In this document: positions 1 to 64,000 of the stretch, piece after piece
Numbering within the stretch: position 1 is the first letter of the stretch
How the letters are laid out: each line of letters starts with the position of its first letter
From: Planctomycetota bacterium
Lineage (GTDB): Bacteria; Planctomycetota; Phycisphaerae; Phycisphaerales; SM1A02
DNA length: 64,000 bases
Reading direction: 5' to 3'
NCBI GenBank assembly: GCA_022574595.1
Contig: JACZRS010000001.1
Span: 248,001 to 312,000, forward strand
The notes under the pieces: model-generated
Database searches by the model: none
The model's input: the letters and a program-made list of their open reading frames with translations, nothing else
What the model was told of the DNA's origin: nothing
Made by a program: the position numbers and the translations under genes

Positions 1-395
1 AAGAGGTGCCTGAACGTAACATCGCGATAGGCATCTTGCATCTGAGGCACTGACTTGCCGAGATGAGCATCGATAGTATCGTCCCAGGAGATGATGTCCT
101 TTTCCACCAGCCGCGCTACGAGAGTCGCGGTCATGGATTTGGTGATCGACCCCCAATGCCACTTGTCCTTGGAGGTTACCACCGCATCGTTTCCGAAAAT
201 GCGTACCCCGTCAACGGCCAATTCTGGCTCAACGCCGTTACGAATGACAACTAGTCCCAGTGCCGGGGCGTCCGCGTCTTGGCGCGCTTGGGCAGCTAAG
301 GTTTCTAAATCCGATTTGTCTATAAAAGTTGGAAAGCTCGAAGGAACTGCCAAGAGAGATAGAGCAACGACTGCCGCAGTTTGTAGTTTGTTCAT
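1..395 (-). CDS. Serine hydrolase of the beta-lactamase / penicillin-binding family, N-terminal part
   Basis: The gene runs off the left edge; only about the first 131 residues are present. The ATG at 395 begins MNKLQTAAVVALSLLAVPSS, a plausible Sec signal peptide, so the enzyme is probably exported. Around residues 80-92 the sequence WGSITKSMTATL carries the S-x-x-K catalytic motif (S83-I-T-K86) of class C beta-lactamase-like serine hydrolases, followed by the expected helix and an E-K-x-x-I-S-W-D-D segment typical of that family. In this family the serine forms an acyl-enzyme with esters, amides or D-amino-acid peptides; the substrate cannot be told from this fragment. It lies 148 bases downstream of atpG, beyond a hairpin, so it is probably transcribed on its own. 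Confidence 0.8.
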   Translation of the reverse strand, partial: MNKLQTAAVVALSLLAVPSSFPTFIDKSDLETLAAQARQDADAPALGLVVIRNGVEPELAVDGVRIFGNDAVVTSKDKWHWGSITKSMTATLVARLVEKDIISWDDTIDAHLGKSVPQMQDAYRDVTFRHL

Positions 396-436
396 TACAT
401 CTCTCTAATCAAGGGAACAAGGAATCGAGAAAAAAA

Positions 437-467
437 CCCGTTTAGCCGCGACCCAGAGGGAAGCGTT
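437..467. repeat. Dispersed intergenic repeat, copy 1 (GTTTAGCCGCGACC type)
   Basis: The core GTTTAGCCGCGACC is followed by a short spacer and GGGAAGCGTTT. Closely related copies lie at 41674-41706 (same strand) and 42005-42036 (inverted), and palindromes sharing the AGCCGCGACC core lie at 12532-12554 and 14050-14072. All are intergenic. This copy sits in the gap between the serine hydrolase start and the atpG end. Confidence 0.7.
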
Positions 468-497
468 TGGAAGGGGTAGTATTATTACAATAAGAAC

Positions 498-527
498 CCT
501 ACGGATTGCCCCCGGAAAATCCGTAGG
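498..527 (-). terminator. Probable terminator after atpG
   Basis: CCTACGGATT (498-507) pairs perfectly with AATCCGTAGG (518-527) around a 10-base loop, 16 bases past the atpG stop codon. On the minus strand it is followed by a moderately T-rich stretch (GTTCTTATTG). The stem is strong but the T tract is imperfect. Confidence 0.55.
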
Positions 528-543
528 CGTCGCGGGGTGAAAA

Positions 544-1419
544 CTATTCTAGCGCTGCGGCACCGCTGATTACTTCCATTAGCTCGGTAGTAATCTTTGC
601 CTGGCGGGCGCGGTTGTATTTTCGTTTGAGATCCTTGCGGACATCGCTAGCGTTTTCGGTTGCGGATTTCATAGCAATCATCCGCATAATCTGCTCACTC
701 ACAGATGCATCAAGGAACGCTTGATAAAGAGCGGTCTTAACTGTTAGTGGCAAGAGATCATCAAGAATTTCAGTGCTGGAAGGGCTGTAATCATAAAGCG
801 CTTTTACTGCTGCGGTTTGAGCTTCACTCGAAGCCGCAGCTTGCAATGGGAGCAACTGCATAAGCTGCGGCATTTGCTTTGCGTTTGAAATAAACTGCAT
901 ATACACAACGCGAATCGCATCGTACTTGCCTTGAGTAAACTCATCTACATAACGCTGCGCCAGCCTATCGATTTCTTCGTAGTCAGGCTTGTCGCCGAAG
1001 CTATGTTTTTCAGAAATTGGCACACGCTGAAATTCAAAGAAGCCCACGGCTTTTTTTCCTGAAGTTTCCAGATCCAGAGCGGTGCTTGATGACTTTAGTT
1101 TGCGAACCTGTTCCAAAGATTTACGGAGGATGTGACCGTTGAACGCACCACAGAAACCTCGATCGGAGCTTACGATCAGCAGGAGTTCTCGCTTAGGCGA
1201 TTCAGACGGGCCGTTAATCAGTGGATGTTGAATATCGCCCGCAGCTGCAACGACTTCACCCACAAGTTGCTTGACCTTCTCAGAATAAGGCTTGGCAGCC
1301 TTGGCGCGCTGCACCGCTGTGGTGAATTTTGCTGTTGCGATCATCTGCATCGTCTTGGTGATGCGCTGGATGGTGCCTACTGCAACGATTCGTTTTCGGA
1401 TTTCGCGTATTTGGGCCAT
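544..1419 (-). CDS. atpG: ATP synthase F1 gamma subunit
   Basis: The 291-residue product is the rotor shaft subunit of F1Fo ATP synthase, coupling proton flow through Fo to ATP synthesis in the F1 head at the inner face of the membrane. The N-terminus MAQIREIRKRIVAVGTIQRI and the C-terminal segment with N-R-A-R-Q-A-K-I-T-T-E-L-x-E-V-I-S-G-A are the two halves of the coiled-coil shaft and are characteristic of the family; SSDRGFCGAFN matches the conserved central motif. Length is normal. What is odd is the setting: no alpha, beta, delta or epsilon gene is adjacent. The upstream neighbour, 54 bases away, is an MBL-fold hydrolase and the downstream one is a serine hydrolase, so atpG is detached from any atp operon visible here. 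Identity is certain; the operon context is unusual. Confidence 0.96.
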   Translation of the reverse strand: MAQIREIRKRIVAVGTIQRITKTMQMIATAKFTTAVQRAKAAKPYSEKVKQLVGEVVAAAGDIQHPLINGPSESPKRELLLIVSSDRGFCGAFNGHILRKSLEQVRKLKSSSTALDLETSGKKAVGFFEFQRVPISEKHSFGDKPDYEEIDRLAQRYVDEFTQGKYDAIRVVYMQFISNAKQMPQLMQLLPLQAAASSEAQTAAVKALYDYSPSSTEILDDLLPLTVKTALYQAFLDASVSEQIMRMIAMKSATENASDVRKDLKRKYNRARQAKITTELMEVISGAAALE

Positions 1420-1473
1420 GGGGCGGATAGTGTAGCGAGCAAAGGCCTGCTGGCCAAGGGGTTTTATAGATCG

Positions 1474-2328
1474 TTAGGCAATTACCAGCCCGTCATAAGA
1501 CAAGGCCATCCTATCGGGAAGCTTTTCATCGAGATCCGCATGGCAAATATCGTGGGTCATGTGGATAAAATACGTCTGCTGAGCCTCGATATTGGTGGCA
1601 GCCTCGATGGCCTGATCCACCGACATGTGGGTTGGATGCTTGCGATAGCGCAGCATGTCCAGGATTAAGGTGGCCAGCCCCGTAAGTTTCGGCCAGGTTT
1701 CAGTCGGCACACTCGATACATCAGTGCAGTATGCCAACGGCAAGGGCAAAGGCTGAACCTCAGCAATCTGTCCCTGGCCATCCAACGCTTCAATGCGAAA
1801 ACCCAAAATAGGTAAACGCCCATGAAAGAACCTAAGTGGAGTAAAGCGCAAATCAAAAAGATCAAATGGACGATCCGGCTCAATCACCTCAGCAATAAGA
1901 GTCGCAACAAACGAATCGTTAACGTTCTTTTCCTTTTCAAACACGTGTCGATAAACACGATATAGATGCTCAAAGGTATGCGTCTCTGCATACACAGTGA
2001 TCGGCTGGTGCATTAGCGCGTTAAACCTGCGCACCTCATCAAGCCCGAATGTGTGATCCACATGATTGTGCGTATAAACAATCCCATCACAGCGACATAG
2101 CTTGTAGCGCAGAGCTTGCTGCCTTAGATCAGGTGAAGTGTCGATCAGTATCACACGCTGCTGACCGCTTGCATCTGTATATTCAAGACAAGCAGATGGG
2201 CGCAAGCGTTTATCTCGTGGATCATCTGAAGTGCAGACATCACAATCGCAGCCGATGATGGGGATTCCTGCGGAAGTTCCCGATCCGAGGATGGTCAACT
2301 TGATGTTGCGCGCGATTGCGTTAGACAT
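1474..2328 (-). CDS. MBL-fold metal-dependent hydrolase, PhnP-like
   Basis: The 284-residue protein has the metallo-beta-lactamase fold of the PhnP / phosphoribosyl cyclic phosphodiesterase type. It begins with LTILGSGTSAGIPIIGCDC and continues with a C-x-C-x2-C cluster (CDCDVC) and D-P-R-D-K-R-L-R-P-S, the structural zinc region of PhnP-like proteins. The dinuclear metal motif is THNHVDH, with further ligands expected in the FFHGRLPILGF region, at CTDVS and at the C-terminal HMTHD. PhnP opens cyclic phosphodiesters during phosphonate breakdown, but no phn genes are nearby, so the real substrate is open; a general nucleotide or RNA phosphodiesterase role is possible. The start lies 2 bases after the antiporter stop, so the two are co-transcribed. 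Confidence 0.85.
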   Translation of the reverse strand: MSNAIARNIKLTILGSGTSAGIPIIGCDCDVCTSDDPRDKRLRPSACLEYTDASGQQRVILIDTSPDLRQQALRYKLCRCDGIVYTHNHVDHTFGLDEVRRFNALMHQPITVYAETHTFEHLYRVYRHVFEKEKNVNDSFVATLIAEVIEPDRPFDLFDLRFTPLRFFHGRLPILGFRIEALDGQGQIAEVQPLPLPLAYCTDVSSVPTETWPKLTGLATLILDMLRYRKHPTHMSVDQAIEAATNIEAQQTYFIHMTHDICHADLDEKLPDRMALSYDGLVIA

Positions 2329-2330
2329 AA

Positions 2331-3659
2331 TCAGTGCTTCGGTTCTGGCTCATCTTCAATTGGACCAACATCGCTTTTGCGAATTAGTGTTGGCATTGTT
2401 AAACCTTGAAGGAGAAGGCTTATTAGGACTATGCCGAAGGCTACGGGCAGTAGGAATTCGCGGAGATTTGTATCAGGCAGACCCAGCACCAGGGCAATTG
2501 GGATTGAACCTTTAAGCCCTGCCCACCAGACAATATGTTTCCAACCTCTAGGCCAATGTTTGCCGAACATTAGCGCTACGGTGTACACCATCACTGCTCT
2601 TGAAGCGAGAATTGCAACGAACGAACAAGCAATTGCTAAAAGCACATTTAGCTCAACGAGTTTTTGCACTCCTGCTCCATTTGCTCCGCCTATGAATTGC
2701 AGTTCGATTCCGATTAGCAAGAACACTAATGAGTTAACAATGAAGTCGATTGATTCCCAGAATGTTTCGATGGTTTCGCAGGTTCGTTTACTCATTGCGA
2801 GCTTGCTTCCGTAGTTCCCCATTATTAGACCAGCCACGACTACTGCGATAACACCGGAGCCGTGGATTTTTTCTGCGATGATGAATGATCCCCAAACTAG
2901 AACGACAGTAATTGCGTTTTCAAGAACATGGTCATCGAGACGTTTTAAGAGCCAAAACGCAATCATGCCGCAGCCGAGGCCCGCGACGAGTCCAAAGCCA
3001 ACTACGCGAACAAACTCGATCACTCCACTTGCGATTGATAGCGTTTCGGTTGCAGCGGGTTCACCGATTGAACCTGCTGCGACGCCGATGATTGCAGCGC
3101 GCAGAATTAGAAAAAGCACTACGCCTGTTCCATCGTTAAAAAGACTTTCGCCTTCAACGAGCGTTTTTAATCTTTCGGGTGCGTTGGCAGATTTAAAGAC
3201 TGCTAGAACGGAAATAGGATCAGTAGGGGCGAGCATTGCGCCGAAAAGCAAGGCGGGCAACCACGGGCCATAGACTTGCGTAATTTCATCGGGGATGAAG
3301 AATCGAACCGCAAAAGCGACTGCAAGCATGCTTAACAGCACGCCCGGTATTGCAAGTGCAGCTACTGGAATTGCTTTTCTCTGCAAGTGGGCGAGGTTCA
3401 TATGAAGCCCTGCCTGAAAAAGTAGCGGGGGCAGGAAAAGAACAAGTACTAATTCTTCGTTAAGGGCCCAGTCTGGCGGAGCTGCGTCTAGTAAAGCAAC
3501 CGCAAGACCCGCCAGGACCAGGGCGACCGTATAAGGGATCTTGACGAATTTCGTCAATACGCCAACTGTCGCTGCAAAGCCTAAAAGAGCTACGAATGCA
3601 CTCATTGTGTCAGAAACGAGTCCCTGGCCATCCGTTGAAGCTAGAAGCGCATGTATCAT
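2331..3659 (-). CDS. Na+/H+ (cation:proton) antiporter, CPA1 / NhaP type
   Basis: This is a 442-residue integral membrane protein with about a dozen hydrophobic segments. Family marks are FLPPLLFQAGLHMN in an early helix, LAPTDPISVLAVFK, and EGESLFNDGTGVVLF, where the N-D pair lies in the ion-binding core of CPA1 exchangers; a late GLKGSIPIALVLGLP helix also fits. It should exchange external protons for cytoplasmic Na+ (or K+) at the inner membrane, supporting pH and salt balance, in keeping with a saline habitat. The tail after the last helix is short, so there is no large cytoplasmic regulatory domain. It heads the transcription unit that continues into the MBL hydrolase and atpG. Confidence 0.92.
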   Translation of the reverse strand: MIHALLASTDGQGLVSDTMSAFVALLGFAATVGVLTKFVKIPYTVALVLAGLAVALLDAAPPDWALNEELVLVLFLPPLLFQAGLHMNLAHLQRKAIPVAALAIPGVLLSMLAVAFAVRFFIPDEITQVYGPWLPALLFGAMLAPTDPISVLAVFKSANAPERLKTLVEGESLFNDGTGVVLFLILRAAIIGVAAGSIGEPAATETLSIASGVIEFVRVVGFGLVAGLGCGMIAFWLLKRLDDHVLENAITVVLVWGSFIIAEKIHGSGVIAVVVAGLIMGNYGSKLAMSKRTCETIETFWESIDFIVNSLVFLLIGIELQFIGGANGAGVQKLVELNVLLAIACSFVAILASRAVMVYTVALMFGKHWPRGWKHIVWWAGLKGSIPIALVLGLPDTNLREFLLPVAFGIVLISLLLQGLTMPTLIRKSDVGPIEDEPEPKH

Positions 3660-3703
3660 AGTTACAGCATACCGCGATCAGTGTGGTTTGGTGATATGCC
3701 GTT

Positions 3704-4225
3704 ATGGTTATTTCAGCTCGACATTTTCTGCTCGGTATTTGCATAGTGGCGTTCTGGCTTGGAGCGGTGCTGTGGATTAACCTGACATTGAGTGTATTTT
3801 TAATGGCGGGCAGCTTGATATGTGGTGTGTTAGTAATTGTGAAAGTGCGACCACCATCCAAAGCAGGCTATAGGGAACCGCCAGAAATGAGCGAGTTGCC
3901 AAAGCAGAAGCAGCATGAATTGCTGCGCGGCACAGGCCTGCACCTGCGTGAAATGAAATATCGCTATTCCGTTCGGATTGACCACAACCAAACTACTGAA
4001 CGCTGCTGTTTCAATGCAGATGTCAACACCATAAAGCTTGGCTTCATACCCGTCGTAATAACCGACAATGCAACAGATAAACAAGGCTTCGGTTTTGTCG
4101 CATTCGTCTACGATGGCAACCGTTGGCTAGGCCCGGGCTTACCATGCCCCGGCACAAAAGAGCAAGCAATCGCGCATGCACAAGAAAGTGTTAACCCACT
4201 GGAAGATGATGCTACTGAGCAATGA
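3704..4225 (+). CDS. Unknown membrane-anchored protein
   Basis: A 173-residue protein not recognised from any named family. Residues 5-50 contain two close hydrophobic segments (roughly 7-25 and 28-46), giving a hairpin anchor, followed by a soluble domain of about 120 residues. That domain holds a mixed pattern with R-C-C, NTIKLGFIPVVITDN and GFGFVAFVYDGNRWLGPG, which looks like a small beta-rich fold. It starts divergently from the antiporter, 44 bases away. Its last 14 bases overlap the 3-prime end of thiE, which comes from the opposite strand. Reading frame and composition look genuinely coding; the function is unknown. Confidence 0.7.
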   Translation: MVISARHFLLGICIVAFWLGAVLWINLTLSVFLMAGSLICGVLVIVKVRPPSKAGYREPPEMSELPKQKQHELLRGTGLHLREMKYRYSVRIDHNQTTERCCFNADVNTIKLGFIPVVITDNATDKQGFGFVAFVYDGNRWLGPGLPCPGTKEQAIAHAQESVNPLEDDATEQ

Positions 4226-5249
4226 GTTTGCAGAATAAAGCTTTCTGCAATTCATCAATTGCCTTTTGAGGTTCGGTGGCTGTGCAGATTGCAGAGGAAA
4301 CCGCAACGCCTTTTACGCCGACTTCAACAAGTTCTTGGATGTTGTTTACATTGATTCCACCGATTGCTAGATGCGGTAACTTATTCCACTTTAGATATTG
4401 GGCTAGATATTCAGGTCCAACGATTGTGTCTTTGTGTTTGGTTGTAGATGGGAACATAGGTCCGACGCCGCAGTAGTCTGCACCATCATGTCGGGCCTGC
4501 TCAGCTTCTTTTATAGTCGAAGTGCTAACACCGATGATAAGCTGCCTGCCGACTAATTTACGAGCTTCTGCGCAGGGTAAATCACCCTGGCCCAGATGAA
4601 CGCCATGTGCGCCGCTAAGTAGAGCAATGTCTGGCCGATCGTTGATGATGATGGTTGTCTGCTGCGAAGCCATTGCAACCAAAGTTTTAGCGCGATCCAA
4701 TAAATCTTCATCACTTATATTTTTTTCGCGCAATTGAATACAGTCAGGCTCCGCATCACAAATCAACTTTGCAACATCACGCCAATTTCTATCACCACAT
4801 AAATTTTCGGAGAGGATCACACACAATCGCCATTGACGAATAGCGCCACAACCAAACATACGGTTTAGTTGCTTCTCCAAGTCGTAGCCTCGATAGCGCA
4901 GTTTCTCGATTGCACAAGCGAAATTTACATCTACTATTTTTCCATATTCTTCAATTGACCGAAGTGCTTCGCTTAAGCGTTTACCTGCTGCGATCACTAC
5001 ATGGGAAATAGAATCGCGCTTTAGCTCAGCATCTGAGGAGATTTGTGTCCCCACATCATTTGGAGTATCACGATTATGTTCAAGATTTTCCAATTGCTTA
5101 AGCGCTTGCGCAAAATCATGGCGAAGCTGCTTGATTGCAGCAGTTAACTGCAAATCCTCAAGCACAAACCGTGCCGCATCCTCCATTACCCTTAGAGCTT
5201 CTCGAGCCCGGTTAACATTTGCATCCAGGATTCTCGCCAGGCTAGACAT
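4212..5249 (-). CDS. thiE: Thiamine-phosphate synthase with N-terminal ThiD2-like domain
   Basis: The 345-residue enzyme joins hydroxymethylpyrimidine diphosphate to thiazole phosphate to make thiamine monophosphate. Residues 1-135 form a helical domain beginning LARILDANVNRAREALRVME, matching the ThiD2-like domain found fused to ThiE in cyanobacteria and planctomycetes, which may phosphorylate HMP-phosphate (family knowledge, not visible here). Residues 140-345 are the TIM-barrel ThiE domain: CIQLREKN, IINDRPDIALLSGAHGVHLG, GVSTST, YCGVGPMFPSTTK, AIGGIN and VAVSSAI line the diphosphate and thiazole sites. It is last in an operon with the phosphatase and rpiB (36 bases after rpiB). No TPP riboswitch fits in that gap. 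Its 3-prime end overlaps the convergent unknown gene by 14 bases. Confidence 0.94.
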   Translation of the reverse strand: MSSLARILDANVNRAREALRVMEDAARFVLEDLQLTAAIKQLRHDFAQALKQLENLEHNRDTPNDVGTQISSDAELKRDSISHVVIAAGKRLSEALRSIEEYGKIVDVNFACAIEKLRYRGYDLEKQLNRMFGCGAIRQWRLCVILSENLCGDRNWRDVAKLICDAEPDCIQLREKNISDEDLLDRAKTLVAMASQQTTIIINDRPDIALLSGAHGVHLGQGDLPCAEARKLVGRQLIIGVSTSTIKEAEQARHDGADYCGVGPMFPSTTKHKDTIVGPEYLAQYLKWNKLPHLAIGGINVNNIQELVEVGVKGVAVSSAICTATEPQKAIDELQKALFCKLIAQ

Positions 5250-5285
5250 GCCAAATAGTATGAGGGCTAAGCCTCTCAGGAAAAT

Positions 5286-5768
5286 CTATCTAGCTGTGGC
5301 GTGATCGTTAGCTATTTTCGTAGGATTTTCGCCTCGCTCGATTGCGTTGATTTTTTCCACTCTTTTAGCGTGGCGGCCGCCCTCAAAATCAGTAGCAAGC
5401 CACGCTTCTACGATTTTCTCTAGCTGTTGATTAGGTGTGGATTCACCGCTGAGGCAAAGAACATTTGCATCGTTGTGCTTCTTGCTTTTTTGGGCATTAT
5501 TTTGATCGTAAACCAAAGCTGCACGTACCCCCTGAATTTTGTTGGCTGCGATGGACATGCCTATTCCATTGCTACAAAGGAGAATTCCCCGATCCGCGTC
5601 ACCGCTGCTTACAGCTTGGCCTACCAGGTAGGCACTATCAGGATAATCGCAGGATTCGATACTGATATCGCCCAGCAAATCCACCACATGACCTAGCGTT
5701 CTTAAATAACTAGCGAGCTTGGCTCCCGCATCACGTCCACGATGATCTGACCCGATGGCTATTTTCAT
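5286..5768 (-). CDS. rpiB: Ribose-5-phosphate isomerase B
   Basis: About 160 residues; interconverts ribose 5-phosphate and ribulose 5-phosphate in the pentose phosphate pathway. Starting at the ATG at 5768 the protein reads MKIAIGSDHRG, the standard RpiB N-terminus with its D-H pair; CSNGIGMSIAANK contains the catalytic cysteine, and HNDANVLCLSGE matches the family pattern. A TTG two codons upstream (5774) overlaps the preceding stop as TTGA and sits 5 bases after an AAGGAG site, so initiation there is also possible; the ATG is preferred because it gives the family N-terminus. A phosphatase-rpiB pair is also known in Bacillus (ywlE next to rpiB). Confidence 0.94.
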   Translation of the reverse strand: MKIAIGSDHRGRDAGAKLASYLRTLGHVVDLLGDISIESCDYPDSAYLVGQAVSSGDADRGILLCSNGIGMSIAANKIQGVRAALVYDQNNAQKSKKHNDANVLCLSGESTPNQQLEKIVEAWLATDFEGGRHAKRVEKINAIERGENPTKIANDHATAR

Positions 5769-5770
5769 TA

Positions 5771-6214
5771 TCAAAGTTTCTCCTTGAGCCGCCTTGGGAT
5801 TAGCTCCATAAATTGGTCCGCCAGGGCATCATATGCACTTTGATCTGACCCTATAGGATCCTCAATGTCAGCATTTGGATCTAATCTCATGATTTTGTCA
5901 TCATTGTCATCACCAGTGATAATCCATGTTGCTGCAACATGGCTGGCTGTCATACAGAAAACCAGATTCGCATTTTTGACCATCTCAGTTGTTAGAGTTT
6001 TAGATAGCCCATCGTGATGAATTCCCCGATCTTTTAGGGCAATAAGCGACTCTTGGGTGGGTGGGAAGCCCTCGGCTGCTGAAACACCTGCGGAGGCAAC
6101 AAAAACCTCCCCAATATCGCCTAGCGGCTCATTTTCAAGCCAATGCCGCGCCAACGCCTCAGCCATGGGGCTTCTACAAGTGTTTCCGCTACATACAAAA
6201 AGCACTGTCTGCAT
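5771..6214 (-). CDS. Low-molecular-weight protein phosphatase (YwlE/Wzb-like)
   Basis: A 147-residue cytoplasmic phosphatase. The P-loop FVCSGNTCRSPMAEA holds the C8-x5-R14-S15 active site at the extreme N-terminus, and DIEDPIG near residue 118 supplies the general acid aspartate in the D-P motif. The residue after N in the P-loop is T (GNTCRS); threonine there is a mark of protein-arginine phosphatases such as YwlE, whereas tyrosine phosphatases usually have I or L, so an arginine-phosphatase activity is worth considering. First gene of a tight operon with rpiB and thiE. Confidence 0.9.
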   Translation of the reverse strand: MQTVLFVCSGNTCRSPMAEALARHWLENEPLGDIGEVFVASAGVSAAEGFPPTQESLIALKDRGIHHDGLSKTLTTEMVKNANLVFCMTASHVAATWIITGDDNDDKIMRLDPNADIEDPIGSDQSAYDALADQFMELIPRRLKEKL

Positions 6215-6357
6215 ACTCTACTTCGCTTTCTCGAGGGTCCAGGTTCGAGGTGGATCCTACCGCACTTGTGACCAAGATGTCACTGCCAGAAGCCTAAACC
6301 CGACATGGCCAGCGTGACAATTGACGATAGTGTTGTAAAGTAACACACAAGGCTTGT

Positions 6358-6963
6358 TTGGATGGTCCAAAACAGCTGGGAGATTTCTTGGTGGAGTTCG
6401 TCGCTAGAGACGAGGTAATAGGACTGCTCAGTGAGCTTGGCGTCCATGAGGTCGTTGAGACAGAAGGGTATGCCTACTTAGAACTGTCTGGGAATGAGGA
6501 TATCGTACACCTACACCTAGCCGCCTCAAGTAGCAGTACGCCGCCACGAGAAGGCGCAAGCGTTATAGCAGTCGATGCTGAGCGCATAGCTCATGCGGTC
6601 GAACTCATAATACATAAGCTGCGTTTAAGCCAGGTCATACTTTTCCCAGTAGCAAAATGGCGCAACGTCTTCGATGCCGTAGCGTTTTCACTTGCAGATA
6701 ATGAGGAATGGCAAGCTGTAGATACTGCTGCAACCGTTGAGCTAAATACACGCGATCCTTTGCTTTGCGAACCGGGCGATTTTCACACTCTAAACGCGCT
6801 CATAGAAGCTCTGCTAAGAGATGGCGAAGGTGCTGAGCAGGGACTACTTATTACAACCACCGCTACCCCACTAGTTGTTCACCTCATACCCGATGGCACG
6901 ATGCTCATTAGTGTCGGAAACGCAGTCATAGCTGATGAAGTGGCTGAGACGTTTTCAAACTGA
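6358..6963 (+). CDS. Unknown cytoplasmic protein
   Basis: Roughly 190-200 residues, not recognised. No signal peptide or membrane segment. The middle part alternates short hydrophobic strands and helices (ASVIAVDAERIAHAVELI, QGLLITTTATPLVVHLIPDG), suggesting a small alpha/beta fold. No ATG fits the N-terminus: the frame opens with a TTG at 6358, and a GTG at 6391, preceded by GGGAG at a good distance, may be the true start. It is a single-gene unit, divergent from the phosphatase operon and followed by 184 bases without a gene. Confidence 0.6.
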   Translation: MDGPKQLGDFLVEFVARDEVIGLLSELGVHEVVETEGYAYLELSGNEDIVHLHLAASSSSTPPREGASVIAVDAERIAHAVELIIHKLRLSQVILFPVAKWRNVFDAVAFSLADNEEWQAVDTAATVELNTRDPLLCEPGDFHTLNALIEALLRDGEGAEQGLLITTTATPLVVHLIPDGTMLISVGNAVIADEVAETFSN

Positions 6964-7147
6964 TAATGACTCTCCGCATAATTTGCTATAAAGCCAATCT
7001 AAACCAAGGCAATCCAAACGCAACTGCGGTCTATTTGGTTGTAGCAGCCTTAGCGATTGACCGATAAACCTCCAAGGTAGTCTGATCAGTTATCGAACTA
7101 ATCAGTGGCCTTAAAAGCCACTAAACCCAGCCACCAAGGATCAAGAT

Positions 7148-7762
7148 ATGCAGATTCTGTTGGATTCTGACCCGTGCGAAATGAAAGCTCAAACAGTTGG
7201 CGAAGCAATCGCTGCTGCTGCTGCCTTGGCACAGACTCAAGGCCGACTCATCATCGATGTAATAGTTGATGGATTGCGATGGTCCGAACAACAGCTCGAC
7301 TCAGCCGAGCAAAACGATACAACAGCCGAGACCGTCGAGTTCATAACAGCCGAGCCCAAGGAACTAGTGCTGCAGACCTTCGAGGATGCTGCTGATGCAC
7401 TTTCAGACGCTGATGCACTACAAAAAGAAGCTGCGGAGCTACTTCAATCAGATCAAAGCATTATCTGTATGGACAAGCTCGCCGAAGCGCTATCAATTTG
7501 GCTTACAGTCCAACAGGCAATTGTAAAAGGTTCACAAGTCGTCGAACTGCAACTTGATAGTATTTCGGTAAAGAAAGTCCCTATCACCGAATCAATTGCT
7601 CGACTAAACGAGAACCTTCAGTTACTTCGATCAGCCCTTCAACAAGACGATCAAGTAGCCGTGGCCGACGCACTTTTATATGAGTTTCCGGATATCATAA
7701 ATGAGTGGCGAACCATCCTCGAACATCTCCAATCTCTAGTTGAACGAGAGATGACCGGATAA
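7148..7762 (+). CDS. Unknown acidic helical protein, coupled to next gene
   Basis: A 204-residue, strongly acidic, mostly helical protein with no signal peptide. The first 45 residues (MQILLDSDPCEMKAQ..., ending IIDVIVDGLRW) look like a small ubiquitin- or beta-grasp-like strand-helix unit; the rest is helix-rich with many D, E, A and L. An AAGGA site 8 bases before the ATG supports the start. The stop codon overlaps the start of the next gene (TAATG at 7760-7764), so the two are translated together and their products probably work together. Function unknown; the operon ends in a nuclease gene. Confidence 0.65.
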   Translation: MQILLDSDPCEMKAQTVGEAIAAAAALAQTQGRLIIDVIVDGLRWSEQQLDSAEQNDTTAETVEFITAEPKELVLQTFEDAADALSDADALQKEAAELLQSDQSIICMDKLAEALSIWLTVQQAIVKGSQVVELQLDSISVKKVPITESIARLNENLQLLRSALQQDDQVAVADALLYEFPDIINEWRTILEHLQSLVEREMTG

Positions 7763-8460
7763 TGGCTGTGGTATCGAATAAAATAGATGAGCTGATTCAA
7801 CAAGCAAATCAAGCGCTCGCTAAGAATCAGTTCTTTGAAGCTGAACGACTGGCTGCTAAAGCGCTGATTTTGGCCAGACACGATGCAAAGTTCAGCCAAA
7901 TGGTTACTAGTCTTGAGCCACTCTGTAGAGCAAGAGCCAAGCGATTAGAACAAGCCCTAAAAGCCAAATCTGTATCGATCATTGATGAAGCATTTCCTGA
8001 TGATGTAAGAATCAAACCAGGTTGCTATCTAGTGCAGCCGCCACTTGTAGGTGCTGATGCGCGTCGATTTAGACTTATTGCTCTTGAAAACGAAATCCCA
8101 GTAGCAGTCCTTTGCCGCGAACCACTAACACAATTAAAGCTATGTCCAATTGTTGCGCTATGTGGAAATGTAGTTGTTCGCACAAAAATCGATCCGCCAG
8201 ATAATCTGGATAAACCTGATGTTAAGTGGTTAAAAGATGCGCTTGAAGAGCTTGGCGATTGGGCGGTGCAAAGCGCTGATACCACCATAGCGATTCATCG
8301 TCTGGTTGATGAATTGATGACTCGTCTTGATGCTATCCCCGAACATGTTGCTCTGCACCACGCACTGCGAGAAGTTTGCCTAAAAGCTGAGAAAGAACTT
8401 GGCGATGGTGGAGCTGCACCACCAATTCCTAAGCGAAGTAGATCCAAAGCTAAATCGTGA
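7762..8460 (+). CDS. Unknown protein with TPR-like N-terminus
   Basis: A 232-residue cytoplasmic protein, not recognised. Residues 5-55 form a helical hairpin with TPR-like spacing (NKIDELIQQANQALAKNQFF, then A-E-R-L-A-A-K-A-L-I-L-A-R). Residues 80-155 look like beta-rich sequence around PGCYLVQPPLVGADARRFRL and ENEIPVAVLCREPLTQLKLC. The C-terminus is basic (KRSRSKAKS). It is translationally coupled at both ends: TAATG with the previous gene and GTGA with the nuclease gene that follows. Three coupled genes suggest a single functional unit. Confidence 0.65.
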   Translation: MAVVSNKIDELIQQANQALAKNQFFEAERLAAKALILARHDAKFSQMVTSLEPLCRARAKRLEQALKAKSVSIIDEAFPDDVRIKPGCYLVQPPLVGADARRFRLIALENEIPVAVLCREPLTQLKLCPIVALCGNVVVRTKIDPPDNLDKPDVKWLKDALEELGDWAVQSADTTIAIHRLVDELMTRLDAIPEHVALHHALREVCLKAEKELGDGGAAPPIPKRSRSKAKS

Positions 8461-9032
8461 CTCGCAAAATTAAACGGCCAGCAAGACAACGATGGGTATG
8501 GCTTATCTGTGCTATCGTTTTAGCATTACTGATTGTTGCAGACCATAATGGTTGGCTTTTAGTAAAAAACACAGACGATATGTCTGCTTACCATGGCCGA
8601 AGCACACTGGTAACACGCGTAATAGATGGCGACACCATAGAAATCGATCTGGAAGATGCGCTAAACAATCGGCCGACAACTCGAATTAGACTTTGGGGGA
8701 TCGACTGCCCGGAAACCGCAAAACCAGATCAAGCGGGTGAACCGTTTGCGGTTGAAGCAACCGGCTTTACCAGATCTTTAGTGTCAGGAAGCAGAGTTAC
8801 TTTGCTATTAGAATCCCATAGAACGCGCGGCACATTCGGGCGAGTTCTTGCACACGTACAACTTCCAGATCATTCAAACTTAAACGAGGCTCTACTTTCC
8901 GCAGGTTTAGCGGCAATAGATGAACGTTGGTCACATTCGCTATTAGGTAGATACGCACAGCTCCAACAAGCAGCAAAGCGCAGTGAACTTGGCATTTGGG
9001 CATCGAAAACGAACCCAACATCTGACGATTAG
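8457..9032 (+). CDS. Membrane-anchored thermonuclease (SNase-like)
   Basis: A 191-residue nuclease of the staphylococcal nuclease family, starting at GTG 8457, which overlaps the previous stop (GTGA). Residues 12-30 form one hydrophobic segment, so it is anchored in or secreted across the membrane. The SNase core runs from about residue 50: TRVIDGDTIEID gives the calcium-binding aspartates, RIRLWGIDCPE gives the residues equivalent to R35, D40 and E43 (R78, D83, E86), and TFGRVLAHV gives the second catalytic arginine (R129). All key residues are present, so it should be active on DNA or RNA outside the cytoplasm. The link to the two unknown genes upstream is unexplained. Confidence 0.88.
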   Translation: MTRKIKRPARQRWVWLICAIVLALLIVADHNGWLLVKNTDDMSAYHGRSTLVTRVIDGDTIEIDLEDALNNRPTTRIRLWGIDCPETAKPDQAGEPFAVEATGFTRSLVSGSRVTLLLESHRTRGTFGRVLAHVQLPDHSNLNEALLSAGLAAIDERWSHSLLGRYAQLQQAAKRSELGIWASKTNPTSDD

Positions 9033-9043
9033 CGCAGCAACAA

Positions 9044-9078
9044 CCCCACCTGGCCGCACTCTTGGCGAATAGGTGGGG
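9044..9078 (+). terminator. Possible terminator between convergent genes
   Basis: CCCCACCT (9044-9051) pairs with AGGTGGGG (9071-9078) across a 19-base loop, 12 bases after the thermonuclease stop. No clear T tract follows, so rho-independent function is doubtful. Confidence 0.35.
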
Positions 9079-9113
9079 AAGGCCTGCCCCTTTGAAATTC
9101 TTAACGACTTTAC

Positions 9114-9260
9114 TTAGTCGCCTGCTGGTGTCTCAGTGGTATCAGTCTCACCACCACCATCGCCACCACCATCATCGCTTTTTTCGCCACAGCCGGTCAT
9201 AACGGCGCTAGCAAACAATAAAACAGTTAATACACCAAGAGTTGCTAATGCTTTTCGCAT
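9114..9260 (-). CDS. Small glycine/aspartate/threonine-rich lipoprotein
   Basis: A 48-residue product. The start at 9260 has a strong TGGAGG site seven bases upstream. Residues 1-23 (MRKALATLGVLTVLLFASAVM) form a signal peptide leading to M-T-G-C24, a lipobox-like cleavage site; the mature part is only about 25 residues and consists of a charged start (GEKSDD), a G/D run and a T/E/P tail. Such tiny lipoproteins are common in Planctomycetes and their role is unknown; it could be a small entericidin-like peptide or an envelope filler. The coding call rests on the ribosome site, the signal peptide and the lipobox. Confidence 0.65.
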   Translation of the reverse strand: MRKALATLGVLTVLLFASAVMTGCGEKSDDGGGDGGGETDTTETPAGD

Positions 9261-9326
9261 GTTAAACCTCCAATAAAAGTAGACGGCATTTATTAGGTAT
9301 CCGCAGTACCCTCTTTCCGATACTGC

Positions 9327-9338
9327 CCCTAATTAGGG
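9327..9338. promoter_or_regulatory. Perfect 12-bp palindrome upstream of the small lipoprotein gene
   Basis: CCCTAATTAGGG is a perfect palindrome 67 bases upstream of the lipoprotein start, and a half site AATTAGGG recurs at 9363-9370. The arrangement resembles an operator, but no regulator is known. Confidence 0.3.
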
Positions 9339-9466
9339 ACATGCAGGATACACTAATTCTCCAATTAGGGTCGTGGTGAAGCATCAGAACAAGCCTCACC
9401 GCCTCCAAACGGCGTTTTTCCTACTTTTAGCACTAAATCTCAGATTCAATCCAACAATGAAAACCA

Positions 9467-10084
9467 TCACAATTGGATTCCTAACTCACTTACACATTGA
9501 GCAATTTGCCTGGCAGCATCCCCACGATGTGATCGTGCATTTTTCTGTTCTGAAGATAATTGGGCGCTAGTGCTGCCAACGTCAGGCAAATAAAGGAGAG
9601 GATCATAACCAAACCCATTATTACCCCGAGGCTGATCAACAATCACACCCTCAAACGTGCCTTGCGTTTGAGCAACAACGCTGCCTTGGCAATCCACCAA
9701 ACACATGGCGCACACGAATCGCGCTGCTCGATCCTCTTGTGGCACACCCTTTAATTCGTCAAGCAATTTTATGTTATTAGCTTGGTCGCGCTCAGATCGA
9801 CTTCCATCAATATTGGCATATCGAGCTGAGTAAACCCCCGGCTTGCCACCTAACGCATCAACTTCCAAACCCGAATCGTCAGCCAAACACATGCGCCCAA
9901 TTGCCTTGGCGTAATACACAGCTTTGATCTTGGCATTTTCCTCAAACGTCTTGCCATCTTCGATCGGTTCAGGTAACTGTACATCTAACCTATCCAAACC
10001 AACCACATCAATATCAAGTGGCTTGAGTATTGCTGCGACCTCCTGGATCTTGTGCGGATTAGATGTAGCGAATAGTAGTTGCAT
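9467..10084 (-). CDS. rdgB: Non-canonical purine NTP pyrophosphatase (RdgB/HAM1)
   Basis: The 205-residue enzyme hydrolyses dITP, ITP and XTP to monophosphates, cleaning the nucleotide pool before polymerases can use damaged bases. Family motifs are complete: FATSNPHKIQEV at the N-terminus, ENAKIKA, CLADDSGLEVDALGGKPGV with the catalytic D70, GNNGFGYDPLLYL, and KNARSHRG near the C-terminus. It follows queF by 11 bases at the end of a minus-strand operon (nfo, TPR lipoprotein, queF, rdgB). Confidence 0.95.
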   Translation of the reverse strand: MQLLFATSNPHKIQEVAAILKPLDIDVVGLDRLDVQLPEPIEDGKTFEENAKIKAVYYAKAIGRMCLADDSGLEVDALGGKPGVYSARYANIDGSRSERDQANNIKLLDELKGVPQEDRAARFVCAMCLVDCQGSVVAQTQGTFEGVIVDQPRGNNGFGYDPLLYLPDVGSTSAQLSSEQKNARSHRGDAARQIAQCVSELGIQL

Positions 10085-10095
10085 TTTGGCGTTTG

Positions 10096-10449
10096 TTATT
10101 TAGGCACCTCGCCATGGGTTGCGATTATGCGCGAATGCAAGCCGCCTCGGCCACGCCATTTTGTAATCAACTCCAACCACTTTGGTGACATTAACTTGAC
10201 AAGATCATCACGAATCTTATTGGTTACCGCCTCATAAAAAATCCCATCATTGCGATACGAATGGTAGTAAAGCTTGAGGCTTTTAAGTTCAACACAAGAT
10301 TGATCAGGCCCATAGCGCAGAATGATCGCAGCAAAGTCCGGATGTCCCGTCTTTGGACATAGCGATGTGAACTCCTCGGTAGTATGTTCAATTACATATC
10401 CCGAAGTGTCTGGGTTTTCAAAGGTTTCTAGTAATGAAGCGTCAGCCAT
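10096..10449 (-). CDS. queF: NADPH-dependent preQ0 reductase
   Basis: A 117-residue type I (single-domain) QueF, which reduces the nitrile of 7-cyano-7-deazaguanine to preQ1 in the queuosine pathway for tRNA wobble modification. FTSLCPKTGHPDF carries the nucleophilic cysteine C31 and the proton-donor aspartate D38; VELKSLKLYYHSYR is the NADPH/substrate motif. Length is typical of the short form. No other queuosine genes are in the window. Confidence 0.95.
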   Translation of the reverse strand: MADASLLETFENPDTSGYVIEHTTEEFTSLCPKTGHPDFAAIILRYGPDQSCVELKSLKLYYHSYRNDGIFYEAVTNKIRDDLVKLMSPKWLELITKWRGRGGLHSRIIATHGEVPK

Positions 10450-10497
10450 TTGCTCATCATACGCAACATGATGGCTTTGGGGGGCTTGGGGCTTGTG

Positions 10498-11517
10498 TTA
10501 TAATCGATAGTCTGTAAGCAGCTTGATCACAGCTGGCTGCTTAGGATTGGTTCTAAGCGAAGTGCGGAAAGCGTCTCGCGCCTCCTTCATAGCTTGTTTA
10601 TCACGTTTCTTACTTAAAAGCCAAGTATTTAGGGCATTGCATCCAACGCCGTTGAGCGATGGCCAATGCTTGGGGTCTAGCTTAACTGCCTGGCGATATG
10701 CGTTGATTGACTTGTCAAATTCACTTAGCCGAAAGTGCGCCCAGCCCAGTCTCTCGTATGCGTTTGCTGATGGTTCGATTCTAATGAGAAATTCAGCAGT
10801 GTTCTTGGCATCGGTGTATCGCTTTTCCTTGGCTAAGACATTGATGTAGTTAAGTAGAAGCGGAGCAGTTGCGTCCATCAATTCGATGGCCGATTCGTAT
10901 TGAATGATGGCATCAGCATTGCGCCCAGTCAGTTCATAAGCAGCGCCAAGACTAACTCTTGCGGGTCCGCTTGCTGGATCAATCTCGACAGCTTTTTCTG
11001 CAAATAGCAATGCTCCTTGTGGTTCACCCATTTCAAGTCGCGTTGTAGCCATTAACATATTAGCTTCAAAATCAGCGGGCTCAATTGTCAGGGCTCTGTA
11101 AAACGCTTGTACCGCCTCAACAAAGCGTTTAAGCATTTTCAGGGCAATGCCGTGGCCGAATTGAGCTGAGAAGTTTCGAGGTTCAAGCCTTGCAGCTCTT
11201 GCAAATACTGGTTCGGCGCTCTTGTAATCTTTCTTCTTGATATAAACATCACCAATGCCAACATATGCGAGCGTCAAAGTGGGGTTTTCAGCAAGAATAT
11301 CGCGGAACATTCCCAGCGCGGTATCAAGATCGCCTGCATCAGAAACAGCTTGTGCATCAGCAAGTTCTTGTTGTTGTCGTTGCTGAACCTGCTCAGCCGA
11401 TTCAATAACAGCAGATGTATCGCCCTCATCAATTGGGCCGGTTTGCTTGGACTTGCAGCCGGCGATAATCACCAAGACCAAACATAGCGCAATTTTTGAC
11501 AGTCCACTTTTCATCAT
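10498..11517 (-). CDS. TPR-repeat lipoprotein
   Basis: Starting at the ATG at 11517 the product (339 residues) begins MMKSGLSKIALCLVLVIIAGC, a good lipoprotein signal with cysteine after I-I-A-G, so the protein is probably anchored to a membrane and faces the periplasm. From about residue 75 it consists of roughly eight tetratricopeptide repeats with the usual W/L-G-Y-A-F-A-P pattern (for example YVGIGDVYIKKKDYKSAEPV). TPRs bind other proteins; no enzymatic domain is present. An ATG at 11547 would overlap the nfo stop by 10 bases and add ten residues, but gives a poor signal peptide. Role unknown; it may be an assembly factor. Confidence 0.8.
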   Translation of the reverse strand: MMKSGLSKIALCLVLVIIAGCKSKQTGPIDEGDTSAVIESAEQVQQRQQQELADAQAVSDAGDLDTALGMFRDILAENPTLTLAYVGIGDVYIKKKDYKSAEPVFARAARLEPRNFSAQFGHGIALKMLKRFVEAVQAFYRALTIEPADFEANMLMATTRLEMGEPQGALLFAEKAVEIDPASGPARVSLGAAYELTGRNADAIIQYESAIELMDATAPLLLNYINVLAKEKRYTDAKNTAEFLIRIEPSANAYERLGWAHFRLSEFDKSINAYRQAVKLDPKHWPSLNGVGCNALNTWLLSKKRDKQAMKEARDAFRTSLRTNPKQPAVIKLLTDYRL

Positions 11518-11537
11518 TGGCCCATTGTCAGTATTTA

Positions 11538-12488
11538 TTAGGTCCATCTTTCTTTCTTTTGGCTTGTCTTGCGGCGAACCAATCGCTTTAGCCGCTGGAT
11601 ATTTCGGACGTCCCACAGTTCATTATTCTCGTCCATACCCTTGGCTGTCTCTAGTATCTTCGGTACGTCTGCTAACTGGGAGTGGTTCAATAATGCTCTG
11701 AAGCAGCTAAGGCCACATTCGCCTTGGCCTATATGAGCGTGGCGATCTTTGCGCGATCCAACTTCGCCTATCGAATCGTTAAAATGCAGGGCTTTAAGGT
11801 TTTTTAGCCCGCAAATCTCGTCCCAAAGCTCAAGCACTTGGCCGGCCTTGGCGTCGGATGTCATATCGTAGCCCGCAGCTGTAACGTGGCAGGTATCAAG
11901 GCAATAAGCAATGCGTTTCGGTTCTCGGACGTTTAGGCGGATAAACGCTAACTGCTCGAATGAGTATCCAAGTGTGGTTCCCGCCCCAACAGTTGTTTCC
12001 AAGCATGTAATAGTCTTGTAGCCAGGCAGATCCTTATGCAATTTATCCAGACACTTGACGATTCGCTTTAAGCCAGCTAGTTCATCCTTGGTAAAATCGC
12101 CATCCAGCTTATTTTTGTCATCTCGCGCGCGGGCTTTACCCATGTGTGCACCGGGATGGCTAACAAGCAAGGGAATTTTCAATTTTTCGCAGCGCTCAAT
12201 TTCCTCATTCTGAAGCGCAACTGATTTATTGCGCAGCTCCTTATTCGGCGATGCGAGGTTAATCAGATAACTATTATGGCTGACAACCCGGGCTGGACCG
12301 GTGCGCTTGTGCCACTTTAATTCTTTAAGTTTACCAAGCCAATCATTGCACGTTTGTTCTGTCAGAGGCGGTGTTTTCCATTGACGCTGGTTCTTTGTAA
12401 AAACCTGCACGCAATCCATTTTTAGTTGCTGCGCTTCATTGAGCGCGTTAACCATTGAGCCGGCAATTGATAAGTGTGATCCGAACAT
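11538..12488 (-). CDS. nfo: Deoxyribonuclease IV (AP endonuclease, EndoIV family)
   Basis: The 316-residue enzyme cuts DNA 5-prime of abasic sites in base excision repair. It begins MFGSHLSIAGSMVNAL with the first zinc histidine, has VSHPGAHMGKA in the middle and ends with LKALHFNDSIGEVGSRKDRH and A-H-I-G-Q-G-E-C-G, the family signature that supplies several of the nine zinc ligands of the trinuclear centre. The C-terminal 25 residues after the barrel are basic and may bind DNA. mutM, the glycosylase that makes abasic sites, lies about 1.6 kb upstream on the same strand, separated by the HNH block. Confidence 0.95.
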   Translation of the reverse strand: MFGSHLSIAGSMVNALNEAQQLKMDCVQVFTKNQRQWKTPPLTEQTCNDWLGKLKELKWHKRTGPARVVSHNSYLINLASPNKELRNKSVALQNEEIERCEKLKIPLLVSHPGAHMGKARARDDKNKLDGDFTKDELAGLKRIVKCLDKLHKDLPGYKTITCLETTVGAGTTLGYSFEQLAFIRLNVREPKRIAYCLDTCHVTAAGYDMTSDAKAGQVLELWDEICGLKNLKALHFNDSIGEVGSRKDRHAHIGQGECGLSCFRALLNHSQLADVPKILETAKGMDENNELWDVRNIQRLKRLVRRKTSQKKERWT

Positions 12489-12491
12489 TTA

Positions 12492-12530
12492 TGAGTCCTG
12501 AGTGGTGAGTCCTGAGTCTTGAGCCATGAG
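12492..12530. repeat. Degenerate short tandem repeat (GAGTCCTGAGT type)
   Basis: TGAGTCCTGAGT is followed by GTGAGTCCTGAGTCTTGAG and CCATGAGT, i.e. about five imperfect copies of a 7-8 base unit immediately upstream of the nfo start. Similar ACTCAGGACTCA-style runs occur between planctomycete genes. Confidence 0.6.
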
Positions 12531-12531
12531 T

Positions 12532-12554
12532 GTAAAGCCGCGACCAGTGGTCGC
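12532..12554. repeat. Palindromic repeat, left copy (GTAAAGCCGCGACC type)
   Basis: GTAAAGCCGCGACC followed by AGTGGTCGC; the last 15 bases form the palindrome GCGACCAGTGGTCGC. It is repeated in inverted orientation at 14050-14072 (20 of 23 bases), so the pair brackets the block that holds the HNH gene. Confidence 0.65.
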
Positions 12555-12614
12555 TTCTTGGCCTGGAAAAAGAATTTCACAAATTTCATATTTTTTCATT
12601 TTCCGGGGATTCGG

Positions 12615-12645
12615 ACACGCACGTTTGCGCGCACAAAAGTGTACG
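12615..12645 (+). repeat. Alternating purine-pyrimidine repeat, copy A
   Basis: ACACGCACGTTTGCGCGCAC followed by AAAAGTGTACG. It matches 12801-12831 at 28 of 31 positions in the same orientation. Confidence 0.7.
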
Positions 12646-12665
12646 CACTTTTTAAGGGGTGTTAG

Positions 12666-12688
12666 TTTGCGCGCGCATATGTGCGTGT
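12666..12688 (-). repeat. Inverted repeat, left arm (copy B)
   Basis: The 23 bases from TTTGCGCGCGCATATG to GTGCGTGT are the exact reverse complement of 12801-12823, 112 bases away. The GCGCGCGCATATGTGCG run alternates purine and pyrimidine and could adopt left-handed or cruciform DNA. Confidence 0.75.
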
Positions 12689-12800
12689 CTCGTTTTGATA
12701 ATCCTCCATTGCGCTTAATGAGGGGTGTTTTTGGCGATGTTTGCATATTAAAACTTTCGGTCAGTTAGTCACAAAAAAGTGTCCCTCCCCTCTTGATTGA

Positions 12801-12831
12801 ACACGCACATATGCGCGCGCAAAAGTGTACG
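12801..12831 (+). repeat. Inverted/direct repeat, right arm (copy C)
   Basis: Its first 23 bases (ACACGCACATATGCGCGCGC plus AAA) are the reverse complement of 12666-12688, and the full 31 bases are a near-copy of 12615-12645. Confidence 0.75.
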
Positions 12832-12934
12832 TTTTGGGTAAAGAAGAAGGATTCAAGTATTAGGCGGCGGGGCCAATGCCATGTTATAGCAAAAAGCGAG
12901 CCAGCTACGGTTAAAAATTTGTCTTACGGACTTA

Positions 12935-13762
12935 TTACGCGTCTAAGCCGTCAACGCCTTGAAGTTGTTTTTGTTCTTGAATTGCCATTGATACGTCTTC
13001 GCGAAATCGCGTCCAACTTGAGACACGCTTTGCAATGACACTAAGTTCTTCGAGCGGCACATCCCAACTTCGAGCTGACCGCAACCATTCGAGTGCGTGT
13101 GCATTATCGAAGTAGCGACCTTCGAGACGGTTTCTGATAATGCCGCGAATATAGTAAAGCTGCTTGAGATCAGGATCCTCCTTACTAGCGAGTTCGACAC
13201 GACAAATGCCGGGAATTTTATCGAATGCAGTTTCCCATGATTCAGATGTCACCGCGTCATCGTCCTGATATTTGAGGTATTGCTCGGCAGCCACATCCAT
13301 AGCATGGCAAAGTTCTTCAACAGAGAATTTGCGAAGCCATTTCTGGATATTGTTGCGCCCATTTCAATTAACCGTATAGCCCGGCGCCAACTCGTGCCAA
13401 TAATTAGATACTCGATCAATTGCGGCATCCTTCAATTCACGCAGTCCTTCCATCCACGCCATCATCATTTCCAGTTGTTCTCGCCTTTCCTGCAATTGTT
13501 CCAGCTGAGTCCGTGATTTTGCGACTGCGCTATTTTGATCAAGAAGCTTGTCGCTCTTACCGGTGTTGCAGGCTTGGCAAGACGTAATCAGGTTCGTGAT
13601 GTCGTTGGTGCCACCCTTGGATACCGGCTTAATGTGGTCGATTTCGAGTAGGACGTCAGGTGCGGTGGCACCGCAGTACTGGCATTTGAACGAGTCCCTC
13701 TTGAAGACATCAAAGCGGACGCCTTTGGGAATCGACTTTCGTGCGTTGACTGCTGTATCCAT
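12935..13762 (-). pseudogene. HNH endonuclease interrupted by an in-frame UGA
   Basis: From the ATG at 13762 the frame reads 132 codons, hits TGA at 13366-13364, and continues open in the same frame for 142 more codons to 12935. The first part has a basic N-terminus, RFDVFKRDSFKCQYCGA (C27-x2-C30), IDHIKPVSKGG (D42-H43), ITNLITSC and C62-x2-C65: a complete zinc-bound HNH nuclease core, then a helical linker (QLQERREQLEMMMAW). The second part resumes directly as NGRNNIQKWLRKFSVEELCH and contains LYYIRGIIRNR, which resembles the C-terminal region of longer HNH proteins, so one gene of about 275 residues has been split by a single stop. The second part could restart only at ATG 13300. Either a recent pseudogene, a truncated but active nuclease, or UGA readthrough. 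An N-terminal extension to 13882 is unlikely: it adds sequence without homology and lacks a ribosome site. Confidence 0.75.
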
Positions 13763-14074
13763 GGCGTGTTTCTTATGAGTATAACAGTTGGTTGAACAGA
13801 ATTCTGTTGAGTATGGATCGTGGACAATTGTATGCGGAATTCTGCCTAGCGGCGATATCGCCACGCTCAATCGAAAAAGCAAACGACGCGCCGATCATTC
13901 CGGCGGGTCTGTCATTCCGGAGGACTGTCCCCAGCGGGTCGCGGTTATCCCACGGGGCTGGTCGAAAATCAACCGGATCAAGCGGATTACGCCTGCACTG
14001 GGCTAGACGGGGGCGTAATTTGCTGAACAGAGATAAATTCAGTTCCGACGCGACCGGCGGTCGCGGCTTTACAA
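13763..14074. other. Intergenic region between the HNH gene and mutM
   Basis: 312 bases. It contains the inverted copy of the palindromic repeat (14050-14072) touching the mutM stop, two GAATTC sites about 40 bases apart at its left end, and a short duplicated TCATTCCGG...G unit near 13900-13920. Open frames here are antisense or lack starts. No gene seen. Confidence 0.6.
14050..14072. repeat. Palindromic repeat, right copy (inverted)
   Basis: GCGACCGGCGGTCGC followed by GGCTTTAC; reverse complement of the repeat at 12532-12554 with three differences. The copy ends 2 bases from the mutM stop and could act as its transcription-end hairpin. Confidence 0.65.
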
Positions 14075-14941
14075 CTATGCGATCAATTGCTGGCAATTTT
14101 CGCAGTAGACAGTTGAGCGTTGGGCGATTGTGGTTTGGCTTAATGGCTTCTTGCACGAAACGCATGGCTTGCCTGCTCTTTGGTAAACTTTGTGTTTGGT
14201 TGAAAATGAACCAGCTTGACCGTTGCCGTCTACGTAATCACTTATTGATGAGCCGCCGGCTGCTATTGCGCGTTTTAGAACTGAACGTAAACTGCGCGCC
14301 AGGTCGGTGCAGGGTTTGCCTTCGATGGAGCAAGCAGGCGTCATTGGATGAATTTTGGCTCCAAATAATGCTTCATCTGCGTAGATGTTTCCTACGCCTG
14401 CAATAATTGCTTGGTCGAGAAGCGCAGCTTTGATCGGCCTAATTGTCTTATTTAGCTGCTGCTTGAGAATCCTGGTGGTGATGGTTGGCGATTCAGGCCC
14501 AAGCTTTGACCAGCGAGTTTCCTGCAAATCTTCCATAGATCGATAAACACTAATACATCCAAAGCGACGCGGATCCCGAAACACCAATTTCCCTCTTTTA
14601 CCCATTAGGTTGTTTCCCAAAGTGAGATGCCAAGTGCAGTGGATGTGGTTTGATTGTTGAGGCTTCTTGCCATTGGGAATAAATATAAGCTGGCCTGTCA
14701 TTCCTAATTGAACGCAGAGCACAGATCCATCCTCAGCAATGATGGCAAGCTGTTTGCCGCGACGCGATAGTTCTTTGATGCGTTGGCCTTTTAATAGGCG
14801 TTTTGGCGTTATTTTCTGCGAATTGTTTGTGAAGTCTCGAACAATGTCTGGCCTGGCCAGGTGAACTTGGCGAACTTCTGCCCGTATTAACACCGGCAGG
14901 AGTGTTTGTCGTAAATGCTCAATTTCTGGTAGTTCAGGCAA
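14075..14941 (-). CDS. mutM: Formamidopyrimidine-DNA glycosylase
   Basis: The 288-residue enzyme removes 8-oxoguanine and ring-opened purines and nicks the abasic strand. It begins MPELPEIEHLRQTL, with the catalytic proline (P2) and glutamate (E3); IAGVGNIYADEALFGAKIHP is the helix-two-turn-helix region with the invariant N; and the C-terminus has a four-cysteine zinc finger, C-V-S-C followed by 16 residues and C-E-N-C. The lysine and arginine that contact DNA in the finger (R of QRSTVYC) are present. Together with nfo it provides successive steps of base excision repair. Confidence 0.96.
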   Translation of the reverse strand: MPELPEIEHLRQTLLPVLIRAEVRQVHLARPDIVRDFTNNSQKITPKRLLKGQRIKELSRRGKQLAIIAEDGSVLCVQLGMTGQLIFIPNGKKPQQSNHIHCTWHLTLGNNLMGKRGKLVFRDPRRFGCISVYRSMEDLQETRWSKLGPESPTITTRILKQQLNKTIRPIKAALLDQAIIAGVGNIYADEALFGAKIHPMTPACSIEGKPCTDLARSLRSVLKRAIAAGGSSISDYVDGNGQAGSFSTKHKVYQRAGKPCVSCKKPLSQTTIAQRSTVYCENCQQLIA

Positions 14942-15053
14942 TGAATATTTCCTACGAGAGTTAGTTAAGCAAGAGTATACTCACAGGTGGGTCTTTGGAG
15001 TCCATCTTGCCGATGAACCCACTGCCCTAGCTTATTGAACCGGAGTTTTTTTT

Positions 15054-16127
15054 ATGCCAGACCCATTAACCACAAAATCCGCAGCACAATCAGTGGACTC
15101 AAAGTCTGCAGCCCGCGAAGTGAATGACGCCTATGAGCGAATTTCCAATGAAGTGCACAAGGTAATTGTTGGCCAGAATGAAGTTGTTGATGAACTTCTG
15201 ATGTGCATATTTTGTGGAGGGCACGCATTGGTGGTTGGTGTGCCTGGCTTAGCGAAAACTCTATTGATATCTACGCTAGCTAAAACCATGAGCTTGGGTT
15301 TTTCGCGTATTCAGTTTACGCCTGACTTGATGCCTTCAGATATGACCGGAACAGAAGTTATTGAAGAAGATAAATCAACCGGGGCGCGTGAGCTTAGGTT
15401 TGTTAAAGGGCCTATCTTTGCAAATGTGATTTTGGCGGATGAAATAAATCGTACTCCGCCCAAGACCCAGGCTGCATTACTTGAAGCCATGCAGGAGCGG
15501 CAAGTAACTGCGGGCGGCGTTCGTCACCCATTACCTCAGCCGTTCTTTGTTTTAGCGACACAGAACCCCATCGAGCAGGAAGGAACTTATCCACTACCTG
15601 AAGCGCAGCTGGATCGGTTTATGTTCAATATAAAAATTACTTATCCAACGGAAGATCAAGAGCTGGAAATTGTCCAGCAAACCACATCAATTGAAGAGCA
15701 GCAGGTTGGCCCGGTAATTACGGGCGAGGAAGTATTAAGAATACAAAGTCTTGTCAGGCAGGTTCCAATTGCGGATCACGTTCTGCGCTATGTGCTTCGC
15801 CTGGTTCGCTCTACAAGAATTCGTGAGGAAACCGAGAAGCCTGAGATTGTTCAGAACTATGTAAGTTGGGGTGCTGGCCCCAGGGCCAGCCAGTACATTG
15901 TGCTTGCAGCCAAGGCCAAGGCTATATTGTCAGGCTCATCTCATGTAATGCCCGAGCATATTCTTAAGGTGGTTTTACCAGTGATGCGCCATCGTATCAT
16001 TACTAACTTTAATGCTGAAGCGGATGGCGTAACAACGGACGATGTGATCAGCAAACTAGCGGAGTCAATTCCTGTTGATAGCTCCGATGATGCTACTTCC
16101 AAACAGATGGATACGGTAATGCACTGA
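15054..16127 (+). CDS. MoxR-family AAA+ ATPase
   Basis: A 357-residue AAA+ ATPase and first gene of an eight-gene operon. GVPGLAKT at residues 62-69 is the Walker A motif, VILADEINRTPPKTQAALLE the Walker B and sensor region (D129-E130), and ATQNPIEQEGTYPLPEAQLD the MoxR signature containing sensor 1 and the arginine finger. MoxR proteins act as chaperone-like ATPases on VWA-domain partners, and DUF58 and VWA proteins follow here as expected. A CCGGAG site 8 bases before the ATG supports the start. A weak minus-10-like TATACT at 14976-14981 lies in the divergent gap with mutM. Confidence 0.92.
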   Translation: MPDPLTTKSAAQSVDSKSAAREVNDAYERISNEVHKVIVGQNEVVDELLMCIFCGGHALVVGVPGLAKTLLISTLAKTMSLGFSRIQFTPDLMPSDMTGTEVIEEDKSTGARELRFVKGPIFANVILADEINRTPPKTQAALLEAMQERQVTAGGVRHPLPQPFFVLATQNPIEQEGTYPLPEAQLDRFMFNIKITYPTEDQELEIVQQTTSIEEQQVGPVITGEEVLRIQSLVRQVPIADHVLRYVLRLVRSTRIREETEKPEIVQNYVSWGAGPRASQYIVLAAKAKAILSGSSHVMPEHILKVVLPVMRHRIITNFNAEADGVTTDDVISKLAESIPVDSSDDATSKQMDTVMH

Positions 16128-16160
16128 TCGTTCCGGCTTAGTTAAAGCAAAGAGGCTCGG

Positions 16161-17138
16161 ATGGCTGAATCTTCGACAGTTCGCGGTGAAGAATACCTTG
16201 CGCCAGAAACACTGGCGCAACTATCACCCTTTGAGCTGCGCGCCAAGATGATTGTAGAAGGTGTGATGAGCGGGATGCACCGTTCGCCATATCAAGGCAT
16301 GGCTGTTGAGTTTGCGGAACATCGTCAATATGTACCTGGTGATGATATAAAGCATCTTGATTGGAAAGTGTTCGGCCGATCCGACAAGCTCTACATTAAA
16401 CAATACCAACAAGAAACCAATTTAGATGTGATATTCCTGGTCGATGCCTCGGGTTCAATGAATTTCGGCACTCTTAACGCCAAGGCTGGTTGGGGCGGGA
16501 CCGAAGCCAGCCGCGAAAAAAATAAATGGACAAAGTTTGATCACGCTACGGCTTCTGCGGTTGCAATGGCTTATGTTTGTTTGCATCAACAGGATCGTGT
16601 TGGTCTTGCGATTTTTGCGGATGAAGTAAAAGTCTTCGTGCCGCGAAGTAGCGCTCAGGCGCAGTGGAGGCGTATTGTTAATGCGCTTAGCGGTCAGCCG
16701 GTTAAAGAACAAACAAACCTGGCCAAGGTAATAGATCAGGTACTTGCCAAGATTAGAAACCGCGCGCTATTTGTGATCCTTTCTGATTTGTTTGATGATG
16801 TTGAATCAATTCGTCAAGCTCTTGCGCGTTTGAGGCATAGGCGACATGATGTGATTTTGCTTCAAACATTGGATAAGGAAGAATTGAACTTCAGCTTTTC
16901 TCAGCCGGCCCCGTTTGAAGGTTTGGAAAACGAGGGGCGCTTGCGTATTGATCCAAGAGCGCTGCGTGAAGCGTACTTGGAAGCTTTGGTCAAACATTTA
17001 GAGCAGGTCAATAAGATCGCGCTGGGGTTTGGCTTTGATTATCAAAGGTTAGATACCCACGAATCGGTTGGGCCTGCACTTGCGTATTTATTAGCTAGAA
17101 GGCACATTCACATTAAGCGGAACAAGGTTGGAAGATGA
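16161..17138 (+). CDS. DUF58 domain protein (VWA-like fold)
   Basis: A 325-residue soluble protein. The block YVPGDDIKHLDWKVFGRSDK is the DUF58 core motif, followed by FLVDASGSMNFG, an intact D-x-S-x-S metal site of the VWA fold. Later ILSDLFDD supplies the second metal-site aspartate. DUF58 proteins pair with MoxR ATPases in almost all bacteria; the proposed role is in assembly or activation of envelope proteins, but no mechanism is known. A 30-residue insertion rich in W, G and K (around residues 103-125) interrupts the region after the metal site. Its stop overlaps the next start (ATGA at 17135). Confidence 0.9.
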   Translation: MAESSTVRGEEYLAPETLAQLSPFELRAKMIVEGVMSGMHRSPYQGMAVEFAEHRQYVPGDDIKHLDWKVFGRSDKLYIKQYQQETNLDVIFLVDASGSMNFGTLNAKAGWGGTEASREKNKWTKFDHATASAVAMAYVCLHQQDRVGLAIFADEVKVFVPRSSAQAQWRRIVNALSGQPVKEQTNLAKVIDQVLAKIRNRALFVILSDLFDDVESIRQALARLRHRRHDVILLQTLDKEELNFSFSQPAPFEGLENEGRLRIDPRALREAYLEALVKHLEQVNKIALGFGFDYQRLDTHESVGPALAYLLARRHIHIKRNKVGR

Positions 17139-19375
17139 ATTTTGTCACACCAACATTAGCCATCGCGGGGCTTATTGCCGTAGCACTACCGATCATTATT
17201 CATCTTTTATCGCGCAGGCGCAAGCGTCCAATCGAGTGGGCAGCAATGCGCTTTCTATTAGAAGCGTTCCACAAGCATCGCAGGCGTTTACAAATTGAAC
17301 AATTAATCCTGCTTGCTGTACGCTGCCTCATTTTAGCTTTGTTAGGAGCAGCTCTAGCACGCCCAATTCTTAACACCCCAGATGTTTTAGACCTGGGCGG
17401 ATCGCGCGCAGTCTTTTTAGTAATAGATAACGGCTTAGCATCTGGTCTAACGGATGCCCAGGGTCAAGTCGCGTTAGACAAAACCATCAAGCAAGCGGCA
17501 AAGATCATCGAATCATTAGGGCCTGGCGATTCTGTTGGATTAATCACCGCAGCAAGGCCAGCCCGTGGTCTTATTGTCCCGCCATCATCAGATCATGCTG
17601 CGGTACTAAACGTAATTCGCAAACTTACACCACTTCAAGCGCCAACTGATCTTGCATCTGCTGCGGTAACTTTAAGGTTAGCGCTTAAGGATATTGCTAA
17701 GGATCGTGAGCGCGCGGTTGTATATTTGCTTAGTGAGTTTCGTTTGGGTTCAGCATCATTAGATATAACGCTACCATCTGCTCTTGCGGACTTTGGCGAG
17801 AATGTAACGCTGCTGACTGCTCCGGCGGCGGATGAAATGATCGGTAATGTGCAAGTTCAATCAATTGAACCACGCCGAGGCCTAATCCTTACAACCACAG
17901 CTGAAGGATCGCAGCAGGTAACGGTTAGGCTTGCAAGGTCTGGCAGTGAATTATCTACAGGCACAACACAGGTGAGGTTGGCAGGTGAGGGTCTGCCGAT
18001 TATTGAGCCTAAAACTGTCAAATGGGACGCTGGGCAAGCCACCGCAGCGGTAGATTTCATGGTTAATTTCACGGGACAGCTCGAGCGTTCTGTTGCCTTA
18101 AGTGCCACGATTGATAATGATGCACTTAATGGCGACAATCAGCGGAGTACTGTGATTTTAACTCGCAGTAAGATCCGCACGCTTTTAGTTGATAGACGAA
18201 GTTTCGCTCTTGATCCCGGGCTTGACAGGTTGGGAACAGGCGAGTGGATTCGCCGCGCCCTTGAGCCATCTGATCAAAGTCCTATCGACGTTGTAGAAGC
18301 AGATCCAGCTGCGCTTGATGGGCCTGATGTGCGCGGCATTGATGCAGTAATACTTGCAAGACCTGACCTTCTTGATGATCGAAGTTGGCTAGTGCTGAGG
18401 AAATTTGTTGACGGCGGCGGAGTGCTTTTAGTTACGCCTCCAACACAAGTAAATGTCCACCAATGGACCAACACTTTTACCAAGGTAATGGGTTTGCCCT
18501 GGCGCATAAATTTAGAGCCGGTTGCGCCCGATGATGCGCTAACCTTAGATGATGAGCAGCCGCCATCCGAATTACTACGCATGCTTTCTGGTGAACTTGA
18601 CGCTTTAACAGAACCTATTTTGGTAAACCGTATGCTGGCTCTGGATATAGACACATCACAGACGCAGCAAATCCTTGTTCTATCTGATGGTTCGCCTTTG
18701 CTGGTAATGGGCACGCCACAGCAACAACAAGATATTGATCAAGATGTTACGCCTGCGGTAGTAGGGGGTATGGTAATTTATCTTGCAGCTGCGGTTGATC
18801 TTAATTGGACAAATTTACCGACCAAGCCGTTAATGGTTCCGTTGTTTCACGAACTAATCAGGCAGGGTGTAGGCATGGCCCGTGCGTCGCAGCGTTTTAG
18901 TGTTGGCGAGAGGCCAGCCCTGGGATTGGGTGCATCTGCTACAAACATTGTTGGACCTGATGGGGCAATCCTTGCCATAGGTCTAGATGGCCGCCCGCAT
19001 GAACCGCTTGGCAAAGCGGGGTTTTACGAAGTTGTTGATAGTGCGCGACATCGGATTTCCACCCTGGCGGTAAATATTGATCCACAATCAGGTAAAAGCG
19101 ACACGCAGCGACAATCAGCAGTAAGCGATTGGTTAGCCAAGTCCGGACCTTGGAAGCTATTTGATGCAGACAAGCCCGCAGCTGCGCTTGCGTCAATTGA
19201 CACGCCTTCGCCGATTGTTGGCATTCTATTGGCAGCGGTTCTACTACTTGCCGTTCTTGAAACTGCACTGGCGCGCTGGTTCTCACATGCGAAAATCTCC
19301 TCAAAGCCCATCGAGTTGCCGGGCCTAAATGTTTCGGGCGCTCTAATTGGTGGCAGCGGAGGGGAAATCAGATGA
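17135..19375 (+). CDS. BatA-type membrane protein with degenerate VWA domain
   Basis: A 746-residue inner-membrane protein. The N-terminal BatA domain is clear: LPIIIHLLSRRRKRPIEWAA, then a second helix ILLAVRCLILALLGAALARP. The VWA region follows at about residue 85, but the metal motif D-x-S-x-S is replaced by VIDNGLASGL, so metal binding is probably lost, in contrast to the DUF58 partner. The middle of about 400 residues is periplasmic, with beta-sandwich segments and a glutamine-amidotransferase-like stretch (DAVILARPDLLDD, FVDGGGVLLVTPP). One C-terminal helix (IVGILLAAVLLLAVLETALA) closes the protein. The ATGA overlaps at both ends indicate coupled translation. Confidence 0.85.
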   Translation: MNFVTPTLAIAGLIAVALPIIIHLLSRRRKRPIEWAAMRFLLEAFHKHRRRLQIEQLILLAVRCLILALLGAALARPILNTPDVLDLGGSRAVFLVIDNGLASGLTDAQGQVALDKTIKQAAKIIESLGPGDSVGLITAARPARGLIVPPSSDHAAVLNVIRKLTPLQAPTDLASAAVTLRLALKDIAKDRERAVVYLLSEFRLGSASLDITLPSALADFGENVTLLTAPAADEMIGNVQVQSIEPRRGLILTTTAEGSQQVTVRLARSGSELSTGTTQVRLAGEGLPIIEPKTVKWDAGQATAAVDFMVNFTGQLERSVALSATIDNDALNGDNQRSTVILTRSKIRTLLVDRRSFALDPGLDRLGTGEWIRRALEPSDQSPIDVVEADPAALDGPDVRGIDAVILARPDLLDDRSWLVLRKFVDGGGVLLVTPPTQVNVHQWTNTFTKVMGLPWRINLEPVAPDDALTLDDEQPPSELLRMLSGELDALTEPILVNRMLALDIDTSQTQQILVLSDGSPLLVMGTPQQQQDIDQDVTPAVVGGMVIYLAAAVDLNWTNLPTKPLMVPLFHELIRQGVGMARASQRFSVGERPALGLGASATNIVGPDGAILAIGLDGRPHEPLGKAGFYEVVDSARHRISTLAVNIDPQSGKSDTQRQSAVSDWLAKSGPWKLFDADKPAAALASIDTPSPIVGILLAAVLLLAVLETALARWFSHAKISSKPIELPGLNVSGALIGGSGGEIR

Positions 19376-21705
19376 ATAGCGATTGGATCCGTTGGCTACT
19401 TGATGTTGATTCGATCCCAAAGAATGGGGAAAATCTACGCCTTGCCTGGGAGCATCCCTGGTCGCCTTGGCTATGGGCAGGCTTGTTGATTATTGCTGCA
19501 ATACTTACAGGTTGGAGCTACGCAAGGCTTGCGGGAAATAGAAGTGGGCGCATGGTTCTGGGAATGACTCGATTTTTCATTCTTGCGGTTATTTTAGTTC
19601 TAATTAGTGGGCCAATGCTACAACTGCCACGCGAAACGGTTGAGCGTGATTGGGTGCTGATGCTCCTTGACCAAAGCGCATCAATGTCAATAGCGGATGT
19701 GGATAAACAAGGTCAAAGAATAACTCGCCAGGAGCAGTTGCAATCCTTATTGGAAAAAAACAGCAAGCTTTTCAGTGATCTTGCCCAGCAGCGTCAAGTG
19801 GTTTGGCTAGGCTTTCATGATGGAGCGTTTAATTTATCAACTACCGCCAAAGCTGATGCGCAAGGGCAGCAAGGTATTTTCATTGATCTTGAAGAACCAA
19901 CGGGTCAGCGTACTCGTTTGGGTTCCGCCTTAGAGCAAGCGATGCAGCGCGCAGCCGCTAGAGAAGTCAGCGGCATAGTAGTCTTTAGTGATGGCAAATC
20001 ATCTGATCCTATTGATAGAAGCTTGTATCGCAGACTGCGCTCAGATGCAGTAAAAGTTTTTACCGTGCCTTTAGGATCTCCTGATCCCTTAGGCGATCTT
20101 GCCATAAGAAATGTTCAAGCGCCGCGGCGAGCATTTATCCGCGACAAGGTTCCGGTTGTTGTGCAGCTGGATCAACTAGGAGCTAAAGCTGGTAACAGCT
20201 CTGCTGATGTAATTCTAATCGATGACCAAACCGGGGAAGTACTCGATCGCGTAACCATTGCTCCCGGTGATATTCGCGATAAAATTACCTTACTCGCTGA
20301 TCCCAAACTGGCAGGTGAAGCAACCTGGCGGGTTGTGGTTGAGTCTGATGAGCCTGATCTAATTCCACAAAACAACCTCGCAACAATTGTAATTGAATTA
20401 GTGGATAGGCCGCTACGTGTGCTTTATGTCGAGGGTTATCCGCGCTGGGAGTACCGTTACCTTAAGAATCTATTGATACGTGAAAAGTCGATTGAAAGCT
20501 CAGTGATGTTGATCTCTGCGGATCGAGATTTTGCCCAGGAAGGCAATCAACCCATCACACGCTTGCCACGCTCTCCCGAAGAATTTGCCCAGTTTGATCT
20601 GATTATTCTTGGTGATGTGCCTAGCGGATTCTTTTCACCTGAACAGCTAGACATGATACGCGATCATGTGGCAATTCGTGGTGCGGGCTTGCTATGGATA
20701 GGCGGGGAACGCTCTACGCCAAGTAGTTACTCCGCAACAGTCCTGGCAGATCTGCTTCCAATGCGTGGCTCACTATCGCTGCCACCAATTGATGTACCAG
20801 TAAATATGGTGCGTACTAAACTTGCTGAGCGACTGGGATTGCTGCGTTTATCATCAAATCCCAATGAGTTGTGGCCCGACGAACTTGCGAATCCTGATAC
20901 GGGTTGGTCCCGACTTCATTACGCACAAAAAATAGAGCCCGGCAGATTAAAACCCACAGCCGAAGTGCTGACTACAACCGCAGCCCTCTTTCAAGGCACA
21001 CAACTTCCACTGGTAATGTTCCTTCGCTATGGAGCAGGCCAAAGCCTTTACGTTGCTACTGATGAGATTTGGCGCTGGCGCTACGGCCGAGGTGAGCTAT
21101 TGCCCGAACGTTTCTGGGTGCAGCTTATCCGAATGATGGGGCGCGAAAGTTTAATATCAGGCGATAGCCCCGCAAGAATGGAAGTAACCCCTCGCAGATT
21201 GACAACCCAGCAAGCGATGCGCATAGATTTGGAATTGCTCGATGCAAGAACAGCAGAGGATCTAAGATCGACAGTCGCAGTTGTATTGGAAGATGAAGAT
21301 GGTCAAACAATTGCCGAATTACAGCTTCGCAGAATTGATGAGAATCGCCAACAGTTTGCTGCAACTTATCTGCCAGACGTTACGGGTACGCTTAGAGTTC
21401 GTGTTAAAGATCCCAGCATGCCTGAGATTGATCAGTCGGTTACGGTCGAGGTTTTTTCGCCAAATGATGAGCTGCGTAGGCCTGAAACTGATCATGCACT
21501 TTTAGAAGTATTATCACTTGAGACCGGCGGGCAAGTTTTGATGCCCGAGCAGCTAAGCGATCTTCCCGAGCTATTACCCAATCGAGCAGTAACCTCGATC
21601 AACCCTCTAAATGAAGGAATTTGGGATAGCCCCCTGGCCTTTGCGCTGGTCCTATTGGCCTTGACGGGTGAGTGGATAGGTAGAAAACTGTTGAAATTGG
21701 CTTAA
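19372..21705 (+). CDS. VWA-domain membrane protein with amidotransferase-like segment
   Basis: A 777-residue protein with two N-terminal membrane helices (WLWAGLLIIAAILTGWSYA and MTRFFILAVILVLISGPML) and one near the C-terminus. After the second helix comes a VWA domain with an intact metal site: LLDQSASMSIAD and IVVFSDGKSSDP. A central region beginning LRVLYVEGYPRWEYRYLKNL leads into a class I glutamine-amidotransferase-like fold (FDLIILGDVPSG, IRGAGLLWIGGERS) without the catalytic cysteine, as in related planctomycete proteins. It probably forms the periplasmic partner of the BatA-like protein encoded just upstream, with which it shares an ATGA overlap. Confidence 0.82.
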   Translation: MNSDWIRWLLDVDSIPKNGENLRLAWEHPWSPWLWAGLLIIAAILTGWSYARLAGNRSGRMVLGMTRFFILAVILVLISGPMLQLPRETVERDWVLMLLDQSASMSIADVDKQGQRITRQEQLQSLLEKNSKLFSDLAQQRQVVWLGFHDGAFNLSTTAKADAQGQQGIFIDLEEPTGQRTRLGSALEQAMQRAAAREVSGIVVFSDGKSSDPIDRSLYRRLRSDAVKVFTVPLGSPDPLGDLAIRNVQAPRRAFIRDKVPVVVQLDQLGAKAGNSSADVILIDDQTGEVLDRVTIAPGDIRDKITLLADPKLAGEATWRVVVESDEPDLIPQNNLATIVIELVDRPLRVLYVEGYPRWEYRYLKNLLIREKSIESSVMLISADRDFAQEGNQPITRLPRSPEEFAQFDLIILGDVPSGFFSPEQLDMIRDHVAIRGAGLLWIGGERSTPSSYSATVLADLLPMRGSLSLPPIDVPVNMVRTKLAERLGLLRLSSNPNELWPDELANPDTGWSRLHYAQKIEPGRLKPTAEVLTTTAALFQGTQLPLVMFLRYGAGQSLYVATDEIWRWRYGRGELLPERFWVQLIRMMGRESLISGDSPARMEVTPRRLTTQQAMRIDLELLDARTAEDLRSTVAVVLEDEDGQTIAELQLRRIDENRQQFAATYLPDVTGTLRVRVKDPSMPEIDQSVTVEVFSPNDELRRPETDHALLEVLSLETGGQVLMPEQLSDLPELLPNRAVTSINPLNEGIWDSPLAFALVLLALTGEWIGRKLLKLA

Positions 21706-21787
21706 AAGGCACAAAAATGGCGATTTTGATTCTCTTTCCGTGGAACCACAACCCGCCTATACCATTAGTTATTAGCAGGAACGCACT

Positions 21788-24700
21788 ATGCAGCAAGTAA
21801 TCTCTCAATTAGGTCAGCTTCGCAGCCGCAGCCGATTCCTTTTAATACTTCAGCGCGCAACCGCTATCGTCGCCTGGATCGTTGGCTTAATTGCTGCGAT
21901 CATTGCTTTAGATTATTTGCTGCGCATGCCTGCAGGTCTTCGACTTGTGTTATTAGTAGCAGGCTTGGGAACTCTTGGATATTCCCTATGGACGTATCTA
22001 AAACCAGCCATACGTTTTTGGCCGAGCCTGACACAAGTTGCATTGCGCGCTGAAAAAGTCTTCCCCGCAGTTAGTGGGCGACTTGCTTCGAGTGTTGAGT
22101 TTGCAATGGCTGGCCTGGATGAAACAAATGATCTTGCAGCTAGAAGCGTGCAAGACACGAAAAATAGATTGGTTGGTGAATCGTTAAAAAGCGTTGCCTC
22201 TACGCGCAAGACTTGGCAGGGCATGACTATTTTATTAGGCGTTGGGGTGGTGGTGGTGGCGATTGGCTTGATAAATCCACAAGCCACAGCAACCGGACTT
22301 AGCCGTCTGTTCGCGCCATTGGGTTCTGCGCAGTGGCCGGCCCGAACTGGTATTCGCTCCTTGATGAGTGAGGTTATCACCGAGCGAGGCGTTTACCCAC
22401 AAGGCAGAGCAATGCCTCTGCGAGCAAGTGTAACTAAAGGTGATCCCCAGCAGCGCGTAAAAGCGCAGTATCGTCTTAAAACCGCTGGGCGGTTTGGCGC
22501 TTGGCAGAAAATCGTACTAACGCATCAATCCGGGTCAATACACGAAAGACTTATTGATTCTACTGCGGATGAAATCGAATTATACTTTGAAACGGAAGAT
22601 TCGCGCTCGCAAAAAGAAAATATCAAACTTGTTGCGCCGCCTGCAGTTGTCAGCGCGAGATTGTCCATTACGCCGCCATCTTATGCAGCCCCTTGGTTTG
22701 CGGTTTATGAAACACAGCTTGGACCCGGTCTTGATGAGCGAGCTGTAACTGATACTGCATCGTTAGTTGAATCTGATGTTGCGTTAACAATTGAGTTCAA
22801 TAAACCAATCCCATTACCTACGGATAAAAAACAATTGCAACAATTGCTTGGTTGGTATGATGGCGAGTTGCCAGATTGTGAAGTGGATTCGGAGAATTCA
22901 AATTTATGGAATTTAAAATGGCGTTTAAGGCAAACTCGATCGCTGAACCTGTCACTTGTTGATGAATATGATTTATCGAATACAGATACAATTGCCTATC
23001 GCATTGAAGCCATCGAAGATCATCCGCCAAGCGTTACCATATTAAGGCCGCAAAATGATGAACCGGTTCTTGCAACGGCAGTAGTTAATTTGGTAACGGA
23101 AGCTCGTGATGATGTAGCGGTTGAATCGATAGGTCTTGAAGCTTCTATACAGAAACTTGGCAGTGCAGAAACACCTAGTGAAGTTGCCTGGACCAAGCAG
23201 AGCAATGCCAATACGCCTACTGCGCGCTTAAGTGCGGAGTTTGAGCTAGGTCAATTAAATGTCTCGGTTGGTGATACTGTGATTGTCTATGGGATTGGCG
23301 AGGATGTTTATCAAGTTGATGATAAACGTCACCAAGCTGTAAGATCGCCAATGCGCAGGCTCCGCATCATTAGCGAGGTTGACCTTGCCACTCAGATTCG
23401 CCGCGATCTTGGGGTGATAAGGCAAAACGCCATTAGAATCGAAGCTATGCAGGCTGAATTGCAGGATGATGTTATTGATGATTCGGTTCAGCCGGGGATT
23501 GATCGCGCTCAGGCTCAAATTGCAGAGCGAATTGCTACGCAGCGTGATGCAATTGATGCGCTCAATCAGCGAATGGATATTAATAACATTCAAGATGACC
23601 AGCTCGATCGACTTGTAGAGCAATCAGGCGATTTGCTGGACTTTGCGGGAAAGGCAGCTAATAAAGCTCAACAGGAAATACTAGAGCGCCAAGATGATAA
23701 AGAGAATGATCAACTCAATAACCAACAAGATGCAAATGATCCTGATATGCCTGATGATGAGTTTGATGATGTTCAGTTGCGTGAACCAAAGCAGCAGGAC
23801 CGCCCAATTGTTGATGCGCAGCAGGAAGTGCGCGAGGAGCTAACCGATCTGATTTCTCTATTGGATCGAGATGAAGATACCTGGGTAACAACAAGGCAAC
23901 TTGAAAATCTGCTTAAAGAGCAAAAGGAACTTGAAGCTGCAACTGCGGATCTTGGTAGACAAACCCTAGGCCAATCTCCTGAGGAATTGTCGCAGGAGCA
24001 GCGAAGTGAGCTAGATCGTATCGCAGAGATGCAGCGTGATTTACTTGATAAAGCTCGTGAATCAATTGAGGATATGCGCCAGCGCGCATCTGATCTTGAG
24101 GAAATTGATCCACAAGGTGCTGATGCCATGCGCGCAGCTGCGGATACTGGCGAACAGCGCGAACTTGATCGGGATATGGAAGATGCAGCTGAGCGTGTTG
24201 AGCAGAATCAGATGCGCAACGCTCAAACATCGCAACAATCTGCAAGTCAAACCCTTGAACAAATGCTCGAAGATATTCAGGAAACCAAGCGCGCACAGGC
24301 GCAGGAGTTGATTAGGCGCTTAGCCAGCTTAATCGAATCTATCAAGCGTTTAGTAACAGTACAGGAAAATGAATTGATGGCATTGGCCAATGCACAGCAC
24401 ACAAGCGAATTCCCAGGTCGCGATCGAGCCATGATCCGCCTTAGCCAAAATACTCAGTCAGTTGCGCAGGAAGCGCGCACATCAGGCCAGGAAGCTAGGC
24501 GCATCGCTCGCATTTTAGATCGCGCAGCCGATGCTCAAGGCGCAGCTGTTTCTGCATTGCGCGAAAAACCAATTAACACTGAGCAAGCCAAGGAAGCTGA
24601 GAATCGCTCACTAGAGTTGCTTAATGAAGCTAAGGAACTAGCTGAACAATTGCAGGAAGAAACACAGCAGCGCGAAACCGATAGACAGCGCGATGAACTA

Positions 24701-25339
24701 ATGAAAGCCTATAGGGCCTTTGCCGAGCAACAGGTTGCAGTTAGAAGGGATGCGTTAGAGTTAGCGCTAAACGACCAACTCAATCGCCGTCAGTTAGTGG
24801 AAGCGAGACTGCTTTCAGCAGCACAAGATAAAATTCGTGTTGGTCTTTCTGATCTAAAAGCTCAAATGACCGAGGTGGATAAGTCAAGGATGTTCTCGCT
24901 GGTGCATAAACAGATTGATCGCCTTTCAAAAGAAGCATCCACTGATTTACTCCAAGGTGATGTGGGGATTGATGTAACGGATCGGCAAGAGCGAATCGCC
25001 AACAGCATAGGCAGACTTGTACAAGCTCTTGAAGAACTATCCTCACCACCTGAGGAATTCGCCCAGGAGCGACAAGGTGGAGGCGGCGGCGGCGGTGGCG
25101 GAGGGCAGCTAATTCCACCGGTTGCTGAGCTGAAGCTCCTTCGCGGAATGCAGGAACAAGTGTACGATCAAACTCAACACATCGATTCGCGCATTGATCT
25201 AGATAGTGCGCAAAGACGCAATCGACTTTCAGATTTAGGTACCCAGCAACGTGAGCTACTTGATATAGCTCAGCAGCTAGCAGACTCTCTACAACAAAAC
25301 CCCAATCGACCAGAAGATCCAGCCAACGAGCCTAAATAA
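21788..25339 (+). CDS. Giant membrane coiled-coil protein (DUF4175-like)
   Basis: An 1183-residue protein. Three hydrophobic segments lie in the first 170 residues (TAIVAWIVGLIAAIIALDYL, LRLVLLVAGLGTLGYSLW and MTILLGVGVVVVAIGLI). A beta-rich periplasmic region covers about 190-530, including a segment PPSVTILRPQNDEPV typical of Ig-like folds. From about 540 to the end the sequence is almost entirely charged coiled coil with very high Q, E, R and D. A run of nine glycines near residue 1100 (encoded around 25078-25107) marks a flexible break. The architecture resembles the DUF4175 proteins found with MoxR/VWA clusters. It could span the periplasm or act as a scaffold. Function unknown. Confidence 0.78.
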   Translation: MQQVISQLGQLRSRSRFLLILQRATAIVAWIVGLIAAIIALDYLLRMPAGLRLVLLVAGLGTLGYSLWTYLKPAIRFWPSLTQVALRAEKVFPAVSGRLASSVEFAMAGLDETNDLAARSVQDTKNRLVGESLKSVASTRKTWQGMTILLGVGVVVVAIGLINPQATATGLSRLFAPLGSAQWPARTGIRSLMSEVITERGVYPQGRAMPLRASVTKGDPQQRVKAQYRLKTAGRFGAWQKIVLTHQSGSIHERLIDSTADEIELYFETEDSRSQKENIKLVAPPAVVSARLSITPPSYAAPWFAVYETQLGPGLDERAVTDTASLVESDVALTIEFNKPIPLPTDKKQLQQLLGWYDGELPDCEVDSENSNLWNLKWRLRQTRSLNLSLVDEYDLSNTDTIAYRIEAIEDHPPSVTILRPQNDEPVLATAVVNLVTEARDDVAVESIGLEASIQKLGSAETPSEVAWTKQSNANTPTARLSAEFELGQLNVSVGDTVIVYGIGEDVYQVDDKRHQAVRSPMRRLRIISEVDLATQIRRDLGVIRQNAIRIEAMQAELQDDVIDDSVQPGIDRAQAQIAERIATQRDAIDALNQRMDINNIQDDQLDRLVEQSGDLLDFAGKAANKAQQEILERQDDKENDQLNNQQDANDPDMPDDEFDDVQLREPKQQDRPIVDAQQEVREELTDLISLLDRDEDTWVTTRQLENLLKEQKELEAATADLGRQTLGQSPEELSQEQRSELDRIAEMQRDLLDKARESIEDMRQRASDLEEIDPQGADAMRAAADTGEQRELDRDMEDAAERVEQNQMRNAQTSQQSASQTLEQMLEDIQETKRAQAQELIRRLASLIESIKRLVTVQENELMALANAQHTSEFPGRDRAMIRLSQNTQSVAQEARTSGQEARRIARILDRAADAQGAAVSALREKPINTEQAKEAENRSLELLNEAKELAEQLQEETQQRETDRQRDELMKAYRAFAEQQVAVRRDALELALNDQLNRRQLVEARLLSAAQDKIRVGLSDLKAQMTEVDKSRMFSLVHKQIDRLSKEASTDLLQGDVGIDVTDRQERIANSIGRLVQALEELSSPPEEFAQERQGGGGGGGGGGQLIPPVAELKLLRGMQEQVYDQTQHIDSRIDLDSAQRRNRLSDLGTQQRELLDIAQQLADSLQQNPNRPEDPANEPK

Positions 25340-25340
25340 A

Positions 25341-26054
25341 ATGAATACACACTTATTATCACTAGTTAAAAGAGTTTGGCTTGTAGGTATTTTATTAATC
25401 GTACTTTCGCCAACAATTGTCTTTGCGCAAGAATCACAAGAAGATGAGGATAAGAAGAAAGATACTCCAGCTTCACTTGATGATCTTCTGGGATTAGATT
25501 CCGATGAGGATGAGGCAAAAGCGGATGATGCTGCGCGCAAGCAAAATGAACTTCAATTGCAGCAGAGGCTTGATGAAAAAGAGATCACCGATGCTTTTTT
25601 AGTTGCTATTAGCAGGATGGTTAGTAGTGCTGAGCGCTTGGATGAACTATTTGATCCTGGTTTAGCTACGCAGAGAATCCAGGAAGATATTCTTGCCAAG
25701 CTTGATCAACTAATTGATAAAGCTCAAAGCATGCAGTCTCAATCTTCATCTTCTTCAAGCAGTTCTTCATCAAAACAGCAGAGTTCGATGAAGTCCGGCC
25801 AACAATCCAGCAACTCCAAAAGTGATGGTGAGCGCCAAGATGGAAATGCTCAGGATTCACAAGAAGGTGGGCCGCCTGCGCGACAAGAAGGTGATATTAA
25901 TACACTACTTCAAGAGGGTGCAATTGAATGGGGAAATCTTCCGCAGCGCTTAAGAGAAGAATTACAACAAGGGCGCGGCGATGAATACTCAAGCATGTAC
26001 CGCAAACTAACAGATGAGTATTACAAGAGGCTGGCTGAGGAGGGTTCGCGTTAA
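25341..26054 (+). CDS. Exported low-complexity protein of the MoxR operon
   Basis: A 237-residue exported protein starting one base after the previous stop. Residues 1-29 are a signal peptide ending VFAQ. The mature part is acidic at first (DEDKKKDTPASLDDLLGLDS), then helical, then carries a serine/glutamine tract with a run of ten serines around residues 134-144, and finishes with a conserved-looking C-terminus (WGNLPQRLREELQQGRGDEY), a pattern I associate with planctomycete proteins in the same setting. It lacks recognisable enzymatic motifs. Likely a periplasmic partner of the giant coiled-coil protein. Confidence 0.75.
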   Translation: MNTHLLSLVKRVWLVGILLIVLSPTIVFAQESQEDEDKKKDTPASLDDLLGLDSDEDEAKADDAARKQNELQLQQRLDEKEITDAFLVAISRMVSSAERLDELFDPGLATQRIQEDILAKLDQLIDKAQSMQSQSSSSSSSSSSKQQSSMKSGQQSSNSKSDGERQDGNAQDSQEGGPPARQEGDINTLLQEGAIEWGNLPQRLREELQQGRGDEYSSMYRKLTDEYYKRLAEEGSR

Positions 26055-26095
26055 TCCTGCTATCTTACCGGGGCATTCTATATAGGCGTAACTTC

Positions 26096-27238
26096 ATGGT
26101 TAATTACTGCACTACCTTACTGGGAAAAAATTGGTTGATATTGATTGCATTAACATTTGCAATGGCTCTTACCAATGCTGCTATTGCGCAAGAATCGGAC
26201 GCACAAAGTAATGAGAATAAAGTTGCTGATCAGCCTGCCATTGAAGAAGTGCCCGATAAGGAAGAGCAGCCCGAACAAGGCGCAGAAAACAGTCCAGCTA
26301 AAGACGAGATTAATGATGAGCTTAACGATGCGATATCCAAAGCCTTCATATATCTAAAATCCCATCAAAATAGTGATGGATCATTTGGTCGCGGCCGTTA
26401 CGGGAGGCATGTTGGGATCACTTCTCTTTGTGCGTTAGCTTTCATGTCTGATGGCAATCTACCCGGGCGTGGTGATTATTCAGAACAAGTAACTAAAGCT
26501 CTTGATTTTGTTCTGGAGCATACTTCAGAAACAGGTTTGCTGGCTGCTGATACTTCGCATGGACCAATGTATGGGCATGGGTTTGCTGCACTTTTTCTCG
26601 GTGAAGTATATGGAATGAACCCCGATGACAAGCGTGTGCGCGATGCGCTGGTTAAAGCAATAGATTTAATCGTTGGCACACAAAATGATGAAGGTGGGTG
26701 GCGCTATAACCCCATTCCCTATGATGCAGATATATCCGTAACAATTTGCCAAATCATGGCTTTGCGCTCTGCACGCAATGCGGGAATTAAGGTTCCTAAG
26801 AAAACAATTGACCGAGCGGTGGAATATGTGCGGCAATGCCAAAATCCTGATGGTGGTTTCAAGTATATGCTCCAGGCAGGCGGCTCAGCCTGGCCCCGCA
26901 CTGCTGCGGGAGTGGCAAGTTTGTACTATGCAGGAATCTACGAGGATGATTCCATCGAACGTGGATTGCAATATCTTCGCAGAACCGCAATGCCCGGAGG
27001 GCGAACTTCTAGCCAGGCGCATTATTTCTACGGCCATTATTATGCTGTTCAGGCCATGTATTTAGCTGGCGGCGAAGATTGGGACGCCTGGTGGCCAGCA
27101 ATTAGAGATGAACTTATTTCAAAGCAGGCAAGTAGTGGCGGTTGGCCGGATCATCATGCCGGTGGAGCTTATGCAAGTGCCATGAGTTTGATCATTCTGC
27201 AAATGCCCAAGCGTTATCTGCCGATCTTTCAAAAATGA
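26096..27238 (+). CDS. Exported squalene-cyclase-like alpha/alpha-barrel protein
   Basis: A 380-residue protein with a signal peptide (residues 1-32, ending AAIAQ) and an acidic linker. From about residue 80 it has the prenyltransferase/squalene-oxidase repeat fold, with at least four QW-like motifs: HQNSDGSFG, TQNDEGGW, CQNPDGGF and KQASSGGW. The class II cyclase D-x-D-D catalytic motif is not present, although YDADIS lies in a similar place. Because the protein is exported and in an operon of VWA proteins rather than terpenoid genes, it is more likely a binding or scaffold protein than a hopanoid cyclase. Its stop overlaps the start of the next gene (ATGA). Confidence 0.82.
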   Translation: MVNYCTTLLGKNWLILIALTFAMALTNAAIAQESDAQSNENKVADQPAIEEVPDKEEQPEQGAENSPAKDEINDELNDAISKAFIYLKSHQNSDGSFGRGRYGRHVGITSLCALAFMSDGNLPGRGDYSEQVTKALDFVLEHTSETGLLAADTSHGPMYGHGFAALFLGEVYGMNPDDKRVRDALVKAIDLIVGTQNDEGGWRYNPIPYDADISVTICQIMALRSARNAGIKVPKKTIDRAVEYVRQCQNPDGGFKYMLQAGGSAWPRTAAGVASLYYAGIYEDDSIERGLQYLRRTAMPGGRTSSQAHYFYGHYYAVQAMYLAGGEDWDAWWPAIRDELISKQASSGGWPDHHAGGAYASAMSLIILQMPKRYLPIFQK

Positions 27239-28416
27239 AGTATCTGCGCATAGCAAACCTTTTTGGAGCAGTTGCGTTGGGTTTAGTAGCCAGCGCATCA
27301 ATCGCACAGCCTGAACCAATTGAGAATAAGTTTCTGCTTATTCGAAATGATCAACCTATCGAAGCTATCAATTTAGTTCAGATCAATGAACAAACTTTAG
27401 TAGCAGGCGATTCATCAGGCGGCTGGCGCGTGGTTAATCTTAATAAATGCGTGGGATTGCTTAATCCTGATGTTAAAATTCGCTCAAGGGGAATACGAGG
27501 CTTACTTGTTCTATCAAGCGGACAGAGATTTCCAGGCAAGGCTCTCTCAGGAGCAGCTTCAAGCAATGATGTCTTCGTTTGGAATCATGCAAGATTTGGG
27601 CGCATTGAAGTTCCACTTGATCGTGTGCGCACAGTATTGTTAACTGCGGATGCCGAGCCTACTACATCCGGATCAGCTGATCTTATTGTTCTAAGAAACG
27701 GTGATGTTGTTGAAGGATTTGTCAGCACCTTGGGCGATCCCGTAACTATTGATGACATGTCAAATGAAGGTCAGCAGGTCAGCACGGAAATTTCTTTGGA
27801 TTCTGTTGCTTCTGTGAACATAGTTACACCCAACCGTAAACCCACAGGCCAGCGCATTTGGTTAAGTGATGGAACGGTTCTTGACGTTAAGAATTTACTG
27901 CTTGGAGACGATGGCATTGTTCGATTGATCCGCCCGGACATGATCGGAGGCGAATATCAACTTCCGCTTTCGTCGATTGCTGCGATCATGTTTGATAGCA
28001 CATCGATGACTCCGTTTGCTTCGCTACCTCCTAAGCAAGTCAAAGGGCCATCGACTCGGTATGTTGTAAGACAGCCAAAGGTTTTAGACGTTTCCTCACC
28101 ACTAGGGCTGGCGCGGGTTGAATTGCATGGCCCACTTAGTGTTTCATACGCCCTGCCTGATAGTGAATCACGACAATTGCAATTTGTAGCACACGCGCAG
28201 CTACCACCTACCTCTGGCCAGTGGGCGGACTTTGAACTGGTGCTGCGCGATGATGATAAAGAAGTATTTCGAACTCGACTCAATTATTCGCAGCCAAGTG
28301 CATCAATTAATGTTACGCTGACAGGTTCGGTGCTGAGCATCCAAATTACCGAAGGCGAATACGGCCCAATCCAGGACAGAGTCGTGCTACACCGCGCCAT
28401 GCTCTTGCACAAATAG
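27235..28416 (+). CDS. Exported unknown protein with repeated strand modules
   Basis: A 393-residue exported protein, last gene of the operon. The ATG at 27235 overlaps the previous stop and gives a good signal peptide (MKYLRIANLFGAVALGLVAS...SIAQ); a longer frame opening further upstream would have no signal. The mature protein has at least three related modules: VLSSGQRFPGKAL, VLRNGDVVEGFV and WLSDGTVLDVKNL, each followed by I/V-rich strands, suggesting repeated small beta domains that often occur in Planctomycetes. The C-terminal 120 residues read as a beta sandwich. No catalytic motif is seen. The gene ends 7 bases from the convergent trpD stop. Confidence 0.78.
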   Translation: MKYLRIANLFGAVALGLVASASIAQPEPIENKFLLIRNDQPIEAINLVQINEQTLVAGDSSGGWRVVNLNKCVGLLNPDVKIRSRGIRGLLVLSSGQRFPGKALSGAASSNDVFVWNHARFGRIEVPLDRVRTVLLTADAEPTTSGSADLIVLRNGDVVEGFVSTLGDPVTIDDMSNEGQQVSTEISLDSVASVNIVTPNRKPTGQRIWLSDGTVLDVKNLLLGDDGIVRLIRPDMIGGEYQLPLSSIAAIMFDSTSMTPFASLPPKQVKGPSTRYVVRQPKVLDVSSPLGLARVELHGPLSVSYALPDSESRQLQFVAHAQLPPTSGQWADFELVLRDDDKEVFRTRLNYSQPSASINVTLTGSVLSIQITEGEYGPIQDRVVLHRAMLLHK

Positions 28417-28423
28417 ATAACAT

Positions 28424-29512
28424 TTACTTATTGGAAAGCTCAGCTAGTCTTTTAAGAGTTTTCGCAGCTTGGCCTGAATCTATTGTTTGTGCTGCGAGGA
28501 TAAATCCATCAGCTAGGGATGATACTTTATCCGCTACGAGTAAAGTTGCAGCTGTGTTTAAAAGAGTCATATCGCGTGCTGGTCCTTTGTCATTACCTGT
28601 TATTACATCTTGAACCATTGTTGCTGCGTGGTCTAAGTCTTTAGCAATTACAGATTCACGAGGCGCGATGGTTAATCCAAGCTCTGCGGGGTCGATTGTT
28701 TGCTCAGTTAATTTTCCATCACCTACATGAATTGCTTGCGTTGGTGCGGATATGGAAATTTCATCTAGTCCATCATCACTGTGAATTACCATGGCGCGCA
28801 GCGTGCCAAGCTCAGCTAAGGTTTGTGCGATTGGTTTAAGGAAGCGCGGTTCGTATACACCCATTAGTTGCCTTAATGCTCCTGCGGGATTTGTTAATGG
28901 GCCTAGTAAATTGAATATGGTTGGAAAACCCAAAGCCATGCGCACAGGCATTACATATTTAGCTGCGGGGTGATGGTGAATTGCAAAGCAAAAACAGATA
29001 CCGATTTCTTCCAGGCAGTTTGCTTGTATCGTGCGATCTGCATCAACGTTTACTCCGAGTTTTGTCAGAACTTCTGCGGAACCACGACCGGTGCGCGAGC
29101 GGTTGCCATGTTTGGCTAACTTTGCGCCAGCTGCTGCTGCGATTATTGCAGCTGCGGTTGATACGTTAAAAGTCTTAGGAGCCCCGCCCGTGCCAGCAGT
29201 ATCTACCAGCTGTGAAGGATCTATTGAAGTTTCTAGGCGATTTACATGGGTTCGCATAACCCTTGCTGCACCTAAAATCTCATCAGAAGTTGGAGTTCGC
29301 ATAGCCAGCATCGATAGCAACGCGCCAATTTCGCCATCGTGAACTAGCCCTGTCATGATCGATTCAAAAGCAGCGGCAGTCTGCTCCGCGCTTAGAGTTT
29401 TTCCTGCAAGTAATACCCTAAGGTATGGAGTAAGATCGCCTGGCGAGTTCGGCTTGGGAAATTCCGAAGGCTTAACTGGAGGATTAGTTGATTCGTCTGA
29501 TTTAGCGTTCAT
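28424..29512 (-). CDS. trpD: Anthranilate phosphoribosyltransferase
   Basis: The 362-residue enzyme transfers phosphoribosyl from PRPP to anthranilate in tryptophan synthesis. DTAGTGGAPKTFNVSTAAA is the PRPP-binding loop (usually G-T-G-G-D-G; here A-P replaces D-G), AKHGNRSRTGRGSAEVLTKL is the anthranilate/metal region and MALGFPTIFNLLGPLTNPAG the family signature. About 25 extra hydrophilic residues precede the catalytic domain. The D-to-A change in the glycine loop and R-S-R-T-G-R replacing the usual S-S-x-S-G are unusual, but the rest matches TrpD well. It stands alone, with no other trp gene nearby. Confidence 0.9.
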   Translation of the reverse strand: MNAKSDESTNPPVKPSEFPKPNSPGDLTPYLRVLLAGKTLSAEQTAAAFESIMTGLVHDGEIGALLSMLAMRTPTSDEILGAARVMRTHVNRLETSIDPSQLVDTAGTGGAPKTFNVSTAAAIIAAAAGAKLAKHGNRSRTGRGSAEVLTKLGVNVDADRTIQANCLEEIGICFCFAIHHHPAAKYVMPVRMALGFPTIFNLLGPLTNPAGALRQLMGVYEPRFLKPIAQTLAELGTLRAMVIHSDDGLDEISISAPTQAIHVGDGKLTEQTIDPAELGLTIAPRESVIAKDLDHAATMVQDVITGNDKGPARDMTLLNTAATLLVADKVSSLADGFILAAQTIDSGQAAKTLKRLAELSNK

Positions 29513-29580
29513 AATTTGGCATTTTATGTCAAAGACTCCGCATCCTGTTACGCTATTACACTATTGCGAGCAACTTTAAG

Positions 29581-30639
29581 ATGTCATTTATCCTAGCTGA
29601 AGCATATTTACACAATCTTGACCCGTTTGCGATTGAGTTTCCCGCATCGTGGACTGCGCTGAAATTCGTACCTGAGGGTATTCGGTGGTACGGCCTATCC
29701 TACATCGCAGGTTTTGTCCTGGCGTGGTTACTATTTAGATGGATGGCAAAAACTAAACGTAGCACATTACCATCGCGTGATGCGGTCACAGATTTAATGT
29801 TCTACATTATCATCGGCGTACTGGTGGGCGGACGTTTGGGATATGTTTTTTTCTATAAACCAAGTTTGATATGGGATCCGCCTTTAGTCGGACTCATACA
29901 AGTCTGGGATGGAGGTATGGCCAGCCACGGGGGGATGATCGGCGTTGCGCTTGCGTGCATTATATTTGCTAAAAGGCGAGGCATATCCGCGCTTCACCTG
30001 TGTGATCTTGCAGTTTTTGCTGCTCCGTTCGGACTATCGCTAGGTCGGCTGGCGAATTTTGTAAATGGAGAGCTTCCTGGGAAAGTCTTACCCGCTTCAA
30101 TGCAGTCTTATCCGGTCAGTTCTCCGCTGATTGATCCACCATGGTGGGGTATTAAATATCCAGATGAAATTTTCTCTTGGATCAATTTGCCAGATGAGCG
30201 ATTAATCCAAGTTGACCAACTGCGCAGCATAGTTACAGACGATAAACATTTTTATCAAAACGTTGTTACTGCATTAAAAGAAGGAAACGCGCAGGTAGTT
30301 AATGCGATAGAACCCTTACTTACCACCTATTATCCATCACAGCTTATTCAAGCGCTTACCGATGGCCCAATCTTGATCCTGGCGTTGGTACTAGTTTGGC
30401 TTAAACCCCGCAAACCAGGGGTTGTGGGTGGCTGGTTCTTGATGATATATGGCCTGCTTCGCATTTTTAGTGAGATATTTAGAGAGCCAGATGCTGGCGT
30501 TGCACTACTATTTAACGCAATATCTCGCGGCCAACTGCTTAGTATATTTATGATTATCTTAGGCGCTATTATCGCAGTACTATGTCAGCGCCGAGATGTA
30601 CAAAGGCTTGGCGGTTTGTTGCGGCCTGGTAATAATTAA
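29581..30639 (+). CDS. lgt: Prolipoprotein diacylglyceryl transferase
   Basis: A 352-residue inner-membrane enzyme that attaches diacylglycerol to the lipobox cysteine of prolipoproteins. The Lgt signature GRLANFVNGELPGK with its arginine, asparagine and glutamate is intact, together with HGGMIGVALA and a late FREPDAG with the second essential arginine; YYPSQLIQALTDGP matches the usual YPSQLYEA element. Relative to typical Lgt (about 260-290 residues) there is an insertion of roughly 60-70 residues between the signature and YYPSQ (about 180-255), in the periplasmic head. It serves the lipoproteins seen in this window (9114, 10498, 56028). Confidence 0.93.
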   Translation: MSFILAEAYLHNLDPFAIEFPASWTALKFVPEGIRWYGLSYIAGFVLAWLLFRWMAKTKRSTLPSRDAVTDLMFYIIIGVLVGGRLGYVFFYKPSLIWDPPLVGLIQVWDGGMASHGGMIGVALACIIFAKRRGISALHLCDLAVFAAPFGLSLGRLANFVNGELPGKVLPASMQSYPVSSPLIDPPWWGIKYPDEIFSWINLPDERLIQVDQLRSIVTDDKHFYQNVVTALKEGNAQVVNAIEPLLTTYYPSQLIQALTDGPILILALVLVWLKPRKPGVVGGWFLMIYGLLRIFSEIFREPDAGVALLFNAISRGQLLSIFMIILGAIIAVLCQRRDVQRLGGLLRPGNN

Positions 30640-30671
30640 AACACTATATAAGGTTCCATTGGGAACAGGCG

Positions 30672-31079
30672 ATGAAAAAAACAAATCTTGTACTGTTAGT
30701 GATTTTCCTTTTGCCAATTGTGGTGCTTGGAATATTCTTTGCAAGGGAAGAACCACAAGTGTTTTCTGCGCTATCGCTTGTGGAAGCTAAAGCCAAAGCT
30801 GTCGAGCAGGATAAGATCTTACTTGTTGATGCGACCGCGGATTGGTGCCAACCTTGTAAGGCGATGGAAAGAACAACTTGGGTTGATCCTGAGGTTATTG
30901 CCTGGATAAATCTCAATGCCATCGCAATTCAAGTTGATGTTGATAGGCAGCGGGAAGAGGCAAAAGAGCTTAATATTCAAGCAATGCCCACGATTATTGT
31001 GTTTAAGGATGGTAGAGAATTAGATAGAGCCGTTGGCTATAAAAATGCATCTGAACTTCTTGCCTGGCTTAACAGGTAG
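30672..31079 (+). CDS. Membrane-anchored thioredoxin-like protein
   Basis: A 135-residue protein with one N-terminal helix (LVLLVIFLLPIVVLGIFFA) and a thioredoxin-fold domain. The active site is DWCQPCKAME, and AMPTIIVFKDG gives the cis-proline loop. W-C-x-P-C resembles the C-terminal domain of DsbD and DsbD-like reductases, which carry electrons across the membrane to periplasmic partners. It is 32 bases after lgt and probably co-transcribed. Its last 11 bases overlap the convergent delta-prime gene. Confidence 0.88.
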   Translation: MKKTNLVLLVIFLLPIVVLGIFFAREEPQVFSALSLVEAKAKAVEQDKILLVDATADWCQPCKAMERTTWVDPEVIAWINLNAIAIQVDVDRQREEAKELNIQAMPTIIVFKDGRELDRAVGYKNASELLAWLNR

Positions 31080-32094
31080 TAACAGTTTGCGATGCCCATT
31101 GTGCTACTAAGTTTTCCAGCAATAACTTGATATTGACATTGGAATAAAGTTGCTGCTCAGCATTTCGCAATAGGTCGATCACATTAAGCCAATACTCACA
31201 GTCATCAGACCGATCAGCACACTCGCCAAGACGCTTTCTTGAGTGTGCTGCTAATAGGTTAAGTAAATGTCTTACTCCGTCTTTATTTGCCGCATCCTTT
31301 GACGCGTTGTCGTGTTTATCAACCCAGGATTTGGCAAATGTTTCTACTAGCTCAGCGAGCGTTTGCCCCATTTGCGAGGGGTACCGGCCATCATCCAGCT
31401 CCCCAAGCATAGGGTTAAGCGTTATTTGCCAGTTGTAAAACTCATTTTCACTTGCGAGCTGGGCAATTCCAGGCGAGCCATCGGAAAAGTGTTCGATCCA
31501 TTTGCGCTGTGACTGGTTAGTTGAAAGATTAGCTTGATCCAGCCACTGTGACATTTCCTGTTCATTAAGCGTGCCAAATCGAGCGTGTTGGCAGCGGCTA
31601 CGAATTGTTGGCAGCAATCGCTGCGGTTGGCTTGTTACAAGGATGATATAAGTTTGTGCGGGCGGTTCTTCTAATGTTTTTAGTATTGAGTTCTGCGCAG
31701 TTTCATCGAGCAGTTCTGCTTCATCTATTATAAAAATTTTGCCGTTACCAAGCACAGGTGTCAGGTATGCTGCCGCCTGGTAATGTTTGCTTCCAACTTG
31801 GCCGCCGATCATTCGCTCTCTTAGTAAATCCAGCGGAATGTTGGTTAGTTTTTTTGTTCGCAAGTCTTTATCTTGCGAAAATAGAGCGAGTTCTTTTTGG
31901 ATGATGTGCAGGTCCGGGTGGTTTTCTATTTGACTATCTTCTGCGGATAGCAGTTTTTTAGCGAACCATTTTGCAGTTGTGAATTTTCCCACACCTTTTG
32001 GGCCGGAAAAGATCCATGCGTGATGAACTCTACCGCTTGTTATGGCAGAGGTTAGGGATTCGATAGCTTTGGGTTGGCCAAGGATTTCTTGCAA
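31069..32094 (-). CDS. holB: DNA polymerase III clamp-loader subunit delta prime
   Basis: The 341-residue protein is a clamp-loader ATPase homologue. It starts MQEILGQPKAIESLTSAI, has the P-loop FSGPKGVGKFTTA, the Walker B-like IFIIDEAELL, the linker EEPPAQTYIILVTSQPQRLL and the S-R-C motif IRSRCQHA, the hallmark of delta-prime and tau/gamma subunits. There is no four-cysteine zinc module, and the length fits delta-prime rather than tau/gamma. Unlike E. coli delta-prime, the P-loop G-K-x-T is intact, so nucleotide binding cannot be excluded. Confidence 0.9.
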   Translation of the reverse strand: MQEILGQPKAIESLTSAITSGRVHHAWIFSGPKGVGKFTTAKWFAKKLLSAEDSQIENHPDLHIIQKELALFSQDKDLRTKKLTNIPLDLLRERMIGGQVGSKHYQAAAYLTPVLGNGKIFIIDEAELLDETAQNSILKTLEEPPAQTYIILVTSQPQRLLPTIRSRCQHARFGTLNEQEMSQWLDQANLSTNQSQRKWIEHFSDGSPGIAQLASENEFYNWQITLNPMLGELDDGRYPSQMGQTLAELVETFAKSWVDKHDNASKDAANKDGVRHLLNLLAAHSRKRLGECADRSDDCEYWLNVIDLLRNAEQQLYSNVNIKLLLENLVAQWASQTVTTC

Positions 32095-32244
32095 AGTTGA
32101 GTTCCTGATTGCAAATATTTATATGACAGGATAGCGGTTATTTGCTGCTGTGTCGCATTGGCTTGGGGATAGGTTGTGGTTTTCCGGGGGAAAATCTGGG
32201 GGCAATGGTGGTTCTAGTTGCGAATGTAATCTTTGCTTTCGACG

Positions 32245-34770
32245 ATGTGCATCATGGCTGCGGGCGCTATATCAATTGATTTATCTGGAGCGGGAAGTAT
32301 CAGCTCAAGAATTCCCAGCCCACCGGAGGCAATTACTTATTTAGCGATTAGCTTTGCAATTGGTATTTCAATCGGTTGGTATCAGCCTGAACCTTTGGTA
32401 TTGCCTTGGCTAATTTTAGCTGCGATTGGCTTAGCATTAATAGTATTTGTGTTTCGTCGCCGCAGCACTTGGGTGCGTGTGCTTCTTTGTATTGTTGCGA
32501 TAAGCATTGGTTCCGCTTGGGTGACGCTTCGTCAGGAATTCGTTTCGCCAAATAATCTAGCAGTTTGGGTTACAAATGAACCGGTTTTGGTAAATGTAAA
32601 AGGTATAGCCCTTACGCAGCCGGTGATTCGTAGTCACTCCTCAGGCTCTATGGGATTGTTTGACTATAACGAACCGGTTACACATTTTACAATGCGAGTT
32701 GATGAGATTGTAGATAGCAATGGTGCTAGTAAGCAGGTTAACAGCAAACTATATGTTCGTGTATCCCAAACAACCGAGCCATTTGCAGTAGGCGATCAAG
32801 TTGATGCAACAGGTTGGCTTCGTGGGTTTGGTGAGCCAATGAACCCGGGGGAGTTTGATTTTAAGCAATACGCAAAATCACTTGGCCAGGCAGGGATATT
32901 AACAGTTGATAGTCGTGAACTGCTTAATACTACTAGCAGAAATGGTAATGAACTACTCGGCAGGTTGCTGAATTGGCGCGATGAAATGCGTTCGCGCACA
33001 AGTGGATGGTTGCTATCTGACTTGCCACGCACCGATCGAACGCAGCGAGATGCGCTTCTTACAGCTTTATTACTTGGTGAGCGTGGTCCGGATTTATATG
33101 GACTAAATAATTCATTTAAGAGAATTGGGCTTGCTCATCTTCTAGCGATCTCCGGTTTTCATCTTGGTGTGTTAGCAGGATTTATCTTGCTGATTGTGCG
33201 CATTGGAGGAAAAATTCGTCCTTGGCATGGCTGGTTGGTGATAATTGCTGTGCTATTTTACTTGCTGATTGTGCAAGTGAGAATGCCTGTTCTAAGAGCG
33301 GGTGTCATGATCATAGCTGGCAGCCTGGCGCTCGTTGCCGGCCGAAGGTTGCGCGTGCGCGGACTTATCGCGTTAAGCGGAATTGTGCTATTGGTTTGGC
33401 GTCCTGACCAGCTATTTACCGCAGGATTCCAGCTTTCTTACGCAGTTGTATTAGGCCTAATCCATTTGCAACCTGTCCTGCGTGAGCGTTGGTTTGGATT
33501 TTCCAATCAACCAGAAGCATCAGCAAATCACATGCTTGGCCACTGGTTGAAGTCTGCGTTTGCAACTTCAATGACAGCATGGATAATCGCTACTCCGATA
33601 TTGATATACCACTTTGGCATTGTTTCCCCGTTATGTGTTCCCATGACGATTATAGCGCTACCCCTTGTTTCCGTACTATTAGCTCTTGGATATGTAAAAA
33701 TAATCCTGGCAATCATACTTCCCAGCGCGTCTCTACTGGTGGGAGTTGGGCTGTCGCTTACAAGCGATATTCTGATTTCAATAGTTCAAACCATAGACAC
33801 ACTACCTGGAGTTGAGGTGCATGTGCCGTTTGTGCCCGCAGCTTGGTCAATTATTGCGATTGTTTTAATTTTCTGGTGGGTGCTGCGCTATAGGAGGCCT
33901 GAGAGAATCGCACAATATATTATTGGCGGGATTCTTTGCATTTGGTTGCTTTGGCCTTTACTGCCGCTAGGCAAATCGCCGGCTCTTCGAATTGATATGC
34001 TCTCAGTTGGTGATGGTTCTTGTTATATTGTGAGAAGTGAGGGTAATACAGTTGTTTTCGATGCTGGATCAAACGGCTATTTTAATGCAGGGAATCGAAC
34101 CATAATTCCTGCGATGCGGCACTTAGGTGTGCGTAACGTTGATGCGATTATTATTAGCCACCCAAACCTTGATCATTATTCAGCCGTACTTGAAATTGTT
34201 GATGAATTTGATGTCGCATCAGTTTTCGTAACACCACAGTTTATTAATAATGCTGAAGATGATCCCCATGGACCTGTTGCCTTCCTACTGGCTGAACTTT
34301 CAAAGCGTTTTGTTTCGATATCGCCAATTAGTCATGGGAAAACTATGATCTTCGGATCTTCAAATTGGACTTGGCTTAATCCTATTTCTAATGAGTCTTA
34401 CAAAAAAGTAAACGATGGATCGATGGTGATCAAAGTTCAAGCTGCGGGTAAAAAATTGCTGCTATGTGGTGATATACAGAAAAAAACCATGAAGGATCTT
34501 ATGCAGGATTCCACAGATCTTGCAGCTGATATTTTGGAGCTACCTCATCATGGCAGCTATCACGATCTTGCAGATGATTTTGTAAAAGCGGTGAACCCGC
34601 AGGTGATTTTGCAGTCCACAGGCTGGACTCGATGGGCAAATGATCGTTGGCGTAGCAGTTTTGCTGCTGACTCTCAGCGATTTGTGACCGCTCGTGATGG
34701 TGCGTGCTGGCTGGAAATAGCCCAAGATGGATCAATAAGCCATGGCCGATTTCTCAATCCCAAATTTTGA
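32245..34770 (+). CDS. comEC: ComEC/Rec2-family DNA uptake channel
   Basis: About 840 residues. It has an N-terminal helix pair, an OB-like extracytoplasmic region, the central ComEC competence domain (HLLAISGFHLGVLAGFILLI and later transmembrane helices) and a C-terminal metallo-beta-lactamase domain from about residue 575 (IDMLSVGDGSCYIVRSEGN, IIISHPNLDHYS, LPHHGSYHD). The histidines of the H-x-x-x-D-H motif are partly changed (HPNLDH), as is common in ComEC. Such proteins form the inner-membrane channel and degrade the non-transported strand in natural transformation. No other com genes are nearby. No ribosome site marks the start; the ATG at 32245 is a choice, with 32254 as the alternative. 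Confidence 0.9.
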   Translation: MCIMAAGAISIDLSGAGSISSRIPSPPEAITYLAISFAIGISIGWYQPEPLVLPWLILAAIGLALIVFVFRRRSTWVRVLLCIVAISIGSAWVTLRQEFVSPNNLAVWVTNEPVLVNVKGIALTQPVIRSHSSGSMGLFDYNEPVTHFTMRVDEIVDSNGASKQVNSKLYVRVSQTTEPFAVGDQVDATGWLRGFGEPMNPGEFDFKQYAKSLGQAGILTVDSRELLNTTSRNGNELLGRLLNWRDEMRSRTSGWLLSDLPRTDRTQRDALLTALLLGERGPDLYGLNNSFKRIGLAHLLAISGFHLGVLAGFILLIVRIGGKIRPWHGWLVIIAVLFYLLIVQVRMPVLRAGVMIIAGSLALVAGRRLRVRGLIALSGIVLLVWRPDQLFTAGFQLSYAVVLGLIHLQPVLRERWFGFSNQPEASANHMLGHWLKSAFATSMTAWIIATPILIYHFGIVSPLCVPMTIIALPLVSVLLALGYVKIILAIILPSASLLVGVGLSLTSDILISIVQTIDTLPGVEVHVPFVPAAWSIIAIVLIFWWVLRYRRPERIAQYIIGGILCIWLLWPLLPLGKSPALRIDMLSVGDGSCYIVRSEGNTVVFDAGSNGYFNAGNRTIIPAMRHLGVRNVDAIIISHPNLDHYSAVLEIVDEFDVASVFVTPQFINNAEDDPHGPVAFLLAELSKRFVSISPISHGKTMIFGSSNWTWLNPISNESYKKVNDGSMVIKVQAAGKKLLLCGDIQKKTMKDLMQDSTDLAADILELPHHGSYHDLADDFVKAVNPQVILQSTGWTRWANDRWRSSFAADSQRFVTARDGACWLEIAQDGSISHGRFLNPKF

Positions 34771-34904
34771 CCGACAATTAATCAATAAGGCGCAGAATCC
34801 TAGCTGCAAAAACACTAAGATGCTTGGCGTTTTATAGCAGCATGCCACAAATGGGCGCATCTCGCTGCATTATTTTTTTCGTACTCAGAATTGAGGAAAC
34901 TATC

Positions 34905-36128
34905 TTGAATTTGTGTCACTCCTTGAAGATATCACTAATTGCGTTGTTGTTTGTTATTACGCCCGCTGCTTGTTCGCAAGATACTCAGCCCCATAACCAA
35001 TCTCAAGTGCAATCTGATAATGATCTGCCTAGCGTGCGCCTTTCGCGCGCATTTCCTAAAATGACATTTACGCGACCGTTATTTATCACTCATGCTGGCG
35101 ATAGTAGTAATAGATTATTTGTTGTAGAGCAGCGCGGACGAATACTCGTCTTTGAAAATAAATCGGATGTCAAAAGCTCGCAGGAGTTTTTAGACATTCG
35201 CTCAAAAGTACGAATGCGCCACAACGAAGAGGGGCTTTTGTCGTTAGCGTTTCACCCAAACTTTGCAGAGAACGGCGAGTTCTTTGTGTATTACACCGCT
35301 TCGTCACCTCGACGCGCTGTGCTGTCGCGATTTAAGGTTTCAGCAGATGATGCAAATAAAGCTGATCCCATATCCGAGGATGTTATTCTAGAGGTCGAGC
35401 AACCTTATGGAAATCACAACGGCTCGACTATCCTCTTTGGCCCTGATGGATATTTGTATGTCAGCTACGGAGATGGAGGTCATGCCAATGATCCGCATGA
35501 TAACGGCCAGGATCTTTCGACTTTGCTGGCAACCATTATCCGCATCGATATTGATAACAAAGAGGGAGATCTGAATTATGCGATTCCCAAGGATAATCCA
35601 TTTGTAGATCAGCCGGAGGCGCGCGGTGAGATTTGGGCGTATGGTTTGCGAAATGTTTGGCGTATGAGCTTTGATAGTAAGACAGGCCAACTTTGGGCGG
35701 GGGATATAGGCCAGATCGCTTGGGAAGAAATCGACATTATTGTTAAGGGCGGAAACTACGGCTGGAATGTTCGCGAAGGTAAACATGAATTTAAGCCACG
35801 CACAACCGATACGCAGCTAATAGACCCAATCGTTGAATATGGTCGCAATGAAGGTATCTCTGTAACAGGAGGTTACGTTTATCGAGGCAAAAAGATGCCG
35901 CAGTTAGTTGGCGCTTATATCTACGCTGATTATGTCACCAGCCGAATCTGGGCGCTTCGGCAAGAAAATGGCGAGGTAATTGAGCATCGAGAAATTTTTC
36001 GCCCACCACCACGTGCTTATATTAGTTCCTTCGGCGAAGGTCCGGATGGCGAGATTTATATTTGTGCCTTTGATATACGCGACCGGCCCGGATCAACCGG
36101 TCGTATCTATCGCATGTCGGTTAAGTAG
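34905..36128 (+). CDS. Exported PQQ-dependent sugar dehydrogenase (GSDH family)
   Basis: About 407 residues. A TTG at 34905 preceded by GAGGA at 8 bases gives a signal peptide (LKISLIALLFVITPAA) followed by C-S-Q; upstream in-frame ATGs lie before this and lack ribosome sites. The mature protein is a six-bladed propeller of the glucose/sorbosone dehydrogenase type: GRILVFENK, LLSLAFHPNFAENGEFFVYY, GNHNGSTILFGPDGYLYVSY with the PQQ-binding histidine, GDGGHANDPHDNGQDLSTLL with the calcium site, and GIGQ-like DIGQIAWEEIDII. Members oxidise aldoses in the periplasm and pass electrons through PQQ, though many homologues have no known substrate. Confidence 0.88.
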   Translation: MNLCHSLKISLIALLFVITPAACSQDTQPHNQSQVQSDNDLPSVRLSRAFPKMTFTRPLFITHAGDSSNRLFVVEQRGRILVFENKSDVKSSQEFLDIRSKVRMRHNEEGLLSLAFHPNFAENGEFFVYYTASSPRRAVLSRFKVSADDANKADPISEDVILEVEQPYGNHNGSTILFGPDGYLYVSYGDGGHANDPHDNGQDLSTLLATIIRIDIDNKEGDLNYAIPKDNPFVDQPEARGEIWAYGLRNVWRMSFDSKTGQLWAGDIGQIAWEEIDIIVKGGNYGWNVREGKHEFKPRTTDTQLIDPIVEYGRNEGISVTGGYVYRGKKMPQLVGAYIYADYVTSRIWALRQENGEVIEHREIFRPPPRAYISSFGEGPDGEIYICAFDIRDRPGSTGRIYRMSVK

Positions 36129-36157
36129 AAATGAGCAAATGTAAATAAGCTTACTAT

Positions 36158-37963
36158 TTAGGGCGAAGCAGCCTCTTCGACTATTTCCGCAAGGATGTCA
36201 AAACCTTCAAGCCGCCAACTTTGTATACGCTTGCCGTTGACATAGATCCTTGGGATACCTTTGGCATTTAACCTTTGCGCAGCTGTGACATCTTCTTTTA
36301 ACGCTTCAGATGTATCAGTTGCTTCCATCTCGTCAAGAAGTTTATCCGGATCAATTCCCATGCTGTTTGCAGCGGATCTGAGCAATTTATCGCTTAGGCT
36401 ATCTTGTAAGCCCATCAGCCACTCGTGCATTTCCCAAAAACCCCGACTCCCCGCAATTTTGCCTGCCGCCTCAGCTGCCAATGCAGCTCGGCAGGCCATG
36501 GGATTGATCGTCTTGGTAGCCTCTGGATTGCAATCCATATTAGCAGGGAAATGCCTATAGACATATTTCACATCGCTGCGAGAATTTGTGATTTCACGCA
36601 GGATCCCATCCGCTTCCTTTGTCTCAGATTCCAGATAATCTCCCCATAAAGTTATTGTTACAGATGGATTGTCAGCGCCTATTGCCCAGCTTGTAGTATC
36701 TGAAGGTATTTTTTTCGTTGTTTGGAGTCTCCATTGCTGGAGGTATCTTTCATGGGCGGAGACGGGACGATCAGTTGCAGGACTATTGCTAGTTGGATTT
36801 GTCTTTGCGATTCTTGCAACAGCTCGCATTACCGTGCCCGACGATGCTGTGCCATGCAGTTCCACGCCGTTAATAAAAACCAATGGAGTATGAGTTAATC
36901 CTATTGATACTCCTTCTTCTACATCTTTTTTAACAAGCGCCAAAGTTTCACTGCCGTTCATTAGATCTATGAATGTTTTATAGTCGAGATCAAGTTTAGT
37001 AAGAAATAATTGAAGCTGATTGTTCTTGAATTTTCCACTTTTCAGGAAGAGCCATTTGTGCATTTTCTCGAACGCTTCTTTACCTCCAAGGATTCCTGCA
37101 GCTTCAACAGCTCGCGCAGCTTGGCAGGCATAAGGGTGTTGGTTAATTTTTATGTGGGTATTGCAAGCAGTGCAGAACGGATAGTGCTTATGCGAAACTG
37201 ATATATCATTTCTACGCGCTAAAAGGATGCCTAATTCGTGATCAATAGTTAGACAGTTTGGGCATGAGTAATCAGAAAATACAACGATACGTATAGGAGC
37301 ATCGGCATTGCCAAAAGTGTATCTGCCCGTAAATCTAGGCGGACGTTTTTCAGTTGTTGCTGCAATGATTTTTTCAGTTGATTCATCAGCCTTAGCTTGG
37401 ACTTCCTGCTTTACCATGGAAATTGCTCCAAGCTGACTTGCCGTTACGATCACAAACGCAGCAGTAGCCCAGGCAAGAGCTCGTTTGGTTGCGCTGCTAT
37501 TAATTTTAGATAATTCAATAACTGCAAGGAATCCGAAGTTAGCAAGATGTGTAGCAGCACAATATGGGCAAAAGCTCTTGCTATAAGCCATGACAACTAT
37601 GAACATTGCTGAAAGTATTGCACCTACGCGAACGATGTTCTTGATAATCCAAGGTACGCCGCCTACTTTCTTTGCTGAAATCCAGGCTAGTAAGAGTGAA
37701 GTAAAGTACGCTAACCCAACAAATGCGACTGGCCAATCAACAATAGGTAATTTGGCCCATGCGCTATTTAATACTTTTTCACATCCGCCTCCCTCGCCGC
37801 AACCGGGTGCTTCTAGTAAACCCAGGTGTTTGCCTGAAAGGATAAACGATGCTGCGATTGCAATTAATAAAAAGATTGCGCCTAAAGTAAACTTTATGTT
37901 GGAAATACCAAGGCTTTCTTGGGCAATCGGTTCGTGTGAGTTTGGTTTAGTTTCTTCGTTCAT
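36158..37963 (-). CDS. VKOR domain fused to two DsbA-like thioredoxin domains
   Basis: A 601-residue membrane protein with a potential disulfide-forming role outside the cytoplasm. Residues 20-180 form a VKOR domain: an E-A-P-G-C-G-E-G-G-G-C-E-K-V-L-N-S cysteine pair (C55, C61), helices, and the redox motif F-C-P-Y-C (132-135). Residues 215-390 are a DsbA-like domain with CPNC (234-237), a second C-x-x-C (CTAC, 264-267) and the cis-proline THTP (357-360). Residues 430-600 repeat the fold, including GIPRIYVNG, but the C-x-x-C site is replaced by YLESET, so the second domain cannot be an oxidase and is probably for substrate recognition. VKOR reoxidises DsbA using quinone; fusion of both functions is known, the extra domain less so. 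Confidence 0.88.
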   Translation of the reverse strand: MNEETKPNSHEPIAQESLGISNIKFTLGAIFLLIAIAASFILSGKHLGLLEAPGCGEGGGCEKVLNSAWAKLPIVDWPVAFVGLAYFTSLLLAWISAKKVGGVPWIIKNIVRVGAILSAMFIVVMAYSKSFCPYCAATHLANFGFLAVIELSKINSSATKRALAWATAAFVIVTASQLGAISMVKQEVQAKADESTEKIIAATTEKRPPRFTGRYTFGNADAPIRIVVFSDYSCPNCLTIDHELGILLARRNDISVSHKHYPFCTACNTHIKINQHPYACQAARAVEAAGILGGKEAFEKMHKWLFLKSGKFKNNQLQLFLTKLDLDYKTFIDLMNGSETLALVKKDVEEGVSIGLTHTPLVFINGVELHGTASSGTVMRAVARIAKTNPTSNSPATDRPVSAHERYLQQWRLQTTKKIPSDTTSWAIGADNPSVTITLWGDYLESETKEADGILREITNSRSDVKYVYRHFPANMDCNPEATKTINPMACRAALAAEAAGKIAGSRGFWEMHEWLMGLQDSLSDKLLRSAANSMGIDPDKLLDEMEATDTSEALKEDVTAAQRLNAKGIPRIYVNGKRIQSWRLEGFDILAEIVEEAASP

Positions 37964-37986
37964 CTATGATGCACTCATATATTTAA

Positions 37987-39756
37987 CTACATGCGTGTTG
38001 GCGCTTTTATTCCAAGTAAATCCAGTCCATCACTAAGTACATTGCGAGTTAAATGACAGAGTTTTAGTCTAGATCGCTTAATAGAGTCAGTCTCAGCTTT
38101 CAATACCGGACAATGTTCGTAAAATGAACTATAGGCATCTGCAAGCTCGTATAAATATGTGCAGAGGCGATGTGGTTCGAGGGTCTTAGCCACATCAGCA
38201 ATGATGTCGGGATATTTTAATAGCGTTAGCGCTAACCGCCTTTCCGCAGGCTCACCAATGGCAAACTGCTCAGAACTTAAAACACCCGCATCAATACCAG
38301 CTTTAGTAAATATCGAACAGATTCGTGCGTGTGCATATTGCAGGTAAGGCCCAGTGTTGCCTTCAAACCTAACCATGCGATTCATATCAAAGACGTAATC
38401 GCGAACTAAATCATTGGATAGATCCGCATATTTAATTGCGCCAATACCTACTGCGGTGCCAATATCTTTTAACTCCGCTTCGCTTAATCCATGTGTTGGA
38501 GCTTTGGGATCTGATGCGCGCTTTTTAACTTCCGATTCGCCTCGTTCACAAGCTTCATCCAACAGTGATTTTAATGTTACATTTTCGCCGCTTCGAGTTT
38601 TTAGTGGCCGCTTGTCAGGCCCTAATACTGACCCAAATGGAATATGACGAAGCTCAGCACATTCTCCATCAGGCGTTTTATCCCATCCAATTAACTTCGC
38701 TGCATCAAACACATCACGAAAATGGTCACGCTGCCTTGCATCAACAACGTAAATTATTCGATTAGCGTTTGATTGGCCTGTGCGCAATCTTATTGCTGCG
38801 AGGTCTGTAGTTGCGTAGAGATACCCACCATCGGATTTTTGTATTAACAGCGGCCTCTCTCTAGTATCAAACGGCACAACCATGGCGCCATCATCTTCCT
38901 TGGCCAGCTTGGCATTTGTAAACGCTTCAATAACGCCCGGCAGTTTATCGCGATAAAACGATTCGCCTCGGTTGTTTTCTTTCGTGAGCTTTACGTTAAG
39001 AATTTCCAGCGATTCATACAAAGCTGTTAACGTGCAGTTAATTAGCTTGTGCCAATCTTCTATTAGCTGCGGGTCGCTGTTTTGTAATTTAACCAGAGTT
39101 GTCTTTGCTGCTTCAAGAAAAGCGTCATCGTCTTTGGCTTTTTGCTGAGCTTTTCTATATGCGCTATCAAGCTCAGCTAGTTTTAATGTATCGAGATTTG
39201 TCTTAGCTTCTAATAGTTCGTGCAGAACCATTGCGATAGGCAAACCCCAATCGCCTAGGTGATTTTCTCTTAGGACAGTTCTGCCGATGCGTTCTAAAAT
39301 TCGAGCTAAGGCATCGCCGATGATGGTTGAGCGAAGATGCCCAACGTGCATTTGCTTTGCTATGTTTACAGCACACAAATCAATAACGATAGTGTGGGGA
39401 TCATCTTGCTGAGTAACGCCTAGCTCTTGGTTATCCATCGAAGATAGCATGTGCGCGATCGCTTGGTTTTTTAAGCGGATATTAATAAAGCCCGGGCCTG
39501 CTACTTCTAAAGGTTCCGCTATTGCTGCTAGTTCTTCAGCCGCTGCGTCTGCAACTTTGCTCGCAAGCTCTCTGGGGTTAGAGCCGAGTTGCTTAGCGAG
39601 TTTCATCGCAAAGTTAGCTTGATAATCCCCAAACTTAGGGTTCTGGCTGGGTCGGATTTGCAGATCAGTATCGCGATACTGCTCGCCCAAAGCTGCTGCG
39701 ATAGCGCAACTAAGCGCTTGAGCTATAGCCTCGATAGGCCCGGACGATTCTGTCAT
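37987..39756 (-). CDS. argS: Arginyl-tRNA synthetase
   Basis: About 590 residues; charges tRNA-Arg. NIAKQMHVGHLRSTIIGD is the class I H-x-G-H region with the usual ArgS A-K-x-M/L-H lead, RENHLGDWGLPIAMVLHELL follows, and LKTRSGENVTLKSLLDEA replaces the KMSKS loop, as in most bacterial ArgS. The C-terminal DALR anticodon-binding domain ends ...LDLLGIKAPTRM. The ATG at 39756 gives MTESSGPIEAIAQAL, the usual N-terminal add-1 domain, with GTGAG nearby; ATGs at 39777 and 39801 would add unrelated residues. Confidence 0.95.
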   Translation of the reverse strand: MTESSGPIEAIAQALSCAIAAALGEQYRDTDLQIRPSQNPKFGDYQANFAMKLAKQLGSNPRELASKVADAAAEELAAIAEPLEVAGPGFINIRLKNQAIAHMLSSMDNQELGVTQQDDPHTIVIDLCAVNIAKQMHVGHLRSTIIGDALARILERIGRTVLRENHLGDWGLPIAMVLHELLEAKTNLDTLKLAELDSAYRKAQQKAKDDDAFLEAAKTTLVKLQNSDPQLIEDWHKLINCTLTALYESLEILNVKLTKENNRGESFYRDKLPGVIEAFTNAKLAKEDDGAMVVPFDTRERPLLIQKSDGGYLYATTDLAAIRLRTGQSNANRIIYVVDARQRDHFRDVFDAAKLIGWDKTPDGECAELRHIPFGSVLGPDKRPLKTRSGENVTLKSLLDEACERGESEVKKRASDPKAPTHGLSEAELKDIGTAVGIGAIKYADLSNDLVRDYVFDMNRMVRFEGNTGPYLQYAHARICSIFTKAGIDAGVLSSEQFAIGEPAERRLALTLLKYPDIIADVAKTLEPHRLCTYLYELADAYSSFYEHCPVLKAETDSIKRSRLKLCHLTRNVLSDGLDLLGIKAPTRM

Positions 39757-39838
39757 TTTCTCACTAGTAATACCCATTAGCGGAAAGTATACGCAAGACA
39801 TAGCAGCTTGTACCGTTAGCTGTAAAAACGCCTAGGAT

Positions 39839-41644
39839 ATGCTGCGTATTATGAAGCGTTTAATCATCTTCATCGCGATATGTCTAGTGTTTGGCGCAGC
39901 AATGAGCATTGCCGTCGCGTGGTGGGCTACGCTTAGGGAGTGGGAGTTCCCAGACTATTTCACATTCGTCCAAAACGGCTGGAAAGGTGGTATGGAAAAA
40001 ACTCCGGCTCGCACTTTGATTGGAGCTATTCCCTTTGAACAAGAAGAATATGCATTAGAAGGTTACGAAATTACGGTGGGACTTGATTATCTCCCTAAGA
40101 CATCGCCCCCCGCATGGTTCTCGCTATCGACCAAACCAGCAAGTGAGACTGCAATCATTCGCGGTATTGGGGCAGGTTGGCCGTATACATGTGTTTATTT
40201 TATTCAAGAAATTGAGTCTGAATCCTTTTGTCCTGAATGGAATTTAGTTAGGACCGGCGGATTGATTGGCACGAATCCGTTTGATAGAAACTCAAAATAT
40301 ATTTGGAATAACAATCATCTTCCTGTGCGAGTAATTCCATTAGGTCTTTTTCTTAACGTACTAATTTTCGGCTCAATGTTGGCATTTCCGGTTCTTGTAT
40401 TTCGCCTTGATCTGGGACAAAGAGCCACATATCACCACAAGCGTAAGCGTTGTCCTTATTGCAAGTACGATATGTCGCGGTCCACTTCGGATGTCTGTTC
40501 AGAATGTGGAGCAAAATCGCAGAGCAAGCCTCCGGTTATTTCTTGCAGTACAAATGTAATGATCGGCTTACTAACCATTGTCTTGATTATGTCGCTGGTT
40601 GGCTTTGGTGTGGTTTTCACCAATAAATTTCCGTTCTCAAAGATTCACTATGCAGCTTATTGCGGCGACATTAGTAAAGTACGCAGTGAGCTTGCATCCG
40701 GTGAAAATATTGATGAAGCGGCAGTATTAATAGAAGATGGATCCAGGTTTCAATCGACCTATACACCTCTTATGCTCGCATGTGCTGGCAATAAAACACA
40801 GATCGTTGCGTATCTGATCGATTCCGGCGCGGATCTGGAAAAGCATAATTCAGACGGTTTTACAGCGCTGCATTCGGCTATTGAAAGTGGATCATTCGAT
40901 TGCACTTCTTTGCTCTTGGATAATGGTGCCGATGCAAATGAGGAGTATTCCAAATATTACGATACGCTCTGTATCATCGCATATATGCCCGAGATAGATC
41001 CACGCATATTGGATCTACTACTTGAAAATGGATATCAATTTGAATCCAAAGAAGAATTTATAGATGTAGCAATTTATATAGCAGTCCGGATAGAGAACGA
41101 TAAATTTATTCACAGAATGTTGGATCTTGGAGCGGTACCTGGGAATTGGGCTTTGCGAGAAGCTGTGCGTGAGGGTCGAGTTGATTGGTTGGAGTTGTTT
41201 GTTAAGCAGGGGGCAGATCTTGACAACTATTGGAATTCTGAACGAAATATCTTTTTTGATGTTAGGCAAAACAACAATCCAAAGGAAGTAATTCATTACC
41301 TTATTCAACATGGTCACCAAATTGATGCTCAGGGTGATTTTGGAGGAACAGCATTGATGCTTCCAGCAGATATGGGGGAACCCGATCTTTGCAGAATATT
41401 CCTAGAATTCGGGGCCGATCCGAATTTACGCAATGATGATGGAATGAGCGCGATCGATTATGCAATTGACGACGGCTTTGATGATGCCACGGGTGTAGTG
41501 AAAGTTCTGCTTGAAGCTGGCGCTGAAGTTCGATTGAAAGATGATCAAGGCAAAGATCGGTTTTCTAATATATCTCCAGCGATTCTAAAGCTCCTCAAAG
41601 AACATGTTGCTTCCAACTCAAAAGAAAAACAGCAGGATGATTGA
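39839..41644 (+). CDS. Membrane zinc-ribbon protein with ankyrin repeats
   Basis: A 601-residue protein with an architecture I do not recall. Residues 5-27 and 166-190 are membrane helices around an extracytoplasmic domain of about 135 residues. A cytoplasmic zinc ribbon KRCPYCKYDMSRSTSDVCSE (C205, C208, C220, C223) follows, typical of Phycisphaerae membrane proteins. After a third helix (240-260) come at least seven ankyrin-like repeats up to about residue 590, such as YTPLMLACAGNKTQIVAYLI and GFTALHSAIESG. Ankyrin repeats bind proteins, so this looks like a receptor or adaptor linking envelope and an unknown partner. If the topology is N-in with three helices, the ribbon and the repeats lie on opposite sides. 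Confidence 0.82.
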   Translation: MLRIMKRLIIFIAICLVFGAAMSIAVAWWATLREWEFPDYFTFVQNGWKGGMEKTPARTLIGAIPFEQEEYALEGYEITVGLDYLPKTSPPAWFSLSTKPASETAIIRGIGAGWPYTCVYFIQEIESESFCPEWNLVRTGGLIGTNPFDRNSKYIWNNNHLPVRVIPLGLFLNVLIFGSMLAFPVLVFRLDLGQRATYHHKRKRCPYCKYDMSRSTSDVCSECGAKSQSKPPVISCSTNVMIGLLTIVLIMSLVGFGVVFTNKFPFSKIHYAAYCGDISKVRSELASGENIDEAAVLIEDGSRFQSTYTPLMLACAGNKTQIVAYLIDSGADLEKHNSDGFTALHSAIESGSFDCTSLLLDNGADANEEYSKYYDTLCIIAYMPEIDPRILDLLLENGYQFESKEEFIDVAIYIAVRIENDKFIHRMLDLGAVPGNWALREAVREGRVDWLELFVKQGADLDNYWNSERNIFFDVRQNNNPKEVIHYLIQHGHQIDAQGDFGGTALMLPADMGEPDLCRIFLEFGADPNLRNDDGMSAIDYAIDDGFDDATGVVKVLLEAGAEVRLKDDQGKDRFSNISPAILKLLKEHVASNSKEKQQDD

Positions 41645-41673
41645 GTGAGGTTGGCATCAAGGCATCGAGTTGA

Positions 41674-41706
41674 ACCGTTTAGCCGCGACCTGAAAGGGGA
41701 GCGTTT
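41674..41706 (+). repeat. Dispersed intergenic repeat, copy 2
   Basis: CCGTTTAGCCGCGACC followed by TGAAAGGGGAGCGTTT; same orientation as the copy at 437-467, from which it differs in the spacer. Confidence 0.7.
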
Positions 41707-41801
41707 TGAATGACACTGGTTCAGGCTTATCCGGGCGTGCGCAACCAGTATGTTAAAGAACTACTATCACATACAAATAGCACGGGTCTTCGCTACTCAT
41801 T

Positions 41802-41900
41802 TTCAGCAGTGGAACGGGCGTCTCGCCCGTGCATTTTTCTTGATTTTAAGAGAGAATGTGTATAGCAGATGCGCACGGGCGAGACGCTCGTGCCACTGAA
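41802..41900. repeat. Large imperfect inverted repeat
   Basis: The left arm (41802-41832) carries AACGGGCGTCTCGCCCGTGC and the right arm (41871-41900) carries GCACGGGCGAGACGCTCGTG; with flanking TTCAG...TGG / CCACTGAA the arms pair over about 30 bases around a 38-base AT-rich loop. Each arm also folds on itself through GGGCGTCTCGCCC. It could serve as a bidirectional terminator, a recombination target or a small non-autonomous mobile repeat. Confidence 0.7.
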
Positions 41901-42004
41901 GATGCCTCAATGCCATGTGCCTTTTCTTACTAATGCCCAGTGCCTAGTGCCAAGTGCCTTCTTACATAACGCGGCGGGTCAAGCCCGCCGGCTAAACGGG
42001 GACT

Positions 42005-42036
42005 AACGCTTCCCTATCGGGGCGCGGCTAAACGGG
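42005..42036 (-). repeat. Dispersed intergenic repeat, copy 3 (inverted)
   Basis: Read on the minus strand this copy is CCCGTTTAGCCGCGCC followed by CCGATAGGGAAGCGTT. A partial GGCTAAACGGG lies next to it at 41990-42000. Confidence 0.7.
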
Positions 42037-42108
42037 TAGTAATGCCCTGCGCTAATTTGCCGCTATTATTCGCAGCCCGCTATTTACTTAAAGGAACACC
42101 AACAGCCC

Positions 42109-43227
42109 ATGGCCAGCCCGCTTTCTGAACCTACTACCGCTATTGAAAAAACCGACCGCGTTGGCGATCTTGATCATCGGCCGCGCGTGCTGCTGGGGAA
42201 AATGGGGCTGGATGGACACGACCGAGGCGTAAAACTCATAGCTCGTGCGCTTCGTGATAGTGGTGTGCATGTGATTTATTCAGGGCTGTGGCAAACGCCA
42301 CGCAGCTTGGCGATCTCCGCGCGTGATGAGGATGCGGACTGTATCGCTTGCTCGATGATGAGTAATTCACACTTGGTGCTGGTGCCGCGACTGCTTGATG
42401 AATGTAAAAACGTAGGCCGGCCAGACATGGTGGTGAACCTTGGCGGAATCATCCCCCAGGAAGATATCCAGGCGATGCACGATGCTGGTGTTGCGCAAAT
42501 CCTACACACCGGCACGAGCATGCAGTCGATCGTCGATTCGGTTCGCCAATCTGTTAAGCCCTATGAAATATCAACAAGCGATCACCCGACCGCGCAGTTA
42601 GCTAGAAATATCAGCCTGGCCCACGCGCGCAAGATGCCCAGCGATGCTAAGTCCAAACGTCCTGCCAAGGTTGTAGGTTTAACCGGCGCGCCCGGAGCGG
42701 GTAAATCAACTCTAGTAGCAGCGATGGCCAACGAAGCGGTAAGTCGTGGTGAAAAAATGGCAGTTGTTGCGTTTGACCCAATGAGCCCAATTACCAGTGG
42801 CGCCTTACTAGGCGATCGTTTAAGAGTAGATTTTAACAATGTCGATGAAAACGTTTTTTATAGAAGCTTAGCCATCGTTGGCGAAGACTATGCATCCTTG
42901 CCTGATGTGATAGGTTTGATCGGCGGGGCGGGTTACGACAAGCTGATTATTGAAACTGTTGGCGCGGGCCAGAATGATGTTGCGATCCGTGATCACGTGG
43001 ATCAAACAGCCGTTGTTGTTGTTCCGGGTATGGGTGATTCTGTGCAGATGGATAAAGCTGGGATTCTGGAGATTGCTGATATTTTCGTGATAAATAAAGC
43101 TGATTTTGCAGGTGAAAGCAAGCTCAAGCGCGAGCTATTAGATATCTGCACTGGGCGTGATATTTACGAGACAATCGCCACCCAAGGGCAGGGAATTGTC
43201 GAGCTTCTCGACGGTCTGCTGGGGTGA
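42109..43227 (+). CDS. B12-binding domain fused to MeaB/ArgK-type GTPase
   Basis: A 372-residue protein. Residues 24-150 are a cobalamin-binding domain of the methylmalonyl-CoA mutase type, with LLGKMGLDGHDRG holding the D-x-H-x-x-G cobalt-ligand motif (D35, H37, G40). Residues 185-372 are a MeaB-family G domain: GAPGAGKST (193-201), FDPMSPITSGALLGDRLRVD, ETVGAGQ (282-288) and NKAD (329-332). MeaB proteins guard and load B12 into mutases. The order B12-GTPase matches the N-terminal part of the isobutyryl-CoA mutase fusion IcmF, but the catalytic TIM-barrel domain is missing, and so is the usual MeaB dimerisation arm. The mutase large subunit must be elsewhere in the genome. The SD is AAAGGAAC, at a suitable distance. 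Confidence 0.88.
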   Translation: MASPLSEPTTAIEKTDRVGDLDHRPRVLLGKMGLDGHDRGVKLIARALRDSGVHVIYSGLWQTPRSLAISARDEDADCIACSMMSNSHLVLVPRLLDECKNVGRPDMVVNLGGIIPQEDIQAMHDAGVAQILHTGTSMQSIVDSVRQSVKPYEISTSDHPTAQLARNISLAHARKMPSDAKSKRPAKVVGLTGAPGAGKSTLVAAMANEAVSRGEKMAVVAFDPMSPITSGALLGDRLRVDFNNVDENVFYRSLAIVGEDYASLPDVIGLIGGAGYDKLIIETVGAGQNDVAIRDHVDQTAVVVVPGMGDSVQMDKAGILEIADIFVINKADFAGESKLKRELLDICTGRDIYETIATQGQGIVELLDGLLG

Positions 43228-43383
43228 ATAATCACGTTTTTGCGATATTATGGTCCTCTATAGCGATATTTTCTTAGGTGGCTAGCCAATAATTGCGAGA
43301 ATATTCTACACTGTTATGCACATTAACTATATGCTGATAAGGAATTAACTAATCCCTTTTTCTTAGGCAATAAGGAATTTAAC

Positions 43384-44451
43384 ATGAGCATCACCAGGCA
43401 GCGCATTCTATTTGTGGTAATTGCAATTTGCATGAGCTTCTCTTGCGGGGTTTTTGCGGATGATAGAACAGCTGATGAAGTCCTTGCGGAACTTGATTCG
43501 ATCAAGATGCCAACTTACGAGCGCTCAAAACGGAGTGACCGGAAGTTCATGGCTAAGATTAGGGTAGAAATTAGGGCTTTAAACCTTAAAAAATCCAAAC
43601 TCGCCGGTGAGCTTTTTAGAGTCGATCCGGATCATGAGCGGCTTGGTAAATTAATGCCCCTGCGCTGGACATACCTCAAATTCGATCTCGAACAATCTGC
43701 AACAATCACTGATGAAATGCAAGAGATCTTTACCTCTGCACCTGACACCGAATTAGCGAAAAGGGCGCGGTTCGAATATGCATCAAAGAAACTATATGAT
43801 AATAGTAAGGGGAGAGAGAAAAGTATGGAGGATGTCAGCAAAGCGGTAGAGTCGTTTATCAGTCACCACCCTGAAGACTCACGCAACTTTAACCTGCTTA
43901 AGAATCTAGCTATTGCGTATGGGTTCGGATCAAACGAACAATTGGCTTTATACAATCGAATAAAGAAAAGCTACCCTGATAAAAGCAAATACATTGACAC
44001 TAAGATCAAGCAGATCAAATCAATTGGCAAACCCTTTGAGCTTGAGTTCCAAGATGCTATCACTGGCACCACGATCTCGATGAAGGATCTAAAAGGTCAA
44101 GTTGTTGTCCTAGATTTCTGGGCAACTTGGTGCCGGCCATGTGTTGCGGAAATGCCACACATGAAAAAGCTTTATGCCAAATATCACGATGAAGGAGTGC
44201 AGTTTATTGGCATAAGCCTGGATAAATCTGAGGATCAGGGAGGGCTTGCCGCTTTGAAAAAGTATGTAAGCGAAAAGGAAATTCCCTGGCCGCAGTATTA
44301 TCAAGGCAATAAGTGGGCTAGTGAATTTTCAACCTCATGGGGCATCGGCTCGATTCCCGCGATGTTTGTCATAGATAAAAAGGGCAACTTGAAGTCAACT
44401 CAAGCGCGTTACAAGCTTGAGAAGCTGATTCCCCAACTGTTAGCTGAGTGA
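43384..44451 (+). CDS. TlpA-like thioredoxin protein with helical N-terminal domain
   Basis: A 355-residue exported protein. The signal peptide is residues 1-25 (ending GVFAD). Residues 30-205 are helix-rich, with many K, D and E, and resemble the helical domain often attached to TlpA-like reductases in Planctomycetes and Bacteroidetes. Residues 215-355 are the thioredoxin fold: VVVLDFWATWCRPCVAEMPH with the W-C-R-P-C site, FIGISLDKS and GIGSIPAMFVIDKKG with the cis-proline. Such proteins reduce periplasmic disulfides, for instance during cytochrome c maturation. A terminator-like hairpin follows at 44489. Confidence 0.88.
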   Translation: MSITRQRILFVVIAICMSFSCGVFADDRTADEVLAELDSIKMPTYERSKRSDRKFMAKIRVEIRALNLKKSKLAGELFRVDPDHERLGKLMPLRWTYLKFDLEQSATITDEMQEIFTSAPDTELAKRARFEYASKKLYDNSKGREKSMEDVSKAVESFISHHPEDSRNFNLLKNLAIAYGFGSNEQLALYNRIKKSYPDKSKYIDTKIKQIKSIGKPFELEFQDAITGTTISMKDLKGQVVVLDFWATWCRPCVAEMPHMKKLYAKYHDEGVQFIGISLDKSEDQGGLAALKKYVSEKEIPWPQYYQGNKWASEFSTSWGIGSIPAMFVIDKKGNLKSTQARYKLEKLIPQLLAE

Positions 44452-44486
44452 ACAGTAGTGCAGTAATCCCACCTTGGTCAAGAAAA

Positions 44487-44521
44487 AAAAGCCGGCGGCC
44501 CAAGAAAGTCGCCGGTTTCTT
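44487..44521 (+). terminator. Terminator after the TlpA-like gene
   Basis: CCGGCG (44492-44497) pairs with CGCCGG (44510-44515), flanked by an A8 run on the left and TTTCTT on the right, 35 bases after the stop of the TlpA-like gene. The A run makes it potentially bidirectional. Confidence 0.7.
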
Positions 44522-44650
44522 ATGTCCATAAAGCACCTGCGACTACTGATATAGTGGCTCTAAGCGAGTAATAAACCTGCCATAGCAAAAATAACCTCAA
44601 CTTTTAGGCAAGGTAAGGTATCCTCAAGCGGTGAGAAATGGAGACCCACT

Positions 44651-47600
44651 ATGAGCAGTAAGATGTTTGGTCTTGTGCCTGCACTAGTCTTAGGTTTGTC
44701 GAGTTACGCTAACGCCGCTGAGGTTGGGTATTACAGCCAGCCAGCCCTTTACGACAACCGAATCGTATTTGTTAGTGAAGGCGACCTTTGGACAGCAACG
44801 ATTCCCGATAACGCAGACGAAACCATTATTGCCTATCGCTTAACCTCAAGTGATGGCAATGAATCTAAACCTTGTTTTAACTCCGATGGCAAATCGATTG
44901 CGTTTACTGCACAGTACGATGGTAATACTGATGTTTATGTAATGTCGATTGATGGCGGTCCGCCCAAGCGCTTGACATTTCATGGCGATCGTGATGAAAC
45001 TCTATGTTGGTCAGCAGATGGTAGTAAAGTGTTATTCCGTTCGCCGCGCACTCAGCCGCTAGGTCGAACAGAACTTTGGCAAGTTTCTGCAAGCGGCGGC
45101 ACACCTCGCCTATTTGAATTTGGTGAATGTTCGTTAGCTTCATTAAGCACAACCGGCAGGCAAATTGCCTTTACTCGTTGGTCCAATGAGAATTGGACGT
45201 GGAAGCGATATCGCGGAGGAAAAGCTCCAGAAATTTGGGTTGGAGAGTTAGCAGCTCAGCGATTTAGCAATATTACAAATAATGAAGCTAACGATCTTTT
45301 TCCAATGTGGGTGCTTGGAAGAGTGTGCTTCCTTTCCGATCGAACTGGGACCGCAAATATTTTCTCTGATTCGCCTCGTGGTGGTGAACTCAAACAGCAC
45401 ACTGTGTTCGCACCTGATGAGGATAACCCGACTGCTATTGAAGGCTACGATATACGTTGGCCTAGTGCGGATGCCAAACGTCGAGGTTCGCGTATTATTT
45501 TCTGTCAGGCGGGTAGCTTGGCCACGCTTGATATAAAAGATAATACGATCCGGCGGCTTGATGTACGAGTAGCCAGCGATCGTGTTGCTTCTCGTGAGCG
45601 CTTTACTGAGCCTTTTAAGACCGCAACAGAATTTGCCTTATCTCCAGAAGGTGATCGTCTGCTAGTTGGTTCGCGTGGTGATGTGTTGAGTCTGCCGGTT
45701 AAGTCAGGCCCGGTAATTCAACTTGCCCATGCTTCCTCAGCTAGAGAATGGGGGGCGAGCTATCTTGGTGAGGATCAAGTCATAATGATATCAGATGCAT
45801 CAGGTGAGCAGCAAATTGTAGTAGCTCCATCCGATGGATCGCTGCTTCCATCATTAATAACTGAAGATCGTAAAGCCTGGCTCTTCCCGCCCATCGGTTC
45901 GCCCAACGGCCAGTGGATCGCATTTGCAGATAAGACGCAGCGTTTACATTCGCTGAATTTGATCTCATTTATTCGCAAGCAGGTTGATTTTTCTGAAGCG
46001 TGGGAGATCGTTGACTATCGCTTTTCACCAGATAGCAATTGGCTAGCGTATACCAAGCCCATGCCTAACGGGTTTGGATCTATTTTTATACATTCACTGC
46101 GTACAGGTAGATCGTTTGCGGTAAGTGATGGCCTTCATGATGATCGTGAACCTCGCTGGGATCCAGCCGGTAAGTATTTGTATTATTTTTCCAGAAGCAA
46201 GCTCGATCCTGTTATAGGGGAAATAGATTTCGAGCATGTCAATATAAATACAACGGTTATTAATGTTGTTCCTTTAACCTCAGATGCTCCTCCGCCGATT
46301 CGTGATCTTGCAGATGCAGTTGAATTTGACTTTGATACTTGGGCGAAAGGAAAGCCGGAGGAGGTTGAAGAAGACGATAAGGAGCAGCCGGAAGATGAGG
46401 AACCAGTCGAACAAGTCAGCGCTGAATGGGTAATGCGAATCGATACCGAAGGATTGCAGCAGCGACATTTCATATTGCCTATCGAAGCGGGCAATTTTCG
46501 CCAACTTGAAGCCCTAGCGGGAGCGATTACGTATTTATCTGAACCGGTCCAAGGCATCATGGCGCAGCGAATTGGACGAAACGGTATAGGTAAAGGAAAA
46601 GCAACTCTACACCATTACGATTTCGCCAAAGAGAAAGATAAAGTTCTAGCGGAGGAAATCTCCAGCTATGCAGTTAGCGCAAATCGCAAAGTCATCGCTC
46701 ATCCCACTGCTGATGGGTTTACTGTCATTGATCCGACTGGTGAGGAGAAAGCGGAAGAAATAGATGTTAAAGAAGCAAGATTGCGGGTTAATGTTACTGA
46801 AGAATGGAAGCAAATCTTCGATGAAGCCTGGCGATTGCAGAGAGATTTCTTCTGGGCGGATAACTTTGCAGGCCTGGATTGGGATGCAATGCACGAGAAA
46901 TATTCAGCGCTACTTACACGCATTGGCAATCGCAACGAATTAAATGATCTAGTTGGTGAAATGATTGGCGAACTAGGTAATAGCCATTCATATGTATGGG
47001 GAGGTGAGCAGGCGGATAGCGCCCAAACCGTTTCGGTGGGTATGTTGGGTGCAGATATAGTCTTTGCAAACGGTTCGTTTGTTATTAAGCGCATCCTGCC
47101 CCGTCAGCCTTGGGATGATGCCCTTCAAAGCCCGCTTGCAGCAGCGTATCTAGGCGTAAGTGAAGGGAACGTTATTCACTCAATAAATGGAACGCCACTG
47201 ACTCCTTTTGTTAGTGTTTATGATCTACTGCAAGATCAAGCGGGCAAGATGATTCGTTTAACAATTAGTGATGACGCAGCTTCGCGCGAAAAAAGAACTA
47301 TACAAATCAAAGCCCTTGCATCGGATCGGCCGCTGCGCTATGCAGCTTGGGTTGAAGCTAATCGCAGCTATGTTGCGGACAAATCCAATGGCCAGATTGG
47401 TTACCTGCATATTCCAAACATGATGGGCCAAGGGCTTGTCGCATTTAATCGTTATTTTTATCCGCAGATCCAAAAGAAAGCTTTGCTTATCGATATCCGG
47501 AGCAACGGCGGAGGATTTGTCAGCCAAATGATTATCGAAAGATTATCAAGAGAAGTTTGGGCGTTCATGAAACCTCGTCATGGGCAGACTTCGCGCTATC

Positions 47601-47995
47601 CTGCTAAATCATTGCACGGGCATTTAGCGGTCCTTATTGATCAACACGCAGGGTCCGATGGCGACATATTCCCCGAATCGTTTCGCATAAAACAGCTTGG
47701 CCCACTTATTGGTACGCGAACTTGGGGCGGAGTTGTGGGAATTCGAGGGGATAAACCCTTTGTTGATCTTGGTCTTTCAACTCAACCAGAGTTTGCCTGG
47801 TGGGAGCCAATTCGCGGCTGGTCGTTGGAAAACCGAGGAGTTTCGCCTGATATAGAAGTAGATATAACACCAAACGACCGCATAGCAGGCTTAGATCCAC
47901 AGCTAAATAAAGCCATTGAGGTGCTTTTAGATAAACTAAAGGAAGATCATAAGGAGTTTCCAAAGCCACCACCCCTGCCGGATCGTGGGCGCTAG
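44651..47995 (+). CDS. Exported tricorn-type protease
   Basis: An 1114-residue protein. A signal peptide (MSSKMFGLVPALVLGLSSYA...A) means it works outside the cytoplasm, unlike archaeal tricorn. Residues 30-560 form two beta propellers of TolB-like units (for example DGGPPKRLTFHGDRDETLCW); an acidic insertion follows (EEVEEDDKEQPEDEEPVEQ). A tail-protease core has a helical bundle, a PDZ domain (around 830-920) and the catalytic domain. The catalytic residues can be placed: H779 in GNSHSYVWGG, S1002 in HAGSDGDIFPE and E1060 in LENRGVSPDIEV; the segment RSNGGGFVSQ is the oxyanion-hole loop. Tricorn degrades peptides of 6-12 residues into smaller ones. It has a GGAG ribosome site at 7 bases and is probably co-transcribed with the next gene. 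Confidence 0.93.
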   Translation: MSSKMFGLVPALVLGLSSYANAAEVGYYSQPALYDNRIVFVSEGDLWTATIPDNADETIIAYRLTSSDGNESKPCFNSDGKSIAFTAQYDGNTDVYVMSIDGGPPKRLTFHGDRDETLCWSADGSKVLFRSPRTQPLGRTELWQVSASGGTPRLFEFGECSLASLSTTGRQIAFTRWSNENWTWKRYRGGKAPEIWVGELAAQRFSNITNNEANDLFPMWVLGRVCFLSDRTGTANIFSDSPRGGELKQHTVFAPDEDNPTAIEGYDIRWPSADAKRRGSRIIFCQAGSLATLDIKDNTIRRLDVRVASDRVASRERFTEPFKTATEFALSPEGDRLLVGSRGDVLSLPVKSGPVIQLAHASSAREWGASYLGEDQVIMISDASGEQQIVVAPSDGSLLPSLITEDRKAWLFPPIGSPNGQWIAFADKTQRLHSLNLISFIRKQVDFSEAWEIVDYRFSPDSNWLAYTKPMPNGFGSIFIHSLRTGRSFAVSDGLHDDREPRWDPAGKYLYYFSRSKLDPVIGEIDFEHVNINTTVINVVPLTSDAPPPIRDLADAVEFDFDTWAKGKPEEVEEDDKEQPEDEEPVEQVSAEWVMRIDTEGLQQRHFILPIEAGNFRQLEALAGAITYLSEPVQGIMAQRIGRNGIGKGKATLHHYDFAKEKDKVLAEEISSYAVSANRKVIAHPTADGFTVIDPTGEEKAEEIDVKEARLRVNVTEEWKQIFDEAWRLQRDFFWADNFAGLDWDAMHEKYSALLTRIGNRNELNDLVGEMIGELGNSHSYVWGGEQADSAQTVSVGMLGADIVFANGSFVIKRILPRQPWDDALQSPLAAAYLGVSEGNVIHSINGTPLTPFVSVYDLLQDQAGKMIRLTISDDAASREKRTIQIKALASDRPLRYAAWVEANRSYVADKSNGQIGYLHIPNMMGQGLVAFNRYFYPQIQKKALLIDIRSNGGGFVSQMIIERLSREVWAFMKPRHGQTSRYPAKSLHGHLAVLIDQHAGSDGDIFPESFRIKQLGPLIGTRTWGGVVGIRGDKPFVDLGLSTQPEFAWWEPIRGWSLENRGVSPDIEVDITPNDRIAGLDPQLNKAIEVLLDKLKEDHKEFPKPPPLPDRGR

Positions 47996-48015
47996 AATAG
48001 GCGCAGGAGTTTAAT

Positions 48016-48708
48016 ATGGGTCTTGAAGGCGTAGAATTAGTAATGGATGTTGAAGACGAATTCAATATCAAAATTGAAGACGATGAGGCTGTATCTTTGG
48101 AGTCAATAGGAAGTTTGGCTGAGTATGTAACTCTGAAGTTAAGTGGTGGACCACTTTCTTCATTCCCATGTATGACAGCGAAAGCTTTTTATATGTTTCG
48201 TCGACAGCTGCAAGCCCATTTGCCGCTTAATCGCCAACAGATTGTTCCAAAGGCCAAATTGAAAGATCTGATTGCGTGTGACGACAGAGTTCGCATTTGG
48301 GATCAATGTCGTGTTGCAGGTTTGCATTTACCTTCTCTGCAGTTGCCACGAATACTGTTCTTGCCGGTCATTGCTATAGGAGTAGCTTTCGGTATCTTCG
48401 TTGCAATAAAAGTTCATGTGCTAGCTATGTTCGTGGCAATATATATCGTTGGCGCGTTGGGGATGTGGCTTACAGAGTGCTTTGTAAGACTCCGTAATAT
48501 AAAAAAAATATATAGCTTTCCTGATGGGTGCGAAACTGTAGCAGACTTGATGCACCGTAGCTATCCTCCGATTGATAAGTTGACACCGTGCGGACCAATT
48601 GATCCTCATATTCTAGAGAAGGTGATATCAATCGTCGCTGACAATACAGGTGAAAGCAAAGAGAATCTTACTCCGGCAACTCGGTTTAGTGCAGACTTAA
48701 GTTTCTAG
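48016..48708 (+). CDS. Membrane protein with split acyl-carrier-like halves
   Basis: A 230-residue protein with AGGAG six bases before its ATG, so the short N-terminus is real. Residues 1-45 (GLEGVELVMDVEDEFNIKIE...) read like ACP helices II to IV, starting immediately after the phosphopantetheine D-S-L position. Residues 48-105 are a basic helical segment, residues 108-155 two membrane helices, and residues 195-230 (HILEKVISIVADNTGESKEN, then LTPATRFSADLSF) read like ACP helix I up to just before D-S-L. Joined end to start they would make one ACP fold with its break at the active serine, so there is no D-S-L serine in either half. I infer a permuted or decoy carrier; the alternative is a known planctomycete ACP-like family whose permutation is ancestral. 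Confidence 0.7.
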   Translation: MGLEGVELVMDVEDEFNIKIEDDEAVSLESIGSLAEYVTLKLSGGPLSSFPCMTAKAFYMFRRQLQAHLPLNRQQIVPKAKLKDLIACDDRVRIWDQCRVAGLHLPSLQLPRILFLPVIAIGVAFGIFVAIKVHVLAMFVAIYIVGALGMWLTECFVRLRNIKKIYSFPDGCETVADLMHRSYPPIDKLTPCGPIDPHILEKVISIVADNTGESKENLTPATRFSADLSF

Positions 48709-48738
48709 TATTAGTTGAACCTCTATCTGCTTCTTAAA

Positions 48739-50304
48739 CTATTCATACCCTTCGCGTGCAGTGATTTCAAAATCGTAAAGTGATGCTAAGTCGCTTGCGC
48801 TTTGTTGCTCTAGTGAATTGAACTTATCGATTATTGTGTTGGGATTATCTGTTGCTAACGAGCCTAGTGTTTGCCACTTGTTGCTTAGTAGGTCATCGAG
48901 ATTTGCGGTGTTGTTGCGCGCGTGGCCGGATGGGTACATCACCAAGCCACTATCGTATTCTTTGCCATCTTTATCAGTAATGATCAGCGAAGTTGGGATT
49001 CCATCGGGGTATTTTGCATCGTATTCCTGTCCGCCATGTTCGAAGGTTATTGTTTGCATTATGGCGCGGGTTGTTTCATCGAAGATTGCATTTTCGTGGA
49101 AGTCATTAGGCGTGAGGATTAACTTTTTCCAATATCCATCGTTTGTATCAGCAAGTGTGGTTGAGCCTGTTTTCTTTGCAAGCTCGAGCGCTTTGCGCAA
49201 GGCAGTTGCGATGATGTAGACCATTGAATGGTCTGCGGACTGCCTTGTTTGCGGATCTCGTTTTGCGGGGTCGCCTATGATTCCAAATGCGGGTTCGTAG
49301 GCGATAACTTTCATAGATGAAATCGCATTTGGCGAATCCAGCAATTGTGGGTTCTGCTCAATAAGATCGAGCAGGCCTTGCAGCGCACCTGCGGATTGGT
49401 GTTCATATAGGCCCAGCTTAAAGTGCATACCCATTACCGCAAAGTCGTCCCCGGAATGGGAAAGCACAAGATCGAAGGGTGAGTCGCCTTCGGTTGGCTC
49501 GAATTGCCGCCAAATCGCTTCGGGGTTTCTGAAAATATCCTTAGGGCCAACGAAGCCGCGCATTGACCGCTGCATAGATAGGATCGCTGCTTCGGTGGAG
49601 ATTGCAGCTGATGCACCTTTGGAATCAGATAATTGTTTACCCGCTCGTATTGCTCTAAATGGGATGTAATGTGCCACCATCATTCCGATTGCAGACTCGA
49701 TCTGCTGCGGTGTTGCCCCGAGCATTGCACCATACGTTGCTGCGGAGGCGATTGCGCCGTGAACTACATGATCTATGCGATAACTTTTTAAGCTGAAAAC
49801 TTCTGCAAGGCGCCCTCGAATTTCATCGAGCAGTATCATGCCGCGTAGTGCAAAGTTTCCATCTTTATTAGCTATTTGTGCTGCTGCGATTGGAACTGGA
49901 TAAAAATCGTTGTGGCCGAATTCACCTGCGGTGTGTCCGAGCTTGGGGTTAAATCCGAAGTTTGTGCCGTTGGAATCCCATTCACGAACCGCAGAGCAGT
50001 TAGCAACAATAGCTTTTTCAGGCGAAACTCTTTTAGTTGATCCAAAAATTCCTACACCGTTAGCAGATTCATAACATAGTGCTTCTTCGCGCAGGACTCT
50101 TGGAGCGTTAGTATTCAGGGCAATAGCTGAGATTCCGCAGATTACAGAATCGGTAAAAAACTGTAATGTGCGATTGCGTACCGCTTCATCTGGCTCGCCT
50201 ATTGATCCATTCATAAAATCTACCGCAAACTCACCAATCCCAAGGGCCTGGTTGGTGTTGCGGGCTAGAGATACAGTTGTTTGCACAGCTTGCGAAGTCA
50301 TCAT
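48739..50304 (-). CDS. MmgE/PrpD family protein (2-methylcitrate dehydratase-like)
   Basis: About 521 residues from an ATG at 50304 (a TTG at 50358 is possible). The MmgE/PrpD fold is evident in CSAVREWDSNGTNFGFNPKL, with the D/N active-site region, then HNDFYPVPIAAAQ, the RIDHVVHGAIASAATYGAM helix and KGASAAISTEAAILS. The family dehydrates 2-methylcitrate or 2-methyl-related acids during propionate breakdown, or acts on aconitate-like substrates. No prpB or prpC is next door. The gene is convergent with the ACP-like gene and divergent from hicB. Confidence 0.88.
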   Translation of the reverse strand: MMTSQAVQTTVSLARNTNQALGIGEFAVDFMNGSIGEPDEAVRNRTLQFFTDSVICGISAIALNTNAPRVLREEALCYESANGVGIFGSTKRVSPEKAIVANCSAVREWDSNGTNFGFNPKLGHTAGEFGHNDFYPVPIAAAQIANKDGNFALRGMILLDEIRGRLAEVFSLKSYRIDHVVHGAIASAATYGAMLGATPQQIESAIGMMVAHYIPFRAIRAGKQLSDSKGASAAISTEAAILSMQRSMRGFVGPKDIFRNPEAIWRQFEPTEGDSPFDLVLSHSGDDFAVMGMHFKLGLYEHQSAGALQGLLDLIEQNPQLLDSPNAISSMKVIAYEPAFGIIGDPAKRDPQTRQSADHSMVYIIATALRKALELAKKTGSTTLADTNDGYWKKLILTPNDFHENAIFDETTRAIMQTITFEHGGQEYDAKYPDGIPTSLIITDKDGKEYDSGLVMYPSGHARNNTANLDDLLSNKWQTLGSLATDNPNTIIDKFNSLEQQSASDLASLYDFEITAREGYE

Positions 50305-50421
50305 TGGGATTGAAATCTCGAATCTATGTGGTTGTTTTAGAGGTAAATAATGGATCAAATTGAATTTTCAAAGCTAAACTGAGGTTGGCTGCTATGATAT
50401 AGCACTAAGGAGCTTAGGCCG

Positions 50422-50445
50422 ATGGCCGATATCGAACTATGGTGA
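50422..50445 (+). promoter_or_regulatory. Seven-codon leader overlapping the hicB start
   Basis: AAGGAG at 50407-50412 is positioned nine bases before an ATG at 50422 that opens the frame MADIELW and stops with TGA at 50443-50445. That stop overlaps the hicB start (ATGGTGA). hicB has no ribosome site of its own, so its translation may be coupled to this leader. Confidence 0.4.
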
Positions 50446-50675
50446 GCCAGAATCCCAAATCTTATACGGTAAGCGATGGAGATCTCGTGCTTAATTTGCA
50501 GGAAGCTGAGGAGGGGGGATATATCGTTACATCACCACTGGATCCGCAGCTTATCACTGAAGCCGAAACGATCGCCGAAGCTTTTGCCATGGCCCGCGAT
50601 GCTATGGAATCTTTGAACGATTCACGAATCAAGCTCTTCGAACAACTCAAAGCCTCCGAGGGTGGTGCGGCCTAA
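50439..50675 (+). CDS. hicB: HicB-family antitoxin
   Basis: The 78-residue product is an antitoxin-like protein of the HicB fold: LNLQEAEEGGYIVTSPLDPQ followed by LITEAETIAEAFAMARDAME match the RNase H-like core of HicB (usually E-E-G-G-Y-x-V-x-x-P-x-L-P-G-x-x-T-x-G-x-T-x-E-E-A). Here the P-x-L-P-G stretch is P-L-D-P-Q. No DNA-binding helix-turn-helix is attached, so autoregulation is not obvious. It would normally inhibit HicA directly by binding its active site. It overlaps hicA by 4 bases tail to tail, an unusual arrangement for this pair. Confidence 0.85.
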   Translation: MVSQNPKSYTVSDGDLVLNLQEAEEGGYIVTSPLDPQLITEAETIAEAFAMARDAMESLNDSRIKLFEQLKASEGGAA

Positions 50676-50860
50676 ATCGGCGACGGTACGCCAAGCTTTT
50701 CACAAATCGATTTTATAGTGCCACGTTTAATCTCAGTGTGGCGTGGGATTGAAGTTTGCTTTAGTGATCTGGTGTTAAGCCAGATATCGTGGCGACCGCC
50801 ATGGTGATGCAATTCGCATCCATGTTCGTGGAGATGTTTCTCTAGATCACGCCGTTTCAT
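50672..50860 (-). CDS. hicA: HicA-family mRNA interferase toxin
   Basis: A 62-residue toxin with a double-stranded-RNA-binding fold. MKRRDLEKHLHEHGCELHHH followed by GGRHDIW places the catalytic histidine at H24 (the G-x-x-H motif), and SIPRHTEIKRGTIKSICEKLG matches the C-terminal HicA motif P-R-H-x-E-I. HicA cleaves mRNA and tmRNA to stop translation until HicB neutralises it. It is on the opposite strand from hicB and converges on it with a 4-base overlap. The start ATG has no clear ribosome site; tandem 11-base repeats lie 43 bases upstream. Confidence 0.88.
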   Translation of the reverse strand: MKRRDLEKHLHEHGCELHHHGGRHDIWLNTRSLKQTSIPRHTEIKRGTIKSICEKLGVPSPI

Positions 50861-50902
50861 AATTTAATTATGGTAGCAGTTTGAGCGTTAACACATATCA
50901 AC

Positions 50903-50924
50903 TGTCAGTTTATTGTCAGTTTAT
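50903..50924. repeat. Tandem 11-bp repeat upstream of hicA
   Basis: TGTCAGTTTAT occurs twice head to tail, between the fbp end and the hicA start. It may be an operator for hicA or a slippage duplication. On the minus strand TTGATA and CATAAT elements follow it. Confidence 0.4.
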
Positions 50925-50932
50925 TCAAATCC

Positions 50933-51949
50933 CTAGGGTCTATTTACATGATTTAGAACCAAATCCACTTCAGCGGGGCTTCCCATTAGAACGGTCGTGC
51001 GTTGATGCAGACCGGTCGGATTGATGTCTAGAGTGCGCTTGTCGCCGGAGATAGCCTTGCCGCCTGCTTGTTCAACGATCATGGCCATGGGATTTGCTTC
51101 GTACATCAAGCGCAGCTTACCTTCGGGGTGCGTTACCGTTGGCGGATACAAGAACACGCCACCTTTTAGAAGTGTACGATGAATGTCGGCTACCATTGAA
51201 CCGATGTATCGCCCCGAATATCCGTTCTTATGCGCCCAATCCAGGTAGTGTTGATAGCCGTCAGGAAAGCTGTCGTAATAGGCTTCGTTTATAGAATATA
51301 TCTTTTTCTCAGGTGGTATTTTTAATTTGGGTATGACTAATACAAACGCACCCATGGAATGATCGAGCACGAACATATCCACGCCTTTGCCTGTCGTTAA
51401 CAAGAACACAACACTTGATCCATATAAAATGTAGCCAGCTGCGACTTGAAGCGTGCCCGGCTGGAGGATCAGATCTTCAGGTGTGTCCGGCTTTATATCA
51501 GTTGTGCGTAATATGCTGAAGATCGTCCCCACGCCAACGGATACATCTAAATTCGATGAACCATCTAGCGGATCAAAAAGCACAGCATAATGCCCACCTT
51601 CTGCTTTTGATCGAAGAATGATAGGCTTATCATCTTCTTCCGATGCAAGTACGCCGATGTTGGCGCGATCGCCAAGACAGCGCATGATTATTTCGTTTGC
51701 GATCACATCGAGCTTTTGCTGCTCATCACCGGTGGTGTTTGCAGTCCCCATGGATCCCAGCACATCCTCAACTCGCGCGCGCTGTACCTTATTTGCGATC
51801 ACCTTTGCTGCCAGGGCAATTGCAGAGAGGATCCACGATAAATCACCGGTGGCACCCGGGTACTCGTGTTCTTCTGCGAGGATATGCGTCTGCAATGATG
51901 TCAGGTTATCAGTGGTGAGATGCGGCGATGAATATCTGTGTTCGGTCAT
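50933..51949 (-). CDS. fbp: Fructose-1,6-bisphosphatase class I
   Basis: A 338-residue enzyme that removes phosphate from C1 of fructose 1,6-bisphosphate in gluconeogenesis and sugar cycling. VLFDPLDGSSNLDVSVGVGT is the metal and phosphate site, SEEDDKPIIL the upstream acidic metal loop, and GKLRLMYEANPMAMIVEQAGG the class I signature with its catalytic lysine region. AMP-binding residues in the N-terminal helix cannot be judged. The gene stands alone; hicA lies downstream on the same strand. Confidence 0.95.
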   Translation of the reverse strand: MTEHRYSSPHLTTDNLTSLQTHILAEEHEYPGATGDLSWILSAIALAAKVIANKVQRARVEDVLGSMGTANTTGDEQQKLDVIANEIIMRCLGDRANIGVLASEEDDKPIILRSKAEGGHYAVLFDPLDGSSNLDVSVGVGTIFSILRTTDIKPDTPEDLILQPGTLQVAAGYILYGSSVVFLLTTGKGVDMFVLDHSMGAFVLVIPKLKIPPEKKIYSINEAYYDSFPDGYQHYLDWAHKNGYSGRYIGSMVADIHRTLLKGGVFLYPPTVTHPEGKLRLMYEANPMAMIVEQAGGKAISGDKRTLDINPTGLHQRTTVLMGSPAEVDLVLNHVNRP

Positions 51950-52192
51950 GTTATGAAGCGCTATAATTCAGTCTGCTAGTAAAGGGACTTCTAGGTGCCT
52001 AATAAGCTTGTAAAGCTAAATGAGCTACAATGCCTCAAGAGGAACAAATAGACACCGATCCGCAGTCCATTGATGCGGCATCTGAGTCTGCTCATATATA
52101 GTAACCAATAGTCTCATCCTGGCGGATAAGGGCGAAATGGCCTCGAACCTAGCCGTCAGCGGCCTTAACTAACGATTTCATAGGGATAAAGA

Positions 52193-53383
52193 ATGTCACA
52201 ACCAGTAATCCTCGCAGCAAAACGAACTCCAGTCGGCAGATTCCTAGGCGGACTCAGCCGCACACCATCGCCACAGTTAGGTGCATTTGCGATCGCTGCA
52301 GTCTTGGATGAAGTCCCCGCAGCTAAGGACCATGTTGATGAAGCGATCCTGGGTTGTGTGCTTCAAGCTGGTCTGGGCCAAAATCCTGCGCGTCAGGCTG
52401 GTCTCAAAGCAGGCCTGCCAGATACGCTCAACGCACAAACTATTAACAAGGTTTGCGGTTCCGGTTTGCAATCAGTAATGCTCGCAGCTCAATCTATCAA
52501 AGCTGGCGATAACCAATTGGTAGTCGCAGGCGGCTTTGAGAATATGTCGCTGGCACCACACTTTCAATATGTAAGAACAGGCGTGAAGTTTGGCAATACA
52601 GCAATGACAGATCACATGGCCCACGATGGTCTTAGCTGTCCGTTTGAAGGTTGGCCTATGGGTAACGCAGCTGAATATATCGCAAAGAAACATGATATTT
52701 CGCGCCAGCAGCAAGATCACTTTGCAGCACAATCACATCAGCGCGCAGCAGAAGCTACTGAAAAGGGTTACTTCAAAGCGGAGATATTTAGCCTAACCGG
52801 CGAACAAGTTGGCAATCGAAAAAAGCCAGGCCCTGATGGAGGCGTATCAATCGATGAAGGTGTGCGCAGCGATTCTAGTGCCGAGGCACTAGCCAAACTT
52901 AGACCTGCTTTTGATAAAGAGGGAACAGTTACTGCGGGAAACGCTTCACAAATTTCTGATGGCGCAGCTGCAATTATCGTTGCATCACAGGAAAAAGCCG
53001 ATGAGCTTGGTCTTAAGCCAATTGCTAAAATCATTGATTACTGCACAGCAGGCGTGGCTCCCAAAGAAATCTTCGATGCCCCCGCAAAAGGGATTGCTGA
53101 ACTATTAAAACGCAATAATCTTAGCGTTAGTGATATAGATATATTTGAACTTAACGAAGCCTTTGCTGCTCAATTACTATCAAACATTAAACAGCTCGGT
53201 ATTTCGCAGGATAAGCTAAATATTGCTGGCGGGGCCATAGCCATCGGCCATCCTATCGGAGCTTCCGGTGCGAGGGTGATAACAACATTGCTTCATCAAA
53301 TGCAGCGCGTCGATGCCAAACGTGGTATTGCAAGCTTATGCCTAGGTGGCGGCAATGCGGTATCACTATTAGTTGAGCGCTAA
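52193..53383 (+). CDS. Acetyl-CoA acetyltransferase (thiolase)
   Basis: A 396-residue thiolase. The nucleophile is C88 in VCGSGLQSVMLAAQ, the acid-base pair is H353 in IGHPIGASGARV and C383 in SLCLGGGNAVSLLVER, and MARQ-like ENMSLAPHF is the substrate loop. Members condense two acetyl-CoA to acetoacetyl-CoA or cleave 3-ketoacyl-CoA. Which direction it serves is not clear: no mevalonate, polyhydroxybutyrate or fatty acid genes are adjacent. The two C residues and the H are intact, so it is active. Confidence 0.93.
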   Translation: MSQPVILAAKRTPVGRFLGGLSRTPSPQLGAFAIAAVLDEVPAAKDHVDEAILGCVLQAGLGQNPARQAGLKAGLPDTLNAQTINKVCGSGLQSVMLAAQSIKAGDNQLVVAGGFENMSLAPHFQYVRTGVKFGNTAMTDHMAHDGLSCPFEGWPMGNAAEYIAKKHDISRQQQDHFAAQSHQRAAEATEKGYFKAEIFSLTGEQVGNRKKPGPDGGVSIDEGVRSDSSAEALAKLRPAFDKEGTVTAGNASQISDGAAAIIVASQEKADELGLKPIAKIIDYCTAGVAPKEIFDAPAKGIAELLKRNNLSVSDIDIFELNEAFAAQLLSNIKQLGISQDKLNIAGGAIAIGHPIGASGARVITTLLHQMQRVDAKRGIASLCLGGGNAVSLLVER

Positions 53384-53776
53384 ACCATGGCTAAAATCGG
53401 ACCTATGGTTAAGTTAAGGTGCTTAGTCTAACGTGAGCAAAAGAACCCATAGCTCCGGCTATTTTGCTCGATGTCATATAATTAGTTGGATTGCGATATC
53501 TCATCACTGGCTGGGAGAGCTATGTGCAAGGCTTACGCAGACCGCATAATTGACAGAGTGAACGAAATTGGAATGGTTGGAAATGTCGCTCATGTTGCTA
53601 GCAGCAATCGGTAATTTGGATCATTGAGCCAGTGTGCAAAGTCGATTTGCTAGCATACCAGCATCGTTTTGTATTGGTGATGCTGATTGTGAATTGAATC
53701 ATTACGCGTTCTAAATCTAGTGATTTCACTCTAAAAAAGCGAATCGCATTTTCTGAAATATGTAGGAGTAAAGCAC
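53384..53776. other. Long gap before the bactofilin gene
   Basis: 393 bases. Contains a possible 30-codon frame at 53522-53614 with a GGGAG ribosome-like site, but otherwise no recognisable gene or strong hairpin. The stretch is AT-rich near 53620-53760 and probably includes the bactofilin promoter. Confidence 0.5.
53522..53614 (+). CDS. Possible 30-residue small protein
   Basis: ATG at 53522 preceded by GGGAGAGCT opens a frame with the residues MCKAYADRIIDRVNEIGMVG and ends at TAA 53612. Helical by composition. The evidence is only the ribosome site and length, so this is a tentative call. Confidence 0.25.
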   Translation: MCKAYADRIIDRVNEIGMVGNVAHVASSNR

Positions 53777-54238
53777 ATGCCATCAGCACGATCAAAAAAA
53801 ACCAGGCGATCTTCAGCCAAGAAACGCCCATCACGCCGTCGCGCAACCGCCAAGCGCAGTTCAACCAAGCGTAAGAGCGTCAAGCGCGCAACTGCAAAGC
53901 GATCAGCTTCTAAGCGCAAGAGTTCCGCCCGAAAGAGAACAAGCGCTTCAAAGAGCAGCAGCAACTCAAAAATCGCACACATTAGCGGTTCATTCGATGG
54001 CAACATTACTTGCCCCGGCCAGCTTCACTTTATGCCAGGCGTAAAATGCAGCGGCAACTTCCAGGCTGGTAACTTCCAGGTTGATGGCTCAATTAAGGGC
54101 AGCATCTTGGCGCGCAACCAGGTAAAGCTTGGCAAGAAAGCGATGATCAAAGGTAACATCAGTGCGTTCAAGTTTGTCGCTGAAGAAGGCGCATGCTTCA
54201 ACGGCCGAATGAATCTCGGTCGCCGCAAAGCCGCCTAA
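53777..54238 (+). CDS. Bactofilin-type protein with histone-like basic tail
   Basis: A 153-residue protein. Residues 1-63 are almost entirely K, R, S, A and T in short repeats (SKKTRRSSAKKRPSRRRATA and KRSSTKRKSVKRATAKRSAS), like the tail of histone H1 or bacterial Hc1 proteins. Residues 64-150 form a bactofilin fold of repeated strand units: IAHISGSFDGNITCPGQLHF, SGNFQAGNFQVDGSIKGSIL and GKKAMIKGNISAFKFVAEEG. Bactofilins polymerise into filaments that organise the cell. Here the basic tail suggests contact with nucleic acid or polyanions, so this may link the cytoskeleton to the nucleoid. A strong terminator follows. Confidence 0.8.
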   Translation: MPSARSKKTRRSSAKKRPSRRRATAKRSSTKRKSVKRATAKRSASKRKSSARKRTSASKSSSNSKIAHISGSFDGNITCPGQLHFMPGVKCSGNFQAGNFQVDGSIKGSILARNQVKLGKKAMIKGNISAFKFVAEEGACFNGRMNLGRRKAA

Positions 54239-54262
54239 TTAGTTCACAATTTGATATAACAA

Positions 54263-54298
54263 TAAAGCCGCAGTGGCACATACCACTGTGGCTTTTTT
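54263..54298 (+). terminator. Rho-independent terminator after the bactofilin gene
   Basis: AGCCGCAGTGG (54266-54276) pairs with CCACTGTGGCT (54283-54293) around a CACATA loop, followed by T6. Clear stem and T tract; 25 bases after the stop codon. Confidence 0.9.
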
Positions 54299-54306
54299 GC
54301 TTTTGC

Positions 54307-54942
54307 TTATAGCCACTCTGCCAAGCTCTTGCGCAAATGACCAAAGCCGAATTGGAATCGTTGTTCGAGTGCATCTAGATCTTCAGCAATGCGATTAGCA
54401 TTTTCTAATGTGCGAAGCATTCTGATATTAGCACTTGCTTGTAGGCTTCCATACTTCTTGATCTTGAGATCTCGCCTCGCTTGGCCGGAGAGCCTTCCTT
54501 TTGATTGCTCTTCGCGAAACCACGCTTCTGTACAGTTTCGCTCGATACCGGAGAGTAGCCAAGCTTCGATAGCGGGCGTTGCCATTCCGATCGCAACTTT
54601 AAGTGGAGCTCGACCTGCTCTAGCTGGTAAAGTGCCAAGGATGTTTTCGACCAATTTCTTAATTTGACAGAGACGACAGTCTGGATTTCCATCTGATTGG
54701 TCTTCGTGTGCTGAGTTGTGAGGTAGTGTGCTATCTGAATCAGCTACGAATACAAAACCATCGGCATCGGTACGGTGTAAATCACGGATGATCGGAATGA
54801 CTTGATTCTTTGCTGCGATCCAGCCCCCGCCTCGCTTGCGGTAGGATTTTATGATCTCTACTGGTTTATCGAGTATGCCTTCAACAAGAATCTTGTAAGC
54901 AGTTTCGTCAACTTTCGATTCGCTTAGAATCCCAATCCTCAT
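54307..54942 (-). CDS. TOPRIM-like (DUF4276/RloB-like) protein of a two-gene unit
   Basis: A 211-residue protein from the ATG at 54942, overlapping the ATPase stop as ATGA. A TOPRIM-like core is suggested by MRIGILSESKVDETAYK with glutamate E8, then GFVFVADSDS with the D68-x-D70 pair, both at the ends of hydrophobic strands as in TOPRIM metal sites. Later PAIEAWLLSG (123-132) matches the x-x-x-E-A-W-L-L motif of DUF4276 and RloB-like TOPRIM proteins. Between them H75, H79, C89 and C92 (PHNSAHE...CRLC) could bind zinc. Such proteins are effectors next to AAA or SMC-type ATPases. No exact family was identified. I infer a nuclease-type effector, with moderate certainty. Confidence 0.7.
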   Translation of the reverse strand: MRIGILSESKVDETAYKILVEGILDKPVEIIKSYRKRGGGWIAAKNQVIPIIRDLHRTDADGFVFVADSDSTLPHNSAHEDQSDGNPDCRLCQIKKLVENILGTLPARAGRAPLKVAIGMATPAIEAWLLSGIERNCTEAWFREEQSKGRLSGQARRDLKIKKYGSLQASANIRMLRTLENANRIAEDLDALEQRFQFGFGHLRKSLAEWL

Positions 54943-55958
54943 TTTTCTGTTGGCACTCCCCCAAGAACCCCAGAGTACCATAGATCGCCCAAAGACGACT
55001 CGCCATCTAGCAATCCATCAAGATCATCGCGATCAACAAGCCTAGTAAATGTCGCTTCATTGCCTTTCTTTTCTGCAATAACAATCTGCTCGGGATTGTC
55101 TCTGAAGAGATCAAGGAAATATGGCGAGTGAGTTGTCACAACAACTTGCACCGGCTCACGATCTTCACCAGATTCTTCAGGGAAGGCAAGGCGATAGAGA
55201 GCATCCTTAACATCGTGCATGAGTCTCGGATGAAGTCCGCGGTCAGGTTCTTCTAGAAGAACTAGCGTCGGCGGTTCTGGCAAGTAAGCGAGTGTCAGTA
55301 GAGCTAGAGCAATTAGAGTTCCTTGGGATAGATCCCCCGCACTAATCTTATGACCGCCTTTTCTTGTGCGGAGGGATATGCTTCGATCTCCTTCGGTTGG
55401 GACATCAAAAAGAATACTATCAAATTCAGGCAACCAATTCTTGATAGCTTCATTTACGCTCTTGAATCGTTCTGGATTATCATCTCTTAAGCGATCCAGC
55501 ACTACTGCAAGTTTCGTTCCGGATTCAGCCATTTCAACTTTAGCTTGCAGTTTCGATTGCATCGCTATCTGCACTGCATCGAATGAGTAAAAGCGAATCT
55601 CTTGTAGCCAAAAATTTAGTGATTCGTTATGTCCTGGATTTATTCCACCAGTTCCACGAGAGTGTTCGAGTCTCCTACGCCGATTGATACTTGACGTAAT
55701 ATTGTCGAGCCATTCTTCGTTCGGCTCGCTACTCCATTTCAACACCATTGAGGCTTCCCATTCATGCGGATTGCCTTCAAGACCTACAGAAAATCCTCCA
55801 GACCAAGGCCACTTACCCCGACGAAAAGCTGCGAGCGAGCGCATTGCTGTCGTCTTCCCACTCCCATTCGGACCAATTAATAGCGTAAACCTGCCAAGTG
55901 GCAGAACGGTATTCTTTAGAACCTTTACATTCTTAAACTTGATCGATTTAATGAACAT
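54939..55958 (-). CDS. AAA (SMC/ABC-like) ATPase of a two-gene unit
   Basis: A 339-residue ATPase. LLIGPNGSGKTTAMRSLAAF holds the Walker A motif (29-37). The ABC-like signature is SAGDLSQGTLIALALL (207-221), the Walker B is TLVLLEEPDRGLHPRLMHDV (231-250) with catalytic E237, and VVTTHSPYFLDLF is the H-loop. This set defines the AAA_15/AAA_21 class, related to the ATPases of OLD nucleases, Gabija, Septu and retron-associated systems. It contains no long coiled-coil and no fused TOPRIM, which instead follows as a separate gene. It likely senses a trigger and gates the effector encoded downstream; the two starts and stops overlap. Confidence 0.85.
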   Translation of the reverse strand: MFIKSIKFKNVKVLKNTVLPLGRFTLLIGPNGSGKTTAMRSLAAFRRGKWPWSGGFSVGLEGNPHEWEASMVLKWSSEPNEEWLDNITSSINRRRRLEHSRGTGGINPGHNESLNFWLQEIRFYSFDAVQIAMQSKLQAKVEMAESGTKLAVVLDRLRDDNPERFKSVNEAIKNWLPEFDSILFDVPTEGDRSISLRTRKGGHKISAGDLSQGTLIALALLTLAYLPEPPTLVLLEEPDRGLHPRLMHDVKDALYRLAFPEESGEDREPVQVVVTTHSPYFLDLFRDNPEQIVIAEKKGNEATFTRLVDRDDLDGLLDGESSLGDLWYSGVLGGVPTEK

Positions 55959-56027
55959 AGTTGCCCTTTAGCAGAGCACTTATTCTTACCACTTGTAGCT
56001 TTATATCAAGTCAGCTTGGAATTCGGT

Positions 56028-56576
56028 CTACTGCGGCACGAATGTGAACTTTTGGCCGCCTATTGAGGCTTCGAACATCAGCCCTCCGCTTGCCAGGGTA
56101 AATACCAGCACGCCGTTTTCATAGTTTGCATCTGCGGATGCGCCGGATGTTGCAGCTACCGCAGATGCTTGAGCAGCAAATGCAATATTTCCGGTTCTAA
56201 AATGCGTTAACGATGTTGCATTTTCAAAGAAGATCACTTCGCTATACGCTTGGCCGCCAAGTTGAAATCCTATTGTTGCCTGGGATAAGTCGCAGAAACC
56301 AGTGACGTGACCATATTCAAAAAGCTCGCCTCGGCCGTAGGCCCCGCCAACTCCGATCGCACCTTTTCCCACGCTCGGAAAGACCGCATAACCAGCAGAG
56401 GATTGAAACAAATTACTCATACTAGAATCGTGAGCTTTGAAACGATCGATGGTTGAGATCACATCTTTGTGTAAAGAGGTTCTCTTAGCCAGGGTGTTTG
56501 GTGCGGTTGAGCAGCCGCCTAGTAGCACAGCTCCCAGGAGGATAATTGTGAATGTGATTGCTCGGTTAGTTAGCAT
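56028..56576 (-). CDS. SYLF (YSC84) domain lipoprotein
   Basis: A 182-residue lipoprotein. Residues 1-22 are a signal peptide ending LLGGC, a good lipobox. The mature SYLF domain has AGYAVFPSVGKGAIGVGGAY and GELFEYGHVTGFCDLSQATI, then F-Q-L-G-G-Q-A-Y-S-E-V-I-F-F, the typical core. SYLF domains bind phosphatidic acid and other lipids and are found in bacterial surface proteins. The role here is probably in the outer envelope. Confidence 0.9.
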   Translation of the reverse strand: MLTNRAITFTIILLGAVLLGGCSTAPNTLAKRTSLHKDVISTIDRFKAHDSSMSNLFQSSAGYAVFPSVGKGAIGVGGAYGRGELFEYGHVTGFCDLSQATIGFQLGGQAYSEVIFFENATSLTHFRTGNIAFAAQASAVAATSGASADANYENGVLVFTLASGGLMFEASIGGQKFTFVPQ

Positions 56577-56741
56577 AATTGTGATCCTTCTCAGATAATG
56601 TGATAATTCGATTGACCGTTGCTGAAGATTGTATACGAAAACATCAAGCCTAGTGGGTAAAGCTAATGAAAAGAGCTTGGTTGAGTCCTGGCCATGGCAG
56701 TTGTAGTGGTATCAACTAGGAGGGCACGGGCCACTTTACGC

Positions 56742-58784
56742 CTACTGATAGGCGCCGTGGGTTATAGGGGTGGGGTTTGTGCCATCAGAGTTCATAATGT
56801 AGATCTGCCAGGAGCCATCTCGCTTGGAGGCGAATGCTATCTTTGACGCGTCTGGTGACCATGTGATGGAGGTGTCGTGAGCGGGGTGGGATGTTAGTCT
56901 TTGTTCACCGGTACCATCGGGACGTATCAGGTAGATGTCGTTTGCTCCGTCTCGTCGCGAACAGAATGCGATCTTCGCGCCATCTGGGGACCAGATCGGG
57001 GCGGACTCGGCACGCGTTTTCGTGAGCTGAATTCTGTTTGATCCATCGGAGTTCATGATATGGATTGCGGGCGAATCAAACTTGTCATCGATCGACGCGA
57101 CAAATGCAATTCGTTGGCCATCGGGTGATGATCTGGGAGTGTAATCTCGAATAGTATTGCGGGAAAGTCTCTTTGGATCTGTACCATCAGCGTTCATGAC
57201 ATAGATCTCATGGTCTCCATCGCAGTCAGTGTTGTAGTAGATTTGTGAGCCATCATACGAGAAGCTAGGGTCTTCATGGTTGCAAAGTTCGTTTGTGAGA
57301 GCCTTTGTTTGAGTACCGTCAGCGTTCATCACATGGATTTGGAATTGGCCCTTGCTTCCGGAGAAGAAGACGATTTTCGATCCGTCGGGAGACCATCTGG
57401 GGAGGTAATCACGCTCCGGGGTGTGAGTGAGACGTGTCTGATTTGTGCCGTCCGTATTCATGATGTAGATTTCGTAGTTGCCATCACGGTTGGAGTAGAA
57501 AGCAATCTTCTTTCCATCTGGCGACCAGGACGGAGCTGTGTTGTTGGCCGGTTTGTCTGGCAAAGCGGAAATAACGAAAACTCTTCCTGATTTTGGGCCC
57601 TTTATCGAACTCCACCCTGAGGCTATGAGAAAATCCAGCGTGCCATCGCTGTTGACATCACCCATTGCTGATGTGTCAAACCCGAATGTTTCATCTTTGA
57701 TATTGCATGTATAGGTTTGCATTAGTGAGCCGTCTTTGCCGGAATATAAGTAGCACTTGCCACCACTTTTCGCCCCTGAAGCATGCTGCCAAGCTCCGAT
57801 GATCAGGTCAGCGTGTCCATCGTTGTTCACATCTCCCGCAAGCGCAGTGCCTATCCCAAAGCCATCACCTTTTGCTTCTCCTGTAAAGGTATGTAACAGT
57901 TTACCGTCAATACCTGAATTGATATAGACGCGTCCGGTTTGTTCACCTTTTGCTGCGTTTTCCCAATCGGAAGAATATATATCTGGCGTGCCATCTGCAT
58001 TCACATCGCCGACAACTGATACAAACATTCGGCCGAGGTTCACACCAGTCTCGTCCGCTTCTACTGTAAATCGCTTCTTACCAGTTCGGCCATCAAAGAC
58101 ATAGACTCGCCCCTTATCACCTTCGCCTGCGTTCATTGCACCGATGACAATGAAGCTATTGTTTTCATCACTATAGCCATGGATTGTTGAGCTGAAGTTA
58201 TCACCTGCTTCTTCGCCATCGAACGTGCGTAATACTTCTCCATCTTTTCCGTTTATTAAGTAGGCTCGTCCAGTATCTTTACCTTTACAAGTGTTACCAG
58301 GCGCACCTATTATGATGTCATCATGCCCATCTTGATTAACATCACCTGCGGGCGAGACAGTTCTGCCGAACCTTTCACCTTGTTCTTTTGCTTTTAAGTG
58401 CAGAAGTATTGATCCATCTTTGCCAGAATAGACATTTGCGTATCCTGCTCTTGGAGCGCCTGCAATAACATCGCCGACTCCATCGCCGTTCACATCACCT
58501 GCGGGATCAATATTTATTCCTAGATAACTGTTTGGTTTAGCTGACTGTTTCCAAAGCAGCTTTGCTGTTTTCCCCGAGTAGGCATAGATGCTTCCAGCGT
58601 TTGGTCCTTCTATATTTTTAAATGGAGCGCTAACAACGAAGTCATTAATGCCATCCCCATCAACATCAGAAATGTTTCGAGCGATCCAGCCGAACTGATC
58701 ACCTGCTGCTTCTGCGTGAACTTCGTGGATGATTTTTATGTTTTCGACAAATTGTCCGTGGGCAAGGTTGGCTGATGTACACAA
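56742..58784 (-). CDS. FG-GAP / TolB hybrid beta-propeller protein
   Basis: About 680 residues in two propellers. The N-terminal half has about seven FG-GAP units with D-x-N-G-D-G calcium loops ([51 protein letters not shown]), an integrin-alpha-like fold. The C-terminal half has about six TolB/PD40 units ([20 protein letters not shown] and [20 protein letters not shown]). It is probably exported and binds ligands. The start is doubtful: in-frame signal-like residues [18 protein letters not shown] lie just upstream of TTG 58784, but a TAA at 58806-58808 separates them from any ATG. Possibly the start was damaged, or translation begins at TTG or a rare codon. Confidence 0.75.
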
Positions 58785-59003
58785 GATTGATATTGCCGCT
58801 GTTAGTTATATGTACATAAGGGTCGGATTGATGCTCATAATAATCAGTGCCTTGGTAAGTAAAGTGAGTTGATACTAGATCTGTACATACGCAAGGATGC
58901 CAAGAGTCTGCCGAATATTCGATTTTTCGAAAATGAAGCTGCCAGGAGCACTCTTTCCAGAGGCAAGTTGCAGGTATCGTACAATAGGCAAAGCTTACTA
59001 ACT

Positions 59004-60242
59004 ATGGAAAAGCGGCTCCTAGATCCTGATTACCAATTTAAGCCCCCCAAGCCAAGTGTGTTTTGGGAGTGGGCGCTCGGGCCTGTTAGGCGCTCGGTGT
59101 ATCGCAACATGTACGGCGTAAAAGAAATTGAAATACGAAACGAAGAAAAGCTGCATGATGCCATTGATGTTGGTAGTGGGGTAATGCTCGCAATAAATCA
59201 TCCAGCCCATGGCGACCCGTTTGTAATCTTTGAAGTAGTGAATCGTTTGCGCGCTAGATGTTGCTACTTAGCTGCCTGGCAAGTCTTTACGGGTTGGTTT
59301 GGGTTAAAGGGATGGGCGTTTCAAAGACTGGGCGCGTTTAGTGTTGATCGGGAAGGTACGGATTTGCGCGCGTTTCGTACTGCGGTCAATGTCTTAGTCA
59401 AGGCTAAGCGCTCGCTTGTAATATTCCCTGAAGGTGATGTGTATCACCTTAATGATAGAGTTACGCCTCTAAGAGAAGGTGCTGCAACAATTGCGATTAC
59501 TGCTGCGCGTAAACGAAAGCGTAATAACGCGCCACCACTACTGATCGTTCCGTGTGCCATAAAGTATTATTATCTGGCTGATCCTACACCTGAGCTTGTA
59601 GAGCTCATGGCCAGATTGGAAAAGCAAATCTATTGGCGTCCTCAAGTTGATAAATCTTTGGTCGATCGAATATATCGCTATTCAGAAGCGATGATTGCCC
59701 TAAAAGAATTCGAGTATCTTCAAGTGCTGGGAGACGGTTCATTATCCCAGCGAATCGACCATCTATCGAAATATATTCTTAAGCAAATGGAGCAGCGACG
59801 CAATAGTAAAGTAAGCGAATCAACTATTCCCGAGCGCGTCAAACACTTGCGCCACATGGTTATTGAGGAACTTGGGGCAGGCGTAAGTAGTCAAGATGAA
59901 TCACAGGATGACGTTACTGAAGAAGTATTAATTCAAGGGCAGCGCGACCTTGAGGATCTACATTTAGTAACCCAGCTATTTAGTTATCCAGGTGATTACC
60001 TGGTTGAAAATCCATCTATTGAGCGTATTAGTGAAACCCTAGACAAATTTGAAGAAGATGCGCTGGGCAAAGAACGTGCGGGCGCGCGTAAGCCTCGCAA
60101 GGCAGTTGTTAGATTTGGTGAGCCTCTTGATATTACAGAATATCTTGCAGGTAGTACAGTCAAGGCGCGCGATGCAGCGGGCGTCATAACCAACAAGATA
60201 GAAAATTCCCTTCAAACGTTACTTGATGAAGCAACTAAATAA
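59004..60242 (+). CDS. 1-acyl-glycerol-3-phosphate acyltransferase-like protein
   Basis: About 412 residues from the ATG at 59004; an upstream TTG at 58869 is possible but lacks family sequence. The PlsC-type catalytic motif is LAINHPAHGDP (N-H-x4-D), and VIFPEGDVYHLND is the substrate-binding F-P-E-G. C-terminal of the catalytic half is a helical region of about 180 residues not found in the short PlsC enzymes. The family transfers acyl groups to lysophosphatidic acid, or to other glycerol or glycolipid acceptors. No other lipid gene lies next to it. Confidence 0.85.
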   Translation: MEKRLLDPDYQFKPPKPSVFWEWALGPVRRSVYRNMYGVKEIEIRNEEKLHDAIDVGSGVMLAINHPAHGDPFVIFEVVNRLRARCCYLAAWQVFTGWFGLKGWAFQRLGAFSVDREGTDLRAFRTAVNVLVKAKRSLVIFPEGDVYHLNDRVTPLREGAATIAITAARKRKRNNAPPLLIVPCAIKYYYLADPTPELVELMARLEKQIYWRPQVDKSLVDRIYRYSEAMIALKEFEYLQVLGDGSLSQRIDHLSKYILKQMEQRRNSKVSESTIPERVKHLRHMVIEELGAGVSSQDESQDDVTEEVLIQGQRDLEDLHLVTQLFSYPGDYLVENPSIERISETLDKFEEDALGKERAGARKPRKAVVRFGEPLDITEYLAGSTVKARDAAGVITNKIENSLQTLLDEATK

Positions 60243-60276
60243 TAGTTAGAGCCCAGTGTTTTGACTCCAACTATCT

Positions 60277-61137
60277 TCAGCAAGGCCCCCAATTGGCGAA
60301 GAGGATGAGAAGATCGTTTGTGCCGACAGCACCGCTTTCGTCGAAATCAGCTGGTCCTGCGGTACCCCATTGAGCAAATAGTTCAAGTAAATCGCCGGTG
60401 CCGACCGCTCCGGAATTATCAAGATCCCAAGGGCACGGATCTGCCACCGTGTAGTCGATAGTAAGCACAGGTCTCTGCTTTAGGAGCGGAGATGTTCTAC
60501 TGTCAAACTTTTTTGCTGTCGGGAAAGTATCTTCGTTTCCAACAATAGTCCAGCCGAAGTCAGAACCCGGGTCATCCAGCCACATCTGAACGTCACTGAT
60601 CATTTGCGTAGAATTCCAATTGTAAAATCCTATACCTCCCACCATGTTTGTGGCGCTAGCTGTTGGATCAAAGTCACCTCCCACAGCAGTCCAAAAGTCC
60701 GTATTAAAAAAAGTGTGCAACCAAGTTGCATCACCCGGTTGCGCCGGCGCACCTGCGCCTTCACCACCTGGAGCATCAGAGGCTCCTTCACCCCAATCTA
60801 TAAATGTGCGATGAAGTGAAGTTGCCTGCGGACCTACGATGGTCATAGACATATATAGATCAAGGCTAACGCTATTAATTGTCGCACCTTTTGGAACAGC
60901 GCCTGCGATATCAAAGGCTATTAAGCCGCGCCTAATTTCGCCTATCGCAGTCCTGCCGGTAAAGAAGTAGTCGCCTGCACCGTTACTGATGTTTCCATTA
61001 ATATTTTCATATAGCGTGTTATCTTTGGATGCGTCGAGTATCACCACGTCGCTATAGCTTGCTGAAGCTGAAAACACTGCGGCAACAGCGGCCAGCGCAT
61101 GAATATAACTATATTTAAGCATCTCTTTCACCCTCAT
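60277..61137 (-). CDS. Exported DNRLRE-domain protein with paired dockerin-like repeats
   Basis: A 286-residue secreted protein. After a signal peptide (residues 1-27, ending SASYSD) a single DNRLRE-type beta domain occupies about 30-230, including DASKDNTLYENINGN near its start. The C-terminus has two dockerin-like calcium repeats: DLDNSGAVGTGDLLELFAQW and DFDESGAVGTNDLLILFANW, ending in G-P-C. This pair is a common C-terminus of Phycisphaerae surface proteins and perhaps an anchoring or sorting signal. An ATG at 61122 is an alternative start. The ligand is unknown. Confidence 0.85.
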   Translation of the reverse strand: MRVKEMLKYSYIHALAAVAAVFSASASYSDVVILDASKDNTLYENINGNISNGAGDYFFTGRTAIGEIRRGLIAFDIAGAVPKGATINSVSLDLYMSMTIVGPQATSLHRTFIDWGEGASDAPGGEGAGAPAQPGDATWLHTFFNTDFWTAVGGDFDPTASATNMVGGIGFYNWNSTQMISDVQMWLDDPGSDFGWTIVGNEDTFPTAKKFDSRTSPLLKQRPVLTIDYTVADPCPWDLDNSGAVGTGDLLELFAQWGTAGPADFDESGAVGTNDLLILFANWGPC

Positions 61138-61386
61138 TTAGGAGATCCTGGCCACCTATAATGACGGCCTACAATATTGGTATCACCATAACACTGCTTT
61201 AGCAAGAAAAATCGACCAACCACACTTTTTTGCACACATCAACCCTCTTTCAAAGCCTTGGCGCAACATATACCGCGGTTAGTCAAACTGGTGAAGTGTG
61301 GCGGATGGGAGGGAATAGCAGCGACAATCTCTGGGCTATCATTAGTAGACTGAGCATTATTTTGATGCCCATAAAGGACATATTTT

Positions 61387-62769
61387 ATGACACAAGTTGA
61401 GCCAGCCATGCCTCCTCCCGCCTCCGATCGTGATGAAACGCTCTCGGGGATGCTCTGTGTCGATACATCGGGCAATCCACGTATTCCGTTGTTGATGGAG
61501 ATGGTAGCAGCGCTTAGCCGTGCTTCTGAACCCAAAGAAGTATTGCGCATTTTCTCGCAGAAAATAGAAGGTCTGTTCGGCCTTCATGGGTATGTCTCGA
61601 TCTCCACCCGTGGACTAAAGCCTGGGCAATACAAAATCACTCGTTTCATGCACCAAGATGAATCTTCACTATTGGGGGAATCTAACCCTTGGAATGACTG
61701 GGAAAAACTGCCTATACACACCGGCGGATTCTTTGGTGAAATTGTTAGAACCGCATACCCTGAGTTGATTCACAATCTAAGCGTAAAAGACGACACTGTT
61801 CTAGGCAACGCATTGGAGAGCTATCGATCTTTAATGGCTATTCCCTTGTTTGATAATGGTGAGCCGCTTAATTGGGCGATTTTTCTTCGTGAAGAACCCG
61901 ATGGTTTTACGGTCCAAGAGCTGGAACAAGCGATCTTGAGATCAAACTTAATTGGTAACACTGTTAAGAACGTGCTTATTGCAAAGCAACTTCGGCAAGC
62001 CAACCAACGAATCCGAGCTGAAGTAGAGCATGTGGCTGATATTCAACGTGCGCTTCTACCTAACCCGTTGCCCAAAATCCCCGGACTTCAAATTGCCACA
62101 AGTTATGAAACTTTCGATCAAGCAGGTGGTGACCACTATGACTTTCGTCCGCTTTGTGAACTTCCAGATGGAAGCGGCCCGGATCCGGAAGGCATGTGGA
62201 GCATTCTAATTGCTGATGCATCAGGACATGGACCGGCTGCGGCGGTAGTTGTGGCGATGCTGCACGCAATACTTCATGCATACCCCCACCAACCAGATAG
62301 TGCTGCTGCAATGCTTAATCACGCCAACAGCCACCTCGCAGCAAAGCGCATCGAAAGCTCGTTTGTTACTGCGTTCCTTGGAGTATATGATCCTAAAACC
62401 AAGCGATTAACCTACGCACGCGCCGGGCATAATCCACCATTATTAAAAAACCCAGGATCAGGCGGTGAGGTACTGCGCTTGGAGGCAGTAGGCGGCGTGC
62501 CTCTAGGTGTTGAAGATCAATCGCACTATGAAGATGCAACCATCGAGCTTAAGACCGGCCAAACGCTGGTGTTGTATACCGATGGCATAACCGAAGCACG
62601 GAATTCTGATGGTGAAATGTTCGGCGTAGAGGGGATCGAACGTGCGCTTGAAGAATGTACCGGCCAACTTGATTGTGTGGTTAAATCAATAACCGAGCCA
62701 CTTGGTCGCCATCAAAAAGATAACCAGCCCGACGATGATCAAACCGTCGTGGCCATGCAGATTCTTTGA
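61387..62769 (+). CDS. GAF-SpoIIE serine phosphatase (RsbU-like)
   Basis: A 460-residue cytoplasmic protein. Residues 30-205 form a GAF-like sensor domain (LMEMVAALSRASEPKEVLRI and later), a short coiled linker follows (RQANQRIRAEVEHVADIQRAL), and residues 240-460 are a PP2C-type SpoIIE phosphatase: FDQAGGDHYDF and IADASGHGPAAAVVVAM with metal-binding aspartates, YARAGHNPPLL and LVLYTDGITEARN. Such enzymes dephosphorylate anti-anti-sigma factors to release a stress sigma factor. No RsbV or RsbW homologue lies adjacent. An AAAGGA site is 8 bases before the ATG. Confidence 0.92.
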   Translation: MTQVEPAMPPPASDRDETLSGMLCVDTSGNPRIPLLMEMVAALSRASEPKEVLRIFSQKIEGLFGLHGYVSISTRGLKPGQYKITRFMHQDESSLLGESNPWNDWEKLPIHTGGFFGEIVRTAYPELIHNLSVKDDTVLGNALESYRSLMAIPLFDNGEPLNWAIFLREEPDGFTVQELEQAILRSNLIGNTVKNVLIAKQLRQANQRIRAEVEHVADIQRALLPNPLPKIPGLQIATSYETFDQAGGDHYDFRPLCELPDGSGPDPEGMWSILIADASGHGPAAAVVVAMLHAILHAYPHQPDSAAAMLNHANSHLAAKRIESSFVTAFLGVYDPKTKRLTYARAGHNPPLLKNPGSGGEVLRLEAVGGVPLGVEDQSHYEDATIELKTGQTLVLYTDGITEARNSDGEMFGVEGIERALEECTGQLDCVVKSITEPLGRHQKDNQPDDDQTVVAMQIL

Positions 62770-62785
62770 GATTGTTAATCTAAAC

Positions 62786-63769
62786 TCAGCTAGCCGGCTG
62801 GCCATAGGTTTGTTTGTAATACACCAAGGCATCTTGCAAACCCTGCTCGAAGTTCAAGATTGGTTCATAGTTGAGCAATTTGCGTGCTGCATCAATGCTT
62901 GCGCAGCTATGCTGCACTTCGCCAACACGAGGTTCAGCAAATTCGCACTCGCTACTGACTCCAAGAATCTTTGCCATTAAAGCAACTAGTTCCAACAGGT
63001 CAAAGCTCTTGCCACACGCTACATTTACAGTTTCGCCTTTTAGGTGTTTGTCGCTAGCGCCTGCAAGTAAGTTTGCGTGAACCGCATTTTTAACGTGTGT
63101 AAAGTCGCGCGTTTGTGAACCATCTCCATATATCACGGGCTTTCGACCTTGCAGCATAGCCTCAGCGAATTTAGGAATAACCGCTGCGTATGGAGAGTCT
63201 GGCCGTTGACCCGGGCCGAAGATGTTGAAGTAGCGTAAATTAATGGTTGAGATATTAAAGCAATACGAGTAAGCCCTTAGTAAATACTCAGCTGAACATT
63301 TTGCAACTGCGTAAGGTGACATTGGTTCCGGTGGCATGGATTCGATCTTTGGCAGTATTGGATTGTCGCCATAGACACTACTTGATGCTGCAAACACAAC
63401 ACGCTTTGCTTTTGTTGATCGCGCTGCTTCAAGAACTCTTAGCGTTCCCGTTGCGTTAGCTTCGTAGTAACCGACAGGATCATCGACACTGCCTGGAACT
63501 GATGTTAGAGCTGCTTCGTGAAAAATCAGATCGATATCGCTTGTAGCGCTGGCTAATGCATCCGCATCAAGAATCGAACCGCGCACCAGACGAATCTGGT
63601 CCGTAAACGGTTTGAGGTTCTCTTCAAGCCCGCTAGAAAAATCATCCAGCACACAAACATCTGCTCCAAGCTTTACAAGTTCGCTCGTAAGATGCGAACC
63701 GATGAAGCCCGCACCTCCAGTTACACAGACCTTTCGCCCTTGGTATTTTACTTTAAGATCTATGCTCAT
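62786..63769 (-). CDS. NAD-dependent epimerase (UDP-sugar 4-epimerase type)
   Basis: A 327-residue short-chain dehydrogenase of the extended type. VCVTGGAGFIGSHLTSELV is the G-x-x-G-x-x-G NAD-binding site; VFAASSSVYGDNPILPKIE and MSPYAVAKCSAEYLL give the serine, Y-x3-K catalytic dyad. It resembles the UDP-N-acetylglucosamine 4-epimerase (WbpP) group, used in polysaccharide precursor synthesis. Substrate between UDP-glucose, UDP-GlcNAc and others cannot be set from sequence. It begins just downstream (minus strand) of a small partial frame. Confidence 0.9.
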   Translation of the reverse strand: MSIDLKVKYQGRKVCVTGGAGFIGSHLTSELVKLGADVCVLDDFSSGLEENLKPFTDQIRLVRGSILDADALASATSDIDLIFHEAALTSVPGSVDDPVGYYEANATGTLRVLEAARSTKAKRVVFAASSSVYGDNPILPKIESMPPEPMSPYAVAKCSAEYLLRAYSYCFNISTINLRYFNIFGPGQRPDSPYAAVIPKFAEAMLQGRKPVIYGDGSQTRDFTHVKNAVHANLLAGASDKHLKGETVNVACGKSFDLLELVALMAKILGVSSECEFAEPRVGEVQHSCASIDAARKLLNYEPILNFEQGLQDALVYYKQTYGQPAS

Positions 63770-63905
63770 GAGTTAGGAAGTTTAGCCATCGCAAGCTGTA
63801 ACGCTTTTGGGTTCTAGTGGGTTGTTTGAGCGCAGCAGAATCTTCTAACTGCACATCAGAAATGCTTCTATCTGGTCTAGTTTACGTTGTACGCAGCTAA
63901 CTTGC

Positions 63906-64000
63906 TTACGGTTCATCGCCTGGGCCAGTTGGGGCAGAAACCGCATCCATAGCCGATTCACTGTAGTTTGGCTTAGGTGTATTTTTAGAGATCCGCCAAA
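63906..64000 (-). CDS. C-terminal end of an unidentified gene
   Basis: A frame enters from the right edge on the minus strand and ends at TAA 63906-63908. It gives 31 residues (WRISKNTPKPNYSESAMDAV and onward to G-D-E-P), hydrophilic and proline-rich, like a flexible protein tail. A second frame is also open here (to about 63846), so the choice is tentative. No function can be given. Confidence 0.35.
   Translation of the reverse strand, partial: WRISKNTPKPNYSESAMDAVSAPTGPGDEP

Follow-up and report, generated by a model that had tools for sequence, protein, structure and literature searches.

Organization of the locus

The analyzed window is a 64,000-nucleotide stretch of a planctomycete contig. 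It contains a gene for a bactofilin with a polycationic N-terminal tail, whose features are as follows (window coordinates).

53764..53768, plus strand: Shine-Dalgarno-like AGGAG, 8 nt before the ATG, by direct reading
53777..54238, plus strand: tailed bactofilin gene, 153 aa, from the ORF translation, the Pfam match and tail-bearing relatives
53777..53968, plus strand: polycationic N-terminal tail, residues 1–64, from composition, pLDDT, 11 proteins and codon analysis
53966..54211, plus strand: bactofilin beta-helix, residues 64–145, from Pfam, the structure model and comparison with untailed relatives
54197..54199, plus strand: codon of F141, aligned with F105 of the Thermus bactofilin and F130 of Caulobacter BacA
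54221..54235, plus strand: basic C-terminal end RRKAA, residues 149–153, with the [K/R]AA common to the tailed subfamily
54264..54295, plus strand: terminator-like hairpin followed by a T-run, from a consensus scan only

The gene starts with the ATG at 53777 and stops at 54236–54238. Codon-by-codon reading found no alternative ATG, GTG or TTG in the tail or upstream in the open frame. A bactofilin with a histone H1-like N-terminal tail had been proposed at 53777–54238 by a sequence-only reading; its coordinates and frame were correct, and the frame, the Pfam match and the tail composition confirmed the description. The promoter scan found no promoter at the gene, and no tandem DNA repeat was found there at a score of at least 30. 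The terminator scan returned 2 sites as compared with a shuffle mean of 1.6, a count not above chance.

Bactofilin domain and putative polymerization interface

Residues 64–145 matched the Pfam Bactofilin family (PF04519; E = 7e-17), scoring 61.9 bits where the curated cut-off is 27.9. The bactofilin fold was predicted by AlphaFold2 with block-mean pLDDT values of 91–94 for residues 71–140. The model is a compact right-handed triangular beta-helix, which superimposed on bactofilin structures with an rmsd of 1.6 Å over 83–87 residues. VIA-align of the model gave Z 15.0 for 6rib (rmsd 1.6 Å, 87 residues), 14.0 for 6ria and 13.8 for 2n3d, and the next fold below the bactofilins scored Z 9.7. Foldseek alone yielded weak E-values, the best being 0.088 (to 2n3d). 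A profile of eight tailed proteins matched the Thermus (4.4e-11) and Caulobacter (1.6e-6) bactofilins among the PDB relatives.

The Phe equivalent to F141 was invariant in 11 of 11 tailed bactofilins. For Caulobacter BacA, the available text of PMC12448750 reports that the F130R variant formed no polymers in vitro. Polymerization is probably kept in the tailed proteins, because this interface Phe is invariant in all 11. The TVIGxDxxxKGE-like first rung of untailed planctomycete bactofilins was absent from the tailed proteins, so that the polymer interface at this end may have changed. The domain of the tailed proteins was basic, having a pI of 9.1–10.2 in ten of them, as compared with 6.1–9.4 for the six ordinary whole proteins checked.

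Composition of the tail and selection acting on it

Residues 1–64 of the window protein comprise 13 Lys and 14 Arg (27 K/R), 23 Ser and Thr, 9 Ala and no Asp or Glu; only 1 of the 64 residues is hydrophobic. The net charge of the tail is +27 in 60 aa; among the 78 remaining window ORFs that are 100 aa or longer, the highest value was +12. The block-mean pLDDT was 50–58 over residues 1–60, and the tail is therefore predicted to be disordered. A Lys-rich, acid-free disordered tail is the mark of H1-like proteins of the Hc1 and AlgP type, and the window protein carries one by composition and prediction. The tails of Hc1, Hc2 and histone H1 are likewise disordered, Lys-rich and acid-poor.

Family models gave no significant match to the tail (NCBIfam hist_H1_lk_Burk, E = 0.75; Rv3852 model, E = 0.13), and no H1 or Hc1 model appeared among the 8 Pfam hits of the window protein up to E 10. 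KPAA tandem repeats, known from PhaF and AlgP tails, were not found in the window protein; a single KPAA occurs in one tailed relative (L048). In a search that accepted hits up to E 10, and whose handling of low-complexity segments may hide some, the tail sequence retrieved no other protein with such a tail from the same genome.

Across the 11 tailed bactofilins, the tail measured 50–120 aa and contained no acidic residue: Asp and Glu were absent from the ten proteins analyzed together and from L100, whose 91-aa tail has 38 K/R. Hydrophobic residues numbered 0–7 per tail in the tailed proteins analyzed. Residue order and length varied between genera, the tails being of low complexity and rich in indels.

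We compared the tail codons of the window gene with those of its orthologue in G036, a genome of the nearest genus (g37). Position 3 differed in 43 of 61 codons, position 1 in 21 and position 2 in 15. The tail yielded pS = 0.86 and pN = 0.28, and the bactofilin domain pS = 0.56 and pN = 0.12. Columns with Lys or Arg were kept as such in 21 of 25 cases (G036 and G105) and in 22 of 27 (G104). In this genus comparison the synonymous sites of the tail were near saturation and K/R was mostly retained. The excess of changes at position 3, pS exceeding pN and the retention of K/R indicate that the tail is coding and selected. Judged from these alignments, the letters of the tail change faster than those of the domain and its charge is held.

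A subfamily of tailed bactofilins

The 176 loci collected contained 153 distinct bactofilin-like domains, of which 103 were tailed or scored at least 45 bits against the domain model, the rest being weaker paralogues. The net charge of the 45 residues preceding the domain was bimodal: +16 to +20 in 10 domains, which represent 11 proteins since L005 and L034 share one domain, and +9 or less in 143. The C-terminal [K/R]AA was found in all ten high-charge domains and in none of the 143 others. On these sequence features, tailed bactofilins are a subfamily and not an accident. In a domain tree (48 rows, 80 columns, L100 left out), the tail label needed 2 changes, whereas shuffled labels needed 9.2. 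A single change sufficed in 0 of 200 bootstrap trees, and the well-supported branches forced at most 1, support being low overall. The tail label is thus clustered on the tree, which at this support is compatible with one origin or with more.

Tailed and untailed bactofilins coexisted in the six carriers read (G000, G036, G111, G104, G219 and G259), and the tailed copy is therefore an added paralogue. The fusion sets the protein apart from the ordinary bactofilins that these genomes also encode, in accordance with the initial impression that it fits no usual bactofilin. A second divergent bactofilin, carrying an N-terminal CxxC...CxxC segment, is the neighbor of the ordinary bactofilin at many planctomycete loci that we read (L001 and L003 on contig C28 of the window's own genome; L032, L042, L014, L020 and L063). 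From its motif, we read this module as zinc-ribbon-like.

Distribution

The sequence-only reading had proposed a search for the same fusion in other planctomycetes, and had named absence of the tail from close relatives as grounds for abandoning its claim. The g37 orthologues and all 11 members were tailed, and they came from 11 genomes of 8 genera and two families within one order of Planctomycetota. By sequence, the fusion, its conservation and the family of its domain are established. In the family of the window, 8 of 181 genomes, the window's included, carried a tailed bactofilin: G000; G036, G104 and G105 of genus g37; G100 and G102 of g57; G111 of g59; and G128 of g30. A sample of 400 genomes from the order added G259 and G219 from another family, and reading the lower hits added G385 as a third. 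When the order search was repeated with a profile of all 11 proteins, 10 of 400 genomes scored at least 156 bits and the next match, at 106 bits, was untailed; this gap arises partly by construction, as the profile contains those members. The matches in this sample did not include G105. Of 255 genomes sampled across the phylum, that of the window gave a score of 210 bits with its own copy, and the runner-up, at 94 bits, was untailed. No tail was seen outside the order among the phylum loci read, in a search whose profile favors known members and which scored at most 9–14 candidates per genome. The tailed L100 was first ranked at 89 bits among untailed hits, and many matched rows of the order and phylum searches went unread, so more divergent members may be missed.

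The gene was patchy within genera. In g30, G128 carried the tailed protein, and G029 and G129 gave only untailed matches (L012 and L040). In g57, the matches reached 1e-64 in G100 and G102, as compared with 1e-18 to 1e-20 (unread) in G101 and G103. Several genomes are incomplete, which makes gene loss indistinguishable from missing data in these counts. Being patchy, the tailed protein is no general component of the planctomycete nucleoid.

Among plasmids, no relative was matched. The window protein alone as query matched nothing in a collection of genome contigs; with an alignment as query, the same collection returned 11 loci, 7 with a tailed copy and 4 with a distant bactofilin from another phylum. 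None of these 4 had an upstream charge over +9.

Gene neighborhood and other DNA-packing proteins

The G104 locus (L086) keeps 13 sense ORFs in window order; 18 ORFs matched, 5 of them antisense frames. The loci of G036 and G105 are shorter and have fewer ORFs in window order. The neighborhood conserved in G104 includes a thiolase upstream of the bactofilin and, downstream, an AAA-ATPase pair among other genes. The comparison also covered four carriers of other genera (but not G219, G259 and G385), and there the bactofilin was the sole match to any window ORF. No candidate operon partner emerged, as these four carriers share no neighbor with the window ORFs outside g37. The neighbors give no functional clue, because no other window ORF matched outside g37. 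We found no gene-neighbor link to chromosome proteins, and no polyphosphate or RNA family among the ten window neighbors scanned.

The same genome has two HU genes without a comparable K/R tail. It also has an Hc1-domain ORF (L170 1495–1749 on contig C10; 84 aa, PF07432, 3.4e-21) without a K/R-rich tail, and a single match to ParB that exceeds the cut-off for the family.

Several other genes of the window deserve mention. An AAA ATPase (54307–55958, minus strand; PF13304/PF13175, best PADLOC hits HEC-01A and AriA) overlaps a 224-aa partner without a Pfam match. This pair adjoins the tailed bactofilin in G036 and G104 and had no match at the same place in G105 (L088); it is possibly a movable defense-like cassette. 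At 50439–50860, a HicA toxin (PF07927, minus strand) lies directly against a 78-aa plus-strand ORF, which has no Pfam match and is 87% identical in the three g37 genomes. A protein at 56742–58784 (minus strand) combines FG-GAP repeats with PD40/TolB-like propeller repeats. No G104 (L086) ORF matched it, although the neighbors on both sides did.

Interpretation of the tail

Our tentative explanation, for which the odds seem to us somewhat short of even, is that the gene encodes a polymer-forming bactofilin paralogue that binds a polyanion through its polycationic tail, nucleoid DNA being the likeliest one; we infer its polymerization, its binding, the choice of DNA and its cellular role. The protein would be a second, specialized bactofilin beside the untailed one of the same cell. 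Its C-terminal beta-helix most likely still polymerizes through the conserved Phe interface, and its N-terminal segment would resemble the histone H1, AlgP and PhaF tails in being polycationic and disordered. With such a tail on every subunit along the polymer, the grip on a polyanion would be highly multivalent. The most likely partner is chromosomal DNA, in which case a nucleoid-bound bactofilin scaffold could tether, organize or bundle it. The sequence-only reading had suggested a filament that binds DNA or another polyanion. A polyanion-binding filament fits the fusion, because the polymerization Phe is conserved; DNA as the ligand and polymerization itself are the inferred parts of that suggestion. 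Points that weigh against the explanation are the patchy distribution, the missing first rung, the lack of a neighbor link to chromosome proteins and the presence in the same genome of DNA-packing proteins of other kinds (HU and the Hc1-domain ORF). Condensation need not be the outcome, because loss of bactofilins in Myxococcus gives more compact nucleoids, according to the available text of PMC5703909.

A bolder version is possible, if doubtful. A cytoskeletal polymer would here have turned chromatin-bound, as a nucleotide-independent filament with an H1-like tail per subunit, and would form a linear scaffold coating, bundling or anchoring the nucleoid beside an ordinary bactofilin.

The tail may instead bind polyphosphate or RNA and ribosomes, the bactofilin scaffolding granules or condensates and not the chromosome. 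We consider this rather unlikely, though a serious rival. The low complexity of the tail and its variable length and order are what non-specific contact with any polyanion would produce. Bacterial H1-like tails, those of AlgP and PhaF, have been linked to polyphosphate and to storage granules. The lysine-rich, H1-like AlgP resides at polyphosphate granules, whose positioning requires its repeat domain; as its tail is reported to bind DNA too, the two activities are not exclusive (PMC9239181, as far as its available text goes). The scan of the ten window neighbors likewise speaks against a polyphosphate or RNA role.

A further reading is that the tail is a long, purely electrostatic anchor on anionic phospholipids, which would make it this lineage's version of the bactofilin membrane-targeting sequence (MTS). 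According to the available text of PMC12448750, bactofilins are typically located at the membrane, and an N-terminal MTS was assigned to the majority of the homologues surveyed, being usual and not defining. In the MTS of BacA, M1, F2, K4 and K7 are key, K4 and K7 contact anionic PG lipids, and polymerization boosts membrane binding (same source). The contacts of these lysines, the boost from polymerization and the membrane siting would suit such an anchor. The BacA MTS, however, relies on the hydrophobic M1 and F2, and the tailed proteins lack a hydrophobic/cationic MTS: residue 2 was Pro or Ala in 11 of 11, a count that uses chosen starts (L049 has an alternative upstream ATG), and no hydrophobic stretch was seen. 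At 50–120 aa, the tail is also far longer than the eight-residue BacA peptide. The missing MTS is weaker evidence than it appears, because the untailed relatives are also without one; none of the 59 listed has an M-F start. For the same reason, there need not have been a membrane anchor for the tail to replace, and in an order whose untailed relatives show no MTS the tail could supply one. MTS-like starts were present in three bactofilins from elsewhere in the phylum (L105, L106 and L111). Taken together, we judge a membrane anchor unlikely.

Distinctly improbable, in our view, is a tail without a nucleic-acid ligand, whose main role would be to bind one particular acidic protein or else to keep the filaments separate or soluble. 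There is a precedent in Myxococcus BacP, whose disordered C-terminal extension binds its partner PadC (available text of PMC5703909), and docking could be the role of the C-terminal [K/R]AA that the tailed proteins have in common. In the tail itself, charge is conserved and order and length are poorly so, unlike a specific docking motif, and no neighbor was shared outside g37 among the ORFs compared with the window. A functionless tail, either drifting low-complexity sequence or never translated, is barely credible despite its low complexity and indel-rich divergence between genera: we rejected chance or artefact on the codon analysis (saturated synonymous sites with K/R kept), the ribosome-binding site before the sole possible start, the lack of a tandem DNA repeat and the conservation of the tail in every one of the 11 members found, which span 8 genera.

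Comparison with known systems

Our search of the open-access PMC literature (one library; titles and abstract starts) found no description of a histone-tailed bactofilin. A survey of bactofilin N-termini covered 14,337 homologues and examined five phyla closely, and planctomycetes are unmentioned in its main text as available (PMC12448750). As far as that library shows, the coupling proposed here is undescribed: a conserved subfamily bearing an H1-like polycation would link a cytoskeletal polymer of bacteria directly to DNA or to some other polyanion. The tailed protein is compact (153 aa), which makes the idea readily testable.

The tailed protein shares with Caulobacter BacA and the Thermus bactofilin the PF04519 family, the predicted beta-helix and the polymerization Phe. 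It differs from ordinary bactofilins in lacking the hydrophobic MTS and the planctomycete first rung, and in possessing an acid-free polycationic tail of 50–120 aa, a basic domain and the [K/R]AA end. The zinc-ribbon-like planctomycete paralogues (e.g., L003), encoded in the same genomes, likewise have a new N-terminal module on their bactofilin domain, but theirs is a CxxC...CxxC segment and not a polycation.

AlgP and PhaF of Pseudomonas resemble the tailed bactofilin in that a structured domain bears a disordered tail rich in Lys and poor in acidic residues. The structured domain is a different one, however, and the bactofilin tail is a K/R/S/T/A mix with few prolines, no KPAA array and no significant profile match. 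A precedent is BacNOP of Myxococcus xanthus, bactofilins that affect nucleoid size and ParABS placement (PMC5703909, available text). There, too, bactofilins act on chromosome arrangement and a disordered extension has a binding role. The BacNOP connection depends on PadC and on the C-terminal extension of BacP (same text), whereas in the tailed bactofilin the extension is N-terminal and is a candidate for direct polyanion binding.
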